A DNA stretch of 60,447 nucleotides from Candidatus Mediterraneibacter norwichensis (GTDB taxonomy: Bacteria; Bacillota; Clostridia; Lachnospirales; Lachnospiraceae), in contig DXIU01000058.1 of NCBI GenBank assembly GCA_019112765.1, positions 1-60,447 of the forward strand. Direction: 5' to 3'. The notes beneath the pieces were generated by a model. The model did no database searches, was not told the origin of the DNA, and worked only from the letters and a program-made list of their open reading frames with translations. A program made the position numbers and the translations under genes. Every line of letters begins with the position of its first letter. Positions within the stretch are counted from its first letter, which is position 1. Below are positions 1 to 60,447 of this stretch, one piece after another.

Positions 1-1221
1 GGTTTCCGCCTTGGCCGCTTCCAGCCGTTCCATTTCCGCCTGTGCGGAATTGAAAGTGGCGTGTGCGTAATAGTTCAGCGTCATAACGATGTTGGCGTGT
101 CCCATGATGTACTGCAAAGCCTTGGGGTTCATCCCGGCGTTTGCCATCCTTGTACAGAATGTGTGCCTCATGGTGTGGGGCGTCATTACCGGCGGCAATG
201 GCTCCTTATGGCACTTGTTGAATTTCTTGGCGAGGCCCTTAAACATGGCGTCATAGTTGACGGCCACTTTCGGCAGGCCGTCCCGGTTCAGGAACAGGAA
301 ATTGCTGTACCCGTCAACCTCAATGGCCTTTGCGCCTCTGCGGTTCTGCAACACTCGCTGGAACGCTTCATACGCGGCTGCGCTCATAGGCACCTGCCGA
401 AATCCGCTGTCCGTCTTGGGCGTTTCGATATAGTAGCCATCCTCTGTGCTTCTTAAAAGCTGGTGGTCTACATTGACAAAACGCTTTTCAAAATTCAGGT
501 CGGTTTCGGTCAGGCCGCAAAGCTCGGAAATCCGAAGCCCTGTTTCCAGCAGGATCACAACCTCGTCACAATACTTGGCATACACGGGATCGTCCTGCAT
601 GAATTTCAGGAGTTCTTCTTCCTGTGCGGGGGTGAGAGGCACCTTTGGTTCCGTGTCGTCGTTGATTACGTCATTGATCGGGAAGTCAAACGGGTTCTTG
701 CGGATGCAATCGTCCTGAATAGCCATATAAAAGATCGCTTTCAGGGAACGCTTGCTGTTGCAGATGGTGTTATAGGCAACACCCTGTTCCTGCATACGCA
801 AGGCCCATTCTTTTGCGTCGGACAGCTTCACGCTGTCGATGCTGGCCGCCCCCAGCTTGTCGTCCGATAAAAGTTTCATCAACTGTTCGCGGCTTTTTTT
901 CGTCCCACGCTTCACGTTTCCCCGCTGCCGGATGTACTTGGCATAAAGCTGGCAGACCGTCATTTTCTTGCCGATGGGGTCGATCCCGTCGGCAATGTCC
1001 TGTTGTATCTGCCTGACCTTTTCACGCAGAGAAAGGTCGGGGCGCTTCCCGGCAGGGATTTTGTCGGTGGGTACTAACTTCCATGAGTACACAAACTTGG
1101 GGTTTCCAAAGGTGTCCATATATTTGTAAGCGTATCTTCCGTCTGGTCGCTGGCTCTCTCCAGATTTCAAAAGGCGGCCTTTACTGTCGCGCCTTTTTTC
1201 ATCTCGTTCTTTTCTCGGCAT
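1..1221 (-). CDS. int: Tyrosine recombinase (integrase) of Tn916/Tn1549-type element, cut by the window edge
   Basis: Catalyses excision and integration of a conjugative transposon. The reverse strand is open from an ATG at 1221 to the left edge (407 codons, no stop seen). Tn916-family integrases are about 400 residues, so only a few residues are missing. The N-terminal ~70 residues resemble the arm-binding domain, residues ~85-170 the core-binding domain. The catalytic set is present: R230 (in GLRISELCGL), K269, H349-x-x-R352 (TPHTMRHTFC), H375 (GHANI) and probable nucleophile Y385 (NYYAH). An AGGAG stands 9 nt before the start. It lies downstream of the xis fusion, the usual xis-int order. 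As int normally sits at the element's end, an attachment site should lie just left of the window. Looks intact. Confidence 0.95.
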   Translation of the reverse strand, partial: MPRKERDEKRRDSKGRLLKSGESQRPDGRYAYKYMDTFGNPKFVYSWKLVPTDKIPAGKRPDLSLREKVRQIQQDIADGIDPIGKKMTVCQLYAKYIRQRGNVKRGTKKSREQLMKLLSDDKLGAASIDSVKLSDAKEWALRMQEQGVAYNTICNSKRSLKAIFYMAIQDDCIRKNPFDFPINDVINDDTEPKVPLTPAQEEELLKFMQDDPVYAKYCDEVVILLETGLRISELCGLTETDLNFEKRFVNVDHQLLRSTEDGYYIETPKTDSGFRQVPMSAAAYEAFQRVLQNRRGAKAIEVDGYSNFLFLNRDGLPKVAVNYDAMFKGLAKKFNKCHKEPLPPVMTPHTMRHTFCTRMANAGMNPKALQYIMGHANIVMTLNYYAHATFNSAQAEMERLEAAKAET

Positions 1222-1300
1222 ATCGTCATGCTCCTTTCCATGACGGAAAGAGCCTTGACACGCTATAAAGATATTATAGCATATTCAAGGCCCGATTTCA

Positions 1301-1717
1301 CTATATGGCGTCAAGGCTGTCAATTATTTTTTCAAACTGCTTCCGCTTGATTTGGATGCGGTTGCCGTTCATAATCACCCAGCCAGCGGTAGGGTTTTCC
1401 TCGGCCAGTTTACGCAGCTTGTTTTCCCCGACGCGAAAATATTTGGACGCTTCTTCAATCGTCAGCGTGTATTTTTCCCAGATTGGCACATCAGTAGGGG
1501 TATCTAAATGAGGCTTTATTTCCTCGACAATGCTGTTTCCACTCTTTCCGGGAAGCATTAAATCCAGAATAATCACGCTGAATTTCTCATTATTGAGATA
1601 TAGCATGGCTTCTGTTCCAGAAAATGCCTGTTTACATTCATACCCTGCTTTTGTCAACGCTGACGCCATCATATTGTTGATGTCAGTATCATCTTCGATA
1701 ATTAAGATTTGTTCCAT
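1301..1717 (-). CDS. xis: Chimera: truncated response-regulator receiver fused to Tn1549-type excisionase
   Basis: 138 residues. Residues 1-71 read as the first half of a response-regulator receiver, with acidic pocket IIEDD and phospho-acceptor D52 in [13 protein letters not shown]. From about residue 75 ([18 protein letters not shown]) to the end it reads as a complete Tn916/Tn1549-type excisionase, a winged-helix DNA-bending protein of ~65 residues that steers Int towards excision. The join is in frame with no stop. The start has a Shine-Dalgarno (AGGAAG, 7-nt spacing) and the promoter at 1841-1869 lies upstream. The receiver part is not a copy of the regulator at 5873-6568. Probably a deletion removed the rest of a regulator/kinase/transporter cargo and joined its first gene to xis. 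Whether the chimera works is unknown. Confidence 0.85.
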
Positions 1718-1837
1718 GTTACCACTTCCTAATTTTATATTCTCAACAGGGCCTCCTTTGGAAGAAATCTAAAGTCCTCATTTGTGCTTACCCATTTTGA
1801 GGCCATGAAGATTTTGTTCTAACTTCCGGCAACATTT

Positions 1838-2095
1838 ATTATTATATTTCATTCTCTCAAACAGCACAAGGCAGGAAATATGAATAATAGAGTGTAAGTA
1901 TAGGCTATATCCAGAGGCAGCCATACGCCGGAAGAATGAGGCCAAACGACAGCGGAAAAGATACCTCCTGTCTACGCATTTAGGGGAATAAATGTCCATG
2001 AAAATCAAGTCTTTTCCGCCACAGTCGGCAGGCAGGCGGGATAGATTATCCAATCCCCGCCGAAACCGGCTTTGAAATGCGTAGAAAACAACCCA
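1838..2095. repeat. Direct-repeat module, copy A, with 113-nt segment closed by an inverted repeat
   Basis: Homologous to 6766-7020 in the same orientation. It holds the promoter above, a conserved stretch ending in CTCCTGT, and a 113-nt segment closed by CTACGCATTT (1972-1981) and AAATGCGTAG (2075-2084). Inside, the right half (GGCAGGCAGGCGGG ... CCCCGCC) is shared with copy B, while the left half differs. No convincing gene lies between 1718 and 2145: a 123-codon minus-strand frame there runs through the terminator and the inverted repeat. The closing stem plus conserved inner GGCGGG/CCCGCC pairing suggests a structured RNA or a folded regulatory DNA. Function unknown. Confidence 0.75.
1841..1869 (-). 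promoter_or_regulatory. Sigma-70 type promoter of repeat module copy A
   Basis: Minus strand: TTGTGC (1864-1869), 17-bp spacer, perfect TATAAT (1841-1846). It points at the receiver-Xis fusion. The same architecture occurs at 6770-6798. Confidence 0.8.
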
Positions 2096-2099
2096 TAGG

Positions 2100-2144
2100 A
2101 AAACGCCGGACACGGCGGCCTGCTGGCCCTGCGCCCGGCGTTTT
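2100..2144. terminator. GC-rich hairpin with T-run after the HTH_16 gene
   Basis: AAAACGCCGG (2100-2109) pairs with CCGGCGTTTT (2135-2144), with an inner GGCGGCCTGCTGGCC stem. It ends one base before the stop of the gene at 2146 and can work in both directions. A related hairpin follows the gene at 7092. Confidence 0.7.
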
Positions 2145-2145
2145 C

Positions 2146-2385
2146 TCATAGGCTGTCCTTTAGGATGGCCCGGATCAGCTTGTTTTGCAAGCGGTGTTTC
2201 ATGTACTCGTCCACCCGCACATGAGGCGAACCGTCAAAATCATAGAGCGTCCGGGTACACAGCTTATTCATGTAGCCGTCATAGTACCGCAAGATACGCT
2301 CCATTGCCAGCGGATCACCGGCGCGGGCGTCAGCAAATACAGACAGGGGCAGAAGCACCCTGCCGTGAAATGTGGGCTGCTTCAT
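2146..2385 (-). CDS. HTH_16-type helix-turn-helix protein of conjugative transposons
   Basis: 79 residues, of the small helix-turn-helix family (HTH_16) found beside sigma-like proteins in Tn916/Tn1549 elements. The recognisable part is ADARAGDPLAMERILRYYDGY followed by a basic helical tail with EYMKHRLQNKLIRAIL. The start overlaps the preceding sigma-like gene by 4 nt (ATGA), so the two are probably translationally coupled. Known relatives take part in element gene regulation; the exact target here is not shown by sequence. A GC-rich terminator follows at once. Confidence 0.8.
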   Translation of the reverse strand: MKQPTFHGRVLLPLSVFADARAGDPLAMERILRYYDGYMNKLCTRTLYDFDGSPHVRVDEYMKHRLQNKLIRAILKDSL

Positions 2386-2816
2386 GTCTGTTTTCTCCCT
2401 CCGTCGTCCTCCAATCTTTGCCGCAATTCTTTCAAAGTCTTTGTGCGGTGACGCTGGACGGCGCTTTTTGACATTCCAACAAGGCCGCCGATCTCACCGT
2501 CCGCCATAGCTGCTACACAGTGTAGAATTAAAATCTGCTGCTCCGGCTCCGGCAGGCTGGCAAAGGCTCCCGCCACCAGCTCGTCCCGGATATGTAGGCC
2601 ATAGCCAAAGGCCGAGAATACAAAGCTGTCGCTTGGGTACTCGTCCAGCGTGGAGAGCTTGTCCCATTGCGCCGGGGAAATATCCTCTAAGGATGTTTGC
2701 CGGTTACGGTATCGCTGCATTTCCCGCAGGTAGTCAATGGCTTCATGGTACAGAACCAGCTTGCAGTAATGGTCGAGTTGACAGCGTTCCACATAGTCAG
2801 AGGTGTATTCGTTCAT
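2382..2816 (-). CDS. Sigma-70-like regulatory protein of a conjugative transposon
   Basis: 144 residues. The C-terminal half resembles sigma region 4: a helix with LPEPEQQILILHC, then an HTH (ADGEIGGLVGMSKSAVQRH) and a basic end (RTKTLKELRQRL). Relatives sit in Tn916/Tn1549-type elements upstream of an HTH_16 gene and are thought to control element transcription. The start has GGGGGTGAGAAG just before ATG. High GC and codon use match the integrase, not the AT-rich cargo to its right. It appears complete, unlike the shorter relative at 8467-8718. Confidence 0.8.
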   Translation of the reverse strand: MNEYTSDYVERCQLDHYCKLVLYHEAIDYLREMQRYRNRQTSLEDISPAQWDKLSTLDEYPSDSFVFSAFGYGLHIRDELVAGAFASLPEPEQQILILHCVAAMADGEIGGLVGMSKSAVQRHRTKTLKELRQRLEDDGGRKQT

Positions 2817-2931
2817 CTTCTCACCCCCGATCTGCGGGAGAATGAGAAGATTAAGCTGTTTCCACCGCTCCTTTCATCGGTGGCAGTATAGCGGCTCCGG
2901 CCCGCACCAAAGAACCGCAGAAAACAACAAA

Positions 2932-2966
2932 TTTCGCCCGGCAGGTCATAGACCCACCGGGCGAAA
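2932..2966. terminator. 10-bp perfect hairpin upstream of the sigma-like gene
   Basis: TTTCGCCCGG (2932-2941) pairs perfectly with CCGGGCGAAA (2957-2966) across a 15-nt loop. It lies downstream of the small minus-strand frame ending at 2989, so it may end that transcript. Confidence 0.45.
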
Positions 2967-2988
2967 CTGAAAGCAATATGAAGATGAT

Positions 2989-3096
2989 TTATATGGTATA
3001 GTTCATACTTATGGCTGCTTGTCCCCGTAGCCGGGGACGGGCTTTTTTTGATGGTGCGTACCCCGTCGTATTATGTCGAAACGCTTTTTGCTTCAT
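2989..3096 (-). CDS. Possible 35-residue basic peptide
   Basis: An ATG at 3096 follows GGAGGG at 7 nt and opens 35 codons, basic in the middle (APSKKARPRLRG). A + strand hairpin with T-run (3021-3049) overlaps it, which weakens the case. It shares GC content with the transposon backbone. No family recognised; listed because of the strong ribosome binding site. Confidence 0.3.
   Translation of the reverse strand: MKQKAFRHNTTGYAPSKKARPRLRGQAAISMNYTI
3021..3049 (+). terminator. Hairpin with T-run on the + strand
   Basis: GTCCCC-GTAGCC-GGGGAC (3021-3038) then GGG and CTTTTTTT. No + strand gene is visible upstream, so it may be a leftover or a chance hit inside the minus-strand frame. Confidence 0.35.
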
Positions 3097-3232
3097 GGCG
3101 GCTCCCTCCGTGGGCCGCCGATCCCGCCAGCGTCAGGGCGTCGCTCTGTATGAGGGTATAAAGAACGGCGGCCTTGATTTGTTCAAAGCCGCCGCAGCGA
3201 TCAATAAGCATGGATAGTGTCTGTCGAACGAC
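3071..3232 (-). pseudogene. C-terminal remnant of an unidentified backbone protein
   Basis: A GC-rich minus-strand frame reads about 60 residues to a stop at 3071, including VRQTLSMLIDRCGGFEQIK and an ATG at 3211. It begins about where the AT-rich permease gene ends (3285) and overlaps the 35-codon frame at 2989-3096. The composition switch at ~3240 suggests that cargo DNA was joined into an older backbone gene here. The rest of 2817-3284 holds only hairpins. Protein family not recognised. Confidence 0.3.
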
Positions 3233-3284
3233 GGCTTTTTTTCTTTTGCCGTCGTCCGGCAGTTATTTATGAATTTTAATATTG

Positions 3285-3965
3285 CTAATCTATCTGCATA
3301 ATTTTTTTTGTAAAGGTATATTTCAAAGCGATTAGAGAAATTGCCAAAGTAGCGATAATTACCCAAATATTTTCTTGATAATTTTCGCTGGCTGCAATCA
3401 CAATCTGTCGCAGATAGATAAAAATAATGGAACTGACTATTGTTACTGTGACAGACTTTTTTATCATACCAACAGCAAATGACCAAAAGCCTAAACAACA
3501 AAATACAACGGTACTAGATAATGCTGCATATATCCAGTTTTTTAGAACATTTACAGTAAAATCACCAGCAACCAAATTGAACTTCCAATCGACACCAAGA
3601 ATGAACAGTGAACAGCACAGATACCCGAATAAAATAGAAATCACCATAAACAAGGTTATAATGAAAAGTTTAGAAATGATAAGCTTTTTACGATCAATCG
3701 GGTATGTAAACATAAGTAAAATGGTTTTGTTATTGTATTCGCTGATAATCAGCGCGGAAACTAAAACCGCAAAGAAAATCACATATACAAACGCAAATAT
3801 TAGCTGAACAGCCCGAAAAGCGCTTTCAAAGGTGTAAGCATTATCTGATGTATCGTTTAAGGCTACAAAAACAAAAAACATACTAAGGATAATTGCGGCA
3901 ATCGAGATGAAAATATACCGCAAGAAATGAATCTTTTTTAATTCAAGTTTCATCAAATGTGCCAT
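3285..3965 (-). CDS. ABC-2 type permease (BcrB-like), cargo transporter
   Basis: 226 residues. About six hydrophobic segments can be seen (for instance FISIAAIILSMFFVFVAL near the start and VSSIIFIYLRQIVIAA near the end), as in ABC-2 permeases paired with BcrA-type ATPases. It would form the membrane half of an exporter with the ATPase just upstream, probably removing a peptide antibiotic or bacteriocin. An in-frame GTG at 3974 overlaps the ATPase stop, but the ATG at 3965 has AGGAGG at 10 nt and was chosen. Last gene of the operon, AT-rich unlike the flanking backbone. Confidence 0.85.
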   Translation of the reverse strand: MAHLMKLELKKIHFLRYIFISIAAIILSMFFVFVALNDTSDNAYTFESAFRAVQLIFAFVYVIFFAVLVSALIISEYNNKTILLMFTYPIDRKKLIISKLFIITLFMVISILFGYLCCSLFILGVDWKFNLVAGDFTVNVLKNWIYAALSSTVVFCCLGFWSFAVGMIKKSVTVTIVSSIIFIYLRQIVIAASENYQENIWVIIATLAISLIALKYTFTKKIMQID

Positions 3966-3970
3966 GCTAT

Positions 3971-4882
3971 TCACACCTCCTCAATGATATGGAAGAAGTA
4001 ATCTTCCAGAGAATTTTTCTTCATCCCTATACTGGCAATTCCAATACCATTTTGCACCAATAAGGCTGAAAGTTCTTTGACCGATTTTTGAAGATCGTAT
4101 ATCTCAATTTTTGTGCCCGAAATAACTTTGAAGTTGGTAATTCCAAACTTCTGTTCCAGTAGATAACCAGCCCGGCTGATGTCGTCAACTTCCAATTCAA
4201 TGTAATCTGTCTGTGATTTACGAATATCTATCATCGAACTCTCTTTGAGAAGTTTTCCATTTTGGATGATACCTACTGTATCTGCAATTTGTTCAACTTC
4301 CGAAAGAATATGGCTTGATATGAAAATGGTAATTCCAAATTCTTGATTAAGTCGTCGGAAAAGCATTCGCATTTCTCGAATACCTTCAGGATCAAGAGCA
4401 TTAATCGGCTCGTCCAAAATCAAAAACTCCGGTTTGGTTAAAATTGCTCTGGCGATTGCAAGTCGTTGCTTCATACCCATTGAATAGTGGGATACTACTT
4501 TTCCCTCAATGTCCTGCAAATCAACCAGCTTCAACACTTCGTCAATTCTTTCCGTATTGTGATAGCCCATGTACTCACAATGCAATTCAAGATTTTTACG
4601 TCCAGTTATTTTTTCATAAAAATAGGGATGTTCGATAATAGAGCCGATGCGTTTGCGGCATTCATAACTTGTACTACCGATTTTCTCGCCAAAAATGTAA
4701 ACATCGCCAGAATCAGGCTGTGTGAGGTTCAATAGCATTTTCATCACTGTACTTTTTCCCGCGCCGTTTGGCCCAACAAAACCGTAAATCTCACCTTTTT
4801 TCACATGGATATTTACGGAGTTTACAACAGTCTTATTTTTATAAGACTTCACTAGATTATGTGTTTCCATAATATATTCCAT
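3971..4882 (-). CDS. ABC transporter ATP-binding protein, BcrA/lantibiotic-immunity type
   Basis: 303 residues. Walker A GPNGAGKST is near residue 38, signature YSMGMKQRLA near 134, Walker B LILDEP near 155, and an H-loop histidine follows in ISSHILSE. A C-terminal extension of ~85 residues after the nucleotide-binding domain is typical of BcrA-like ATPases for bacitracin or lantibiotic resistance. It works with the permease at 3285-3965 and is preceded by a two-component pair, the usual make-up of an antibiotic-sensing resistance module. The start has AAAGGAG upstream. Substrate is inferred, not shown. Confidence 0.88.
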   Translation of the reverse strand: MEYIMETHNLVKSYKNKTVVNSVNIHVKKGEIYGFVGPNGAGKSTVMKMLLNLTQPDSGDVYIFGEKIGSTSYECRKRIGSIIEHPYFYEKITGRKNLELHCEYMGYHNTERIDEVLKLVDLQDIEGKVVSHYSMGMKQRLAIARAILTKPEFLILDEPINALDPEGIREMRMLFRRLNQEFGITIFISSHILSEVEQIADTVGIIQNGKLLKESSMIDIRKSQTDYIELEVDDISRAGYLLEQKFGITNFKVISGTKIEIYDLQKSVKELSALLVQNGIGIASIGMKKNSLEDYFFHIIEEV

Positions 4883-4955
4883 TTTGTCTGTCTCCTTTCA
4901 GATAACAGTATACAAAATAGACTTCTCTTTTTTCTGCCCGAAATCTAACTTTTTT

Positions 4956-5876
4956 CTAACTTTTCAAAATCAGAGAAAAAACTGTTTTGTATCCCGGATT
5001 ACTTATAACTTGAATATCTGCTTCCATTTGTAATGCAAGATTTTTTGCAATCGTCAGTCCCAGCCCGCTGCCTGAACCTTTATGAGCCGTTGTATAGGTA
5101 CGGTAAAAAATCTGCTCTTGATCTTTTTCCAAAATACCTTGCCCATGATCTTCAACATCAATTCTTATTTTTCCGTTCATGCTGCTTAACCGTAAGGCAA
5201 GGTATTTCCCATCGCCGCCGTGTCTGATTGCATTGTCGATTAGGTTTTTCAAAATTCTTTTCAAGGCATCTTTGTCAACATAAGCGTATTCGGGTAAAGC
5301 CCCTACATCTATCTCAACGCAAAAATGTTTTTGCTCCAGAATATCATAATAGTCCAAAATCACTTCATGACATAGTTCGGTAATATTCGTTCGTTGTAAA
5401 TCAATTTTCATATCGCCCGATGTTATTTTTGACATTGTAAAGTATTCGTTGATTGTAATAACCAATTCACTTGCTTTACGATCAATTTTAGTAGCCATAT
5501 TATAAAAATTATTTTCGTCAGCTTTTTCAGCTTCTTTACATAATAATTCACTATATCCTTTTAGAACGGTAAGTGGAGTTCTAATATCATGGGATATATT
5601 TGTAAGCACTTGCGTCATGGCTTTTTTTGAACGCTCATATTCCGCCTTTTGAGAATAAAATTTATCTAATAATCGATTTATTTCAGCAGCAAGTTCCTTA
5701 ATTTGTATACTCTCAGATGGTACTAAAATGTATGAATTTTCTTTTGTATAAGATAAATCTGCAATGCGTTCTTTAATATAATGCAATTCTTTATTCATTG
5801 CTTGATATTTTGTTCGTTGCAAGAAAAGCAAAGCAAATAGTATAACAACTAATAATATGGAAAAGAATAGTATCAT
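4956..5876 (-). CDS. Sensor histidine kinase of the cargo two-component system
   Basis: 306 residues. One N-terminal membrane helix (FFSILLVVILFALLFL), a short cytoplasmic linker (~residues 20-85), then HisKA with H-box SHDIRTPLT and a HATPase domain with N-box NLIDNAIRHG, G1 DHGQGI and G2 GSGLGL. It lacks a large extracellular sensor, like kinases that sense through a partner ABC transporter. Its start overlaps the end of the response-regulator gene by 4 nt (5873-5876), so the pair is coupled. It would phosphorylate the adjacent regulator, most likely in response to the drug handled by the downstream transporter. Confidence 0.9.
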   Translation of the reverse strand: MILFFSILLVVILFALLFLQRTKYQAMNKELHYIKERIADLSYTKENSYILVPSESIQIKELAAEINRLLDKFYSQKAEYERSKKAMTQVLTNISHDIRTPLTVLKGYSELLCKEAEKADENNFYNMATKIDRKASELVITINEYFTMSKITSGDMKIDLQRTNITELCHEVILDYYDILEQKHFCVEIDVGALPEYAYVDKDALKRILKNLIDNAIRHGGDGKYLALRLSSMNGKIRIDVEDHGQGILEKDQEQIFYRTYTTAHKGSGSGLGLTIAKNLALQMEADIQVISNPGYKTVFSLILKS

Positions 5877-6568
5877 CTGTTATCCTCCATCTTATAACCT
5901 ATTCCCCATAAGGTCTTGATATAGGTTGTCGTATCTTCTTCACCGTTTTTCAGTTTTAGGCGCAGTCGATTGATATGGGTATTTAGTACGTTTTCATTTC
6001 CGAAATATGGCTCTTTCCAAATGAGTTCGTACAAGCGTTCTTTTGAGAAAGCCTGTCCCGGATGGGTTGCCAGCAGATGCAAAATTTCAAATTCAATGGG
6101 CGTTAAATCTATCAGAGTTCCTTGGCGGCTAACAGTATGACTTATTGGGTCAATCTCTAAATCTTTAATCTTGACACCTGCATCGTTTGGCATGGCTTGA
6201 TAGGTTCTGGCACGCCGAATATTGGCTTTAATCCTTGCAGTAAGCTCAATTAGAGAAAATGGCTTTACAACGTAATCATCGGCCCCCAAATTCAGCCCCA
6301 ATGACTTATCAGTGTCATTGTCTTTGGCTGTGATTATAATAATCGGAATAGTGCTGACCTGCCGAATAGTCTTAATAATCTCCATACCACTCATATCCGG
6401 CAACATAAGGTCTATGAGTGCAAGAGAGTATTCGTCATAATTCTTGATAGTATGAATAGCTGTTTTACCATCACTAAAAGGAAGCACTTGAAATTCTCCT
6501 GACAAATAGTCTTTCACCATGCTTCTGATTTCTTCATCATCTTCAATCAATATAATCTTATTTTCCAT
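5873..6568 (-). CDS. OmpR-family response regulator of the cargo operon
   Basis: 231 residues. Receiver domain at residues ~1-115 with acidic pocket (LIEDDEE) and phospho-acceptor in LIDLMLPDMSG; C-terminal winged helix with IEFEILHLLATHPGQ and NVLNTHINRLRLKL. The ATG at 6568 has AGGAG at 8 nt, better than an ATG 51 nt upstream that lies inside the preceding HTH gene. It overlaps that gene by 11 nt and the kinase by 4 nt. Expected to activate its own operon, probably from the promoter at 6770-6798. Confidence 0.9.
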   Translation of the reverse strand: MENKIILIEDDEEIRSMVKDYLSGEFQVLPFSDGKTAIHTIKNYDEYSLALIDLMLPDMSGMEIIKTIRQVSTIPIIIITAKDNDTDKSLGLNLGADDYVVKPFSLIELTARIKANIRRARTYQAMPNDAGVKIKDLEIDPISHTVSRQGTLIDLTPIEFEILHLLATHPGQAFSKERLYELIWKEPYFGNENVLNTHINRLRLKLKNGEEDTTTYIKTLWGIGYKMEDNR

Positions 6569-6749
6569 TGCGATTGCTCCTTGCTTTTTTTGTCCTGCCA
6601 TCAATGGGCTTTTTTGCATCCTTTGGAACGAGCCAGACAGTCCCCATTTTCATAGCGCCGGGAATACGGCCCGAAGAACAGTAATAATTTATCCAACGAG
6701 GGGTCACACCCCATTTTTCGCCAGCTTCCTTTAATGTCATATAGTCCAT
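6558..6749 (-). CDS. Small helix-turn-helix protein (MerR/excisionase-like HTH)
   Basis: 63 residues. A single HTH of the DNA-binding/excisionase type fills residues 1-45 (MTLKEAGEKWGVTPRWINYYC, then the wing GTVWLVPKDAKKP), followed by a basic tail KKARSNRNGK. It is the first gene of the regulator-kinase-ABC operon, with GGAGG six nucleotides before its ATG, and overlaps the regulator start by 11 nt. It may be an extra operon regulator or an element directionality factor; sequence does not decide. It is not a copy of the Xis domain at 1301-1717. Confidence 0.75.
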   Translation of the reverse strand: MDYMTLKEAGEKWGVTPRWINYYCSSGRIPGAMKMGTVWLVPKDAKKPIDGRTKKARSNRNGK

Positions 6750-6765
6750 TTTGCACCTCCAACCT

Positions 6766-7020
6766 TAATATTATAATTCGCTTTCTCGAATAGTACAAGG
6801 CAGGAAATATGAATAATAGAGTGTAAGTATAGGTCATATCCAGAGGCAGTCAGGCGCCAGAAGAAAGAGGACGAACGGCAGCGGAAAAGATACCTCTTGT
6901 CTACGCATTTAAGCCGCTGAAAAGCCCGCTATTTCAGGGCTTTCCCGGCATGGTCGGCGGGCAGGCAGGACAGATTATCCATTCCCCGCCAGAGAGGGCT
7001 TCTAAATGCGTAGGAATATT
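6766..7020. repeat. Direct-repeat module, copy B
   Basis: Second copy of the module at 1838-2095, same orientation. A 113-nt segment is closed by CTACGCATTT (6901-6910) and AAATGCGTAG (7004-7013), exactly the same length as in copy A. The inner GGCGGG ... CCCCGCC half is conserved; the other half differs and carries its own AAAGCCC/GGGCTTT hairpin. It lies between the cargo operon promoter and the divergent small gene at 7092. No open frame in it is convincing. Confidence 0.75.
6770..6798 (-). promoter_or_regulatory. Sigma-70 type promoter of repeat module copy B
   Basis: Minus strand: TTGTAC (6793-6798), 17-bp spacer, TATAAT (6770-6775). It lies 20 bp upstream of the HTH gene and should drive the HTH-regulator-kinase-ABC operon. 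Same layout as at 1841-1869. Confidence 0.85.
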
Positions 7021-7091
7021 CTTCTGATGGTGGTATTCCCGACGCTTCTGTGGTATGCTCATAGTAAAACTATGACAGGAGTGTTTAAGGG

Positions 7092-7286
7092 ATGGCTGAA
7101 CAGGAAATGTTGCTGGACAGCGCCACGATCAAAGCCGCCGTCGCGGGCGAGAAGTGGGCCACGGAAAAGGTGATTGAACACTATGCCCCCATGATCGACG
7201 AGCTGGCCGTGGACGAGGATATGAAGCAGCACTTAATTATGAAACTGTTGGAAGCCCTGCCGAATTTCCCAATGGAGCAGGCATAA
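7092..7286 (+). CDS. HTH_16-like small protein, paralogue of the gene at 2146
   Basis: 64 residues, same layout as the 79-residue protein at 2146-2385: a helical N-terminal part (IKAAVAGEKWATEKVIEHYAP) and a second helix (DEDMKQHLIMKLLEALPNF), but lacking the middle insert. AGGAG stands 10 nt before the ATG. It lies on the opposite strand from its paralogue while repeat A and repeat B keep the same direction, so the two modules have been shuffled. Likely a transposon regulator, activity unknown. Confidence 0.7.
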   Translation: MAEQEMLLDSATIKAAVAGEKWATEKVIEHYAPMIDELAVDEDMKQHLIMKLLEALPNFPMEQA

Positions 7287-7301
7287 AGGCAAAAAAACAG
7301 C

Positions 7302-7347
7302 GCCGGACGCAGAGGCCATACAGCCCCTGCGCCCGGCATCTTTTTTT
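7302..7347 (+). terminator. Terminator after the HTH_16-like gene
   Basis: GCCGGACGCAG (7302-7312) pairs with CTGCGCCCGGC (7327-7337), then ATCTTTTTTT. Related in sequence to the hairpin at 2100-2144, which supports common descent of the two modules. Confidence 0.85.
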
Positions 7348-7354
7348 GCTTGTG

Positions 7355-8398
7355 CTAATGCGTAAAAATACCCGATAGATAGTCCCCATTCTCAAGAGGA
7401 ATTTCTGTTTCCATCTCTTTTTTCATAGTGTGTAAATCATACTTCGCAATTCTGCCCGTTCCCATTAAATACAAATAATCGTCATTTATGGCAATTTGCC
7501 CTATCCACACGCCCAAATCATAAGTATCAATTTTTTCTGTCGATATTTCATAAACAGACAAAGTTGTACCTTCCCCTGTTACCAGATTTCCGTGTGTAAC
7601 ATATAACTTATCATCCATATTCAAAAGGTGAAAGACATCATCTGAAAACTTTATTGTACTAATTTCTTCGGTGGAAATATCGTAAGCGCATACAATTTGG
7701 TTGAATGTGTCTTGTGAAGTTACCATGGGAGCAAAATACAAAGTATCGCCAACCCCTGTCACGGAATAGACATCACATCCAAATTCTGAAATATCAATTC
7801 TTTTCAGTTCTTCCAGTGTTATAGGATCAAGACAGTGTAAAGTTTCATTCTTTCCAGACGGCGTACTTTGGCTTGAAAAAGCATACAATTTATCTTGATA
7901 CGAATATACAATAGAAATATATGAATTGTCGTATGTTACGGTTTTTACAGTTCCATCCGCCCTATCAATTCGGTTAATAAAAGATTGCTGATTGATATTG
8001 TTGGCTGCAAAAATAGCCGATGCATCAACGCTTAAACCATAAATTGCTATCTGATCCAAATAGTATTCATTCTGTTCAAAAGTATCTAAATCTTGGCGAA
8101 GAATAGTTTTTTCATCTTTCTTGTTTGCTTGTCCCTGTGGCACAATATATAAGGAACCATCGTAAATTACAGGGGGATAGAACAATTCTCCCATTGTTGC
8201 ATAATCATAGTGAATGGAACCTGTTTGTGACAAATTGGCATCAAAATATAGTATGTCGCTGCTATTTCTTGAACCATTTGTACGGATAATTCCAACTGAA
8301 TAATTATCTGGTACATCATAGCTATTTCTGGTATTTTGGACGCACCCGGAAAACAGCAACATACAAAGGGCAAGCAACGGAATAAGTTTTCGTCGCAT
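7355..8398 (-). CDS. Putative lipoprotein with beta-propeller-like repeats, cargo gene
   Basis: 347 residues. The N-terminus is a lipoprotein signal with lipobox LFSGC (Cys19), so the protein should be anchored outside the cytoplasmic membrane. The rest is a beta-rich series of loosely repeated blades with regular TLYF/KLYV/YLYLMG-type strands, as in propeller proteins. The ATG at 8398 was preferred over an upstream in-frame start because GGGAGGG stands 9 nt before it and the signal peptide begins there. AT-rich like the 3.3-6.7 kb cargo. It is inserted within or beside a truncated sigma-like gene. No enzyme motif seen; function unknown. Confidence 0.75.
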   Translation of the reverse strand: MRRKLIPLLALCMLLFSGCVQNTRNSYDVPDNYSVGIIRTNGSRNSSDILYFDANLSQTGSIHYDYATMGELFYPPVIYDGSLYIVPQGQANKKDEKTILRQDLDTFEQNEYYLDQIAIYGLSVDASAIFAANNINQQSFINRIDRADGTVKTVTYDNSYISIVYSYQDKLYAFSSQSTPSGKNETLHCLDPITLEELKRIDISEFGCDVYSVTGVGDTLYFAPMVTSQDTFNQIVCAYDISTEEISTIKFSDDVFHLLNMDDKLYVTHGNLVTGEGTTLSVYEISTEKIDTYDLGVWIGQIAINDDYLYLMGTGRIAKYDLHTMKKEMETEIPLENGDYLSGIFTH

Positions 8399-8466
8399 GA
8401 TATTTTCCCTCCCACAAGAATTAAGTACGTTATTGAATTGAACAAAAGAAGTTGTTTGTCTAAGAT

Positions 8467-8718
8467 TTAGTATAGTTTTCTCTCGTACAAAAAGCAAGGC
8501 CAAACTATGACAGAAGTCCGGCCGATATGTACGCCGATCACTCGCTGCGGCTGGCGCAGGAAATAGTAACGGAAAATTTCTCCCTGTGTCTGCTCCGGCA
8601 AGAGGTCAAGGGCGGCGGCAAGTTCCGCATGGTACAGAACAGCGGTCTGGCCGCAGGCGGTAAAAAGATATTCTTCAAGCTGTTCCGGCTCGGCAAACTG
8701 GACAAACTTCTCATTCAT
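8467..8718 (-). pseudogene. Truncated sigma-like/HTH regulator of a conjugative transposon
   Basis: 83 residues. Residues 1-68 look like a sigma region 4 protein (LLPEQTQGEIFRYYFLRQPQRV then IGVHIGRT), but the recognition helix is broken off and the last ~15 residues (SVIVWPCFLYERKLY) are unrelated. The break coincides with the start of the AT-rich lipoprotein region at about 8515. No ribosome binding site precedes the start, because the sequence to the right is already the ABC-exporter remnant. A disrupted backbone gene. Confidence 0.65.
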
Positions 8719-8727
8719 CAGATAGTC

Positions 8728-8934
8728 AAATCAGGCAGGTATGGACGCACTGATGAAGGGGCGGACCACATTTGTCATTGCCCACCGTCTGTCCACAGTC
8801 AAGAACTCCGACTGTATCATGGTTATGGAACAGGGACGGATCATCGAGCGTGGTACACATGATGAGCTGATTGCGGCGAAAGGAAAGTATTATCAGCTGT
8901 ATACAGGTAATTTTGCGGCGTAGTAAAGAGACGT
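8728..8934 (+). pseudogene. 3' fragment of a chromosomal ABC exporter (ATPase domain end)
   Basis: The frame reads about 65 residues to a stop at 8923, with the D-loop-distal part of an ABC exporter ATPase: QAGMDALMKGRTTFVIAHRL (H-loop histidine), then VMEQGRIIERGTHDEL. Homology to this family continues 4-5 codons before the ATG at 8741, and a stop at 8723-8725 marks the end of readable frame. Everything upstream (membrane domain, Walker A and B, signature) is absent. The mobile region therefore ends at about 8725-8730 inside this gene. The 5' part could lie left of the window beyond int. Confidence 0.8.
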
Positions 8935-9014
8935 TCTGTTTCAGATGAGGACAGAGAAAACCGAATAATAAACTGCGGGAGCAGGAGCGTCCTGTTCCCG
9001 CCGGAGAAAAGGTC

Positions 9015-9068
9015 ATCCCCGCAGGAATCAATGTTCCGGTTTATCCGGAACCGGATTCCTGCGGGGAT
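9015..9068. terminator. Long perfect hairpin after the ABC-exporter remnant
   Basis: A 15-bp stem, ATCCCCGCAGGAATC (9015-9029) with GATTCCTGCGGGGAT (9054-9068), encloses a second stem TTCCGG-TTTA-TCCGGAA. No long T-run follows. Probably ends the exporter transcript. Confidence 0.6.
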
Positions 9069-9184
9069 TCTATGCGTTCAGGTTATAGACTTCTGCTGAA
9101 TCGGCATTGTACTTTCCGGAGAAAACGATCTACAATACTACATGTAAAGAGAAAGATATCTAAAATGATTAGGAGGAAATGAAC

Positions 9185-10036
9185 ATGGAATATGTAACAT
9201 TAAATAACGGAATAAAAATGCCCCTGGAAGGATTCGGAGTATTCCAGGTGCCGGATCCGGCACAGTGCGAGCAGGCGGTTCTGGACGCCATCGAAAGCGG
9301 ATACCGTCTGATCGATACGGCGGCAGCATATATGAATGAAAAAGCAGTAGGAGAGGCCATCAGGAAATGCGGTGTTCCCCGCGAAGAACTGTTTATTACT
9401 ACAAAACTGTGGGTACAGGACGCAGACTATGAAGGAGCGAAGAAAGCAATTCAGACATCTCTTGACAATCTTGGACTGGATTATCTGGATCTGTATCTGA
9501 TCCATCAGCCCATGGGAGATTATATCGGAGCATACCGCGCGATGGAAGAGGCTTATAAAGAAGGAAAGCTCCGCGCCATCGGCATCTGCAACTTCTATCC
9601 GGCACGTCTGGCGGACTTCTGCGAGTCTGTGGAAGTAAAACCGGCAGTAAACCAGGTTGAGCTGCATCCGTTCTTCCAGCAGGAGAATGCGCTTGCGCTT
9701 ATGAAAGAGTACGGAGTAGTTCCGGAGGCATGGGGACCGTTCGCAGAGGGCAATCACGGTATCTTTACCCATCCGGTACTGACAAAGATCGGAGAGAAAT
9801 ACGGAAAGAGCGCCGCTCAGGTGGCTCTGAGATGGAATGTTCAGAGAGGCGTGGTTGTAATTCCGAAGTCCGTACACAAAGACCGCATGGAGCAGAACAT
9901 GAATATCTGGGATTTCGAACTTGACGCGGATGATATGGCGGAGATCGCGAAACTGGATCTGGGACACAGCGAGATCGTAAATCATGATGACCCGGCATTT
10001 GCGAAAATGCTGCACAGTATGAAGATCCATGAGTAA
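9185..10036 (+). CDS. Aldo/keto reductase (2,5-diketo-D-gluconate reductase-like)
   Basis: 283 residues, full length for the family. NADPH-dependent reduction of aldehydes and ketones in the cytoplasm; the physiological substrate cannot be told. The catalytic tetrad is present: D44, Y49 ([12 protein letters not shown]), K74 (TTKLWV) and H107 (LYLIHQP). The C-terminal phosphate-binding stretch ([15 protein letters not shown]) is also there. The ATG at 9185 has AGGAGG at 8 nt; the ATG at 9179 is only 2 nt from it. It is transcribed alone and followed by a strong terminator. A damaged paralogue lies at 11179. Confidence 0.93.
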
Positions 10037-10089
10037 GCAGAAGGAATAGCATTCCGGCAGATTATATGCTGAATGACCACTGAAATGAC

Positions 10090-10131
10090 GCCGGGGGATG
10101 GCAATGGAAAAGTCTTCCTCCGGCTTTTTTT
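10090..10131 (+). terminator. Terminator of the aldo/keto reductase
   Basis: GCCGGGGGA (10090-10098) pairs with TCCTCCGGC (10116-10124), followed by seven T. Confidence 0.85.
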
Positions 10132-10168
10132 CTGGACACAGGACAGCGGAGCTGATTCAGGCAAACAG

Positions 10169-11002
10169 TCAGCGGAAATGACGGAACACGGGCATAAATC
10201 TCGCTTTTTCAGATTTCAGGCAGGCGCAGTAATACGTGACATTTGCTTCTTCATCCAGAATCGGGATGATTACACGGTCAGTTTCCTGCCGGGAGCGTTT
10301 CATGACGTAATCTGTGGTAAATGCGGAGTTCTCCACAAGTTCTCCCAGGACGTCCATTTCCTGCTGCAGGAGAAAACGGGAGGACGGCATCTTGCGGCGG
10401 CACAGTCCGTCCCAGAATCCGATCTGGGAGTAGAGAAGAAAGGTCTGTCCGTCCAGATCCTTTAAGTACAGTCCGTCAGCGTCAGCCAGCGGATGGACCG
10501 GCGGCAGTAAAACGTAGAGGTGCTCGCTTTCAATGGGCAGGGAATAGAAGTCCTCTGCATCGGGCTCTTCGTGAAAAATTACAAGCTGATATTTATTCTC
10601 TCTGAGCTGCTCAGCCAGATGAGGGTCTCCGGTTACTTCCGTGGAGATGGTCATTCCTTCGTAAAGGCTGGAGAGAAGAGAGACAAAATCAGGGATCAGC
10701 ACAGGAGTACAGGACCCCACGGAGATGGTGCGCTTTTTCCGGTCATAGTCCCGGATCTGTTCGATCATGGATTCTTCCTGCATGAGCAGGCTCCGGGCGT
10801 ACTGCACTGTAAGCGCCCCGTTTTCATTGAGGGTAAGCCGGCTCTTCTGCCGGTCAAAGAGTTTTACGCCCAGCTCGTCTTCCAGCCGCTGCATGGAGCG
10901 GCTCAGGGACGGCTGGGAGATATGGAGCTGTTCCGCCGCTGCAGACAGAGTGCCGCAGGAAGCGAAGGCTACAAGCTGTTCGAATAAGTGGATTTCAATC
11001 AT
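10169..11002 (-). CDS. LysR-family transcriptional regulator
   Basis: 277 residues. The N-terminal winged HTH spans residues 1-60 (FEQLVAFASCGTLSAAAEQL then ISQPSLSRSMQRLEDELGV), followed by a substrate-binding domain from ~85. The ATG at 11002 has AGGAG at 7 nt; an in-frame start 120 nt upstream would run through the intergenic promoter region. It is divergent from the damaged aldo/keto reductase at 11179, the usual arrangement of a LysR regulator with its target, so it probably once controlled that reductase and perhaps the SDR and esterase behind it. Inducer unknown. Confidence 0.9.
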   Translation of the reverse strand: MIEIHLFEQLVAFASCGTLSAAAEQLHISQPSLSRSMQRLEDELGVKLFDRQKSRLTLNENGALTVQYARSLLMQEESMIEQIRDYDRKKRTISVGSCTPVLIPDFVSLLSSLYEGMTISTEVTGDPHLAEQLRENKYQLVIFHEEPDAEDFYSLPIESEHLYVLLPPVHPLADADGLYLKDLDGQTFLLYSQIGFWDGLCRRKMPSSRFLLQQEMDVLGELVENSAFTTDYVMKRSRQETDRVIIPILDEEANVTYYCACLKSEKARFMPVFRHFR

Positions 11003-11004
11003 AA

Positions 11005-11664
<660 letters not shown>

Positions 11665-11803
11665 TTTCGAGAAACGAATCATATAATGAGAATTAACAGG
11701 TTCAGCAGCAAAGATTTTATTCTGCGACTGATCTTACATTATATGAAAGGAGACTTTGGATTCTCCGGGTATGGAAAAGCAGGGAATCCGATCTGAATAC
11801 CTG

Positions 11804-12241
11804 ATGAAAATCGCAGTTGTAACAGGAGCTTCCAGCGGTCTGGGAAAGGAGTTTGTTCTGCAGATCGCGGAAAAAGAAAAGAATCTGGATGAAATCTGGG
11901 TCATTGCCCGGCGGCGGGAACGCCTGGAGGCGCTTCAGCAGGACTGTGCTGTGCCTCTCCACATACTTGCTATGGATCTGACTGAAGAAGATGCGGCAGA
12001 CCGGCTGGAACAGGAACTGAAAGCCGAAAAGCCTGAGATAGGGATTCTCGTGAATGGGGCAGGATTCGGGAAAATAGGAAGCTGGCAGGATGTGGCACGC
12101 AGGGAGAGCAGCGCTATGATCCGTCTCAACTGTCAGGCGGCAGTGGAAGTCACGCTGGTATGCATGGTTCATCGTCTGACGGCCAAATTCCTTCCGTCAG
12201 ATATTATGATGGCGATATGGGAACTGATCCGGAGACTATAA
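11804..12241 (+). pseudogene. Truncated short-chain dehydrogenase/reductase
   Basis: About 145 residues from the ATG at 11804. The N-terminal Rossmann part is clear: TGASSGLGKEF (glycine-rich NADP loop), DLTEED, VNGAGFGKIGSW (NAG motif) and MIRLNCQAAVEVTLVCM. The homology then stops and an unrelated tail (VHRLTAKFLPSDIM ...) runs to the stop. The catalytic Ser, YxxxK and substrate loop (normally up to ~260 residues) are absent. A hairpin TCTGACGG/CCGTCAGA lies in the tail. A deletion probably removed the 3' half. An in-frame TTG at 11756 with AAAGGAGA upstream may be the true start. Confidence 0.75.
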
Positions 12242-12321
12242 TGCGGCGGCCGGAATCCTGTGCCGTTGTTATACCGGTCAGCACCACATAGTTCGCCAGA
12301 CAGAAAGAGGGGAAGATCTGA

Positions 12322-13032
12322 ATGAATCAGTTTACCATCGGACAGAAACAGATATCTGTCTATCCGTGTGATGAACCGGACCGGCCGGTGATCTATCTCA
12401 ATACCTTTGCGGGGGAAGGAGAGCAGGTGCTTCGCCTTCTCAGAGACGATGGCTGTCCGCCGTTTACGCTTGTATCTGTCAGCAGTCTTGACTGGAATCA
12501 TGATATGTCGCCCTGGGAGATTCCGCCGGTTTTCAAAAATGCTGATCCATGTACAGGAGGGGCCGATGATTATCTGAAACTTTTTATTGGCAGAATTGTG
12601 CCAGAGGCGGAAAAGGAGATAAAAGGGCCTGTACTGTGGCGGGGAATCGCAGGGTATTCCCTTGCAGGACTCTTTGCCCTGTATTCACTGTACCAGACTG
12701 ACTTTTTTTCAAGAGCTGCCAGTATGTCGGGCTCTCTGTGGTATCCGGGAATTACAGAATATGTTTCGTCGCATACTATGAAAAGCACACCGGATTATTT
12801 ATACTTTTCACTGGGAAGCAAAGAAGCCAGAACACGCAACCCCTATATGAAAACCGTTCAGGAGAATACAGAGAAAATAGAAAAGTATTACAGAGAGAAA
12901 GGAATCAGTACAGTCTTTCAGCTGAATCCCGGAAATCACTATAAAGATGCGGAAAAACGGACTGCGGCAGGAATACGCTGGCTGATGGAAAGACAGGAGG
13001 AGTATAACCTGGAGAAATTAAATAAGCCATAA
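12322..13032 (+). CDS. Alpha/beta-hydrolase, putative esterase (Fes/IroE-like)
   Basis: 236 residues. Nucleophile elbow GYSLAG at 111-116 (Ser113) and a C-terminal histidine in LNPGNHYKD (His206) fit a serine hydrolase of the enterochelin-esterase/esterase-D type. No signal peptide, so cytoplasmic. GAGGGGAAG precedes the ATG. It follows the truncated SDR and lies ahead of the XRE-Uma2 gene, which has its own promoter. Relatives hydrolyse siderophores or small esters; no iron genes are adjacent, so a general carboxylesterase role is as likely. Confidence 0.75.
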   Translation: MNQFTIGQKQISVYPCDEPDRPVIYLNTFAGEGEQVLRLLRDDGCPPFTLVSVSSLDWNHDMSPWEIPPVFKNADPCTGGADDYLKLFIGRIVPEAEKEIKGPVLWRGIAGYSLAGLFALYSLYQTDFFSRAASMSGSLWYPGITEYVSSHTMKSTPDYLYFSLGSKEARTRNPYMKTVQENTEKIEKYYREKGISTVFQLNPGNHYKDAEKRTAAGIRWLMERQEEYNLEKLNKP

Positions 13033-13055
13033 TTAACCGTAAATGGATGAAACGG

Positions 13056-13084
13056 TTGACAATTGTCAAAAACGGGTATATCAT
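13056..13084 (+). promoter_or_regulatory. Promoter with palindromic -35 (operator) of the XRE-Uma2 gene
   Basis: TTGACA (13056-13061), 17-bp spacer, TATCAT (13079-13084). The -35 is part of a perfect 14-bp palindrome TTGACAATTGTCAA (13056-13069). A repressor bound there would block RNA polymerase; the encoded XRE protein is the obvious candidate. Confidence 0.75.
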
Positions 13085-13114
13085 GAGCATAAGGTAGTAG
13101 AAAGGGGCGGTCTT

Positions 13115-13999
13115 ATGCTCTATGAGAATCTGAACCAACGCAAGAAAGAACTGGGACTTACAACCGAACAGCTTTCACAACTGTCGGGGGTGCCGGTGGG
13201 AACGATCAACAAGATCTTAAGCGGAGAGACGCGTTCGCCCCGCTATGACACCCTCCGGGCCCTGGAAAGTGTCTTATATAATCCGGACAGTAGAGATGCT
13301 GCGGAACCTGATTCCGGCAGAAGCATATATGATACGGCTTATAACCGGACAGACAGTTTATGGGCGAAAGCCGGCGAAGAGGCATATCGGAATCTGCCGG
13401 ATGCTGTCAGGGAAGCGGCTGCTCCGTATGTCACGAAAAGACAGGGAGAATATACGGCAGACGATTACAAGAATCTGCCGGAAGATGTCCGGGCGGAGCT
13501 GATTGACGGAGTGCTTATCTTTCTTGAGGCGCCTTCATTTACACATCAGGAGCTGATAACAGAAATTTTGCTGGATTTTGGGCTTTATATCCGAAAGAAC
13601 AAAGGTCCCTGCCGTGTGCTGTCGTCTCCTCTGGATGTGCAGATTGACTGTGATGACAGAACGATCGTGCAGCCGGATATCGCTCTGATCTGCAAAGATG
13701 AAAGGATTACCCGGAAAGGAATCTGCGGTGCGCCGGATTTCTGTATTGAGATCGTCTCGGATTCCAGCCGGAAGAGAGACTATGGGATTAAGATGCAGAA
13801 ATATATGAATGCCGGCGTACGGGAATACTGGATCGTGGACCGGAAGCGGGAAAAGATCGTATGCTACTGGTTTGAGGGCGAGGATGCGCCGGAAATTTCG
13901 ATGTATACGTTCCGCGATAAAGTGCCTGTGAGGATCTATGACGGACAGTTGGAGATTGACTTCCCGGAAATCATGCAGCGATTGTGGAAAGAAGAGTAA
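13115..13999 (+). CDS. XRE-family HTH fused to a Uma2-family (PD-(D/E)XK) nuclease-like domain
   Basis: 294 residues. Residues 1-58 form an XRE helix-turn-helix (LTTEQLSQLSGVPVGTINKI). A linker (60-120) follows, then a Uma2/DUF820 domain from ~125 with LPEDVRAELIDGVLIF, QPDIALI (Asp188), DFCIEIVS (Glu212) and RDYGIKMQKYMNAGV (Lys226), which fit the PD-(D/E)XK pattern. Uma2 domains are common in cyanobacteria and some Firmicutes and their role is unsettled. The ATG at 13115 follows GGGGCGG; an earlier in-frame ATG would overlap the promoter. The protein likely represses its own promoter; the nuclease target is unknown. Confidence 0.85.
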   Translation: MLYENLNQRKKELGLTTEQLSQLSGVPVGTINKILSGETRSPRYDTLRALESVLYNPDSRDAAEPDSGRSIYDTAYNRTDSLWAKAGEEAYRNLPDAVREAAAPYVTKRQGEYTADDYKNLPEDVRAELIDGVLIFLEAPSFTHQELITEILLDFGLYIRKNKGPCRVLSSPLDVQIDCDDRTIVQPDIALICKDERITRKGICGAPDFCIEIVSDSSRKRDYGIKMQKYMNAGVREYWIVDRKREKIVCYWFEGEDAPEISMYTFRDKVPVRIYDGQLEIDFPEIMQRLWKEE

Positions 14000-14003
14000 A
14001 AGA

Positions 14004-14018
14004 GTCAACAATATTGAC
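14004..14018. promoter_or_regulatory. Inverted repeat GTCAA-N5-TTGAC just after the XRE-Uma2 stop
   Basis: GTCAA and TTGAC arms 5 nt apart, five bases after the stop codon. The arms match the half-sites of the promoter palindrome at 13056-13069, so it may be a second binding site for the XRE domain. Confidence 0.4.
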
Positions 14019-14034
14019 AGAAGAGATACGGAAG

Positions 14035-14058
14035 AAAAGGGGCCGCAAGGCCCCTTTT
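14035..14058. terminator. Bidirectional terminator between XRE-Uma2 and hcp
   Basis: AAAAGGGGCC-GCAA-GGCCCCTTTT, a perfect 10-bp stem with a tetraloop and T-runs on both strands, between convergent genes. Confidence 0.9.
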
Positions 14059-14113
14059 AAAATGCTGTATTTCTGTAAAGATCCGGTTTCTGTATCAGAT
14101 GATCTCTGTGATA

Positions 14114-15697
14114 TTATCCGAGTATCTCCTTCAGATCCTGCTCCGGTGTTGTAGTCGGGCGGATTCCGTAATTTTCCACAAGAAAATTCAGTACGCCGGG
14201 CGACAGGAATGCCGGAAGCGTAGGCCCGAGGTAAATATTCCGGATGCCCAGATGCAGGAGTGTCAGCAGGATACAGACGGCTTTCTGCTCATACCAGGAC
14301 AGCACCAGGGTCAGCGGCAGGTCGTTGACGCCGCAGTCAAACGCATCCGCCAGAGCAAGAGCAGCCCGGATTGCGCTGTATGCGTCGTTGCACTGTCCCA
14401 TGTCCATGATCCGCGGAAGTCCGCCGATGGTGCCCGGATCGAGATCATTAAACCGGTATTTCCCGCAGGCGAGAGTGAGCACTGCCGTATCGGAAGGCGT
14501 CTGCTTTACAAAATCCGTATAATAGCTGCGGCCTTTTCTTGCCCCATCGCATCCGCCTACAAGGAAGATGTGCTTTAAAGCGCCGTCTTTTACTGCATTG
14601 ATGATGGTGACTGCGGCGGATAATACGGTATTGCGCGCAAATCCTGTGGTGACTGTCTTTCCGCCGTTGATTCCGGTGAATTCCCTGTCTTCCGGGTAAC
14701 CGCCCAGCTCCAGCGCTTTTTCGATGACAGGTGTGAAGTCTTTATTTTCTCCAATGTGGATGACTCCCGGATATGAGACAACTTCTGTTGTAAATACGCG
14801 GTCTGCGTAGCTTGCTTTCGGCGGCATCAGGCAGTTGGTCGTAAACAGGACCGGAGCCGGAATGTCCGCGAACTCTTTCTGCTGATTGTGCCATGCAGTG
14901 CCGAAATTTCCTTTCAGGTGTGGATAGGCTTTCAGCTTTGGATATGCGTGTGCCGGAAGCATCTCACCGTTGGTATAGATGTTGATTCCTTTTCCCTCTG
15001 TCTGCTCCAGAAGAAGCTGCAGATCTTTCAGGTCGTGTCCGCTTATCACGATAAACGGTCCTTTTTCAACTGTCAGCGGCACGGTGACAGGAACCGGATC
15101 CCCGTAGGTTTCTGTGTTTGCCTGATCCAGAAGTGCCATGCATTTCAGGTTGACCTCGCCCACTTTCATTACAATGGGGAGAAGCTGCTCCATGTTCAGA
15201 TCTTCGCCGATGGCGAACATTCCCTCATAGAAGAAAGTGTTGACTTCCTCATCAGAATAGCCCAGTACCATAGCGTGGTACGCATATGCCGCCATTCCTC
15301 TGAGCCCGAACAGAATGAGGGATTTCAGAGAACGAATATCTTCGTCGGCATTCCACAGCAGTCCCATATCGTAATCCTCCGTTCTGCCGCACGGCTGCGC
15401 GCAGCCTGGGATAAGAGCGTTTTTCTCTCTTGTTACATTTTCGATCTGCTGCCGGATCGTCTCTTCGTTAAAGTTAACATTGGTGACCGTTGTGAACAGT
15501 CCCTCGATCATTGCCCGGTGAGTGGAAGGGGAGGGGGCATTTCCGCTGGCTGCCCGAGCAAGGCCGATCAGGGCGCCTGTAAGTTCATCCTGAAGTCCGG
15601 CTACATCCGCGGTTTTTCCACATACGCCGGCATTCCCGGTGCATCCGGTACATCCTGCGGTCTGTTCACACTGAAAACAAAACAGTTTATCTGACAT
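14114..15697 (-). CDS. hcp: Hybrid cluster protein (hydroxylamine reductase/prismane)
   Basis: 527 residues. Reduces nitric oxide or hydroxylamine under nitrosative stress in the cytoplasm. N-terminal cysteines C7, C10, C16, C19 and C26 can hold the cubane cluster. Ligands of the hybrid Fe-S-O cluster lie in ISGHDLKD, FTTNCLMPP, VGGCDGARKGR, LACGKYRF and the glutamate in SWYEQKAV. Length and order fit the class III prismane proteins of Clostridia. GGAGG stands 8 nt before the ATG. It is divergent from a Crp/Fnr regulator (15846), as in many anaerobes where an HcpR-like regulator controls hcp. Confidence 0.96.
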   Translation of the reverse strand: MSDKLFCFQCEQTAGCTGCTGNAGVCGKTADVAGLQDELTGALIGLARAASGNAPSPSTHRAMIEGLFTTVTNVNFNEETIRQQIENVTREKNALIPGCAQPCGRTEDYDMGLLWNADEDIRSLKSLILFGLRGMAAYAYHAMVLGYSDEEVNTFFYEGMFAIGEDLNMEQLLPIVMKVGEVNLKCMALLDQANTETYGDPVPVTVPLTVEKGPFIVISGHDLKDLQLLLEQTEGKGINIYTNGEMLPAHAYPKLKAYPHLKGNFGTAWHNQQKEFADIPAPVLFTTNCLMPPKASYADRVFTTEVVSYPGVIHIGENKDFTPVIEKALELGGYPEDREFTGINGGKTVTTGFARNTVLSAAVTIINAVKDGALKHIFLVGGCDGARKGRSYYTDFVKQTPSDTAVLTLACGKYRFNDLDPGTIGGLPRIMDMGQCNDAYSAIRAALALADAFDCGVNDLPLTLVLSWYEQKAVCILLTLLHLGIRNIYLGPTLPAFLSPGVLNFLVENYGIRPTTTPEQDLKEILG

Positions 15698-15763
15698 TTT
15701 TAAAACCTCCTGTCAGCGCCGGCCGTATTTTTGTCTGTATGCCGGTACTGTGATTAGTTTTTC

Positions 15764-15802
15764 TATTGCATTGCTTGACTTTACAAGGTGAGTATAATAC
15801 TC
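15764..15802 (+). promoter_or_regulatory. Promoter of the Crp/Fnr gene with a symmetric element over the -10
   Basis: TTGCTT, 16-bp spacer and TATAAT. The -10 is embedded in GAGTAT-A-ATACTC (15790-15802), and TGTTT-A-AAACA follows a few bases downstream. Either could be a binding site for the Crp/Fnr protein controlling both divergent genes. Confidence 0.5.
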
Positions 15803-15845
15803 TGTTTAAAACAAGACAGTTGGAAATACAACAGAAAGGTGATGT

Positions 15846-16505
15846 ATGAAAAAATATTTATCACTATTAAAAAATTCAAAGCTGTTTCAGGGAATCAGCG
15901 AGGATGAACTCATATCTATACTGGACTGCCTGTCCGCAGTCACGCGGAGTTATCGTAAGGGGGAATATGTCTTCAGCAGGGGAGAGCACATTGACAGTGT
16001 GGCGCTGCTGCTGGAGGGATGCATCCATATTCAGAAAGAAGATTACTGGGGGAATCTGAGTATCCTCAGTGAGATTTCAGAAGGGGAAATATTCGGTGAA
16101 GTGTATGCCTGTCTCGGAAGCGACGAAATACTGAATAACGCTGTTGCCGTAAAACCGGGTAAGGTGCTTTTTCTGGATGTGAAACGGATCCTTACCATGT
16201 GCCCGTCAGCCTGTCAGTTCCACGGGCGGCTGATTCGCAATCTTCTGGCTGTGCTTGCGCAAAAGAATAAAATGCTCACCCGGAAACTGGAGCATATGTC
16301 CAGAAGAACGACGAGGGAAAAGCTTCTGTCCTATCTGTCGGAGCAGTCCCAGAGGGCCGGAAGTCCGGTGTTTGATATTCCGTTTAACCGGCAGCAGCTC
16401 GCGGACTTTCTTTCCGTGGACCGGAGCGCGATGTCCGCAGAGCTGTGCAGGATGAGGGATGAGGGGATCCTCTCCTTTAACAGAAATCATTTTGTACTGA
16501 AATGA
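15846..16505 (+). CDS. Crp/Fnr-family transcriptional regulator, likely regulator of hcp
   Basis: 219 residues. Cyclic-nucleotide-binding-like beta barrel at residues ~15-120 (GEYVFSRGEHIDSVALLLEG and GEIFGEVYACLG), dimer helix, and C-terminal HTH (NRQQLADFLSVDRSAMSAEL). No N-terminal Fe-S cysteine cluster as in E. coli FNR. Its divergent position next to hcp suggests an HcpR-like role responding to NO or redox state; the effector is not visible in the sequence. AAAGGTG precedes the ATG. Confidence 0.9.
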   Translation: MKKYLSLLKNSKLFQGISEDELISILDCLSAVTRSYRKGEYVFSRGEHIDSVALLLEGCIHIQKEDYWGNLSILSEISEGEIFGEVYACLGSDEILNNAVAVKPGKVLFLDVKRILTMCPSACQFHGRLIRNLLAVLAQKNKMLTRKLEHMSRRTTREKLLSYLSEQSQRAGSPVFDIPFNRQQLADFLSVDRSAMSAELCRMRDEGILSFNRNHFVLK

Positions 16506-16537
16506 CAGATCTGAAGAGCGGACAGAACAGTCAGATC

Positions 16538-16561
16538 TGACCGTACCGTACGGTACGGTCA
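16538..16561. other. Perfect 24-bp palindrome across the pepT stop codon
   Basis: Each 12-nt half is the reverse complement of the other (TGACCGTACCGT then ACGGTACGGTCA). It lies between the convergent Crp/Fnr gene and pepT and includes the pepT stop. There is no T-run, so it is a poor intrinsic terminator. Possible protein-binding site or cruciform. Confidence 0.8.
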
Positions 16562-17788
16562 GAGCGCTGTCTGTTCCGCGTATATCTTCACAAGTTCCAG
16601 TGCGACGTCACAGGCCGCATCCATGCCCTCGGCGGTGATGTGCTCATAGGGACCGTGATATCCGTGGCCGCCGGTTCCCAGGTTGGGACAGGGAAGTCCC
16701 TTAAAGCTTAGCTGAGCGCCGTCTGTGCCGCCGCGGATGGGGAGAACAAGCGGTGTAACGCCTGCATTTTCGCAGGCTTTTTTCGCATTCTCAATCAGGT
16801 GCATACAGCCGGCGATAATTTCCGCCATGTTGCGGTACTGGTCTGTAATAGTGAGAGCAGCCGTGCCTCGTCCCCATTTCTCATTGATCGTTTTCTCTAT
16901 ATTCCGGAGCGTCTCTTTGCGCTCTTCAAATTTTTCTGCATCATGATCCCGGATGATATAGCGGAGTACTGCATGGCCCACGTCGCCCTGCATGTCAATG
17001 AGATGATAGAATCCCTCATATCCGTCTGTATCCCGGGGCGTTTCGCCCTGAGGCAGCATAGAGTTGATCTCCATGGCAACAAGAGAAGCGTTTACCATAA
17101 TGTCTTTGGCAGAACCCGGATGAACATTCACGCCGCTGATCCGGAATTCAGCTTTGGCGGCGTTGAAGTTCTCATACTGGATCTCGCCCTCCGTATCGCC
17201 GTCCAGTGTGTAGGCAAAGTCAGCGCCGAATTCTTCCACATCAAAATGAGCGGCGCCCATGCCGATCTCTTCGTCCGGAGTAAAGGCGATGGAAATGGGA
17301 CCGTGGGGGATATTCTCGTCCAGAATCCGTTCTGCCATGGTTATGATTTCAGCGATACCTGCCTTATCGTCAGCTCCCAGGATCGTTGTTCCATCGCTTG
17401 TGATCAGGGTGCGCCCTTTCAGGTCTTTCAGATGCGGAAACATATCCGGCGACAGGATGCGGCCGCTTGTGCCAAGGGGAAGTTCCCGGCCGTTGTAGTC
17501 TTCATGAATCACCGGGATGATCCGCCGGTCGCAGAAGTCGGATACTGTGTCCAGATGAGCGATGAATCCCAGCTTCGGCCGGTCTTCGTAACCCGGCGTG
17601 GCGGGAATGTGCGCGTACAGGCAGCACCGGGTGTCCACTTTCACGTCTGTGATCCCCATAGTAAAAAGTTCCCGGTACAGATGGTGGGCAAGTTCGAACT
17701 GGCAGGCGGAAGAGGGTACGGTATCGCTTTCCTCGTCGCTGGGAGTTCTGACTGCAGCGTATTTTAATAATCTTTCGAATGCTTTCAT
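16559..17788 (-). CDS. pepT: Peptidase T (tripeptide aminopeptidase)
   Basis: 409 residues, normal length. M20-family zinc aminopeptidase removing N-terminal residues from tripeptides in the cytoplasm. Metal-site motifs: GFIAHLDTVSD (His, Asp), ILGADDKAG (bridging Asp), PDEEIGMG (catalytic Glu and Glu ligand), TLDGD and, at the end, LGTGGHGYHGPYE (His). A LysR gene lies 33 bp upstream on the same strand and may be co-transcribed. The stop falls in the palindrome at 16538-16561. Confidence 0.96.
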   Translation of the reverse strand: MKAFERLLKYAAVRTPSDEESDTVPSSACQFELAHHLYRELFTMGITDVKVDTRCCLYAHIPATPGYEDRPKLGFIAHLDTVSDFCDRRIIPVIHEDYNGRELPLGTSGRILSPDMFPHLKDLKGRTLITSDGTTILGADDKAGIAEIITMAERILDENIPHGPISIAFTPDEEIGMGAAHFDVEEFGADFAYTLDGDTEGEIQYENFNAAKAEFRISGVNVHPGSAKDIMVNASLVAMEINSMLPQGETPRDTDGYEGFYHLIDMQGDVGHAVLRYIIRDHDAEKFEERKETLRNIEKTINEKWGRGTAALTITDQYRNMAEIIAGCMHLIENAKKACENAGVTPLVLPIRGGTDGAQLSFKGLPCPNLGTGGHGYHGPYEHITAEGMDAACDVALELVKIYAEQTAL

Positions 17789-17821
17789 TTTAATTTTCAG
17801 CTCCTTATTTCAGTTTTCAAA

Positions 17822-18739
17822 TCAAAGTGATGTATTTAAATAAGACGGATCATGGAGTGCTTTTCGGACAATTTCCAGAAAGGCTGCCGCATCTCCTGAA
17901 ATATCCGGTGAGTACAGAAGTCCGTATGGTACAGTAAACTCCCAGTCAGCAGGAAGTGTGACCAGTGCGGGGTGAATATCCGCCCATGCGTCCAGCGTCA
18001 GCAGAAGAGAACCGGTTGCCTCACAGGTATTGAATGTTTCCATATCGTAAAAATAGTGCGCATCTTCAAGAATAATCTGTGGGTGCGTCATTTTTATGAT
18101 TTCTCTGAAATGATCCAGATAAAGAGTATCTCCGCCTTTTACCACGATCAGATGCTCGCCGTGAAGATCATTCAGCGACAGGCGGTTTTTTAAAGCAAGG
18201 TGATGATTCCGGGGAACCGCGATACACAGCTTATATCTGCCCAGTTCCAGAAAACAGCTCATATTCTGCATTTGCCGCGAGTTAAAAGCGCCAACCATAA
18301 AATCCATCTTTTTTCCCAGAGAGGCTACCACAGACAGAATCTGTTCATGATCATCGTCATAAGGTATGATCTTGAAACGGTACTCCGAGGGGGCAGGACT
18401 GACCCTGTTCCAGAGGTCGGTCAGGACTTTGCCCGGATTCAGGAAAGAGGACCCGATCCGGATTGTTTTCTGCTCACACCGCTGGATTGTCTGCGCATGA
18501 AGTACGGCAGCGTCTGATTCGGCCATGATCTGCTTCGCGGACTGATAAATATATTTCCCTGCTTCGGTCAGTTCAATCCCGTGGTTTGTGCGTTTCAGCA
18601 GTGTAAGCCCCAGGCGCTCTTCCAGAGCGTTCATCTGTTTCATGACAGATGCCGGTGTAACAAACAGATCTTCTGCAGCTTTCGACAGGCTTCCGCGTTC
18701 TGCGACCTGAACGAAGGTCTTTATCTGCTGGCTGTACAT
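17822..18739 (-). CDS. LysR-family transcriptional regulator
   Basis: 305 residues. HTH at residues 1-60 (FVQVAERGSLSKAAEDLFVT then PASVMKQMNALEERLGL) and a two-lobed effector domain from ~90. The ATG at 18739 has GGAGG at 7 nt. It is followed closely by pepT on the same strand, so it may regulate that gene or peptide use. Not closely similar to the LysR at 10169. Effector unknown. Confidence 0.88.
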   Translation of the reverse strand: MYSQQIKTFVQVAERGSLSKAAEDLFVTPASVMKQMNALEERLGLTLLKRTNHGIELTEAGKYIYQSAKQIMAESDAAVLHAQTIQRCEQKTIRIGSSFLNPGKVLTDLWNRVSPAPSEYRFKIIPYDDDHEQILSVVASLGKKMDFMVGAFNSRQMQNMSCFLELGRYKLCIAVPRNHHLALKNRLSLNDLHGEHLIVVKGGDTLYLDHFREIIKMTHPQIILEDAHYFYDMETFNTCEATGSLLLTLDAWADIHPALVTLPADWEFTVPYGLLYSPDISGDAAAFLEIVRKALHDPSYLNTSL

Positions 18740-18797
18740 GAAAATTCCTCCTTGACTGTATTTACTTACAGTAAATGCATTGTAGCATTTCTGGTAA

Positions 18798-19298
18798 TTC
18801 CGGGTCAAGGCAAATATAAGAGAAAAACAGACACTGGCCATTCAGAAATTCTTTTTCCTGCTTACAGGAATTTATGGAATTCTTCTGGTTATCCGTTCTG
18901 CTTCTTCTGTTTCCTTTTCGGCAGGTCTGGTTTATCCGGTTATTACTCTTTTCTGTGCAGGGATGTATGTTCTGTTTTATGTCCGCAGAAAATGGTTCTG
19001 GCAGGGAACTGCCGGTATGTTTCTTATTTTTGGAGTTTCCGCGGCACTGCAGTGGGATGTGTTCGCAGAGCAGACCCTTGCTCTGGCAGGAAGTCTTGCA
19101 GGCACGGTGCAGGGAGAGCAGGATGTGACTTTCCCGGTTTTATTTATTATGTTTATTTTTTCGGGGTTTTTCTTTGTCCTTGAGATTATCTGCGGGCGGC
19201 ATTTGCTGCCCTATATTATCACTACAGGGTTTATGACAGGCGCTCCTGAACAGAAGAAGATTTTGCAGAGAAACTGTCCGGAGAGCTGCCCTGCATAA
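18798..19298 (+). pseudogene. Membrane-protein frame lacking a standard start
   Basis: Open from 18798 to 19298 (~166 codons), with four to five hydrophobic segments (for instance FFFLLTGIYGILLVIRSAS, FPVLFIMFIFSGFFFVLEII). The protein-like region begins near REKQTLAIQKF at about 18819, but no ATG, GTG or TTG lies before the first segment; an ATA stands where an ATG would be expected, and the first ATG (18963) is inside the protein. Either the start codon has mutated or the gene is decayed. Family not recognised. Confidence 0.45.
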
Positions 19299-19446
19299 AC
19301 CGGGATGAGGCAGATTATTGATTTTAAACCTTCCTGACCGGTTCACGAAAGCCGGAAGACTGTGTTACAATAACTGTGTTACATGCAGTCCGGACCGATT
19401 ATACCGGTCTGTCCGGCTTTGCCGGAATAAAGGAGGATTTACCGGA

Positions 19447-21156
19447 ATGAAAGTCATTGATTTTAAGGATGCAAAATGCCGTCACTGCTACAAATGTGTG
19501 CGCCACTGCGCGGTGAAGGCCATCGCGGTCAGAGACGAACAGGCAAGGATCATGGTTGACCACTGCATCAACTGCGGCCGCTGCCTGGAAGTCTGTCCCC
19601 AGAACGCCAAGACATTTGCCAGTGATCTGGAGCGGGTGAAGGGATATCTGCGGCAGGGCTGCCGTACCGTAATCTCCATAGCGCCGTCCTATGCAGGTGT
19701 GCTGGAGTTCGACACACCGGGACAGGTGGTGGATGCTCTGGAGAAGCTTGGATTTGCGGAAGTAAGAGAGACAGCCGAGGGCGCCGCTCTTGTAACCAAT
19801 GAGTATAAGAAACTGGTCCGCGAGGCGAAAATGCCCAATATTATTACTACATGCTGCCCCAGTGTAAATGATCTGATCGAAAAATATTACCCGGACTGTG
19901 CAGAAATGATGGCTCCCGTAGTCTCTCCCATGGCGGCGCACGGACGCTATATCAAAAAACTGTACGGACCGGATGTGAAAGTGGTATTTCTGGGCCCCTG
20001 CATTGCCAAAAAGCAGGAGGCTGAAGGCGACGAGAGAGTTGCCGGGGCAATCGACGGAATCCTTACTTTTGAGGAGCTGGCAGTCTGGCTGAACGAGGCG
20101 GGAATTGACCTTCATGCCTGTACGGATAAGCCCATGGGCAATCCGGATCCAAAGATCAACCGGCTCTATCCGGTCAGCGGCGGCGTGATCCAGTCGGTAA
20201 TAACGGAAGAAGAGGCGGACGGATACCATAAGGTATTCGTAGACGGTCTGGAGAACTGTATGGAGATGCTGGAGTGCCTCCGGAAGGGAGAGCTGGATCA
20301 CTGCTTTATCGAGGCAAATGTCTGTGAAGGCGGCTGCGTGAAAGGACCTGCTTCTGCTCATTGGAATACATCTTATGTAAAAACAAAAGTGAAAATTGAA
20401 AACGCTGTATCCTATAAGGCTGCACGTGACCTGCCGGATATGAGCCCGGAGGAAATGACAAAGAAGTTCGGCGGCCGGAGTCTTTCCGATCCCATGCCGT
20501 CGGAGGAGCAGATTACCCGCATTCTCAGATCCACAGGCAAATATTCGCCTGCCGATGAACTGAACTGCGGCGCCTGCGGGTATTCCACCTGCCGGGAAAA
20601 GGCCGCGGCTGTTTTTCAGGGAAAGGCGGAACTGTCCATGTGTATGCCTTATGCCCTGACAAAGGCAGAGTCCATGTCCAATGTCGTACTGGATGCTACG
20701 CCGAATATGATCTTTGTTGTGGGAAATGATATGAAGATCCTGGACTGCAACCGGAAAGGACAGGAACTTCTCGGCGTGGGTCATGACGAGGCAGTGCAGC
20801 GGTATATATTTGAGTTTATAGAGACAGAAGATATTGAAGAGACCCTTCTTACCAGGGAGTCTGTCCTGAATAAAAAAGTAAAGCTGGAAAAGGGCAGAAT
20901 AACGGCAGAAGAGAGCATTGTATATATTGAAAATCTGGATGCGGTTCTGGTCATGTTCCGGGATATAACCCGGGAGGAAAAAATCAGGGAACAGCATTAT
21001 AACCTGAAAGTCGAGACCGTTGAGATGGCCCGGAAAGTTATCGAGAAACAGATGATGGTGGCCCAGGAGATTGCGGGACTGCTGGGAGAGACCACGGCGG
21101 AGACCAAGGTGACTCTGACAAAGCTGCGGGATTCTATTCTGAACGAGGAGGACTAG
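19447..21156 (+). CDS. Sensory [FeFe]-hydrogenase with ferredoxin, Fe-S and PAS domains (HsfB-like, group C)
   Basis: 569 residues. Two [4Fe-4S] ferredoxin motifs (C11/C14/C17/C21 and C40/C43/C46/C50), then the hydrogenase H-domain with L1 TTCCPSV (C136, C137), L2 GPCIAKKQE (C185) and L3 EANVCEGGCVKGP (C293, C297), a four-cysteine Fe-S domain (LNCGACGYSTC, ~408) and a PAS domain (~440-540), with a coiled-coil end. This architecture is that of putative H2-sensing hydrogenases of Clostridia. L1 and L2 deviate from TSCCPxW and MPC. AAAGGAGG precedes the ATG. Paired with a phosphatase 4 nt downstream. Sensing is inferred from architecture. Confidence 0.93.
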   Translation: MKVIDFKDAKCRHCYKCVRHCAVKAIAVRDEQARIMVDHCINCGRCLEVCPQNAKTFASDLERVKGYLRQGCRTVISIAPSYAGVLEFDTPGQVVDALEKLGFAEVRETAEGAALVTNEYKKLVREAKMPNIITTCCPSVNDLIEKYYPDCAEMMAPVVSPMAAHGRYIKKLYGPDVKVVFLGPCIAKKQEAEGDERVAGAIDGILTFEELAVWLNEAGIDLHACTDKPMGNPDPKINRLYPVSGGVIQSVITEEEADGYHKVFVDGLENCMEMLECLRKGELDHCFIEANVCEGGCVKGPASAHWNTSYVKTKVKIENAVSYKAARDLPDMSPEEMTKKFGGRSLSDPMPSEEQITRILRSTGKYSPADELNCGACGYSTCREKAAAVFQGKAELSMCMPYALTKAESMSNVVLDATPNMIFVVGNDMKILDCNRKGQELLGVGHDEAVQRYIFEFIETEDIEETLLTRESVLNKKVKLEKGRITAEESIVYIENLDAVLVMFRDITREEKIREQHYNLKVETVEMARKVIEKQMMVAQEIAGLLGETTAETKVTLTKLRDSILNEED

Positions 21157-21160
21157 GCCT

Positions 21161-22336
21161 ATGAGTGTAAGTATTGATGTGGCCTGGAGAAGTCTGAATA
21201 AGTATCAGGAGGAACTGTGCGGAGACAAAGTGGAGATTCTCAAAACCGGTGATTCAGATATCGTGATTCTGGCCGACGGTATGGGCAGCGGGGTAAAAGC
21301 CAATATACTGGCCACTCTGACGTCAAAAATACTGGGCACTATGCTCCGGGAAGGGGCTGCCATAGAATCCTGTGTGGAAACCATTGCCAGAACGCTTCCG
21401 GTATGCAAAGTGCGGAAGGTTGCCTATGCCACATTTTCCATCCTGCAGATCTTCCACAGCGGGCAGGCGTATCTGGCAGAATTTGACAATCCTTCCTGCG
21501 TCTTTATCCGGGATGGAAAAATTCTGGATTACCCGTATAAAGTGCGGGAAATCGAAGGGAAAAAGATCCATGAGTACCGGTTTCAGGTGAAGAAGAATGA
21601 CTGTTTTGTATTGATGAGCGACGGCGTGATTTACGCAGGCGCCGGTTCGATCCTGAATATGCAGGGCTGGACCTGGGAGGCTATGGCAGAATATACGCTG
21701 AAGTGTACGAAGAAGACGCTGTCAGCTTCCCGGCTGGCAGTCCTTCTGAGCCAGGCCTGTGATGAGCTTTATGAAGAAAGGCCCGGCGATGATACAACCA
21801 TTGCCGTCGCCAGAGTGATTGAGCGCAGAATTGTAAATATATTTACCGGTCCTCCAAAGGACAAAGCCGATGACGACCGGCTTATGCATGAATTCATGCG
21901 CTCCGAAGGGAAAAAAGTCGTTTCCGGCGGCACCAGTTCCAATATAGCTGCCCGTTTCCTGGGCAAAGAAATCATAACCCGGGCGGACAGCGCTGATCCG
22001 GATGTACCGCCTGCGGCAGAGATCGAAGGAATTGATCTGGTAACAGAAGGAGTGCTCACTCTTGGAAAATGCCTGAAGCTTCTGAAAAAATACGCGAACG
22101 GTGAGTTTGATGAGGAATTTTTTGACGAACTGGATGCCGATAACGGCGCTTCCCGGCTGGCAAAGCTGCTGATCGAGGAGTGTACGGAGCTGAATCTCTT
22201 TGTAGGAACTTCCGTAAATAAGGCACACAAAAATTCAGAGCTGAGCTTTGACCTGAGTATGCGGATGAATCTGGTAGAACAGCTCATCCGTATAATGAAA
22301 CAGATGGGGAAGCATGTTTCGGCAAAATATTACTGA
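21161..22336 (+). CDS. PP2C/SpoIIE-type protein phosphatase, partner of the sensory hydrogenase
   Basis: 391 residues. PP2C-like phosphatase core with metal-binding aspartates in VILADGMGSGVKAN (~30), LMSDGV (~150) and RPGDDTTIAVARV (~208). A C-terminal ~170-residue extension of unknown fold follows. It starts 4 nt after the hydrogenase stop, so the two are co-translated. In Clostridia such phosphatases accompany group C sensory hydrogenases and are thought to turn H2 or redox sensing into serine/threonine dephosphorylation. The target protein is not apparent here. Confidence 0.9.
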   Translation: MSVSIDVAWRSLNKYQEELCGDKVEILKTGDSDIVILADGMGSGVKANILATLTSKILGTMLREGAAIESCVETIARTLPVCKVRKVAYATFSILQIFHSGQAYLAEFDNPSCVFIRDGKILDYPYKVREIEGKKIHEYRFQVKKNDCFVLMSDGVIYAGAGSILNMQGWTWEAMAEYTLKCTKKTLSASRLAVLLSQACDELYEERPGDDTTIAVARVIERRIVNIFTGPPKDKADDDRLMHEFMRSEGKKVVSGGTSSNIAARFLGKEIITRADSADPDVPPAAEIEGIDLVTEGVLTLGKCLKLLKKYANGEFDEEFFDELDADNGASRLAKLLIEECTELNLFVGTSVNKAHKNSELSFDLSMRMNLVEQLIRIMKQMGKHVSAKYY

Positions 22337-22360
22337 TGCTGAATAGCTGACAAAACAAAT

Positions 22361-22394
22361 ACAGCAGGGATTTCCAGGAGAAAATCCCTGCTGT
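22361..22394. terminator. Hairpin between convergent phosphatase and aroA
   Basis: ACAGCAGGGATTT (22361-22373) pairs with AAATCCCTGCTGT (22382-22394). On the minus strand it is followed by ATTTGTTTTG, so it best fits the end of the tyrA-aroA transcript. Confidence 0.75.
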
Positions 22395-22443
22395 CCGTCA
22401 TTCTGTATGAGATATATTACACGGGAATATACACAGATGCGGT

Positions 22444-23733
22444 TTAAAGCAGCTCTTCAAATGTATCATAAAAAGAGGGATAGGAGACATCCACACATTG
22501 ACTGTCCAGGATGCGGGTACGTCCTTCTGCTGCCAGTGCGGCAATGCTGAATGCCATGGCGATACGGTGATCCAGCAGAGTATGGATGGAAGCACCTTTA
22601 AGCCTGCCGCCTTTGATAATCATGCCGTCTTCAGTGGGAGTAACGTCACATCCCATTGCCTTCAGATTGTCGGTGACAGTTTCGATGCGGTCGGTTTCCT
22701 TCACTTTCAGTTCCGCCGCGTCCCGGATGACAGTCGTTCCTTCTGCTACAGCGGCCATAACGGCGATAATGGGGATTTCATCAATCAGGGCAGGAATAAT
22801 ATCTCCCTCGATAACTGTACCGTGGAGCTGACTTGTCTTTACCGTAATGTCGGCGATTTTCTCTCCTCCTTCTGTCCGTTCATTGCTCAGTCTGATCTGT
22901 GCGCCCATATCGTCACATACCTTCAGAATTCCGGCGCGGGTAGGATTAATGCCTACATTTGTGATACAGATCTCGGAGTCCGGAACGATCAGTCCTGCCG
23001 CGATAAAGTATGCAGCGGAGGAAATGTCTCCAGGTACCGTGATCTTCTGCCCGTGCAGTTCCCGGCAGGGCTGAACAATGGCCGTAGTTCTGGAGCAGTC
23101 CAGCTCATGGACAGAGCGGATATCCGCGCCGAATTCTTTCAGCATCAGCTCTGTGTGGTTCCGGGAAAGACCGGGTTCTGTTACAGAGGTCTCCCCTTCG
23201 GCATAAAGCCCGGCAAGAAGAATACAGGATTTTACCTGCGCGCTTGCGACCGGCGAATCATAGTGTATGCCGTGAAGCCGGGAGGGGGCAATGTACAGCG
23301 GAGCACATCCGTTGTGCAGGATGCTGGAGATATCCGCGCCCATCTGAGTAAGGGGATCGATGATACGCTTCATGGGACGGGAATTTAATGACTCGTCCCC
23401 GGAAAGTTTTGATTCGAAAGGCTGTCCGGCAAGGATTCCCGAAAGCAGGCGGGTTGTGGTACCGCTGTTTCCTACATCCAGGATATGGGTCGGAGCAGAG
23501 AGACCGTGAAGTCCTTTTCCGTGAACAGTGACTGTGGAGCCCTCCTGTTCGATTTCAATGCCCAGCGTGCGAAAGCAGCGTATTGTAGCCAGGCAGTCCG
23601 CGCCCGGGAGAAAATTGTGAATTTCTGTAGTGCCGTCGGCAATGGAGCCGAACATAATGCCTCTGTGGGAGATGGATTTGTCCCCCGGGACAGATACGGT
23701 TCCTTTCAGTCCAGTAATGCCGCATAATTCCAT
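22444..23733 (-). CDS. aroA: 3-phosphoshikimate 1-carboxyvinyltransferase (EPSP synthase)
   Basis: 429 residues, normal length. Sixth step of the shikimate pathway: transfers enolpyruvyl from PEP to shikimate-3-phosphate. Seen motifs: SVPGDKSISHRG (N-terminal S3P/PEP site), LDVGNSGTTTRLLSG, and ELKVKETDRIETV near residue 340. It lies 50 bp downstream of tyrA on the same strand, so the two aromatic-amino-acid genes are probably one transcript. Confidence 0.96.
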   Translation of the reverse strand: MELCGITGLKGTVSVPGDKSISHRGIMFGSIADGTTEIHNFLPGADCLATIRCFRTLGIEIEQEGSTVTVHGKGLHGLSAPTHILDVGNSGTTTRLLSGILAGQPFESKLSGDESLNSRPMKRIIDPLTQMGADISSILHNGCAPLYIAPSRLHGIHYDSPVASAQVKSCILLAGLYAEGETSVTEPGLSRNHTELMLKEFGADIRSVHELDCSRTTAIVQPCRELHGQKITVPGDISSAAYFIAAGLIVPDSEICITNVGINPTRAGILKVCDDMGAQIRLSNERTEGGEKIADITVKTSQLHGTVIEGDIIPALIDEIPIIAVMAAVAEGTTVIRDAAELKVKETDRIETVTDNLKAMGCDVTPTEDGMIIKGGRLKGASIHTLLDHRIAMAFSIAALAAEGRTRILDSQCVDVSYPSFYDTFEELL

Positions 23734-23783
23734 AATAATCTGATTCCTTTCTTCGTTTTTGTTTTGTTACAGCACGGGGCTGT

Positions 23784-24881
23784 TTATACTTCATATACTA
23801 TATACCGGTATTTCTGAAGCAGAGCGGCTGCTTTTGTACATGCAGGCTCCTGATAGAATTCAATGCGAAGAACACCCTCTTCAAATTCCCTGTTGTGCAC
23901 GATTCCGATATTTTTGATATTGATATTGTTGCTGGCAAGAATCGTGGCAATTGTGGCGATTCCTCCGGCTTCGTCAATAATATCGCAGTAAAGGGCAAAC
24001 TGCTTTTTGATAGGTCCGGCAGAAGTGTTGGGCATGGAGTCCCTGTAATCCCGGGATGACTCGAAAAGAGAGTACAGTTCATCCTCATTGCCTGTATCAA
24101 CGGATGTTTTCGTTTTCTCCAGTGCTTCAATATAATGTCCCAGTATGCGGGAAATATTTCCCCGGTTTTTCAGACACACCTGCTGCCACATGACCGGAGA
24201 AGAGGATGCGATTCGTGTAATATCCTTGAATCCGCCGGCCGCCAGAGCCTTCATCAGCTCGTCTTCCGTATCTGTATCATGGACAAAGTTTACCAGTGTG
24301 GCCGCAATAATATGGGGAAGATGGCTGATTGTTCCGGTGATAAAGTCATGTTCCCGGTAGTCCAGAACAATGGGAAGGGCCTTCAGGGATTCAATAAAAT
24401 TTTTGTATGCCTCCACTTTTTCTTTCCCGATTTTTGCCGCCGGGGTAAGGATATAGTAGGCATTTTCGATCAGGTGAGCCTTTGCGTTGCTGAATCCGCT
24501 TTTTTCAGACCCGGCCATAGGATGGCCGCCGATAAAATTTTCTTCCATTCCCAGCGCGGCAACCTCTTCATGGATGGAAGTCTTGACACTTCCCACATCT
24601 GTCAGAATACAGTCTTTTCCTGCCAGATCTTTCAGCTGTGACAGATAGGCCGTGTTATATGCAACCGGTGTGCACAGAAAGATGTAGCTGCAGTCTCTGA
24701 AATTATCGTCGATAGAAGAGCAGGCCGTGTGGATCGTCCCCTCCTGTACGGCAAGGGCGAGAGTCTCCCGGCTTTTGTCGAAGGCGGCGATCTCCCAGTC
24801 CGGATAGTATCTGCGGACTGCTTTCGCGATAGAACCGCCGATCAGGCCCAGCCCTATAAAGCCTATTTTTTTATGTTCCAT
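23784..24881 (-). CDS. tyrA: Prephenate dehydrogenase with C-terminal ACT domain
   Basis: 365 residues. Oxidative decarboxylation of prephenate to 4-hydroxyphenylpyruvate for tyrosine. N-terminal NAD-binding motif GFIGLGLIGGSIAKA, then GGHPMAGSEKSG and the helical dimer domain (~170-285). An ACT-like regulatory domain fills ~295-365 (DIIDEAGGIATIATILASNN), which suggests feedback control by tyrosine. First gene of the tyrA-aroA pair. The 247-bp gap to the divergent EF-G gene holds its promoter and a 9-bp inverted repeat (CATAACTAA at 24953, TTAGTTATG at 25003). Confidence 0.95.
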   Translation of the reverse strand: MEHKKIGFIGLGLIGGSIAKAVRRYYPDWEIAAFDKSRETLALAVQEGTIHTACSSIDDNFRDCSYIFLCTPVAYNTAYLSQLKDLAGKDCILTDVGSVKTSIHEEVAALGMEENFIGGHPMAGSEKSGFSNAKAHLIENAYYILTPAAKIGKEKVEAYKNFIESLKALPIVLDYREHDFITGTISHLPHIIAATLVNFVHDTDTEDELMKALAAGGFKDITRIASSSPVMWQQVCLKNRGNISRILGHYIEALEKTKTSVDTGNEDELYSLFESSRDYRDSMPNTSAGPIKKQFALYCDIIDEAGGIATIATILASNNINIKNIGIVHNREFEEGVLRIEFYQEPACTKAAALLQKYRYIVYEV

Positions 24882-25030
24882 GATATTTGAAATCCTTTCA
24901 ATAATAAATATAGCAGTTCTGCAGACGGATAAAAGCCGCAGACCGATTTTGGCATAACTAAAAATATTTTATCACTTTGCCTTGCAAAAGTAAATAAATG
25001 CATTAGTTATGTGAAAAATTCATAAAAGAG

Positions 25031-25099
25031 TTGTAATTATGATGGATTTTTAGTACAATGTACCCATGATGTGCACGCCTGTAGAGGAAACAGGTGTGC
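25031..25099 (+). promoter_or_regulatory. Promoter and 5'-UTR hairpin of the EF-G paralogue
   Basis: TTGTAA (25031-25036), 17-bp spacer, TACAAT (25054-25059). About 13 nt downstream GCACGCCTGT (25073-25082) pairs with ACAGGTGTGC (25090-25099) around a 7-nt loop. The hairpin would be near the 5' end of the mRNA, about 30 nt before the start codon; it could stabilise the message or control it. Confidence 0.7.
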
Positions 25100-25128
25100 A
25101 GAATAACTACATACAAGGAGGCAGCAGC

Positions 25129-27204
25129 ATGAAGGTTTACAGAACAGACGAAATCAGAAACGTGGTATTGCTTGGACACGGCGGAAGCGGCAAGACAAGT
25201 CTTGTGGAGGCAATGCTGTACGTATCAGGCGCCACAAACCGTATGGGAAAAGTTTCCGATGCCAGTACGGTCAGCGATTTTGATAAAGAGGAGCAGAAAC
25301 GCGGATTTTCAATCAGTACAAGTCTGATTCCGATAGAGTGGGAAAAAGCAAAAATCAACATCCTTGATACGCCGGGATATTTCGATTTTGTCGGCGAAGT
25401 AGAGGAAGCGGTCAGCGCTGCGGACGCGGCGGTTATCGTCGTATCCGGAAAGGCCGGCGTTCAGGTCGGGACGGAGAAGGCCTGGGAACTTTGCGATAAA
25501 TACAATCTTCCGAGGATGATCTATGTGACGGAAATGGATGTAGACGACGCAAGCTTCCGTCAGGTAGTGGAAGATCTGACCGCCAGATATGGCAAGAAGA
25601 TCGCGCCGCATTTCCAGCCCATCCGTGAGAATGAGAAACTGGTGGGTTACATTAACGTAATTAAGAACGCAGGCCGCAGGTATACGGGAATCGGCCAGAG
25701 AGAAGAGTGCGAGATCCCGGATTACTGTAAACCGAACCTGGAGATCCTGAGAGATTCTCTTATGGAGGCAGTTGCCGAGACAAGCGAAGAATTCATGGAA
25801 AGATACTTTAACGGCGAGGAGTTTTCTGTGGAAGAGATCCGGTCCGCCATGCGTACGGAAGTTATGGACGGAGATATCGTGCCGGTTGCCATGGGTTCCA
25901 ATATTCAGGCTCAGGGTGTTGCCAATCTTCTGTCAGATATCGTAAGATTCTTCCCCAGCCCGGATAAGAGAACCTGCGCAGGCATCAACCGTACGACAAA
26001 TGATATCTTCGAGGCAAACTATGATTTCGCGAAAGCGAAGACAGCATATGTATTCAAGACAATGGTAGATCCCTTTATCGGAAAGTATTCCTTCGTAAAG
26101 GTATGCTCGGGAGTGCTCAAAGGGGATGATATTCTTTATAACGCCGATACGGATGCTGAGGAGAAGCCGGGAAAACTTTATACCATGTGCGGCAATAAGC
26201 CGTCGGAAGTACCGGAGCTGTTTGCCGGCGATATCGGAGCGATCGCAAAACTTACTAATACACGTACCGGCGATACGCTTTCTACAAAAGCGACTCAGGT
26301 AACATATGCCAGAACAGACTATTCCGTTCCATATACATACATGAGATACAAGGTAAAGAACAAAGGGGATGAGGATAAAGTATCCCAGGCCCTGGCAAGG
26401 ATGACCGCAGAGGACGTTACACTGAAGGCTGTAAATGACAGTGAGAACAGACAGACGCTTCTCTACGGCATGGGTGATCAGCATCTGGAGATCGTGGCAA
26501 GCAAACTGGCAGCCAGATATAAAGTTGAGATTACTCTTGAGACGCCGAAGGTCGCATTCCGCGAGACAATCCGCAAAAATTCAGATGTGGATACCAAGTA
26601 CAAGAAACAGTCCGGCGGACATGGACAGTACGGTCATGTTAAGATGAAATTTGAACCTTCCGGAGATCTTGAGACGCCGTATGTATTCGAAGAGTGCGTG
26701 GTAGGCGGCGCGGTTCCGAAGAACTACTTCCCGGCAGTCGAAAAAGGACTCCAGGAGTCTGTACTGAAGGGACCTCTTGCGGGATATCCGGTAGTAGGTG
26801 TGAAGGCTACCTTATACGACGGCTCCTATCACCCTGTTGATTCATCTGAGATGGCATTCAAGACGGCTACAATCCAGGCGTTTAAGAAAGGATTTATGGA
26901 GGCGTCGCCGGTTCTTCTTGAGCCCATCGCATCTGTGAAGGTGACAGTTCCGGACGATTATACCGGAGATGTTATGGGCGATCTGAATAAGAGACGCGGT
27001 CGTGTCCTTGGCATGACGCCGGTTGCCGGAGGCAAACAGGTGATTGAGGCGGATATTCCTATGACAGGTCTGTTCGGCTACTGCACTGTACTTCGTTCCA
27101 TGACAGGCGGACGGGGAATCTATGAGTTTAAATTCTCAAGGTATGAGCAGGCTCCTTCCGATGTGCAGGAAAAGGAGATTGCGGCAAGAGCGGCAGAAGA
27201 ATAA
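25129..27204 (+). CDS. Elongation factor G-like GTPase (EF-G paralogue)
   Basis: 691 residues with all five EF-G domains. G1 GHGGSGKTS (16-24), G3 DTPGYFD (80-86); domain IV starts around 480 with GGHGQYGHVKM, and the C-terminal domain ends with YEFKFSRYEQ. The G4 position reads TEMD (134-137) where EF-G has NKMD, and the G2 region reads RGFSISTS rather than RGITITSA. This fits an EF-G2-like paralogue, not the main translocase, which is normally in the str operon with rpsL, rpsG and tuf. AGGAGG precedes the ATG at 25129. It stands alone with its own promoter and terminator. Role in translation unproven. Confidence 0.88.
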   Translation: MKVYRTDEIRNVVLLGHGGSGKTSLVEAMLYVSGATNRMGKVSDASTVSDFDKEEQKRGFSISTSLIPIEWEKAKINILDTPGYFDFVGEVEEAVSAADAAVIVVSGKAGVQVGTEKAWELCDKYNLPRMIYVTEMDVDDASFRQVVEDLTARYGKKIAPHFQPIRENEKLVGYINVIKNAGRRYTGIGQREECEIPDYCKPNLEILRDSLMEAVAETSEEFMERYFNGEEFSVEEIRSAMRTEVMDGDIVPVAMGSNIQAQGVANLLSDIVRFFPSPDKRTCAGINRTTNDIFEANYDFAKAKTAYVFKTMVDPFIGKYSFVKVCSGVLKGDDILYNADTDAEEKPGKLYTMCGNKPSEVPELFAGDIGAIAKLTNTRTGDTLSTKATQVTYARTDYSVPYTYMRYKVKNKGDEDKVSQALARMTAEDVTLKAVNDSENRQTLLYGMGDQHLEIVASKLAARYKVEITLETPKVAFRETIRKNSDVDTKYKKQSGGHGQYGHVKMKFEPSGDLETPYVFEECVVGGAVPKNYFPAVEKGLQESVLKGPLAGYPVVGVKATLYDGSYHPVDSSEMAFKTATIQAFKKGFMEASPVLLEPIASVKVTVPDDYTGDVMGDLNKRRGRVLGMTPVAGGKQVIEADIPMTGLFGYCTVLRSMTGGRGIYEFKFSRYEQAPSDVQEKEIAARAAEE

Positions 27205-27218
27205 AGATAAACTGTTCC

Positions 27219-27254
27219 GGGGCATGCAGTGAAAAGCTGTATGCCCCTTCTTTT
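27219..27254 (+). terminator. Terminator of the EF-G paralogue
   Basis: GGGGCATGCAG (27219-27229) pairs with CTGTATGCCCC (27237-27247), then TTCTTTTC. Confidence 0.85.
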
Positions 27255-27288
27255 CAATTCTTCATTTGTTAAGAAAATATGGTTTATA

Positions 27289-27317
27289 TTGTACTTTGAT
27301 ATCAATGGTGCTATAAT
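27289..27317 (+). promoter_or_regulatory. Promoter of the trkAH operon
   Basis: TTGTAC (27289-27294), 17-bp spacer, perfect TATAAT (27312-27317). The palindrome TTGATATCAA lies within the spacer (27297-27306) and could be a regulator site. Confidence 0.75.
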
Positions 27318-27360
27318 TGCTCTGCTATAAATGAACAAATAAAATACCGAGGGAAAAGAA

Positions 27361-28719
27361 ATGAAAATAGTTATTATTGGTGACGGAAAAGTGGGGTATA
27401 AGCTGGCAAAACAGCTGTCCGTTGAAAACTATGATGTGGTATTGATTGATAGCAATGAAAAGAAACTCAGATTTGCCATTGACCGTCTGGACATCTCCTG
27501 CGTAGCCGGAAACGGGGCAGACGCAGAGGTTCAGAAGCAGGCAGATGTGCCTCACGCTGATCTTGTAATCGCATGTACATCAGCAGATGAATGCAATATG
27601 CTCAGCTGTCTGATCGCAAGAAGGCTGGGAGCGAGGCATACGATTGCCCGGGTGAGAAATCCTGTTTATTACAGACAGATCGGACTTCTCAAAGAAGATC
27701 TTCATCTGAGCATGGCGGTTAATCCGGAGCTGATCGTAGCAAATGAGATCAGCCGGCTGCTGCTGTTTCCGGATGCCAGTAAAATTGAGACATTTGTAAA
27801 AGGAAGAGTGGAGCTGATCGAATTTCCGGTGTGCGCTCAGAGCAGGCTGGTGGGCAGGTCTCTTGCGGAAATGTATGACAGATTCCAGGTTCAGGTGCTC
27901 GTATGTGCCGTAGAGCATGGAGATGAAGTGATTATTCCGGACGGTTATTATGTGCTCCGCCCCGGAGACCGGCTTCATATTACCGCGTCACATGCGGAGA
28001 TTGAGCGTTTTTTCAAAATGCACGGCAATCATAAGGAAAAGATCAGAAAAGTGATTATCTGCGGCGGAGGAAGAGTGGCATACTACCTGTCAAAACAGCT
28101 CTGTGCCCTTGGGATGCAGGTAAAGATCATAGAGAGAAATGAAGCCCGCTGCGAGGAGCTGTGCGAACTTCTTCCCAGGGCGGTTATCATTCAGGGAGAT
28201 GCTACGGATCACGACCTCCTGATTGAAGAGGGAGCAGATGCGGCGGATGCCTTTGTGGCTCTGACCGGAATGGATGAGGAGAATATCATTGTATCTCTTT
28301 TTGCCAAGAAACAGGGGATCGGAAAGATTATTACAAAAATCAACGAAGACAGGCGGGCGCATATTGTCGAGGATTTCGGCATAGATAGTGTTGTCTCGGC
28401 GAAAGCTGCCACGGCGGACTCCATTTTAAGCTATGTGAGGGCAAGAAAGAATTCTCAGGGAAGCGCCAATGTCGAGACAATGTATCAGCTTGTAGATGAC
28501 AAGGTTGAAGCTCTTGAATTCATCGTAAAATCCGCGACCAGGTATACGGGAATTCCGCTTAAGGATCTGCAGCTCAGGTCGAATAATCTGATTGCCTGTA
28601 TTGCAAGGAAAAATCAGATTATTATTCCAAACGGTGATGACTGCATTGAACCAGGCGACAGTGTAATTGTCGTTACAATGGAACCTCATGTTGAGGATAT
28701 CGCTGATATTCTGATGTAA
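27361..28719 (+). CDS. trkA: Trk potassium uptake system, NAD-binding subunit TrkA
   Basis: 452 residues. Cytoplasmic gating subunit of the TrkH potassium channel. Two RCK halves: RCK_N at 1-120 (IIGDGKVGYKLAKQL) plus RCK_C to ~215, and RCK_N again from ~228 (ICGGGRVAYYLSKQL) plus RCK_C to the end. Each glycine-rich loop binds NAD(H) or a nucleotide. trkH follows after 16 nt. Own promoter upstream (27289-27317). Product and partner are well established for the family. Confidence 0.95.
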   Translation: MKIVIIGDGKVGYKLAKQLSVENYDVVLIDSNEKKLRFAIDRLDISCVAGNGADAEVQKQADVPHADLVIACTSADECNMLSCLIARRLGARHTIARVRNPVYYRQIGLLKEDLHLSMAVNPELIVANEISRLLLFPDASKIETFVKGRVELIEFPVCAQSRLVGRSLAEMYDRFQVQVLVCAVEHGDEVIIPDGYYVLRPGDRLHITASHAEIERFFKMHGNHKEKIRKVIICGGGRVAYYLSKQLCALGMQVKIIERNEARCEELCELLPRAVIIQGDATDHDLLIEEGADAADAFVALTGMDEENIIVSLFAKKQGIGKIITKINEDRRAHIVEDFGIDSVVSAKAATADSILSYVRARKNSQGSANVETMYQLVDDKVEALEFIVKSATRYTGIPLKDLQLRSNNLIACIARKNQIIIPNGDDCIEPGDSVIVVTMEPHVEDIADILM

Positions 28720-28735
28720 GTGAGAGGCAGAAGCG

Positions 28736-30181
28736 ATGAATAAAAAAATGATCATATATATATTAGGAAAAATGCTGGGCGTCGAAGGCGCCCTGCTTTT
28801 AATACCTGCTCTCGTGTCACTGATTTACGGTGAAAAAACAGGCGTCTCCTTTTTGATTGTAGCTGCGGTTCTGGGTGTGATCTTCCTTATATTTGGAAGA
28901 AAAAAGCCGAAGAACAGCAGGATATACGGGAAAGAAGGATTTGCCATTGTAGGGCTTGCCTGGATCCTCTGGTCGCTGTTCGGCTCCATTCCTTTTGTTA
29001 TTACAGGATCTGTCCCGAATTATATAGATGCGTTTTTCGAGACTGTGTCCGGTTTTACTACAACCGGCTCCACGATTCTTCAGGAAATAGAATCCCTGCC
29101 CATGGGCATTAATTTCTGGAGATGCTTTACTCATTGGATCGGAGGCATGGGAGTGCTGGTGTTTGTGATGATGGTTACCTCTCTGGGCGATGAGAATGCC
29201 ATGCCGCTTATGCGCGCGGAAGTTCCGGGCCCTGAGTCTGACAAACTTGTTCCGAAGGCAAGAAGTACCGCCAAAATTCTGTACCAGATGTATTTTGTCC
29301 TTACAGCGGCGGAAGTAGTGCTTCTGATGTTTGGAGGCATGAATCTGTATGATGCTCTTGTACATTCCTTCAGTACCGCGGGTACCGGAGGCTTTTCCAA
29401 CAGAAATTCCAGCGTGGCCTTTTACGACAGCGCGTATATAGACGGCGTAATTACAGTGTTTATGATTCTGTTCGGAATCAATTTTAACCTGTATTTCCTT
29501 CTGCTTCTTAAGAACTGGAAGAGTGTGCTGAAAAATGAAGAACTGAGAGCTTATCTGGGTATTATTGCCGCGGCGGTTGCGGTCATTACGGTAAATATCC
29601 TCAGTATATACGAAAATGTTTTTCACGCCTTCCGCTATGCTTCTTTCCAGGTGGCTTCGGTCATTACGACAACGGGATTTTATACGGCAGATTTTGAACT
29701 ATGGCCGGAATTATCCAAGGTGGTCCTTCTGACGATTATGTTTATCGGAGCCTGTGCCGGTTCCACCGGAGGAGGCATCAAGGTCTGCCGTTTTGTGATC
29801 CTGTGCAAATCCATCCGCCAGGAGATCAGGAAAATTCTTCATCCGAATGTGGTTACCATGGTGAAGATCAACGGGAAAAAAGTCAGCAATGATACAATGC
29901 GGGGCATCAATACATTTTTTGCCGCATACATTTTTATACTGGTTATGTCTGTTCTGATTGTATCCGTCGATAATTTTGATTTCGCTACATCATTCAGCGG
30001 TGTTCTGACAACAATAAACAATGTGGGACCCGGTATCTCCAAAGTAGGGCCGGTAGAAAACTTCCATATGTTCTCCCCTCTGTCAAAGCTGGTGTTCTGC
30101 TTTGACATGCTGGTGGGAAGACTGGAGATATTCCCTTATCTTCTGCTCCTGTCTCCTGATCTGTGGAGGAGAAGATTCTGA
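28736..30181 (+). CDS. trkH: Trk potassium uptake channel subunit TrkH
   Basis: 481 residues. Membrane pore protein for K+ uptake with TrkA. The four pore motifs are visible: GFTTTGSTI, STAGTGGFS, ITTTGFYT and TINNVGPG, separated by paired membrane helices. The C-terminus GRLEIFPYLLLLSPDLWRRRF is typical. Second gene of the trkA-trkH pair, with an exported protein gene 28 nt behind it. Confidence 0.95.
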   Translation: MNKKMIIYILGKMLGVEGALLLIPALVSLIYGEKTGVSFLIVAAVLGVIFLIFGRKKPKNSRIYGKEGFAIVGLAWILWSLFGSIPFVITGSVPNYIDAFFETVSGFTTTGSTILQEIESLPMGINFWRCFTHWIGGMGVLVFVMMVTSLGDENAMPLMRAEVPGPESDKLVPKARSTAKILYQMYFVLTAAEVVLLMFGGMNLYDALVHSFSTAGTGGFSNRNSSVAFYDSAYIDGVITVFMILFGINFNLYFLLLLKNWKSVLKNEELRAYLGIIAAAVAVITVNILSIYENVFHAFRYASFQVASVITTTGFYTADFELWPELSKVVLLTIMFIGACAGSTGGGIKVCRFVILCKSIRQEIRKILHPNVVTMVKINGKKVSNDTMRGINTFFAAYIFILVMSVLIVSVDNFDFATSFSGVLTTINNVGPGISKVGPVENFHMFSPLSKLVFCFDMLVGRLEIFPYLLLLSPDLWRRRF

Positions 30182-30208
30182 CAGCAGTAAAATGAAAGGA
30201 AAAGGTTT

Positions 30209-31888
30209 ATGAAAAAAGTAAAGAGCAGACTGCTGGCCGCAGTTATAATTCTCTGCGCGCTGGGCATTTATTATTATACGGCGCTTCCGGCGCTGAACAT
30301 TCATTCCATGGATTTCTGGTTTTTCCTGATAGTAGTTGTTGTGCTCGCTGCAGTGTTTTTTGCAGTTTCCTATGTAAAAAAGGAAGAACTGAAATATTAT
30401 GACCTGAAAGAACTGAAGAACTCCGGAGTTCTGAAAGGAATTCTGGCAGTTCTGCTGCTCCTTGTTCTGATTTTTCTTGTGGGACTGCTTCTGTCGTCGC
30501 CTGTAGTAAATGCGAAGAAATATCAGCAGCTTATGAAGGTGGAGACAGGGGAGTTTACAACAGACATTGAAGAATTATCCTTTGATCAGATTCCGCTCCT
30601 TGACCGGGATTCCGCCACACTTCTTGGAAACCGGAAGATGGGAAGCATGGTCGATATGGTATCCCAGTTTGAAGTGGATGAACTGTATTCTCAGATTAAT
30701 TATCAGGATCGTCCGGTCCGGGTGTCGCCTCTGAAATATGCGGATATCATTAAATGGTTCAATAATAACGGCGAGGGGATCCCTGCGTATATTAAAATTG
30801 ATATGGCAACCCAGAATACAGAGCTTGTAAAGCTGGACGAGGGAATGAAATATACGGCCAGCGACCATTTTAACAGGAATATTTACCGGCATCTCAGGTT
30901 TAAATATCCCACGTATATTTTTAATGATTTAAGTTTTGAGATCGATGAAGAAGGAACGCCTTACTGGATCTGTCCTGTGAAAAAATTTAATATCGGCCTG
31001 TTCGGCGGAGAGACAATCGGACGTGTGGTTCTCTGCAATGCGATTACAGGAGAGACACAGGACTACGCTATAGAAGATGTGCCCCAGTGGATAGACCGGG
31101 CCTATTCGGCAGATATGCTTGTAGAGCTGTATGATTATTACGGAACGCTTAAGCATGGCTTTATAAACAGTGTGTTTGGACAGAAGGACTGCCTGAAAAC
31201 AACGGACGGATATAATTATCTTGCGATTGATGATGATGTATGGGTATACACCGGTGTTACGTCTATTACGGGAGACCAGTCCAACGTAGGCTTTGTTCTG
31301 ATGAACCAGCGGACCATGGAGACGAAGTTCTATGAAGTAGAGGGAGCTACAGAAGCTTCCGCCATGTCTTCGGCGGAAGGTCAGGTGCAGAATCTGAAGT
31401 ATAAAGCAACATTTCCGCTGCTTCTTAACATATCGGGAGAACCTACGTATTTCATTGCCCTGAAGGATGACGCCGGTCTGGTAAAAATGTATGCTATGGT
31501 AAATGTGCAGAAATATCAGATTGTGGCAGTGGGAGACACTGTGAGTGAATGTGAGGCGGCGTATTCGGATCTGATGTACGAAAACGGCATCAGTGAAAGC
31601 AAAGAAGATACCGGTGATATTCTGACGATTAAAGCGCCCATTACGAAGATTGCACAGGGAGTTGTGGATGGAAATTCCCATTATTATATTATGGTGGAAG
31701 GTTCGGAGGACATTTTTGATATCCCTGTAACAGATTTTATAGATATTATCCGGTATGATGCAGGTGATGAAGTGTCTATTGAGTACAGAAAAGGCGAACA
31801 GACCAATACTGTACTCTCTCTGAATGGTGTGGAAAAACCGAAGGAGAATACGGAGCAGAATGCAGATGTAAACGGCGGCACGGAGTAG
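30209..31888 (+). CDS. Large membrane-anchored protein of unknown function in the trk operon
   Basis: 559 residues. Three hydrophobic segments lie in the first 100 residues (~8-25, 37-55 and ~75-92: GILAVLLLLVLIFLVGLLL), followed by a ~450-residue soluble domain, probably outside the cell, with few cysteines and many aromatic beta-strand stretches (YINYQDRPVRV, KYPTYIFNDLSFEI). The acidic tail ends in NADVNGGTE. AAAGGAAAAGG precedes the ATG, 28 nt after trkH and before the shared terminator, so it is likely co-expressed with the potassium system. I know similar proteins in Lachnospiraceae but no function for them. Confidence 0.8.
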   Translation: MKKVKSRLLAAVIILCALGIYYYTALPALNIHSMDFWFFLIVVVVLAAVFFAVSYVKKEELKYYDLKELKNSGVLKGILAVLLLLVLIFLVGLLLSSPVVNAKKYQQLMKVETGEFTTDIEELSFDQIPLLDRDSATLLGNRKMGSMVDMVSQFEVDELYSQINYQDRPVRVSPLKYADIIKWFNNNGEGIPAYIKIDMATQNTELVKLDEGMKYTASDHFNRNIYRHLRFKYPTYIFNDLSFEIDEEGTPYWICPVKKFNIGLFGGETIGRVVLCNAITGETQDYAIEDVPQWIDRAYSADMLVELYDYYGTLKHGFINSVFGQKDCLKTTDGYNYLAIDDDVWVYTGVTSITGDQSNVGFVLMNQRTMETKFYEVEGATEASAMSSAEGQVQNLKYKATFPLLLNISGEPTYFIALKDDAGLVKMYAMVNVQKYQIVAVGDTVSECEAAYSDLMYENGISESKEDTGDILTIKAPITKIAQGVVDGNSHYYIMVEGSEDIFDIPVTDFIDIIRYDAGDEVSIEYRKGEQTNTVLSLNGVEKPKENTEQNADVNGGTE

Positions 31889-31910
31889 AGTGCGCCGCAC
31901 GGAAAAACAG

Positions 31911-31966
31911 AAAAAGAGAGCCAGTGGCTGTCTGTGATAAAACAGATTGCCGCCGGCTCTCTTTTT
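31911..31966. terminator. Bidirectional terminator of the trk operon and the P-loop gene
   Basis: AAAAAGAGAGCC (31911-31922) pairs with GGCTCTCTTTTT (31955-31966) around an inner partly paired loop, with A/T runs on both sides. Confidence 0.85.
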
Positions 31967-31975
31967 CCTTTAAAT

Positions 31976-32398
31976 TCAGCTGATTACATTATAATCAGAG
32001 AAATCTGTATTCTGAATATCTTTCTTGTCAGCGCCGATGCTGAGATAGAAATCTATATTGTTTTCGGAGGAAATCTTGTTCAGTTTCTGAAGGAAAACAG
32101 GAAGGCTTTCCAGTGTAATGTTAGCCTGTTTCAGAACGCTGTCGATAAAAATTGTCTCGATATCGTGATTGCCGGCTACCATGCCGTACAGGAATCCTAC
32201 GAACTCTTCAAGGGTGAGAATATCAGGATAATCTGCCATACGGATTGCGCGGATATTAAAATCTACCGTGTATGTATCCTTGTGGCTTTTTTTGATGAAT
32301 ACGACGTTTCCATTGGAAGTTTTCACCTTTTCGTTTGCAAGATCAATCATTTGCTGTGTTTTTCCGCTGCCTCTCGGGCCTGTTATTAAATTTACCAT
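31976..32398 (-). CDS. Small P-loop ATPase of unknown function
   Basis: 140 residues. Walker A GPRGSGKT at 7-14 right at the N-terminus, a possible Walker B with IETIFIDSVL around 80, and no DNA-binding or membrane part. The size equals a minimal RecA/thymidine-kinase-like core. AAAGGAG precedes the ATG, and a promoter (GAACAA/ATTATA on the + strand, i.e. TTGTTC-17-TATAAT at 32461-32489) lies upstream. It stands alone, convergent with the trk operon. Role unknown; thymidine kinase itself is unlikely because the lasso zinc cysteines are absent. Confidence 0.7.
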   Translation of the reverse strand: MVNLITGPRGSGKTQQMIDLANEKVKTSNGNVVFIKKSHKDTYTVDFNIRAIRMADYPDILTLEEFVGFLYGMVAGNHDIETIFIDSVLKQANITLESLPVFLQKLNKISSENNIDFYLSIGADKKDIQNTDFSDYNVIS

Positions 32399-32460
32399 GG
32401 CGAATCTCTCCTTTATGTATGTATTGTTTGAGACTTTTCACCTCTCAAATATCTAAAATC

Positions 32461-32489
32461 ATTATACACTAAAGCCTACGGAGGAACAA
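32461..32489 (-). promoter_or_regulatory. Promoter of the P-loop ATPase gene
   Basis: Minus strand: TTGTTC (32484-32489), 17-bp spacer, TATAAT (32461-32466). In the leader TTTGAGA and TCTCAAA (about 32430-32452) can form a 7-bp hairpin. Confidence 0.7.
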
Positions 32490-32624
32490 CTAAAAAAAGG
32501 ATAAAAAAGAAAAATGTTGGTGAAAATAACATAGAACAACTGATATGAAGTTCCGGCCGGAATATGTCCTGAAAAACCAGTGTTGCAGGATAAAAAACAT
32601 GAAAATGAGAAAAGTTTTCAAAAT

Positions 32625-32682
32625 CAATATTGAAATAGCAGATGAAGTGTGATAGTATTTAAGCAATTGAAAATCATTCTCA
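32625..32682 (+). promoter_or_regulatory. Promoter and Fur-like box of the DUF3793-flavodoxin-ZIP cluster
   Basis: TTGAAA, 17-bp spacer and TAGTAT (-10 near 32653-32658) are followed by TGAAAATCATTCTCA (32668-32682), which matches the 7-1-7 Fur core TGATAAT-N-ATTATCA at 13 of 15 positions and has matching half-sites. It would cover the transcription start. Confidence 0.75.
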
Positions 32683-32699
32683 AAATACAGGAGGAAACC

Positions 32700-33287
32700 A
32701 TGCCGAAAGAAGTATTGTCATATTATCTGAAAAACAGAAATCAGAGAATCCGCCTTGGATTTCAGATTGCTCTGCAGTGCGCGCCTTTTTTAAAGGGCCT
32801 GAAAGTGTCCTGCGTTATTACAATGGACGCAGAACTGTACGACACTTTGCCTGAGCTTTTCTTCGGTATGAATATCGCCTGGCACAGGCTTTCCGGATCG
32901 GAGGAAAAGTGTCTGATTCTGTTTTACAGGCCGGGTCAGATGGAAGAGTATCTGTCCGGAACAGAAGTTCACACACTTCTGAGAGAGTACGGATACGGAG
33001 GAATGGAGCTGGAGGAAATGCTTCACCGTCTGGCTGAGAGAGTCCGGGACTGTTCTGAGAGAGGAATGGGTTTTCCCCATGAGATCGGCGCATTTCTCGG
33101 ATACCCCATTGAGGATGTCAGAGGCTTCATTGAAAATGAAGGAAGAAAATATCTGATGATCGGATACTGGAAAGTGTACAGTGACCTTGCCTGGGCAAGA
33201 ATGACTTTCAAGGAGTACGACCGCGCGAAGAACTGTGCGGTAAATGAATTTTTAACCGGAAAGAGCATTCGTGAGATTGCTCTCTGA
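32700..33287 (+). CDS. DUF3793 family protein
   Basis: 195 residues. Recognised by its family pattern: an early block with QCAPFLKGLKVSC, then LILFYRPGQMEEYL, a central FPHEIGAFLGYPIEDVRGFI, and the end WKVYSDLAWARMTFKEYDRAK. No known catalytic motif. AGGAGG is 5 nt before the ATG at 32700. It lies directly behind a Fur-like box and 21 nt before a flavodoxin gene, an arrangement I associate with iron-limitation genes in Clostridia; a link to haem or iron handling is only inferred. Confidence 0.85.
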   Translation: MPKEVLSYYLKNRNQRIRLGFQIALQCAPFLKGLKVSCVITMDAELYDTLPELFFGMNIAWHRLSGSEEKCLILFYRPGQMEEYLSGTEVHTLLREYGYGGMELEEMLHRLAERVRDCSERGMGFPHEIGAFLGYPIEDVRGFIENEGRKYLMIGYWKVYSDLAWARMTFKEYDRAKNCAVNEFLTGKSIREIAL

Positions 33288-33308
33288 TCAGAAATGGAGG
33301 AAGAAACA

Positions 33309-33740
33309 ATGAGTGTATCAGTTGTATACTGGAGTGGAACCGGAAATACGCAGACTATGGCAGAGGCCGTGGCGGAAGGAATCCGTATGGCGGGGCAGGA
33401 GCCTGCTGTACTGGAAGTATCTGCCGCAGATCCGGCGGCGCTGGCATCCGGGAACGCATTTGCGCTGGGCTGCCCGTCTATGGGTGCGGAGCAGCTGGAA
33501 GAGACAGAGATGGAACCTTTTGTGGAGGCTCTGGAGCCTCTTGTTTCCGGAAAAAATATTCTCCTGTTCGGCTCTTATGGCTGGGGAGACGGCGAGTGGA
33601 TGCGTGACTGGACTGAGCGCATGAAAAATGCAGGCGCGGTACTCGTGCGTGCGGAAGGCATCATTGCAAATGAGACCCCGGATGAAGAGGCACTGGAAGA
33701 ATGCCGCAGCGCAGGCCGGGACCTTGCGGCAAAAGTATAA
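33309..33740 (+). CDS. Flavodoxin
   Basis: 143 residues. FMN-binding electron carrier that replaces ferredoxin when iron is scarce. Phosphate loop SGTGNTQTMAE (9-19) and FMN-contacting loops ALGCPSMGAEQ and FGSYGWGDGEW are complete. The ATG at 33309 has GGAGG at 8 nt; an upstream in-frame ATG at 33294 overlaps that ribosome site. The Fur-like box ahead of the cluster fits induction by iron starvation. Confidence 0.95.
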   Translation: MSVSVVYWSGTGNTQTMAEAVAEGIRMAGQEPAVLEVSAADPAALASGNAFALGCPSMGAEQLEETEMEPFVEALEPLVSGKNILLFGSYGWGDGEWMRDWTERMKNAGAVLVRAEGIIANETPDEEALEECRSAGRDLAAKV

Positions 33741-33848
33741 CGTCAGAATCTGCCATACAGGCCGGCGCGGAAAACATTGACAAAAGCTTCCTCTGATGCA
33801 TATGATAAGACAGTGATGAAAATTTCTGAAGGATTTGGAGGAAGAAGA

Positions 33849-34631
33849 ATGAATCAGAATACATTATTGGGAATACTCATACCATTTGCCGGGACCACGC
33901 TGGGCTCGGCTATGGTATTTTTTATGAAGAAGGAAATGAATCTCCGGATTCAGAAACTGCTGCTGGGTTTTGCGGCAGGTGTCATGATGGCGGCTTCCGT
34001 CTGGTCCCTGCTGATTCCGTCTATTGATATGGCTGCGGGGAAAGGAGCGGCAGCGTGGATTCCGGCGGCTTCCGGATTTCTGCTGGGAATGGGATTTCTG
34101 CTGCTTCTCGACACGCTGACGCCTCACCTGCATTTTACGGAAGAAAAGCCGGAAGGCATGCCTGCTCATTTAAAAAAAACCACCATGCTTGTCCTTGCCG
34201 TTACCCTGCACAATATTCCGGAAGGCATGGCGGTAGGGGTGACTTTCGCAGGCGTTCTGTCAGAAAACACTATGATGACGCTTGCCGGCGCTTTCGCGCT
34301 TTCCATCGGGATCGCGGTTCAGAATTTTCCTGAAGGAGCTATTATATCCATGCCGTTGAAAAGCCAGGGACTTTCAAAGGCCAGAGCCTTTGCCTACGGA
34401 AGTCTGACAGGGATTGTGGAGCCTGCGGCGGCGCTGCTCACGATTCTTCTTACGGGTCTTGTCCTTCCGCTGCTTCCCTATCTGCTGTCCTTCGCGGCCG
34501 GAGCCATGATCTATGTGGTAGTGGAAGAGCTGATCCCGGAAGCACAGACCGGAGAACATTCCAATATAAGTACGATCGGAGTTGCTGTTGGATTTACGCT
34601 GATGATGATTTTAGATGTGGCACTTGGTTAA
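33849..34631 (+). CDS. ZIP family metal transporter
   Basis: 260 residues, about eight membrane helices. ZIP metal-site motifs HNIPEGMAVG (~121) and NFPEGAIIS (~158) in adjacent helices, with a histidine-containing loop (LTPHLHFTEEKPEG) before. Imports Zn2+, Fe2+ or Mn2+. GGAGGAAG precedes the ATG at 33849. It follows the flavodoxin gene by 108 bp with no clear terminator between them, so it may share the Fur-controlled transcript, which would favour iron as substrate. Confidence 0.9.
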   Translation: MNQNTLLGILIPFAGTTLGSAMVFFMKKEMNLRIQKLLLGFAAGVMMAASVWSLLIPSIDMAAGKGAAAWIPAASGFLLGMGFLLLLDTLTPHLHFTEEKPEGMPAHLKKTTMLVLAVTLHNIPEGMAVGVTFAGVLSENTMMTLAGAFALSIGIAVQNFPEGAIISMPLKSQGLSKARAFAYGSLTGIVEPAAALLTILLTGLVLPLLPYLLSFAAGAMIYVVVEELIPEAQTGEHSNISTIGVAVGFTLMMILDVALG

Positions 34632-34647
34632 TCCGGGTGCCTTTTTT
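34619..34647 (+). terminator. Terminator overlapping the ZIP stop codon
   Basis: GGCAC (34619-34623) and GTGCC (34637-34641) flank the stop; six T follow. Confidence 0.75.
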
Positions 34648-34661
34648 CATGACATTTATTA

Positions 34662-34690
34662 TTGCGCTTCCGGGTGAAAAGTGATATTCT
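34662..34690 (+). promoter_or_regulatory. Promoter of the glycine-riboswitch transcript
   Basis: TTGCGC (34662-34667), 17-bp spacer, TATTCT (34685-34690), about 35 bp ahead of the aptamer. Confidence 0.6.
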
Positions 34691-34698
34691 ATATTACG

Positions 34699-34824
34699 CT
34701 GCGTGAAAACGCAGAAAAATTTACTCAGGAGAGTCTCTTTGTAAAAAAGAGCGCCGAAGGTGTAAGCGGATGTCTGTTCCTATCTTACAGTCATACCGCG
34801 AGTCTCTCAGGCAAAAGGATGGAG
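34699..34824 (+). ncRNA. Glycine riboswitch, single aptamer
   Basis: The conserved aptamer elements are present: GGAGAGTCTC (34729-34738), the core GCGCCGAAGGTGTAAGC (34751-34767) and the 3' strand GAGTCTCTCAGGCAAAAGGA (34800-34819). Only one aptamer occurs. A hairpin CTGCGT-GAAA-ACGCAG (34699-34714) stands just 5', where singlet glycine riboswitches keep a ghost stem in place of the second aptamer. The aptamer ends ~15 nt from the symporter ATG next to GGAGG and no terminator intervenes, so control of translation is likely. Confidence 0.92.
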
Positions 34825-34834
34825 GTATAAAGGA

Positions 34835-36250
34835 ATGTTTGAGCAAATCAACAGAATTATCACTGTAATCGATGAGGCGGTGTGGGGTCTGCCGCTGATC
34901 TGTCTCATCATGGCAACGGGAATCTTTCTCACAGTTCGCCTGGGCCTTTTACAGATAAGGCATCTTGGCAAAGCATTCAGATTCATGGTGAAAAATGAAG
35001 AAGACGGTGAAGGTGAAGTGACCAGCTTTGGAGCGCTGTGCACGGCGCTTTCTGCTACTATCGGAACCGGAAATATTACCGGTGTTGCAACGGCAATTGC
35101 CGCCGGAGGACCGGGCGCGCTGTTCTGGATGGTTGTAGCTGCATTTTTCGGTATGGCTACAAAGTATGCGGAAGGTCTGCTGGCAATCAAGTACCGTACG
35201 ATCGACGAGGAGGGACATGTGCTCGGAGGCCCGTTCTACTACATAGAAAACGGTATGGGAAAGAAATGGAAATGGCTGGCGAAGATCTTTGCTTTCTTTG
35301 GCGCGTGTGTGGGACTGTTCGGAATCGGTACATTTACTCAGGTAAACAGTATTGCTTCCGCGGTGAAGGATTTTTTTGATCCCGAGACATCTCATGTGTT
35401 GTTTACAGCTTTTGGCAGAGAATATTCTGCGGCAACCGTAGTAACCGGTCTGTTTCTGACGCTCTGCGTAGGTCTGGTTGTAATCGGCGGCATTAAACGT
35501 ATTGCAAAAGTCTCCGAGGTTGTAGTGCCGTTTATGGCGATCCTGTACGTGGCGCTGGGAGTGATTATCATCGCCACCAATCTTCCGGCTGTTCCGGGCG
35601 CGCTCGTTTCCATTGTGAAATCTGCATTTACAGGAAGCGCTCTGGCAGGAGGTGTGATGGGAACTATGGTAGTGGCCATGCAGAAAGGTGTTGCCAGGGG
35701 AATCTTTTCCAATGAATCCGGACTGGGAAGCGCTCCGATCGCGGCAGCTGCGGCCATGACAAAAGAACCGGCCCGTCAGGGACTGGTGTCCATGACAGGA
35801 ACATTTATTGATACGATTGTAATCTGTACTATGACAGGTCTTTCCATCGTAATTGCGGGCACATGGCTGAACCCGGACCTGGAAGGCGTTGAGATTACAA
35901 TGGCTGCTTTCCAGCAGGCACTGCCGTTCCCGGCATTTGTGGCTTCATTCTCGCTGATGCTCTGCCTGGTATTTTTTGCATTCACTACGATTCTGGGCTG
36001 GAACTACTATGGCGAGCGCTGTGTGGAATATCTGTTCAACCGGAAGCAGGCCGTTGTGAAAGGATATCGCTGGCTTTATATTCTGGCTGTGTTTATCGGA
36101 CCTTATATGACGGTTGCGGTTGTATGGAATATTGCGGATATCTTTAACGCGCTGATGGCCTTTCCGAACCTGATCGCTCTTCTGGCGCTGAGCGGCGTAG
36201 TAGTACGGGAGTCCAGAGATTATTTTGCAAGACTGAAGCAGTCCAAATAA
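34835..36250 (+). CDS. Sodium:alanine/glycine symporter (AGCS family)
   Basis: 471 residues, about ten to eleven membrane helices. Family signatures: FGALCTALSATIGTGNITGV near the N-terminus (Na+ and substrate site), ARGIFSNESGLGSAPIAAAA in the middle, and LGWNYYGERCVEYL towards the end. Imports alanine or glycine with Na+. The glycine riboswitch directly upstream makes glycine the likely substrate or signal. Transcribed alone; a strong terminator follows. Confidence 0.95.
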   Translation: MFEQINRIITVIDEAVWGLPLICLIMATGIFLTVRLGLLQIRHLGKAFRFMVKNEEDGEGEVTSFGALCTALSATIGTGNITGVATAIAAGGPGALFWMVVAAFFGMATKYAEGLLAIKYRTIDEEGHVLGGPFYYIENGMGKKWKWLAKIFAFFGACVGLFGIGTFTQVNSIASAVKDFFDPETSHVLFTAFGREYSAATVVTGLFLTLCVGLVVIGGIKRIAKVSEVVVPFMAILYVALGVIIIATNLPAVPGALVSIVKSAFTGSALAGGVMGTMVVAMQKGVARGIFSNESGLGSAPIAAAAAMTKEPARQGLVSMTGTFIDTIVICTMTGLSIVIAGTWLNPDLEGVEITMAAFQQALPFPAFVASFSLMLCLVFFAFTTILGWNYYGERCVEYLFNRKQAVVKGYRWLYILAVFIGPYMTVAVVWNIADIFNALMAFPNLIALLALSGVVVRESRDYFARLKQSK

Positions 36251-36296
36251 TAGCAGATAAAAATAAGTAAACGCGGAAAAATGTGAATGATGCAGG

Positions 36297-36347
36297 AGAA
36301 GGAGAAATTTTGACTGAATTGCCTGAAAAATTTCTCCTTCTTTTTCT
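36297..36347 (+). terminator. Terminator of the AGCS symporter
   Basis: AGAAGGAGAAATTTT pairs with AAAATTTCTCCTTCT, followed by TTTTCTTTT. Confidence 0.9.
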
Positions 36348-36419
36348 TTTGCATAAAAACCGAAATAAAAAAATATCTTTTCCCCAAAATGTTCAGAAGA
36401 AAATCTTCTCGTTCTGAAA

Positions 36420-36466
36420 ATACATGATCATGTGTTTTGGGGATTGCAATATACTATATTTTGTAT
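36420..36466 (+). promoter_or_regulatory. Pair of NrdR-like boxes upstream of nrdD
   Basis: ATACATGATCATGTGT (36420-36435) and ATACTATATTTTGTAT (36451-36466) resemble the 16-bp NrdR box (ACACTATATATAGTGT type). Their starts are 31 bp apart, the spacing known for tandem NrdR boxes. They lie ~85 bp before nrdD. NrdR would repress the reductase operon when dATP is high. The remaining 36467-36548 is a leader without visible genes. Confidence 0.75.
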
Positions 36467-36548
36467 TAGAATAGATCCCAGATGACTGTGGAAAGCGGCG
36501 GGACGCGTTTGTGCCGCTGCAGATTACGGAGAAGGAGAAGAACGGAGA

Positions 36549-38708
36549 ATGAAAATTATTAAAAGAAACGGCTCGGAAGAGATATTTGATATCAGAAAGA
36601 TTGTGATTGCGATTACAAAAGCAGACACGTCTACAGAGAGCAGAAGTCTGACTGATTCTCAGATCGAGGACATTGCTGAATATGTAGAGTTTAAATGTAA
36701 TAAACTGAACCGCGCGGTATCTGTGGAAGAGATACAGGATATGGTAGAAAACCAGATTATGGCTACAGGAGCTTTCGACCTTGCCAGAAGATATGTGAGA
36801 TACCGTTATAAAAGATCTCTGGTGCGCAGGGCGAATACCACGGACAACAGGATCCTCTCTCTGATAGAGTGCAACAATGAGGATGTGAAGCAGGAAAACT
36901 CCAATAAGAATCCCGCGGTAAACAGTGTGCAGAGGGACTATATGGCAGGGGAGGTCAGCCGCGATCTGACACAGAGAATGCTGCTTCCGGAAGATATTGT
37001 GGAGGCAGACAAAGAGGGAATTATCCATTTCCATGATTCAGATTATTATGCCCAGCATATGCACAACTGCGATCTTGTCAATCTGGAGGATATGCTTCAG
37101 AACGGCACGGTAATCAGCGGAACCATGATAGAAAAGCCCCACAGCTTTTCAACAGCCTGCAACATTGCCACTCAGATTATCGCCCAGGTTGCCAGCAACC
37201 AGTACGGCGGGCAGAGCATTTCACTGACGCATCTGGCGCCTTTTGTTCAGGTGTCAAGAGACAAGATCCGCGCGGAAGTTAAGGATGAGATGAAGCTGGT
37301 GGGAATTGAATATCCGGAGCATGTTCTCAATGAAATTGTAGAAAAACGGCTGAGAAAAGAGATTACAAAAGGTGTCCAGACAATCGAGTACCAGGTTATT
37401 ACCCTGATGACCACAAATGGCCAGGCTCCTTTCCTCACCGTATTTATGTATCTTAATGAGGCAAAGAACGAGGCGGAGAAGAAAGATCTTGCCATGATTA
37501 TCGAGGAGACACTCAAGCAGCGCTACCAGGGCGTGAAAAATGAAGCGGGAGTGTGGGTAACCCCGGCGTTCCCGAAGCTGATCTATGTGCTTGAGGGAGA
37601 TAATATTGAAGAGGGAAGCCCCTACTATTATCTGACAGAGCTGGCGGCTAAATGTACGGCAAAGCGTCTTGTGCCGGACTATATTTCCGAAAAGAAGATG
37701 AAGGAACTCAAAGAAGGCAACTGCTTCCCGGTAATGGGCTGCAGAAGCGCGCTCAGCCCCTGGAAAAACGAGAAGGGCGAGTATCAGTTCTACGGACGCT
37801 TCAACCAGGGAGTTGTTACCATCAATCTTGTGGATGTAGCGCTTTCCTCCGGCGGAGATGAGGAGAAGTTCTGGAAGATCTTTGACGAAAGACTGAACCT
37901 TTGCTACCGCGCGCTGATGTGCAGACATGAAAGACTCAAAGGAACCCTTTCCGATGCGGCTCCGATTCTCTGGCAGTACGGCGCGCTGGCACGCCTGAAA
38001 AAGGGAGAGACAATAGACAAACTTCTCTACGGAGGATATTCCACAATCTCTCTGGGCTATGCAGGCCTGTACGAGTGCGTGAAATATATGACAGGAAAAT
38101 CCCACACCGATCCGGAGGCAACTCCGTTTGCACTGGCTGTAATGCAGCATATGAACGATGCCTGCGATCAGTGGAAGAAAGAGACGAATATCGGCTTCAG
38201 TATTTACGGATCTCCGATTGAGAGTACAACTTACAAGTTCGCAAAATGTCTGCAGAAACGTTTCGGTATTATACCGGGAATTACAGATAAGAGTTATATT
38301 ACAAACAGCTATCATGTATTTGTAGGGGAAGAAATCGACGCTTTCTCCAAACTGAAATTTGAGTCACAGTTCCAGGCGCTTTCCACAGGCGGAGCAATCA
38401 GCTACGTGGAAGTTCCGGATATGCAGGACAATATTCCGGCAGTTCTTCAGGTGATCCGCTTTATTTATGACAACATTATGTATGCGGAGCTGAACACAAA
38501 GAGCGATTACTGCCAGAACTGCGGTTATGAAGGCGAGATTCAGATCGTGACTACTGAGGACGGCAAGCTGGAATGGGAATGCCCGCACTGCGGCAACCGG
38601 GATCAGAATACACTGAATGTGGCAAGACGTACCTGCGGTTATATCGGCACACAGTTCTGGAACCAGGGAAGAACACAGGAGATTAAGGAAAGAGTGCTCC
38701 ATCTGTAA
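36549..38708 (+). CDS. nrdD: Anaerobic ribonucleoside-triphosphate reductase
   Basis: 719 residues. Makes dNTPs from NTPs without oxygen by a glycyl radical. N-terminal ATP-cone (residues ~1-95, KIIKRNGSEEIFDIRKI), radical-site loop near the end RRTCGYIGTQFW with Gly697 the expected radical carrier, and a zinc ribbon with CQNCGYEG and CPHCGN around 655-685. The active-site cysteines are in the central barrel (CNIATQI, CFPVMGCR). AAGGAGAAG precedes the ATG. Behind NrdR-like boxes and followed by the activase nrdG. Confidence 0.97.
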   Translation: MKIIKRNGSEEIFDIRKIVIAITKADTSTESRSLTDSQIEDIAEYVEFKCNKLNRAVSVEEIQDMVENQIMATGAFDLARRYVRYRYKRSLVRRANTTDNRILSLIECNNEDVKQENSNKNPAVNSVQRDYMAGEVSRDLTQRMLLPEDIVEADKEGIIHFHDSDYYAQHMHNCDLVNLEDMLQNGTVISGTMIEKPHSFSTACNIATQIIAQVASNQYGGQSISLTHLAPFVQVSRDKIRAEVKDEMKLVGIEYPEHVLNEIVEKRLRKEITKGVQTIEYQVITLMTTNGQAPFLTVFMYLNEAKNEAEKKDLAMIIEETLKQRYQGVKNEAGVWVTPAFPKLIYVLEGDNIEEGSPYYYLTELAAKCTAKRLVPDYISEKKMKELKEGNCFPVMGCRSALSPWKNEKGEYQFYGRFNQGVVTINLVDVALSSGGDEEKFWKIFDERLNLCYRALMCRHERLKGTLSDAAPILWQYGALARLKKGETIDKLLYGGYSTISLGYAGLYECVKYMTGKSHTDPEATPFALAVMQHMNDACDQWKKETNIGFSIYGSPIESTTYKFAKCLQKRFGIIPGITDKSYITNSYHVFVGEEIDAFSKLKFESQFQALSTGGAISYVEVPDMQDNIPAVLQVIRFIYDNIMYAELNTKSDYCQNCGYEGEIQIVTTEDGKLEWECPHCGNRDQNTLNVARRTCGYIGTQFWNQGRTQEIKERVLHL

Positions 38709-38767
38709 ATTATCTGCGTTTGTAAGAACGCCGGATGTGTGATAAAGTTAACAGCAGAATGACAGGA

Positions 38768-38807
38768 ACAGCCGCTCCTAACCCTGACGGGCAGGGCGGC
38801 TGTTTTT
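38768..38807 (+). terminator. Hairpin with T-run between nrdD and nrdG
   Basis: ACAGCCGC (38768-38775) pairs with GCGGCTGT (38796-38803), inner CCCTG/CAGGG stem, then TTTTT. Looks like an intrinsic terminator, so nrdG may get only read-through transcript from nrdD. Confidence 0.8.
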
Positions 38808-38866
38808 CTGAATATCTGCGGACTGCCGCGAAAAATATAGAAATGAGCTGCCAGGAGAATAAGAGT

Positions 38867-39409
38867 ATGTATTATGGTGAAATAAAAAAATATGATATTG
38901 CCAACGGAGAGGGCGTCAGGGTTTCGCTTTTTGTTTCCGGCTGCACCCATCACTGCCCGGGATGCTTCAACCAGGATACCTGGGACTTCCGGTACGGACA
39001 GGAATATACGGAAAAAACGCAGCAGGAAATCCTGGATGCTCTTGCTCCCGGATATATTAACGGTCTGAGCCTTCTGGGCGGCGAGCCCTTCGAACCTGCC
39101 AATCAGAAAGCGCTTGCAGGGCTGCTGCGGGAAGTAAAAGAAAAATATCCGGAGAAAAATGTCTGGTGTTACAGCGGATATCTGTTTGATAAAGAACTGC
39201 AGGCAGAGAGCCGCGCAAGATGCGAATATACCGATGAAATGCTGTCTATGATCGATGTGCTGGTAGACGGCCGGTTTGTAGAGGCTCTGAAAGATATCCG
39301 GCTTGCCTTCCGGGGATCTTCCAATCAGAGAATAATTGATGTGAAGAAGAGCCTGAAGAACGGAAAAATCATCCTGTGGGAGCCGAAAGTGAAGCGTGGG
39401 TTGATTTGA
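38867..39409 (+). CDS. nrdG: Anaerobic ribonucleotide reductase activating protein (radical SAM)
   Basis: 180 residues. Generates the glycyl radical in NrdD. Radical-SAM cluster motif C26-x3-C30-x2-C33 (SGCTHHCPGCFNQ) and the SAM-binding GGE (LLGGEPFEP, ~72). The ATG at 38867 has GGAG at 9 nt; in-frame ATGs upstream fall in or near the terminator hairpin and are less likely. It follows nrdD after 158 bp including a terminator-like hairpin. Confidence 0.95.
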   Translation: MYYGEIKKYDIANGEGVRVSLFVSGCTHHCPGCFNQDTWDFRYGQEYTEKTQQEILDALAPGYINGLSLLGGEPFEPANQKALAGLLREVKEKYPEKNVWCYSGYLFDKELQAESRARCEYTDEMLSMIDVLVDGRFVEALKDIRLAFRGSSNQRIIDVKKSLKNGKIILWEPKVKRGLI

Positions 39410-39478
39410 ATTTGTCTGCGGCATACGATTGAAAAAAGTCCGAAAATGTCAGAATACGAAGTGAGAATAAATCGTTTC

Positions 39479-39685
39479 CGGATAGCAGCTGCGGGAAATT
39501 TCAGCTCCGTTCCGCGTAATAAATAAAACTACAAAACCCTGAGCACAGGCTAAAAACAGGATTTTCAATGGAAACTCACGTTCCGTTCGGACAGATCCAT
39601 TGAAAATCCTGACGCCTGAACTCAGGGTTTTAAGTTTTACTAAATTACGCTTCAAGTCGCTGAAATTTCCCGCAGCTGCTATCCG
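39479..39685. repeat. 207-bp fold-back element with 27-bp perfect terminal inverted repeat
   Basis: The 27-nt arms at 39479-39505 and 39659-39685 are exact reverse complements (core GCAGCTGCGGGAAATTTCAG). Inside, pairing continues: GCGTAAT with ATTACGC, AAAACCCTGAG with CTCAGGGTTTT, and AGGATTTTCAATGGA (39558-39572) with TCCATTGAAAATCCT (39596-39610). Nearly the whole element can form one long hairpin. No transposase inside, so a MITE-like or structured-RNA element; a second copy is not visible in this window. Confidence 0.85.
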
Positions 39686-39761
39686 AAAGGCGCATCCCGC
39701 CATTTTCTGTTCTTATCCAATCGGCACTGCCACCGATAATTTCAACTACAACCAGAAAAGC

Positions 39762-39896
39762 GAAGACAGAACTTTTTCGACTACGGCTAGCTGTTTGTCC
39801 GTTTTCCTCTTTTCAAACAGAAAATGCACCTGTTTTCAAATATCAGCACAGAATACAGTTCCCATATCAGCCGGTAAAGTTCTGTCTTCATTTTTT
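39762..39896. repeat. Branched fold-back element ending in a T-run
   Basis: GAAGACAGAACTTT (39762-39775) pairs exactly with AAAGTTCTGTCTTC (39876-39889), extended by CGGCT/AGCCG. Between them two smaller hairpins can form, CTGTTTG/CAAACAG and CTGTTTTC/GAATACAG, giving a three-way junction. ATTTTTTC follows on the + strand, so it may double as a terminator. Function unknown. Confidence 0.7.
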
Positions 39897-39902
39897 CTTG
39901 GT

Positions 39903-40102
39903 TGAATTTGGAATTGTGAGTGGGAAAGCGCAGCCGGGGAGTCCGGGTATGGTGCCGGAGAGCCGTAAAGCGGCGCCGGCACTTAGAGCGCGTCTTTTGC
40001 GCTCTTATGTACCGCTGCGCCGCAATCCGAGCGAAAGCGTGCTCTCCGGCACCATACCCGGACTCCCCGGCGGACTTTTCTCCACCCACAAATTCAAATT
40101 TC
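39903..40102. repeat. Interspersed ~200-bp fold-back repeat, copy 1
   Basis: Perfect 30-bp inverted arms at 39934-39963 and 40041-40070 (core GGAGTCCGGGTATGGTGCCG). The inner part folds again: AAGCGGCGCCGG with the CGCTGCGCCGC region and TTAGAGCGC with GCGCTCTTA. Imperfect outer ends GAATTTGGAATTGTGAGTGGG and its counterpart near 40080-40102 resemble terminal inverted repeats. A near-identical copy in inverted orientation starts at 60301. Confidence 0.85.
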
Positions 40103-40159
40103 AGAATGTACAGTTTGCGGTCCGCATAGGATGTAGAAACCACAAAGGCAGGTACTTGT

Positions 40160-40924
40160 GTGGGAGAGTTGAATAAAGAGGGGAGAAGGAATCTGAAATA
40201 CCAAATGCAGGTGCTGGCGTTTCTGTGTGTTCTGAACTTTTTCCCTCTGCATGAGGCGGATAGCGGAAAGGCTCCGGAAGATACGGGAAAAGCCAGTGGA
40301 TTACAGAGTCTGGAAACCGGAGGGATGGAAGCAGGGGAGACAGAAGCTGATACTAACCGGCCGGGGCCGAAGGTTGCCATAACATTTGATGACGGACCGG
40401 ACGCATCCTGTACTCCGGTGCTGCTGGACGGACTGAAAGAGCGGGGCGTGAAGGCCACTTTTTTTGTGATCGGACAAAATATTGAAAAAGATGAGAACCA
40501 TGATATAATCAGACGGATGTACCAGGAAGGACATCAGATCGGAAATCATACTTACAGCCATGTAAATCTGGCGCAGATGAGCCGGGAGGAAGCTCATGAG
40601 GAACTGGATATGACAGACGCGCTTATCCGGGAAATTACGGGAAAAGAAACAGAATTTGTACGACCGCCTTTTGGCGCGTTCCCGGATGATATGGAGGAAG
40701 AACTGGATAAACTTTATGTGAAATGGACTGTGGATCCCTTTGACTGGACAACGGAAAATACCGATGAAATTGTTCAGAGAGTAGTGACGGAAACGGAAGA
40801 AAATGATATTATTCTTTTACATGACTGCTACAGCAGCTCGGTGGAAGCTGCTCTGCGTATTATCGACATTCTTCAGGAAAGAGGGTACGAGTTTGTCACA
40901 GTGGACCGTCTGCTGATGGATTAG
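40160..40924 (+). CDS. Polysaccharide deacetylase (NodB homology), exported
   Basis: 254 residues from a GTG at 40160. One hydrophobic segment (QVLAFLCVLNFFPL, ~17-30) acts as signal or anchor; a low-complexity linker follows to ~68. The NodB domain has motif 1 TFDDGPD (75-81), motif 2 HTYSH (His130, His134 zinc ligands), motif 3 RPPFG (~167), WTVDPFDW and LLHDCY. It deacetylates peptidoglycan N-acetylglucosamine or a related cell-wall glycan. The start is uncertain: TTG at 40169 or ATG at 40205 are possible. The preceding repeat ends 57 bp upstream. Confidence 0.88.
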   Translation: MGELNKEGRRNLKYQMQVLAFLCVLNFFPLHEADSGKAPEDTGKASGLQSLETGGMEAGETEADTNRPGPKVAITFDDGPDASCTPVLLDGLKERGVKATFFVIGQNIEKDENHDIIRRMYQEGHQIGNHTYSHVNLAQMSREEAHEELDMTDALIREITGKETEFVRPPFGAFPDDMEEELDKLYVKWTVDPFDWTTENTDEIVQRVVTETEENDIILLHDCYSSSVEAALRIIDILQERGYEFVTVDRLLMD

Positions 40925-40963
40925 ATGAAATGACGAAATATCTGGAAAAGGAACGATTTGATT

Positions 40964-41683
40964 ATGATACATGAATATTCAAGAACGGAAATGCTTCTGG
41001 GAAAAGAGGGGATGCTGCGCCTCAGGCGGGCTTCGGTCGCAGTGTTTGGCGTAGGCGGCGTAGGTTCCCACTGCATTGAGGCGCTGGCAAGAAGCGGTGT
41101 AGGCCGTCTGCTTCTCATTGATAATGACACAGTATCCCTTACAAATATTAACCGCCAGTCTATAGCATATCACAGTACTGTCGGAAGATATAAGACGGAA
41201 GTGATGAAAGAACGCATCAGGGATATTGATCCGGAAACTCAGGTGGAAACATGGGAAACGTTTGTCCTTCCGGACAATCTGGAACAGTTTTTTGCCGGAC
41301 CGGTGGATTATATTGTGGATGCTATCGATACAGTAAGTACAAAGATCGCCCTTGCAGAGCTGGCCTGCCGCAGAAAAATTCCTCTGATCAGCAGCATGGG
41401 AACAGGCAACAAGCTGCATCCGGAGCTGTTTGAGATTGCGGATATTTACCAGACGAGTGTATGCCCTTTGTGCAGAGTGATGCGCAGAGAACTGAAGAAC
41501 CGCGGGATCCCTCATCTGAAAGTTGTATATTCCAGAGAAAAGCCGGCAGCGGTCCGGAATGAAGATGAGGCGGAAAAGAGAGAAACGGGACGGCCTGTGC
41601 CCGGCAGTGTTTCTTTTGTCCCGCCGGCGGCTGGTCTTCTGATGGCCGGAGAAGTGATCCGGGAACTGTCAGGGATTCAGTAA
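40964..41683 (+). CDS. tcdA: tRNA threonylcarbamoyladenosine dehydratase (TcdA/CsdL)
   Basis: 239 residues. E1-like ThiF fold that adenylates and cyclises t6A37 in ANN-decoding tRNAs to ct6A. ATP loop GVGGVGSHCIEAL near 28-40, LIDNDTVSLTNINRQ with the catalytic Arg, then DAIDTVSTK and the metal or cysteine region VCPLCRVMRRELKNRG. AAGGAA lies about 10 nt before the ATG at 40964. Next to rarA, but the 112-bp gap leaves the operon uncertain. Confidence 0.93.
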   Translation: MIHEYSRTEMLLGKEGMLRLRRASVAVFGVGGVGSHCIEALARSGVGRLLLIDNDTVSLTNINRQSIAYHSTVGRYKTEVMKERIRDIDPETQVETWETFVLPDNLEQFFAGPVDYIVDAIDTVSTKIALAELACRRKIPLISSMGTGNKLHPELFEIADIYQTSVCPLCRVMRRELKNRGIPHLKVVYSREKPAAVRNEDEAEKRETGRPVPGSVSFVPPAAGLLMAGEVIRELSGIQ

Positions 41684-41795
41684 CCGGATAGAGGAGGTCT
41701 GTATATGGGACTGTATATGACCGCCCGGAACGGACCGTCCGGTTTGAACAGGAGGAATACAGCAGGCATTTGTGACTGGGAGGATGAATGGAATT

Positions 41796-43112
41796 ATGGA
41801 TTTATTTGATTATATGAGAGAGACAACACAGGAAAAAGAGGCGCCCCTCGCGTCCAGGATGCGCCCGTCTACCCTGGACGAGGTGGTAGGACAGCAGCAT
41901 ATTATTGGAAAGGACAAGCTCCTTTACCGTGCCATAAAGGCGGATAAGCTGAGTTCTGTAATATTTTACGGGCCTCCGGGAACCGGAAAAACCACACTGG
42001 CTAAGGTGATCGCCAATACGACCAGCGCGGAATTCAAACAGATTAATGCGACATCTGCAGGCAAAAAGGATATGGAGGAAGTAATCCGGGAAGCAAAGGA
42101 TCTGAAGGGAATGTATGGAAGAAAAACCATTCTCTTTATTGATGAAATTCACAGATTCAATAAAGGGCAGCAGGATTATCTACTGCCTTTTGTAGAAGAC
42201 GGAACCGTGATTCTCATTGGAGCGACTACTGAAAATCCATATTTTGAGGTAAATCAGGCTCTTCTGTCACGCTCCAGTATTTTTGAACTGAAGCCTCTTA
42301 CAAAAGAAGAGATCCGTCTGTTAATCCAGCGCGCGGTTTCTGATACGGAAAAAGGAATGGGAAGCTTCCGTGCGGAGCTGGACGAGGACGCACTGGAGTT
42401 CCTTGCAGATCTTTCAGGCGGAGACGCCAGAACAGCACTGAATGCAGTGGAGCTTGGTGTGCTTACTACAGAGCGGGCGGACGACGGCATCATACATATT
42501 ACTCTTGAAGTAGCGTCGGAATGTATTCAGAAAAGAGCGGTGAATTACGATAAGAGAGGGGATAATCACTATGATATCATTTCCGCCTTTATCAAGAGCA
42601 TGCGGGGATCTGATCCGGATGCCGCGGTATATTACCTGGCAAAAATGCTTTATGCAGGAGAAGATATTAAATTTATTGCCCGCAGAATTATGATCTGCGC
42701 CTCGGAAGACGTGGGAAACGCAGATCCCATGGCGCTTACTGTGGCTGTATCGGCAGCTCAGGCAGCTGAGCGGATCGGTATGCCGGAGTCAGCGATTATT
42801 CTGTCCCAGGCAGTGACTTATGTAGCGTCTGCGCCAAAGAGTAATTCTGCGGTCAATGCTATTACTGCTGCCCAGCAGGCAGTACGGCAGTACAATACAA
42901 CCGTTCCTGTGCATCTGAGAGACGCTCACTACAGGGGCGCGAAAGATCTGGGACACGGCACTGGATACAAGTATGCCCACGACTATCCGGGACACTACGT
43001 GAAGCAGCAGTATCTTCCGGATGAAATAAAAGACGCCAGGTTCTATGAACCCGGCGATCTGGGATATGAAAAGCAGATAAAATCATATTTAGAGAAGCTT
43101 CGAGAGCAGTAG
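41796..43112 (+). CDS. rarA: Replication-associated recombination protein A (MgsA/RarA AAA+ ATPase)
   Basis: 438 residues. AAA+ clamp-loader-like ATPase acting at stalled replication forks. Walker A GPPGTGKTT near 50, Walker B LFIDEIHRFNKGQQD near 105, sensor 1 ATTENP, and the typical C-terminal tetramerisation part (DAHYRGAKDLGHGTGYKYAH). GGGAGG lies 12 nt before the ATG at 41796; two nearer in-frame starts (41772 GTG, 41784 ATG) sit on or before the Shine-Dalgarno. The last 24 nt overlap the convergent DUF4364 gene. Confidence 0.94.
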   Translation: MDLFDYMRETTQEKEAPLASRMRPSTLDEVVGQQHIIGKDKLLYRAIKADKLSSVIFYGPPGTGKTTLAKVIANTTSAEFKQINATSAGKKDMEEVIREAKDLKGMYGRKTILFIDEIHRFNKGQQDYLLPFVEDGTVILIGATTENPYFEVNQALLSRSSIFELKPLTKEEIRLLIQRAVSDTEKGMGSFRAELDEDALEFLADLSGGDARTALNAVELGVLTTERADDGIIHITLEVASECIQKRAVNYDKRGDNHYDIISAFIKSMRGSDPDAAVYYLAKMLYAGEDIKFIARRIMICASEDVGNADPMALTVAVSAAQAAERIGMPESAIILSQAVTYVASAPKSNSAVNAITAAQQAVRQYNTTVPVHLRDAHYRGAKDLGHGTGYKYAHDYPGHYVKQQYLPDEIKDARFYEPGDLGYEKQIKSYLEKLREQ

Positions 43113-43601
43113 CGTATAAATTTCCTGGCTCTGACGGCTCCAGTTTGCGGCGATGGACTCCGCCTCCTTTTCTGTAGGGACGGTAAGTTTCAGATCGATC
43201 AGACTGAAGCCGTTTTCTACAATCTGACACCGGACTTCAAATTCGCGGTTTGTGTTCAGATAATAGTCGGATTTTACGGAGGCCTCTTCTTTCAGGTCGT
43301 ACCGCTTTTCCCTGAGAAAATCATTGATATCCTGCTGAATGGCAGGAGATATTTTATTTGCGAAAAAGTGGATTGTCTCCGCCCCGCTTTCCGTCAGATG
43401 GTAGAGGGTGCGGTTGTGCGTCGTTTCCGCTCTGATAAGTCCGGAGTCGCCCAGTTCAGAGAGAGTCTCCTGGAGACGGAAGTAAGAGGTGTATCCTTTA
43501 TCCAGTATAAATTCGGAAATCTGAGATGTGGTAAGGGGAAAATCCACCTTGTCAAGCATGTATAAAACGATCAGTTTATATAAGGTATATGTTTCAGCCA
43601 T
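43089..43601 (-). CDS. DUF4364 family protein
   Basis: 170 residues. Winged-helix-like N-terminal half (LYMLDKVDFPLTTSQISEF, YFRLQETLSELGDSGLI) and a mixed C-terminal half of unknown role. DUF4364 proteins are conserved in Clostridia and probably bind DNA. AAAGGAG precedes the ATG at 43601. It overlaps the radical SAM gene upstream by 8 nt and the end of rarA (convergent) by 24 nt. Likely co-transcribed with the radical SAM gene. Confidence 0.9.
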   Translation of the reverse strand: MAETYTLYKLIVLYMLDKVDFPLTTSQISEFILDKGYTSYFRLQETLSELGDSGLIRAETTHNRTLYHLTESGAETIHFFANKISPAIQQDINDFLREKRYDLKEEASVKSDYYLNTNREFEVRCQIVENGFSLIDLKLTVPTEKEAESIAANWSRQSQEIYTLLLSKLL

Positions 43602-44529
43602 AATACTCCTTTCCCTGCCATATATCATTTTCTTTCAGATACTGCTGAAAACGGTTCAGTACGGTTCGCTTTGCGCCGGTCCAGAGAGGCGCTATGAGAA
43701 GATCTTTCGGTCCGTCTCCTGTGAGCCGGTGAATGGAAATATCCGGCCGGAGCCGGGCGACACATCTGCCCAGCACACGGATATATGTTTCCATATCCGG
43801 GACATAAAAGTGCGATTTTTCGTAATCCAGCGCAAGGTCTGTTCCCCGGAGGATGTGCAGAAGCTGCAGCTTGATTCCCTGGATATCCGTCCGGTTCAGA
43901 TAATCAATGGTTTCCATCATCATTTCCTCTGTCTCTCCGGGAAGAAATAGTATAACATGGACGATTACCCGGATGCCTGCCGCCCGCAGGTCTGACACGG
44001 CTTTATCAAACACTTCCAGGGGATAGCCTCTGCGAATGTATTCCGCTGTGCGGGGATGGATGGTCTGCAGTCCCAGTTCTATCCAGACAGGTTTGATCCG
44101 GTTCAGACGCTCCAGGAGACAGAGCACGTCTTCCCCAAGACAGTCCGGCCGTGTGGCCACGGACAGAACTTTTACGTCCGGATCCCTGACGGCCCGGGAA
44201 AAAATATTTTCCAGATAATCCACAGGAGCGTAGGTGTTGGTAAACGCCTGAAAATAGGCAATGTAGGAGCGGATGGGGCGTTTCTGCGCCAGATCCTTTT
44301 TCCCTCTGGCGAGCTGCGCCTCTATCGGAAGAGCGGCAGATCCGGCAAAATCTCCGGAACCTTTTGCGCTGCAGAAGATACATCCGCCGGTGCCGCAGCG
44401 GCCGTCCCGGTTGGGACAGGTCATGCCTCCGTTCAGCGTGATTTTATAGACTTTTTCACCAAATGTATTTTTCAGTTCATAGTCAAGAGAATAATACCGC
44501 CGTTCACCCCAGCGCTTTTTATTATCCAT
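43594..44529 (-). CDS. TIGR01212 family radical SAM protein (YtqA/YhcC-like)
   Basis: 311 residues. Radical-SAM enzyme with an unusual cysteine pattern at residues 38-53: C38, C45, C50, C53 (TCPNRDGRCGTGGCIFC), as in the YhcC/YtqA family. Elp3-like core follows (YIAYFQAFTNTYAP, LSVATRPDCL, WIELGLQTIHPRT, VHVILFLPGET). Substrate is not established for the family. First gene of a two-gene unit with DUF4364. Confidence 0.92.
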   Translation of the reverse strand: MDNKKRWGERRYYSLDYELKNTFGEKVYKITLNGGMTCPNRDGRCGTGGCIFCSAKGSGDFAGSAALPIEAQLARGKKDLAQKRPIRSYIAYFQAFTNTYAPVDYLENIFSRAVRDPDVKVLSVATRPDCLGEDVLCLLERLNRIKPVWIELGLQTIHPRTAEYIRRGYPLEVFDKAVSDLRAAGIRVIVHVILFLPGETEEMMMETIDYLNRTDIQGIKLQLLHILRGTDLALDYEKSHFYVPDMETYIRVLGRCVARLRPDISIHRLTGDGPKDLLIAPLWTGAKRTVLNRFQQYLKENDIWQGKEYYG

Positions 44530-44849
44530 AAAACGGGTATCCTCCCAGCAGGTTCATACAGAGGAAAGGACGTATCTCCGGACGCCGTTTCCACTGTCTT
44601 TAACATGGTTTATAATAGCACTCCTGTTCAAACTTGACAAGTGCGGAGCAGATCTGTATAATCGGAATATATATTCAGATAGGAGAATGCTTCTGCCTGT
44701 TCATAAGGCGGAGCAGATCCTTATCAGCTTATGTAATGCGAGATTTCGATTATCGTCAGTTCAGGCGAAGATTCCCGAAGCATTTAAGTAAAAACAGGAA
44801 CAGTACAAATGAAAGAACAGGTATGGAAGAACGGACAGGAAGTAATAGT

Positions 44850-46226
44850 ATGAGTAACGAGGAAAGGAAACCAGATATGACAAGAGAAAAATATGAATCC
44901 CTTCCCCTGGCTACGCTCAAAGAGCTTGCAAAGGCAAGAAAGATGAGGGGCATTTCAGGCATGAAAAAGGGTGACCTGATTGAAGCCATGCTTGCGCTGG
45001 ATGAGCAGGAGCGCCAGAAAGCAGCCAGTGCGGAGGCAAAAGAAGAAGTAAAAGAAGAAATGCGGGAGAAAAAAGAAGAGACCGATATTGAAATGCTGGA
45101 CAGCGGGCATGTGGCAAACGGTATTCTTGAAGTGCTGCAGGACGGCTATGGTTTTATCCGCAGTGAAAATTATCTTCCCGGCGAGAATGATGTGTATGTG
45201 TCTCCGTCTCAGATCAGAAGATTCGGCCTTAAGACCGGAGATATTCTGACCGGAAATACAAGGATCAAGACCCAGGGAGAAAAATTCAGCGCCCTTCTGT
45301 ATGTATCTACGATTAACGGGCTGCGTCCGGCAGAGGCTATGAAACGGAAGAACTTTGAAGATCTGACGCCGGTTTTCCCGAACCAGAGGATCCGGCTTGA
45401 GACTCCGGGCTGTTCTACAGCCATGCGGATTGTGGATCTGGTTTCACCCATCGGAAAAGGGCAGAGAGGAATGATTGTATCGCCTCCGAAGGCAGGAAAG
45501 ACAACCCTTCTCAAGGAAGCAGCGCTGTCTGTTCAGAAAACAGAGCCGGACATGCATCTTCTGATTCTGCTGATAGACGAGCGCCCGGAAGAAGTCACCG
45601 ATATCAGGGAAGCCATTGCGGGTCCTAATGTGGAAGTAATCTATTCTACCTTCGATGAACTTCCGGAGCATCACAAAAGAGTTTCCGAGATGGTGATCGC
45701 AAGAGCAAAGCGTCTTGTAGAACATGGGAAAGACGTTATGATTCTTCTGGACAGTATTACCCGTCTGGCAAGAGCTTATAATCTTACCGTTCCGCCTTCA
45801 GGAAGAACACTTTCCGGCGGCCTTGATCCGGCGGCCCTGTATATGCCGAAGCGTTTTTTCGGAGCTGCGAGAAATATGCGGGAAGGCGGAAGTCTGACCA
45901 TCCTCGCAACAGCCCTTGTTGATACCGGAAGCAAGATGGATGATGTGGTGTATGAAGAGTTTAAGGGAACGGGCAATATGGAACTGATGCTGGACCGCAA
46001 ACTCCAGGAAAAGCGAGTGTTCCCGGCAATTGATATACCAAAATCAGGGACCCGGCGGGAAGACCTGCTTCTGACAAAGGAAGAACAGGAAGCGGCTTAT
46101 ATTATAAGAAGAGCTACGAACGGCATGAAAGCGGAGGAAGCTGTGGATAATCTTCTGAATATGTTTGCGCATACAAAGTCAAACAGCGAGCTTGTACGTC
46201 AGGTGATCCGGCAGAAATTTATATGA
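44850..46226 (+). CDS. rho: Transcription termination factor Rho
   Basis: 458 residues from the ATG at 44850. Hexameric RNA helicase ending transcription. N-terminal Rho_N ([15 protein letters not shown]), a charged insert ([15 protein letters not shown]) and the cold-shock-like RNA-binding domain ([20 protein letters not shown]). ATPase: Walker [11 protein letters not shown], Walker [13 protein letters not shown]-loop [18 protein letters not shown] is 7 nt before this ATG; ATGs at 44823 and 44877 are also possible. rpmE follows, a common pair in Firmicutes. Confidence 0.96.
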
Positions 46227-46336
46227 TGCGGCAGAAACTTTATTAAAAAACGGTTGCAAAAGGAAATATCTTATGCTACAATTAGAAAGCTGTTTATAGA
46301 GTAAAATAAGTATTTTAAAATAGAGAGGTGAAAATC

Positions 46337-46537
46337 ATGCGCGAAGGAATCCATCCGGAATATCATCAGGCAACAGTGACCTGCAACTGTGGCAACACAT
46401 TTACAACAGGTTCTACAAAGGAAAACATCCACGTGGAAATCTGCTCCAAGTGCCATCCGTTCTATACAGGTCAGCAGAAAGCAGCTCAGGCTCGCGGCCG
46501 TGTTGACAAGTTCAACAAAAAATATGGTATTAAATAA
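46337..46537 (+). CDS. rpmE: 50S ribosomal protein L31, zinc-binding form
   Basis: 66 residues, full length. Large-subunit protein. Cysteines C16, C18, C36 and C39 (TCNCGN ... CSKCH) form the zinc site, so this is the C+ version used under zinc-replete conditions. GAGAGGTG precedes the ATG at 46337. Terminator follows. Confidence 0.97.
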
Positions 46538-46551
46538 AAATGATACGTTGC

Positions 46552-46583
46552 AGGCTGAGGTGAGATCATCTCAGCCTCTTTGT
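46552..46583 (+). terminator. Terminator after rpmE
   Basis: AGGCTGAG (46552-46559) pairs with CTCAGCCT (46570-46577), followed by CTTTGTTGTTT. The T-run is interrupted, so read-through into the next gene is possible. Confidence 0.65.
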
Positions 46584-46605
46584 TGTTTATAAGACAGGAG
46601 GCACA

Positions 46606-47520
46606 ATGAAATCATCGAACATAGGCGGACAGGCAGTCCTGGAAGGCATTATGATGCGCAATGGCTCAAAGTATTCCGTGGCAGTGCGCAGAGCGGACGG
46701 TGAGATTGCGGTGGATGTAAAGGACTATAAAAGTGTGATTCCCTGGAAAACACCTTTAAAGATCCCGTTTATCCGGGGAATATTCAGTTTCGTGGATTCG
46801 CTTGTTCTGGGAATGAGGACACTGACTTATTCAGCCAGCTTCTTCGAAGATGAGGAGGAAGAGATTCTTACGGAGGCAGAGGCTGCGAAAAGAGAAAAAC
46901 AGGAAAAGATATTTTTGAATCTTACGGTAGTTGCAGCTGTAGTTCTTGCCGTAGCAATTTTTATGGTACTGCCATATTATCTGAGCAGTATTGTGGAGCG
47001 ATACACGTCTTCCAGAGCAGTTATGACAGTATTTGAAGGGGTAATCCGGGTTGTCATTTTCCTTCTTTATATTCTGCTTATTTCCAGGACGAAAGATATT
47101 AAAAGAACATTTATGTATCACGGCGCAGAGCATAAGTGCATTAACTGTATCGAGCACGGACTGGAACTGAACGTGGAAAATGTGAGGAAAAGTTCAAAGC
47201 AGCATAAAAGATGCGGGACAAGCTTTCTCTTTTTCGTAATGATTGTAAGTATTATTTTCTGCTTTTTTATTGTTACAGAGTCTCCGGTTCTGCGGGTAGT
47301 ACTGCGGATTGCGCTCTTTCCGCTGATTGCCGGGGTATCCTATGAGATTATCCGCCTGGCGGGAAACAGCGACAATCCTGTTGTCAATCTTCTGAGCAGG
47401 CCGGGCATGTGGGTGCAGAATATGACCACAAAAGAACCAGATGACTCCATGATCGAGGTCGGAATCCGGGCCGTGGAAGAGGTGTTTGACTGGAGAACCT
47501 GGCAGAGGGAAAATTTATGA
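46606..47520 (+). CDS. DUF1385 domain membrane protein (YqhQ-like)
   Basis: 304 residues. Family start NIGGQAVLEGIMMRNG, then SFVDSLVLGM, three or four membrane helices (~105-130, ~140-165, ~208-245), and the conserved YHGAEHKCINCIEHG with His and Cys pairs before the last helices. Function unknown; it precedes prmC-prfA in many Firmicutes. Its stop overlaps the prmC start (ATGA), so the two are coupled. Confidence 0.93.
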   Translation: MKSSNIGGQAVLEGIMMRNGSKYSVAVRRADGEIAVDVKDYKSVIPWKTPLKIPFIRGIFSFVDSLVLGMRTLTYSASFFEDEEEEILTEAEAAKREKQEKIFLNLTVVAAVVLAVAIFMVLPYYLSSIVERYTSSRAVMTVFEGVIRVVIFLLYILLISRTKDIKRTFMYHGAEHKCINCIEHGLELNVENVRKSSKQHKRCGTSFLFFVMIVSIIFCFFIVTESPVLRVVLRIALFPLIAGVSYEIIRLAGNSDNPVVNLLSRPGMWVQNMTTKEPDDSMIEVGIRAVEEVFDWRTWQRENL

Positions 47521-48425
47521 CGCTGCGGGAAGCCTGCGATGCAGGAAGACAGGAACTTGACCGTGCAGGGATTCCGGATGCGGCGCTGGACGCCTGGTAC
47601 CTTCTGGAATACGTAACCGGGATTACACGCACGGTTTACTTTGCGGAGCCCGGAATGCAGATCGCTGATGAGCAGTATGAAAGATACCGGTCCCTTATTA
47701 AAAAAAGAGCTGAGCATATCCCTCTTCAGCATCTGACCGGCGAGCAGGAATTTATGGGGCTGTGTTTCCGGGTCAATGAAAATGTGCTGATTCCCCGGCA
47801 GGATACAGAGATTCTGGTGGAAACTGCCCTGAAATTTCTGACGGACGGTAAAATTCCGGCAGCAGACAACAGCATTCATCTGCTGGATATGTGTACCGGC
47901 TCCGGATGCATTCTGATCAGTGTACTGTATTATCTGAAGAGAAGCCGGTTAACCGGAAACGGCTGCAGAACGGAAGCTCATGCGCGGGGAACCGGAGCGG
48001 ATATTTCAGAAAAGGCGCTTGCCGTTGCGGAAGAAAACGCTGCAAGACATCATGTGGAAGCGCGGTTTGTGCAGGGCGATCTGTTTGCGAATGTGGGCGG
48101 CAGATATGGGATGATTCTTTCCAATCCTCCCTATATCCGTACTGCAGAAATTGAACGTCTGCAGGACGAGGTGAGAATGCATGATCCGATCTGCGCGCTG
48201 GACGGGAAAGAGGACGGGCTTTATTTTTACAGAAGAATTGTGAAGGAAAGCAGAACATACCTGGAAAAAGGCGGCATGCTGATTTTTGAGATCGGATATG
48301 ACCAGGCACGGGAAGTTACGGAGCTTATGATACAGACCGGGTTTTCTGACGTCCGGGTCAGAAAAGATCTGGCAGGGCTTGACCGGGTAGTTTACGGCAG
48401 GTATGATAACGAATGGAAAGGATAG
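47517..48425 (+). CDS. prmC: Release factor glutamine methyltransferase
   Basis: 302 residues. N5-methylates the glutamine of the GGQ motif in RF1 and RF2, speeding termination. N-terminal helical domain, then Rossmann SAM-binding LLDMCTGSGCILI (~122) and the catalytic ILSNPPYIRT (~200). Overlaps the DUF1385 gene by 4 nt and lies 6 nt before prfA, its substrate. A linker of ~15 residues (SRLTGNGCRTEAHARGTG) after the SAM loop is longer than usual. Confidence 0.95.
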   Translation: MTLREACDAGRQELDRAGIPDAALDAWYLLEYVTGITRTVYFAEPGMQIADEQYERYRSLIKKRAEHIPLQHLTGEQEFMGLCFRVNENVLIPRQDTEILVETALKFLTDGKIPAADNSIHLLDMCTGSGCILISVLYYLKRSRLTGNGCRTEAHARGTGADISEKALAVAEENAARHHVEARFVQGDLFANVGGRYGMILSNPPYIRTAEIERLQDEVRMHDPICALDGKEDGLYFYRRIVKESRTYLEKGGMLIFEIGYDQAREVTELMIQTGFSDVRVRKDLAGLDRVVYGRYDNEWKG

Positions 48426-48431
48426 ATAGAA

Positions 48432-49502
48432 ATGTTTGACAGGTTAGATGATTTGCTGATCCGCTATGAGGAGCTCATGGGCGAGCTTCAGGAGCCGGAT
48501 GTGGCCAATGATCCGGAACGTTTTAAAAAGCTGATGAAGGAACAGAGCGATCTCGCTCCGATCATTGAAGCTTACCGGGAATATAAGAAGTGTAAACAGA
48601 ATATAGAGGACAGTCTGCTCCTCCTCGAAGAAGAGTCTGACGAGGAAATGAAGGAACTGGCCAAGGAAGAACTCAGTGAATCCAGAAAACGGGTGGAAGA
48701 GCTGGAGCAGGAACTGAAAGTTCTGCTGCTTCCCAAGGACCCGAACGATGACAAAAACGTTATTGTTGAAATCCGGGCCGGAGCAGGCGGGGATGAGGCT
48801 GCCCTTTTTGCCGCGGAGATTTACCGTATGTATGTCCATTACGCGGACAGCCGCGGCTGGAAGACAGAGATGATTTCTTTAAATGAAAACGGAATCGGCG
48901 GCTTTAAGGAATGTGTGTTTATGATTTCCGGACATGGAGCTTATTCGAGACTGAAATATGAAAGCGGCGTGCACCGGGTTCAGCGTGTGCCGGAGACGGA
49001 GAGCGGCGGAAGAATTCATACGTCCACAATTACGGTAGCAATTATGCCTGAGGCGGAAGAAGTAGATGTGGTAATCGACGAAAAAGATATCCGTATTGAC
49101 GTTATGCGCGCATCCGGAAACGGTGGACAGTGTGTAAATACAACGGACTCTGCAGTCCGACTGACTCACTTTCCCACCGGAATTGTAATTTACAGCCAGA
49201 CCGAAAAGTCTCAGCTCCAGAATAAGGAGAAAGCTTTCCGGCTCCTGCGCTCCAAACTGTATGACCTGGAACTTGAAAAGCAGCAGGCTTCCGAGGCTGA
49301 GGCAAGAAGAAGCCAGATCGGAACCGGAGACCGTTCGGAAAAAATAAGGACATATAATTTCCCTCAGGGCCGTGTGACAGACCACCGGATCAAACTGACG
49401 CTGCACAAGCTGGATTCTGTATTAAACGGAGATCTGGACGAGATTATTGACAGTCTGATCGCGGCAGATCAGACCGCCAAACTGGCAAAAATGGAGGATT
49501 GA
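48432..49502 (+). CDS. prfA: Peptide chain release factor 1
   Basis: 356 residues. Recognises UAA and UAG in the ribosomal A site and triggers peptide release. GGQ motif in [18 protein letters not shown] (~230); N-terminal coiled-coil domain (~1-100); stop-codon-reading region around 185 ([10 protein letters not shown]). Directly after prmC, which methylates its GGQ glutamine. Standard length. Confidence 0.97.
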
Positions 49503-49508
49503 TATCAC

Positions 49509-50417
49509 ATGGATGAACCGATATTTAAACGTCCGGAACTGGAAGACAAAGAGATGATCAACCGCTACTTTAATAAGGCTCCGGGAAGAAGCTGCGAACG
49601 TACTTTTGTAAATGTCTATCTCTGGTCCAGACATTACCGGGTAAAATTCGCGGTGATTCAGGATGCTCTTGTATTCCGCAGTGAAGATAACGGGCTGGCC
49701 TTTTCCTATCCTGCAGGAGACCGGGAGAATATTCATGCCGCGCTGGATTACCTGCTGGAGTACTTCCGGGAAAAAGGACTTCCTTTCCGGCTGTACAATG
49801 TGACGCCGGAGCATTTTGAAGAGCTGGAAGGCTGGTATCCGGGACGATTTGAAATTGAATATAACAGAGATGTGGCAGATTACGTATATGAGACAGAGAA
49901 GCTGGCTACTCTAGCGGGGAAAAAGCTTCACGGCAAGCGCAATCACATAAATAAATTCAAATCTCTTTATCCGGACTGGTCTTATGAGTCCCTTGACGAC
50001 AGCAACGTGGAGGAGTGTTTCCAGATGGCGCTGCAGTGGCGGAATCAGAACGGATGTGATGAGGATGCTGAAAAGAATGCGGAAATGTGTGTGACGCTGA
50101 ATTCCCTCAGGCTGTATAAAGAACTGGGGCTGAAAGGCGGCGTACTCCGGGCAGAGGGCAGAATTGTGGCATTTACTGTAGGCGAGCCGGTCTGTCAGGA
50201 TACTTTTGTAGTTCATATAGAAAAAGCATTCCCCGATGTGGAGGGAGCTTATCCTATGATTAATCAGCAGTTCGTACAGCATGAGTGTATGGATTACCAG
50301 TATGTAAACAGAGAGGATGACACCGGAGCAGAAGGATTAAGAAAGGCAAAACTTTCCTACCGGCCTGCATTTCTGGTTGAAAAAGGCGTAGTAAAAGAAA
50401 AGGAGACAGTACAATGA
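49509..50417 (+). CDS. DUF2156 (phosphatidylglycerol lysyltransferase C-terminal-like) protein
   Basis: 302 residues. Tandem GNAT-like fold of the LPG_synthase_C/DUF2156 family, with LAGKKLHGKRNHINKFKSLY (~127-146) as the most typical block and AYPMINQQFVQHE near the end. No membrane domain, unlike MprF, so it is probably a soluble aminoacyl- or acyl-transferase. Substrate unknown. It starts 6 nt after prfA and overlaps the aminotransferase gene by 4 nt. Confidence 0.85.
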   Translation: MDEPIFKRPELEDKEMINRYFNKAPGRSCERTFVNVYLWSRHYRVKFAVIQDALVFRSEDNGLAFSYPAGDRENIHAALDYLLEYFREKGLPFRLYNVTPEHFEELEGWYPGRFEIEYNRDVADYVYETEKLATLAGKKLHGKRNHINKFKSLYPDWSYESLDDSNVEECFQMALQWRNQNGCDEDAEKNAEMCVTLNSLRLYKELGLKGGVLRAEGRIVAFTVGEPVCQDTFVVHIEKAFPDVEGAYPMINQQFVQHECMDYQYVNREDDTGAEGLRKAKLSYRPAFLVEKGVVKEKETVQ

Positions 50418-51601
50418 TTTCAAAGAAAATGGAAAACATGGTAGCAAACAGTTCGGCAATCCGCGCAATGTTTGAGGAAGGCAACCGCCTGGCTCAGAAG
50501 TACGGCGCGGAAAATGTGTTTGATTTCAGTCTGGGAAATCCGAATGTTCCGGCGCCGGAAAGTGTAAAAAAAGCCATTATTGATCTGCTGGATGAAGAAG
50601 ATCCCATCGTTCTTCACGGGTATACAAACAGCAACGCGGGATATGAAGATGTAAGAAGTGCAGTTGCACAGTCTTTAAATGAGCGGTTCGGCACTGCTTT
50701 CGAGGGCCGCAATATTACGATGACAGTGGGAGCGGCAGGAGGTCTGAACGTAATATTAAAGGCTCTGCTGAACCCCGGCGATGAAGTGATTGTATTCGCG
50801 CCGTATTTCGGAGAGTACCGGAGCTATACAGATAATTACGACGGCGTACTTGTGGAAATTTCACCGGACACAGAAACATTCCAGCCGAAACTGGATGAGT
50901 TTGAGGCAAAGATTACGCCGAAGACCAAAGCGGTAATTGTCAATACGCCGAATAATCCTACCGGTGTCGTGTATTCAGAGGAGACAATCAGAAAGCTGGC
51001 TGCGGTAATGGAAGCAAAACAGAAGGAATATGGCACAGATATCTATCTGATTTCAGATGAGCCATACAGGGAACTGGCTTATGACGGTGTGGAAGTCCCG
51101 TACCTGACAAAATATTATGACAATACGGTAGTGGGATACTCCTACAGCAAGTCCCTTTCTCTTCCCGGAGAGCGGATCGGATACCTTGTGATACCGGATG
51201 AGGCGGCAGACAGCGAAAATCTGATTGCCGCGGCAAATGTGGCTACCCGTATTCTGGGATTTGTCAATGCGCCGACTCTTCAGCAGAAAGTAGTAAAAGC
51301 ATGCCTGAATGAAAAGACCGACATTTCTTTCTATAACAGAAACAGAGAGACGCTGTACAACGGACTGAAGGAACTTGGATTTGAGTGCATCAAGCCGGAG
51401 GGCGCTTTCTATCTGTTTGTAAAATCTCCGGCAGAAGATGAAAAACAGTTCTGTGCGGCGGCAAAGAAATATAATATCCTGATTGTACCGGGAAGCTCTT
51501 TCGGATGCCCGGGATATGTAAGAATTGCATACTGTGTATCCTATGAGACAATTGTGAACTCACTGCCGAAATTTGCGGAACTTGCAAAGGAGTACAAATA
51601 G
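50414..51601 (+). CDS. Pyridoxal-phosphate aminotransferase (aspartate aminotransferase-like, class I/II)
   Basis: 395 residues. PLP lysine in SYSKSLSLPGERIGY (~235-249), PLP-phosphate and substrate motifs TVGAAGGLN, NTPNNPTG, ISDEPYRELAYDG. Fold type I transaminase of the AspC/AlaT group; exact amino donor is not evident. The 18-nt gap to the next gene, hisC-like, and the overlap with the previous one suggest a single transcript with prmC-prfA. Confidence 0.93.
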   Translation: MISKKMENMVANSSAIRAMFEEGNRLAQKYGAENVFDFSLGNPNVPAPESVKKAIIDLLDEEDPIVLHGYTNSNAGYEDVRSAVAQSLNERFGTAFEGRNITMTVGAAGGLNVILKALLNPGDEVIVFAPYFGEYRSYTDNYDGVLVEISPDTETFQPKLDEFEAKITPKTKAVIVNTPNNPTGVVYSEETIRKLAAVMEAKQKEYGTDIYLISDEPYRELAYDGVEVPYLTKYYDNTVVGYSYSKSLSLPGERIGYLVIPDEAADSENLIAAANVATRILGFVNAPTLQQKVVKACLNEKTDISFYNRNRETLYNGLKELGFECIKPEGAFYLFVKSPAEDEKQFCAAAKKYNILIVPGSSFGCPGYVRIAYCVSYETIVNSLPKFAELAKEYK

Positions 51602-51619
51602 GATTTCAGGAGAAAAAAC

Positions 51620-52678
51620 ATGACAGTCAGAAATGAATTATTGAAAAATATCCGTCAGGTGGAACCCTATGTTCCGGGGGAGCAGCCTCAGCACAGGGTA
51701 GTCAAACTGAATACAAATGAGAATCCTTATCCGCCGTCGCCCCGTGTGGCGGAGGCTCTGAGAAATCTGGATGCGGATACACTCCGGCTTTACCCGGATC
51801 CTGAGGCGTCAGCCCTGACAGAGGCGCTGGCAGGATATTACGGGGTAGATAAGAATCAGGTTTTTGTGGGAGTCGGCTCAGATGATGTGCTGTCTCTGTG
51901 CTTCCTGACATTTTTTAATTCGGAAAAGCCGGTTCTGTTTCCTGATATTACCTATTCATTTTATAAGGTGTGGGCACAGCTCTACCGGATCCCTTATGAG
52001 TGTCCGAAGCTCAATGACGAGTTCCGGATTGTGCGGGAGGATTATTACAGAGAAAACGGAGGAATCATTTTCCCCAATCCGAACGCTCCTACGGCAATCT
52101 ACGAGGAGCTGGATTTCATAGAAGATATCCTGGCTCACAACAGAGACTCTGTTGTAATTGTAGATGAGGCGTACATAGACTTCGCGGGAAAGTCAGCGCT
52201 GGAATTAATTGGAAAATACGACAATCTGATCGTGGTGCAGACTTTTTCCAAGTCGAGGAGTATGGCGGGTATGAGAATCGGTTATGCCATTTCCAATCCG
52301 GATCTGATCCGCTGTCTGAATAATGTGAAATATTCGTTTAATTCCTATACAATGAATCAGCCGGATCTTGTGTGCGGCGCTGCGGCTGTACAGGATGAAG
52401 AATATTTCAGGGAAAAAATCCGTATGATAGTAGCAACCCGGAAATGGGCAGAAGAACAGCTGAAAGAACTGGGATTTGTATTTCCGGAGCCGAAAGCGAA
52501 TTTTATTTTCGCGAAACATCCGGACTATGACGCTGAGAAGCTGTTTCAGGATCTGAAAGCGAATAATATTTATGTGAGACACTGGAATTCAGAACGGATC
52601 CGGGATTATCTGAGAATAACCATAGGCACAGAAGAGGAGATGAAGGTGCTTTTTGATTTCCTGAAAAGCGTACTTTAG
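51620..52678 (+). CDS. hisC: Histidinol-phosphate aminotransferase
   Basis: 352 residues. Class I PLP aminotransferase of histidine synthesis, also able to act on aromatic keto acids in related proteins. Motifs: KLNTNENPYPPSP, VGVGSDDVLSL, FPNPNAPT, VDEAYIDFAG and PLP lysine in TFSKSRSMAGMRIGY (~212-226). The rest of the his genes is not nearby, so a role in aromatic transamination is possible. Confidence 0.9.
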   Translation: MTVRNELLKNIRQVEPYVPGEQPQHRVVKLNTNENPYPPSPRVAEALRNLDADTLRLYPDPEASALTEALAGYYGVDKNQVFVGVGSDDVLSLCFLTFFNSEKPVLFPDITYSFYKVWAQLYRIPYECPKLNDEFRIVREDYYRENGGIIFPNPNAPTAIYEELDFIEDILAHNRDSVVIVDEAYIDFAGKSALELIGKYDNLIVVQTFSKSRSMAGMRIGYAISNPDLIRCLNNVKYSFNSYTMNQPDLVCGAAAVQDEEYFREKIRMIVATRKWAEEQLKELGFVFPEPKANFIFAKHPDYDAEKLFQDLKANNIYVRHWNSERIRDYLRITIGTEEEMKVLFDFLKSVL

Positions 52679-52785
52679 CAGGAATATTCCACTCCTTTTC
52701 TGGCCGTGGAATCCCTTTCGGAGCGTTGACAGTATCCGGCGGAATCCGCTATAATGAATATAGTAAGTGAGAAGGGAAGTATTCT

Positions 52786-53223
52786 ATGGTTTTCAAAAAC
52801 AGTGAAGAAAAGAGAAATACAGCCTGGAGAACTGTTATGACGGTTTCCTCTGTACTCATTGTTATTATTGCAGCTTTTTTTATCGTAAAGCTTTTTACAG
52901 GCAATCCGCTGGAAGGGACATGGGTGAGTGAGGATGAGGGGATCCGAATGGAAGTCCGGGGAGACGGCAGTATTATGCTTACCCGGATAAACGGAGAAAG
53001 CGAGGACTCTCTTACTCTGGACGGCAGTGTAGATAAGGAAAATAAGACATTTACTGTTCAGTTAAGAAGCGGATCAGCCCCGGAAGCTGCGGATGAAGCT
53101 GCTGACTCCACGGAAGATGACCGGAATCCGTTTGACGGGACATACAGCTATAGTATTGAAAATGACATTCTGACTCTCACCGAACGGGAATATGGAGATC
53201 AGTTTGTATTCGAACGTGAATAA
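52786..53223 (+). CDS. Membrane-anchored DUF5640-like protein
   Basis: 145 residues. One N-terminal membrane helix (VMTVSSVLIVIIAAFFIVKLF, ~17-37) and a small external beta domain with GTWVSEDEGIRMEVRGDGS and a closing GTYSYSIENDILTLTE, as in lipocalin-like DUF5640/DUF4923 domains. A charged insert (EAADEAADSTEDDRN) divides the two strand sets. GAGAAGGGAAG precedes the ATG. Own terminator follows. Function unknown. Confidence 0.7.
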   Translation: MVFKNSEEKRNTAWRTVMTVSSVLIVIIAAFFIVKLFTGNPLEGTWVSEDEGIRMEVRGDGSIMLTRINGESEDSLTLDGSVDKENKTFTVQLRSGSAPEAADEAADSTEDDRNPFDGTYSYSIENDILTLTEREYGDQFVFERE

Positions 53224-53232
53224 AAAGTTTTG

Positions 53233-53266
53233 AGAAGAGTTCCGGCCGCGGGACTCTTCTGTTATT
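53233..53266 (+). terminator. Terminator of the DUF5640-like gene
   Basis: AGAAGAGTTCC (53233-53243) pairs with GGGACTCTTCT (53250-53260), followed by GTTATT. Confidence 0.7.
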
Positions 53267-53291
53267 AAAAATCAGAAAAAGGAGATAAACA

Positions 53292-54347
53292 ATGTACAGA
53301 AACCTTACGAAAGAAGTGTCTGTCGGGAATGTGAAAATCGGCGGAGAAAACCCTGTAGCGATTCAGTCCATGACCAATACCCCTACAGAAGATGTGGATG
53401 CGACCGTGGAACAGATCCTTCGTCTTGAAGCGGCAGGCTGTGAGATTATCCGCTGCGCGGTTCCGACAATGGAGGCGGCAGAGGCGCTCAGAGAGATCAA
53501 AAAGAGAATTCATATTCCTCTTGTTGCAGATATTCATTTTGATTACCGGCTTGCTATTGCCTCTATTGAAAATGGCGCCGACAAGATCCGGATTAACCCG
53601 GGCAATATCGGTTCAGCTGACCGGGTAAAAGCAGTTGTGGACAAAGCCAAAGAGTATCAGATCCCGATCCGTGTGGGTGTAAACAGCGGTTCTCTGGAAA
53701 AACCGTTTCTCGAGAAGTATGGCCAGGTAACGGCTCAGGGGATTGTGGAGAGCGCACTGGATAAGGTACGTATGATAGAAGATATGGGATATGACAATCT
53801 GGTTGTAAGTATTAAGTCCTCTGATGTACTGATGTGCGTAGAAGCCCATGAGCTGATCGCAAAGCAGTGCCCGTACCCGCTTCATGTGGGAATTACCGAG
53901 GCCGGCACGGTTTATTCCGGAAATGTAAAATCCTCTGTTGGTCTGGGAATTATCCTTCACGAGGGGATCGGCAACACAATCCGGGTTTCTCTGACCGGTG
54001 ATCCGGCGGAAGAAGTCCGCACCGCAAAACTGATTCTTAAGACTCTCGGACTCAGAAAAGGCGGCATAGAGGTTGTGTCCTGTCCGACCTGCGGACGCAC
54101 AAAGATCGATCTGATCGGCCTTGCCGGGCAGGTAGAAAAAATGGTGGAGGACATTCCGCTGGATATTAAAGTGGCTGTTATGGGCTGCGCAGTTAACGGT
54201 CCGGGTGAGGCAAAGGAAGCGGATATCGGTATTGCAGGCGGTATAGGGGAAGGCCTGCTGATTAAAAAGGGACAGATTGTGAAGAAGGTAAAAGAGGAGG
54301 ATCTCCTCAGTACACTGCGTCAGGAGTTGTTAAATTGGAACAGGTAG
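53292..54347 (+). CDS. ispG: 4-hydroxy-3-methylbut-2-en-1-yl diphosphate synthase (flavodoxin type)
   Basis: 351 residues. [4Fe-4S] enzyme converting MEcPP to HMBPP in the MEP isoprenoid pathway. TIM-barrel N-terminus ([27 protein letters not shown]) and C-terminal cluster domain with CPTCGRTK and [15 protein letters not shown] providing three cysteines and the glutamate. Overlaps the polC start by 13 nt. AAAAGGAG precedes the ATG. Confidence 0.96.
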
Positions 54348-57300
54348 CTGAGAGAAAGATTTTTTTTAATGTATTTCCAACATTAAAAGTCGAGGAGGAT
54401 ATTCAGATCCTTTTTGCGGACGTGGAAGTTCAGAAAATCACGACGAATTCCAGCCGTGATTTTCTTCATGTACATATTTTCAGCCGTCATCTTATTCAGA
54501 AAAAACAGATCTGGCTGATGGAACAGAGAATCGAAGAACAGCTTTTTCCGGGAACCCACATCAATGTAAAGATCATAGAAAAGTACGCGCTTTCCGGACA
54601 ATATACACCGGCTGCCCTGCTGCGGGAATACAGGGACAGTATGATTCTGGAACTGAAGGAGACAAGCGTGCTGGCTGCGAGTATGTTTTCTCATGCTGAG
54701 ATTCGTCCGGGAGAGGATGGGATTATCTGTCTCGAGCTGCTGGATACGATTGTGTCTGAGGGCAGGCGGGAGGAAATTCTGCATTATATGGACGAGGTGT
54801 TCTGCCAGCGGTTTCAGATGGATGTCTCTTTTAATATCTCATACCGGGAAAATGATGAGAGCGGAAGCAGAGAATATGATGAGCAGCGTCTTCAGGAGGA
54901 AATTAACTCTATTTTTGAAAGAAGCGGATACAGCCGGAAAAACAGAACAGAGGATGGAAAAACAGCGGGGGAAGCAGAAGAAGCAGAGTCTGCGAAAGGA
55001 AAAGCTCCTTCGCGCAGTACTCCGTCCGGAGGAAAGGGAGTTTCCCATTCCCGTGCTCTGTCCGGCGCAGGCAGAGGCGGACGGAAAAAAGAATTCAAAA
55101 AGAAAGACTACTATCGTCCGGTTAAGACAGGGGATGATCCGAATCTGATTTACGGCAGAAATTTTGATGATGAGACTATGCCGATGGAACAGATTGTCTC
55201 TGAGATGGGAGAGGTAACCGTTCACGGGAAAATTATCAGCTTTGAAACCAGGGAAATCCGGAATGAAAAGACAATTATTATGTTTTCTGTGACAGATTTT
55301 ACCGACACTATTACGGTAAAAATGTTTACACGAAACGACCAGCTCCCGGAAATTGTAGGGGAGCTGAAAAAGGGAGCTTTTGTCAAGATCAAAGGAATTA
55401 CAACCATCGATAAATTTGACGGAGAGCTTACGATCGGATCAGTGACCGGCATCAAAAAGATCGGAGACTTTACCGTGCCCAGGAAAGATCTGAGCCCCGT
55501 TAAGCGGGTTGAACTTCACTGTCATACAAAGATGAGTGATATGGACGGGGTATCCGAGGTGAATGATATCGTAAAGCGGGCTCATGACTGGGGCCATCCG
55601 GCCATCGCTATTACGGATCACGGGGCGGCACAGGCCTTTCCGGTTGCCAATCATTATATTGAAACACTGGACAAAGACGATCCCTTTAAGGTCATATACG
55701 GAGTGGAAGGATATGTAGTGGATGATCTTTCCGAAATTGCGGTGAACGCGGAAAATGAGTCGCTGGATGACACATACATTGTATTTGATATTGAGACTAC
55801 CGGCTTCAGTTCTATACGGGACAGAATCATTGAAATCGGCGCGGTGAAGGTGGAAAACGGAAAAATTACAGACCGGTTCAGCACTTTTGTAAATCCGGAG
55901 CGCCCCATTCCTTTTGAGATTACGAATCTGACCAGTATTACGGATGAGATGGTTATGGATTCTCCCACAATTGAAGTGATTCTTCCGAAGTTTCTGGAAT
56001 TTGTGGGTGATGGAATCCTGGTTGCCCACAATGCGGGATTTGATGTCGGATTTATAGAGCAGAACTGCAGAAATCAGCAGATCGACCGGAAATTTGTATA
56101 TGTGGATACAGTGGCTCTGGCAAGAATCCTCCTTCCCGCCCTTTCAAAATACAAACTGAATACAGTTGCAAAGGCTCTGCACATTTCTCTGGAAAATCAT
56201 CACCGGGCGGTAGATGATGCAGGAGCTACGGCAGAAATTTTCGTGCGGTTTGTGGAGATGCTTAAAGAAAAGGGACTCCGCACACTGGGGGATGTAAACC
56301 GGTACGGAGACCGGAATATCAACGCTATCCGCAAAATGCCGTCCCACCATATTATTATTCTGGCGAAAAATGATATCGGACGATATAATCTGTATCAGCT
56401 GATTTCCGAGTCTCATCTGACCTATTACGCAAGAGTTCCGAGAATTCCGAAGAGTCTGCTCAATGAACATCGGGAAGGACTGATTATCGGAAGTGCCTGT
56501 GAGGCAGGAGAACTGTACCGGGCTGTTCTGGAAAAGCGGTCTCAGGAGCAGATTGCCAGACTCGCGGACTTTTATGACTACTATGAGATACAGCCTCTTG
56601 GAAACAACCGGTTTATGATTGAGAGCGACAGAATTCCAGACGTTACCTCTGAGGAAGATCTGAAGGAAATCAACCGGCAGATCGTAGAACTGGGAGAAAA
56701 ATTCCGGAAGCCGGTTGTAGCTACCTGTGATGTCCATTTCCTTGATCCGGCAGATGAGGTCTACCGACGGATTATTATGGCAGGCAAAGGCTTTGATGAC
56801 GCGGACGAACAGGCACCGCTTTTCCTGAGAACTACGGAGGAAATGCTGGAAGAATTCTCCTATCTGGGTGCGGCGAAGGCAAGGGAAATTGTAATTGATA
56901 ATCCGGTAAAGATTGCAGGCATGGTGGAGAAAATTTCCCCGGTAAATCCAAATAAGTGTCCTCCGGTGATTGAAAATTCAGATCAGGAGCTGAGGGACAT
57001 CTGCTATAAAAAGGCGCATGAGATGTACGGAGAAGAGCTGCCGGCACAGGTGTCGGAGCGCCTGGAAAAAGAGCTGAACTCCATTATTTCAAATGGATAT
57101 GCAGTTATGTATATTATCGCTCAGAGACTGGTGTGGAAGTCGAATGCAGACGGATATCTGGTAGGCTCCAGAGGCTCCGTCGGCTCGTCTTTCGCAGCTA
57201 CCATGGCGGGGATCACGGAGGTAAACCCGCTGAGTCCCCATTATTACTGCAGAAAATGCCATTACAGCGATTTTGACTCAGAAGAAGTGCGGGCGTTTGC

Positions 57301-58891
57301 CGGAGGATGCGGGTATGATATGCCGGACCGGAACTGTCCGGTATGCGGGGAGCCTCTGGTGAAAGCCGGATTTGATATTCCTTTTGAAACGTTTCTGGGA
57401 TTCAAAGGCGATAAAGAGCCGGATATTGACCTGAACTTTTCCGGCGATTATCAGGCAAAGGCCCATAAATATACAGAAGTGCTTTTTGGTGAAGGCCACA
57501 CCTTTAAGGCCGGAACTATCGGAACTCTGGCAGATAAGACGGCCTATGGCTTTGTGAAAAACTATTATGAGGAGCACGGGCAGCGCAAGCGGAAGTGTGA
57601 GATCGAACGGATTACCCAGGGATGTACCGGGATCCGGCGAAGTACGGGACAGCACCCGGGAGGAATTGTTGTTCTCCCGCACGGACATAATATCAATGAG
57701 TTTACACCTGTGCAGCATCCGGCCAATGATATGGAGTGCGGAATTATTACCACCCACTTCGACTACCACTCCATTGACCACAATCTGCTGAAACTGGATA
57801 TCCTGGGACATGATGATCCGACCATGATCCGTACGCTTGAGGATTATATTACCTCAGACGCGATGGAGAATGAATATAATGAGGAGAATCCTTTTGTGGC
57901 CACAGATATTCCTCTGGATGACAAGGAAGTAATTGAACTCTTCCATGGAACGGACGTGCTTGGCATCAAACCGGAGGATATTGACGGGTGCAGGCTGGGG
58001 TGTATGGGGATCCCTGAGTTTGGAACCGACTTCGTTATTCAGATGGTAGAGGATACCAAACCCCAGACGTTGTCTGACCTGATCCGGATATCCGGGCTGT
58101 CCCACGGCACCAATGTGTGGCTGGGAAATGCCCAGGAACTTGTAAAGTCCGGCAAGGCAACAATTTCCACCGCCATCTGTACCCGTGACGATATTATGAT
58201 CTATCTGATTAATCAGGGCGTGGAAAGTGCGCTTGCATTTACGATTATGGAAAGTGTCCGGAAAGGAAAAGGACTGAAGCCTGAGTGGGAGGAGGCCATG
58301 AAGGAAAAGAATGTGCCTGACTGGTATATCTGGTCCTGCAAAAAGATCAGCTACATGTTCCCGAAAGCTCACGCCGCGGCTTACGTAATGATGGCCTACC
58401 GGATTGCCTACTGCAAGATCCACTATCCCCTTGCCTATTACGCGGCATATTTCGGCATCCGCGCAGACGCGTTTTCCTATGAAATCATGTGCCAGGGCAA
58501 GGATAAACTGAACCACTATATGCAGGATTATAAAAAGCGAAGTGATACGCTGAGCAATAAGGAACAGGATGTCCTGAAAGATATGAAAATCGTACAGGAG
58601 ATGTATGCCCGCGGTTTTGAGTTCATGCCTATCGATATTTACAGGGCCAAGGCATCCAAATTCCAGATCATAGACGGGAAACTCATGCCTTCCCTCTCCA
58701 GTATCGAAGGAATGGGCGACAAAGCGGCCGAGGCAGTGGAAGAGGCGTCAAAAGACGGCCCCTATCTGTCCCTGGACGATTTCCGCCAGCGGACAAAAGT
58801 CAGCAAGACAGTCATCGACCTGATGGCTGATCTGGGCCTGTTCGGCGATCTGCCGCAGAGCAACCAGCTGTCCCTGTTTGACTTTGCATAG
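54335..58891 (+). CDS. polC: DNA polymerase III PolC-type, alpha subunit with 3'-5' exonuclease
   Basis: 1518 residues, starting at a TTG (54335) with AGGAG 8 nt before it, inside the end of ispG. Replicative polymerase of low-GC Gram-positives. Order: N-terminal domain (1-190), a variable charged linker (~195-255), OB fold (~280-380), PHP half ([17 protein letters not shown]), DnaQ-like exonuclease ([27 protein letters not shown]), second PHP half (TCDVHFLDP), then polymerase core ([26 protein letters not shown]) with zinc cysteines ([16 protein letters not shown]) and helix-hairpin-helix end. Confidence 0.97.
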
Positions 58892-58904
58892 AAAATAAGA
58901 CCAG

Positions 58905-58961
58905 TTGTCAGATAATATCAGCCAAAGGGGACGGACCCCTTTGGGCAGAGTTGTCTGACAA
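58905..58961. repeat. REP-like nested hairpin between polC and glyA
   Basis: Outer arms TTGTCAGA (58905-58912) and TCTGACAA (58954-58961); inner perfect 9-bp stem CCAAAGGGG-ACGGA-CCCCTTTGG (58922-58944). The GGGGACGGACCCC core resembles REP palindromes linked to Y1 transposases. No T-run. May stabilise or end the polC transcript. Confidence 0.65.
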
Positions 58962-58989
58962 TAGTCCGCTAAATCCTGCGTAGACGCAA

Positions 58990-59020
58990 CAGTGCGTTCT
59001 GTGATATAATAGCTTTAATG
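58990..59020 (+). promoter_or_regulatory. Probable glyA promoter
   Basis: TATAAT in GTGATATAATAGC just after the inverted repeat ACGCA-ACAG-TGCGT; a weak -35 (TAGACG) lies 18 bp upstream. The leader is about 50 nt and ends with GGAGG before glyA. Confidence 0.5.
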
Positions 59021-59064
59021 CTTTTTCACAGTAAAGTAAAATTAATATATGGAGGACAATCAGA

Positions 59065-60300
59065 ATGTACGACTTCGATGAAATCAGGACAACAGACCCC
59101 GAAATAGCGGATGTAATCAAGGCTGAGATGGAGAGACAGAATTCTCATATCGAGCTGATCGCATCTGAAAACTGGGTGAGCAAGGCAGTGATGGCAGCCA
59201 TGGGGAGCCCTCTGACCAACAAGTACGCAGAAGGTTATCCGGGAAAAAGATATTATGGCGGCTGCCAGTGTGTGGATGTGGCAGAGGATCTGGCAAGAGA
59301 AAGAGCAAAAGAGCTTTTCGGATGCGAGTATGTGAATGTTCAGCCTCATTCCGGAGCGCAGGCAAATATGGCAGTATTCTTTGCGATCCTTCAGCCGGGA
59401 GACACATACATGGGAATGAATCTGGATCACGGCGGACATCTGACTCACGGCTCACCGGTAAACATGTCCGGAAAATATTTTCATGTTGTTCCTTACGGCG
59501 TGAACGATGAAGGCGTAATCGACTACGATAAAGTGCTGGAAATTGCAAAGGAATGTAAGCCTAAAATGATTGTGGCAGGAGCGAGCGCTTATGCAAGGAC
59601 TATTGATTTCAAACGCTTCCGTGAGATTGCGGACGAAGTCGGAGCGTATCTGATGGTAGATATGGCGCATATTGCAGGACTTGTGGCAGCAGGACTCCAT
59701 CCAAGCCCGATTCCGTATGCTCATGTTACTACGACAACAACTCATAAAACGCTGAGAGGTCCCCGGGGCGGAATGATTCTCTCCAGCAACGAGATGAATG
59801 AGAAGTTTAATTTCAATAAAGCGGTATTCCCGGGGATCCAGGGCGGCCCGCTGATGCACGTGATCGCAGCAAAGGCGGTCTGCTTCAAAGAGGCTCTTCA
59901 GCCGGAATTCAGGGAATATCAGAAACAGGTTGTAAAGAACGCGAAAGCGCTCTGCGAAGGACTGAAGAAACGCGGCGTGAAGATTGTCTCCGGAGATACA
60001 GATAACCATCTGATGCTGGTAGATCTGACAGAGAAAAACGTCAGCGGAAAAGAACTTGAGAAACGTCTTGATGACGCCCACATCACATGCAACAAGAACA
60101 CCATACCGAATGATCCCAGATCTCCGTTTGTCACAAGCGGTGTGAGATTGGGTACTCCGGCCGTAACAACCCGGGGAATGAACGAAGAAGATATGGACAA
60201 AATCGCAGAGATTATTGCAATGGTGATCGAGAGCGAGGACAACGTAGAAGCTGGGAAGAAAATGGCGGCAGAACTCACGGCAAAATATCCGCTCTGTTAA
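59065..60300 (+). CDS. glyA: Serine hydroxymethyltransferase
   Basis: 411 residues. PLP enzyme interconverting serine and glycine with tetrahydrofolate, main source of one-carbon units. PLP lysine in [16 protein letters not shown] (~228), also [28 protein letters not shown] and [14 protein letters not shown] motifs. GGAGG stands 9 nt before the ATG. Full length. The stop codon is followed immediately by the second copy of the interspersed repeat. Shares glycine metabolism with the riboswitch-controlled symporter at 34.8 kb, though they are not linked. Confidence 0.97.
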
Positions 60301-60447
60301 ATTTGAATTTGTGGGTGGAGAAAGCTTCCGCCGGGGAGTCCGGGTATGGTGCCGGAGAGCACGCTTTCGCTCGGATCGCGGCGCAGCGGTACATAAGAGC
60401 GCAAAGGACGCGCTCTAAGTACCGGCGCCGCTTTACGGCTCTCCATC
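60301..60447. repeat. Interspersed fold-back repeat, copy 2 (inverted, cut by the window edge)
   Basis: Reverse complement of 39903-40102 with a handful of differences; the 30-nt arm at 60331-60360 is identical to the copy-1 arm. It begins with ATTTGAATTTGTGGGTGG right after the glyA stop and runs to the edge, where the second arm starts to differ (CTCTCCATC against CTCTCCGGC). Confidence 0.88.

Follow-up and report, generated by a model that had tools for sequence, protein, structure and literature searches.

A family of stem-closed elements at operon ends of Tn1549/CTn-type conjugative elements of gut bacteria

Two copies of a stem-closed element in one window

The window analyzed here, a stretch of 60,447 nucleotides from Candidatus Mediterraneibacter norwichensis (contig DXIU01000058.1), contains a stem-closed segment twice, which raises the question of whether this segment is a folded RNA, a site of recombination or regulation, or, as the original prediction from the sequence proposed, a docking point where cargo operons are acquired. 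A repeat search bore out the predicted duplication of a 250-bp module, with two same-strand homologous blocks at an offset of 4929, namely, 1836-1982 and 6765-6911 (87% identity) and 2005-2087 and 6934-7016 (78% identity). The 10-bp closing repeats are spaced as predicted: in both homologous copies, the stretch opened by CTACGCATTT and closed by AAATGCGTAG is exactly 113 nt long (Table 1). The GGCGGG half, described as conserved, does not keep its place but is shifted by about 11 nt between the copies. Of the predicted minus-strand consensus promoter, the perfect -10 box TATAAT and the 17-bp spacer stand, but the -35 box matches at only three of six positions, so that the promoter is weak; a consensus scan that requires 4/6 listed neither site.

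RNA folding of the 113-nt segments gave z-scores of -4.45 (copy 1) and -3.03 (copy 2) for the plus strand and -3.20 and -3.85, respectively, for the minus strand. After composition correction and the shuffling control, folding energy favors neither strand (p 0.43). No Rfam 15 family was found over either copy at the gathering level or at E<=5 across 1700-7200, and in nine related loci, no Rfam match at E<=1 overlapped a copy of the element. Sub-threshold matches of microRNA type flank the element in three of these nine loci (L004, L032, and L123).

Each copy is directly preceded by the tail of a gene for a cysteine-rich VLP protein (KRQRKRYLLSTHL and similar; tblastn). The prediction that each copy stands ahead of a cargo gene or its remnant applies to the minus strand, on which copy 2 leads to the two-component and ABC transporter operon and copy 1 to a receiver-Xis fusion. 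This fusion, which among 200 genomes is full-length only in this window, looks like a deletion scar. No relaxase or type IV secretion system (T4SS) gene was detected in the window by tblastn with the pMG2200 proteins.

Table 1. Features around the two element copies, in window coordinates
Feature	Position	Strand	Basis or remark
Element copy 1	1971..2085	+	model positions 1-115; cmsearch with model R1, 82.1 bits (copy in training set); exact repeats
Element copy 2	6900..7014	+	cmsearch with model R1, 84.4 bits (copy in training set); exact repeats
P1 5' arm, copy 1	1972..1981	+	terminal stem; partner 2075-2084
P1 5' arm, copy 2	6901..6910	+	terminal stem; partner 7004-7013
Promoter-like site near copy 1	1841..1869	-	TTGTGC, 17 nt, TATAAT (1846-1841); -35 3/6
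Promoter-like site near copy 2	6770..6798	-	TTGTAC, 17 nt, TATAAT (6775-6770); -35 3/6
VLP-gene tail remnant into copy 1	1896..1982	+	equivalent to VLP residues 93-121; tblastn E 5e-5
VLP-gene tail remnant into copy 2	6855..6911	+	equivalent to VLP residues 103-121; tblastn E 1.5e-4
Inverted repeat / terminator-like hairpins directly after copy 1	2088..2156		sequence
ICE tyrosine integrase	16..1200	-	tblastn
Receiver domain fused to Tn916-type Xis	1304..1717	-	PF00072 + PF09035
HTH_16 protein, in place of Tn916 orf8	2149..2385	-	PF12645
Sigma-70-like factor, in place of Tn916 orf7	2385..2816	-	Sigma70_r4 below curated cut-off; tblastn to pMG2200 sigma70
Cargo operon: ABC permease, ABC ATPase, histidine kinase, response regulator	3288..6619	-	Pfam
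HTH_16 gene after copy 2	7092..7283	+	PF12645; gene order matches that following the VLP copy of pMG2200

The element recurs at the ends of transfer and relaxase operons

The further copies expected outside the window were found in large numbers, and the two window copies are members of a large family in Tn1549/CTn-type integrative and conjugative elements (ICEs) of gut bacteria. Among gut Firmicutes, a good deal of cargo travels on these ICEs, drug resistance included, as exemplified by vanB on pMG2200. The family is apparently widespread and without a name: the searches made found no named cis element at the start or end of the transfer and relaxase operons of such ICEs. Its overall length is nearly fixed, mostly 113–116 nt, with two mirrored arms of about 13 nt that enclose a semi-conserved interior comprising an AAAGCC...GGCTTT hairpin and A-rich blocks. 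A pattern scan of IMG/VR yielded one match (locus L107), a 52-aa HTH protein used as a query against the same collection yielded none, and neither did phage records.

Inspection of the genes next to other copies showed that the family sits at the ends of the transfer and relaxase operons of ICEs, at three kinds of sites: the stop codon of the VLP or relaxase gene, the interval that separates the first transfer gene (DUF6017) from the left-end terminator, and the position after sigma70-HTH_16. In all 12 copies that precede a DUF6017-like gene, reading by eye found a terminator-like hairpin with a T-run upstream and a ribosome-binding site downstream, with no promoter seen between terminator and element. 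The Tn1549-type vanB element on pMG2200 carries two copies on the minus strand, at 28645-28759 after VLP and at 28090-28203 after HTH_16; no copy was found before its DUF6017 gene. In the 16 annotated stretches (pMG2200 and 15 chosen ones; tblastn), all 21 copies are co-directed with the nearest gene. Window copy 1 breaks this rule, facing HTH_16 and xis in antisense, as do, by resemblance, related copies that have an HTH_16-like ORF of the other strand as the right neighbor. Sense orientation is seen in the order HTH_16, element, recombinase (loci L066 and L078) and in the order sigma70, elements, int (locus L267), places equivalent to that of canT in Tn916.

The explanation that we favor, with a probability of roughly 0.4, is that the element is a cis-element of ICE transcripts, the stem of which is read by an ICE-encoded factor. 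The element would act in the transcripts of the modules, in the 5' leader of the transfer operon and at the 3' end of VLP, relaxase or HTH_16 operons, and the folded stem would be recognized by a factor from the same ICE that sets read-through or processing of ICE operons, as Tn916 does with the canT RNA. In its favor are the compensated changes in the stem, the co-direction of copies with neighboring genes, the setting of the DUF6017 copies between terminator and ribosome-binding site, the wobble preference of the P2 core, the arms shared within an ICE, and the place of canT in Tn916. Against it are the balance of G-U and A-C in P1, the pairing statistics of P3, the equal folding of the two strands, VLP 3' regions that have no stem, partly broken stems, the DUF6017 copies with no promoter seen ahead of them, antisense copies such as window copy 1, and the lack of homology with canT.

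The proximity to the relaxase and VLP genes and the strong folding on both strands would also suit a single-strand DNA structure for transfer, either part of oriT or a second-strand origin (sso) such as sso1 of ICEBs1, which lies immediately downstream of nicK (PMC4595007). However, copies occur on opposite strands within one ICE (G046, A on plus and B on minus), and from one ICE to another they are oriented differently with respect to the relaxase gene (an argument that assumes that oriT follows the relaxase orientation), so that they cannot all serve one transferred strand. Furthermore, a TCCTG|T-like sequence ahead of P1 occurs almost only in the CTACGC lineage, one other copy (L144) being the exception. 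On this strand and lineage evidence, both an sso and a universal nic site are disfavored, and we regard a transfer origin of either type as improbable.

Changes in the terminal stem are mostly compensated

Among 103 loci retrieved with an exact-stem pattern, 18 were discarded by eye and by alignment score, their interiors being unrelated (Magasanikbacteria, Vogelbacteria and others). RNAalifold detected no covariation in 67 copies from this pattern because the search itself fixes the stem, and the sample was replaced by one anchored on VLP. MAFFT alignment with unequal ends gave no consensus structure; the copies were realigned with equal 13-nt arms. In an alignment of 30 of the 40 copies, each of the 13 P1 pairs changes on both sides, with 89.0% paired, and the covariation score of the whole structure is 0.373 vs 0.161 after shuffling (0/500). 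Ten copies were left out of this alignment (L108, L109, L197, L169, L117, L122, L151, L155, L163, and L137), among them some whose stems are bulged, broken or of unusual spacing. When most of these were included (36 rows, 31 distinct arm pairs), P1 was 86% paired vs 61% (maximum 70%) with shuffled arms, and across 100 distinct copies, in an alignment fitted to the model, it was 90.2% paired. When the stem played no part in the choice of sequences, a score of at least 20 was reached by 28 of 55 non-redundant VLP 3' regions and by 0.4% of shuffles, and 14 of the 55 had no stem (score <14). Some copies, such as L117 and L143, have mosaic, partly broken stems. Covariation in P2 and P3 is weaker than in P1, and P3 is 43–66% paired. 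Changes in the stem are thus largely compensated and, given that a covarying family with many copies exists, neither a lack of further copies nor a general lack of compensation was found.

RNA helices usually do not show G-U and A-C pairs equally often. In P1, the two are nearly balanced, with 20 G-U and 22 A-C among the inner pairs, 16 and 17 in 47 distinct arm pairs, and 41 and 33 in pairs 2-13 (edge pairs included). The P2 core prefers wobble pairs (49 G-U vs 19 A-C), and the P3 base has 38 G-U vs 66 A-C. A glycine-riboswitch control gave 13 G-U and 4 A-C but, comprising only five pairs, is weak (Fisher p 0.075). The P1 wobble statistics do not favor RNA as the acting molecule.

Left flanks differ more often than right flanks

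Of 119 pairs of copies sharing 88% identity or more, 46 differ in the left flank, 8 in the right, 18 in both, and 47 in neither. Beyond the stem, the left-hand sequences lose their identity over the first 16 nt or so. With indels allowed, the flanks form 19 left and 11 right clusters overall; one right-flank type, that of HTH_16, is common to 18 copies that have 6 left-flank clusters among them, and another is common to 42 copies that have 14. These counts supersede an ungapped clustering (38 left and 27 right clusters, with 11 left clusters for 17 copies), in which some indel variants were counted as different. Given that, among near-identical copies, the left flank is usually the one changed and the right one kept, a seam at which cargo docks fits the data. 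The prediction of a cargo docking point thus stands inasmuch as copies lie at seams joining quite different sequences, but not as to place, since the core sites are where transfer and relaxase operons of ICEs end rather than cargo sites.

The element might be a DNA-level junction site, with two inverted half-sites in helical register bound by a recombinase- or relaxosome-type ICE protein that joins modules and cargo, following a logic that may be comparable to that of integron attC or resolvase res sites; we consider this reading, analogy included, possible but rather unlikely. The symmetry of P1, free of wobble preference, the near-constant length, the excess of left-flank changes, the many left clusters for one right-flank type, direct repeats of the element 2–5 kb apart (the window, L070, L082, and L103), and arms common within an ICE are all consistent with it. 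Conversely, such a site would have no need to run in the direction of the adjoining gene, wobble pairs are preferred in the P2 core, and no dedicated recombinase was identified, genes for serine recombinases as well as tyrosine int genes occurring in the stretches that contain copies. The same mosaics would result from homologous recombination between repeated copies, and the short residual sequence on the left is often similar to VLP codons, which points to descent.

The sharp boundaries and the pairs in which both flanks differ could also indicate a non-autonomous, MITE-like insertion element that has spread within ICEs and is bounded by 13-bp terminal inverted repeats. We consider this very improbable: different lineages have kept the copy at the VLP stop codon, both arms change together while the interior stays alignable, and the flanks inspected, by eye rather than by computation, had no obvious target duplications. 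Under the favored explanation, a transcript cis-element read by an ICE factor, the element may in addition be a place of exchange of ICE modules and cargo because it is repeated and located at seams, and the window copies would be products of such exchange.

The arms as a possible tag of each conjugative element

P1 arm identity is 0.84 within an ICE vs 0.57 between ICEs, compared with 0.62 and 0.56 for the interior. Because the arms are alike within an ICE while the interiors diverge, something ICE-specific may read P1, and the end sequence may be an identity tag that differs between transposon lineages. In G067:C14, the A and B arms disagree; this pair was kept in the mean, from which G035, also nested, was excluded. 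By an after-the-fact reading, the G067:C14 stretch seems to hold two nested elements, one A arm matching its relaxase-type copy. A bolder conjecture, to which we give little credence, is that the 13-bp arms are a private code that each ICE lineage puts on its module ends, read by and co-evolving with an ICE factor, so that modules would recognize each other and every copy would be a port for cassette-like uptake of cargo.

If real, the element would offer a handle on how ICEs switch on transfer and where cargo enters, and a natural system of paired sites that co-evolve; model R1 would be a computable marker of ICE module borders.

Comparison with known systems

Integron attC and Tn3-type res sites are of about this length and have inverted ends and a variable interior between modules; the present family differs in that no cognate recombinase was found. 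With sso1 of ICEBs1 it shares the ability of the region just downstream of the relaxase gene to fold, but its strand usage is inconsistent with one transferred strand.

In keeping with the role favored for the present family, canT of Tn916 acts in cis as a regulator within a conjugative element; it lies at the junction of orf8 (HTH_16) and xis and, in the circular form, upstream of the left-end terminator. In the portions of PMC11658703 used here, canT is described as most likely a cis-acting antitermination RNA between orf8 and xis that is orientation-specific and active in pieces of 341 to 452 nt, with an insulating terminator at the left end of Tn916; these portions describe neither repeats nor tags for canT. 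Unlike canT, the family also has copies downstream of the terminator and at the 3' ends of operons. The Tn916-type orf8-xis interval of pCF10 gave no match to the element model at E<=10 in a 46-kb search and scored no higher than 9.6 bits when 601 bases were searched with filters off. To judge from these comparisons, canT can occupy an equivalent position but is not homologous in sequence. The put RNA of phage HK022 and conAn of pLS20, processive antiterminators taken up in the discussion of PMC11658703, resemble the family in being compact structured elements that lie close to the beginning of long operons in mobile elements.

Two homologous copies in a partial conjugative element

The repeated element of about 113 nt is present in the window in two copies that are homologous in two blocks (87% and 78%; see the table), each with a cysteine-rich VLP gene tail directly upstream. 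The original prediction of a real two-copy repeat with common ends holds, with 113 nt from CTACGCATTT to AAATGCGTAG in each copy, and both copies, on both strands, fold better than dinucleotide shuffles (z -3.0 to -4.5). The GGCGGG motif that was proposed as a common half is out of register between the copies, and in the suggested minus-strand promoter the -10 is perfect and the spacer measures 17 bp, but the -35 is poor (3/6) and the site is absent from the promoter scan list. Within the host genome, matches at E ≤ 0.001 are limited to the two places in the window; a possible third copy downstream of a VLP gene (L135, on G000:C134) is interrupted by the contig end, and repeats of this kind may be a cause of broken assemblies.

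The window is a partial integrative conjugative element (ICE) that includes an integrase, a receiver-Xis fusion, copy 1, HTH_16, sigma70, a two-component/ABC cargo operon, copy 2 and a second HTH_16; a tblastn search with the proteins of pMG2200 found no relaxase or T4SS gene in the window. Copy 2 has the same VLP tail, element, HTH_16 order as pMG2200, and copy 1 lies between HTH_16 and Xis. In the fusion, a truncated response-regulator receiver domain is joined in frame to a Tn916-type excisionase; because it is full-length in this genome only, of 200 searched, it is probably the scar of a deletion and not a new regulator.

Coordinates of the features in the window and of hairpins in other contigs
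Feature	Sequence	Position	Strand	Detail
Element copy 1	window	1971-2085	+	
Element copy 2	window	6900-7014	+	
Homologous block	window	1836-1982 / 6765-6911		87%
Homologous block	window	2005-2087 / 6934-7016		78%
Receiver-excisionase fusion	window	1304-1717	-	
Glycine riboswitch	window	34716-34832	+	RF00504, 60.8 bits
End-pattern match	L107 (IMG/VR contig)	6392-6502		111 nt; single viral-contig case
Unrelated-interior hairpin	L006, L007, L021, L031, L037, L047, L050, L054, L059			Magasanikbacteria
Unrelated-interior hairpin	L089			Azambacteria
Unrelated-interior hairpin	L039, L056, L060			Vogelbacteria

Spread of the family

A scan of the genome collection for the exact 10-bp repeats spaced 70-100 nt matched 103 stretches, and removal of 18 loci with unrelated interiors left 91 copies (88 in 85 loci, two in the window and one in pMG2200), so that the further database copies that had been anticipated do exist. 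Distant blastn matches of copy 1 among plasmids comprised 14 records, all from Enterococcus (60% of the query, 69.9% identity), the underlying feature in 11 of these being the cysteine-rich VLP gene; pMG2200, the sole plasmid record examined in full, carries a Tn1549-type element with a vanB cluster, in the order relaxase, VLP, element, HTH_16, element. The covariance model of the element, R1, identified 89 places in 25 of 120 family genomes, many of these being close kin of the training copies, and 22 of the 25 also yielded a VLP match at E ≤ 1e-10. Rfam 15 gave zero matches to the element, both in the window and in nine related loci. The portions of the literature searched (including PMC7755788 and PMC7563491, with subscription papers sparsely covered) yielded no account of the element, and it may be described elsewhere.

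Several candidate-phyla contigs contain a different, likewise repeated hairpin of 111-116 nt, with identical 10-bp ends and an unrelated interior. Pairs of elements in the same orientation, about 200-430 nt apart, occur in L014, L108, L067, L005, L246 and L247.

Compensated changes in the terminal stem

Given that an exact-repeat search fixes the stem, VLP genes were sampled for an unbiased stem test (E ≤ 0.001; 41 of 200 family and 35 of 391 class genomes). P1, the terminal stem formed by the mirrored arms, differs in sequence from lineage to lineage at the VLP 3' end but keeps its pairing, the arm pairs including TGTTACGCAGTAG/CTACTGCGTAACA, TGTGGACAGTTAG/CTAACCGTCCACA (one mismatch), GTAGAAAGTTAG/CTAACTTTCTAC and TGTCTGCATTTTA/AAAAATGCGGACA. 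Among 55 non-redundant VLP 3' regions scored without selection for a stem, 38 reached a stem score of at least 16 (vs 4.5% of shuffles), 28 scored at least 20 (vs 0.4%), and 14 remained below 14.

The stem changes are largely compensated, as originally predicted: in 30 aligned copies, picked for a recognisable stem with 10 of 40 excluded, all 13 P1 pairs are altered on both sides, 89% of the cells are paired, and the covariation score is 0.373, compared with 0.161 for shuffled and at most 0.165 for slid alignments. With most of the excluded copies restored (36 copies, 31 distinct arm pairs), 86% of the cells are paired vs 61% (maximum 70%) when whole arms are shuffled between rows. Across 100 distinct copies in the model-fitted set, P1 is 90% paired, and the helices P2 and P3 are 70% and 43-66% paired, respectively. 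Mosaic stems with arms from two lineages, partly unpaired or bulge-paired, were observed in L117, L143 and the L112/L197 group.

Position, direction and the acting molecule

In 12 of 20 fetched loci, the copy directly precedes one and the same protein cluster, which opens the transfer operon and is DUF6017-like (tblastn) in all four re-fetched cases; by eye, each of these 12 copies is closely preceded by a terminator-like hairpin with a T-run and followed, about 10-15 nt further on, by a ribosome-binding site. The other eight loci (neighbours named except for L251-L254) include L255 and L256, after a relaxase gene, and L246 and L247, after sigma70 or sigma70-HTH_16. Copies of a second position class follow VLP, often across its stop codon, or a relaxase gene; in the third, the copy lies between HTH_16 and a serine recombinase (L066, L078) or between sigma70 and int (L267). 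In 15 stretches chosen for ICE content, plus pMG2200, 21 of 21 copies have the direction of the nearest tblastn-found gene, a weak antisense match overlapping a real copy being left out; co-direction does not hold everywhere, window copy 1 being antisense to HTH_16 and xis.

The shared direction and the locations of the copies speak for an element that is transcribed. Against this, in P1 G-U and A-C combinations are about equally frequent (20:22 in inner cells; 16:17 among 47 distinct arm pairs), so P1 is unlike an RNA helix; the corresponding ratios are 49:19 in the P2 core and 13:4 in a small riboswitch control. Folding exhibits no strand preference after shuffling correction, and the interior, taken by itself, shows mild structure on either strand (mean z -1.16 and -1.47; 101 copies). 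We slightly prefer an element that acts as RNA.

Seams and shared arms

Clustering of the 100-nt flanks of 88 CTACGC-type copies, with indels allowed, produced 19 left vs 11 right clusters. Six left clusters are combined with the HTH_16-type right flank (18 copies) and 14 with a looser right cluster (42 copies), whereas three other right clusters (12, 6 and 4 copies) have a single left cluster each. Where the right cluster is shared and the left differs, identity is no higher than background at distances of more than about 16 nt outside the arm. Among copy pairs at least 88% identical, the left flank alone differs in 46, the right alone in 8, both in 18 and neither in 47. The upstream 500 nt of the 91 copies contain a full VLP in 7 cases, a partial match in 11 (about seven being convincing tails, both window copies included) and none in 73. 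Together, the flank clusters, pair counts and VLP remnants indicate that the element marks seams where left-hand sequence gets swapped, either by a dedicated reaction or by ordinary homologous recombination. Such a pattern would fit the proposed cargo docking point.

Arm identity is 0.84 within an ICE (9 pairs, few lineages) vs 0.57 between ICEs (72 pairs), and interior identity is 0.62 vs 0.56 for the same pair sets; the worst within-ICE pair, G067:C14, from a stretch of apparently two nested elements, was retained in the mean, and G035, also nested, was excluded. Arms alike within an ICE, with interiors less so, point to a putative ICE-specific factor that reads the arms and argue against a partner as conserved as RNA polymerase alone.

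Comparison with known systems

Some ICEs have copies of the element at the place equivalent to that of Tn916 canT, in all likelihood an antitermination RNA acting in cis and located in the orf8-xis interval (PMC11658703). Identity with canT was rejected because a Tn916-type interval of this kind, taken from pCF10, has zero model matches. The single-strand origin sso1 of ICEBs1 adjoins the relaxase gene (PMC4595007), but the strand usage of the element does not fit such an origin: in one ICE (G046), the copies before DUF6017 and after the VLP/relaxase gene are on opposite strands, which argues against a single-strand origin and makes this identification disfavoured.
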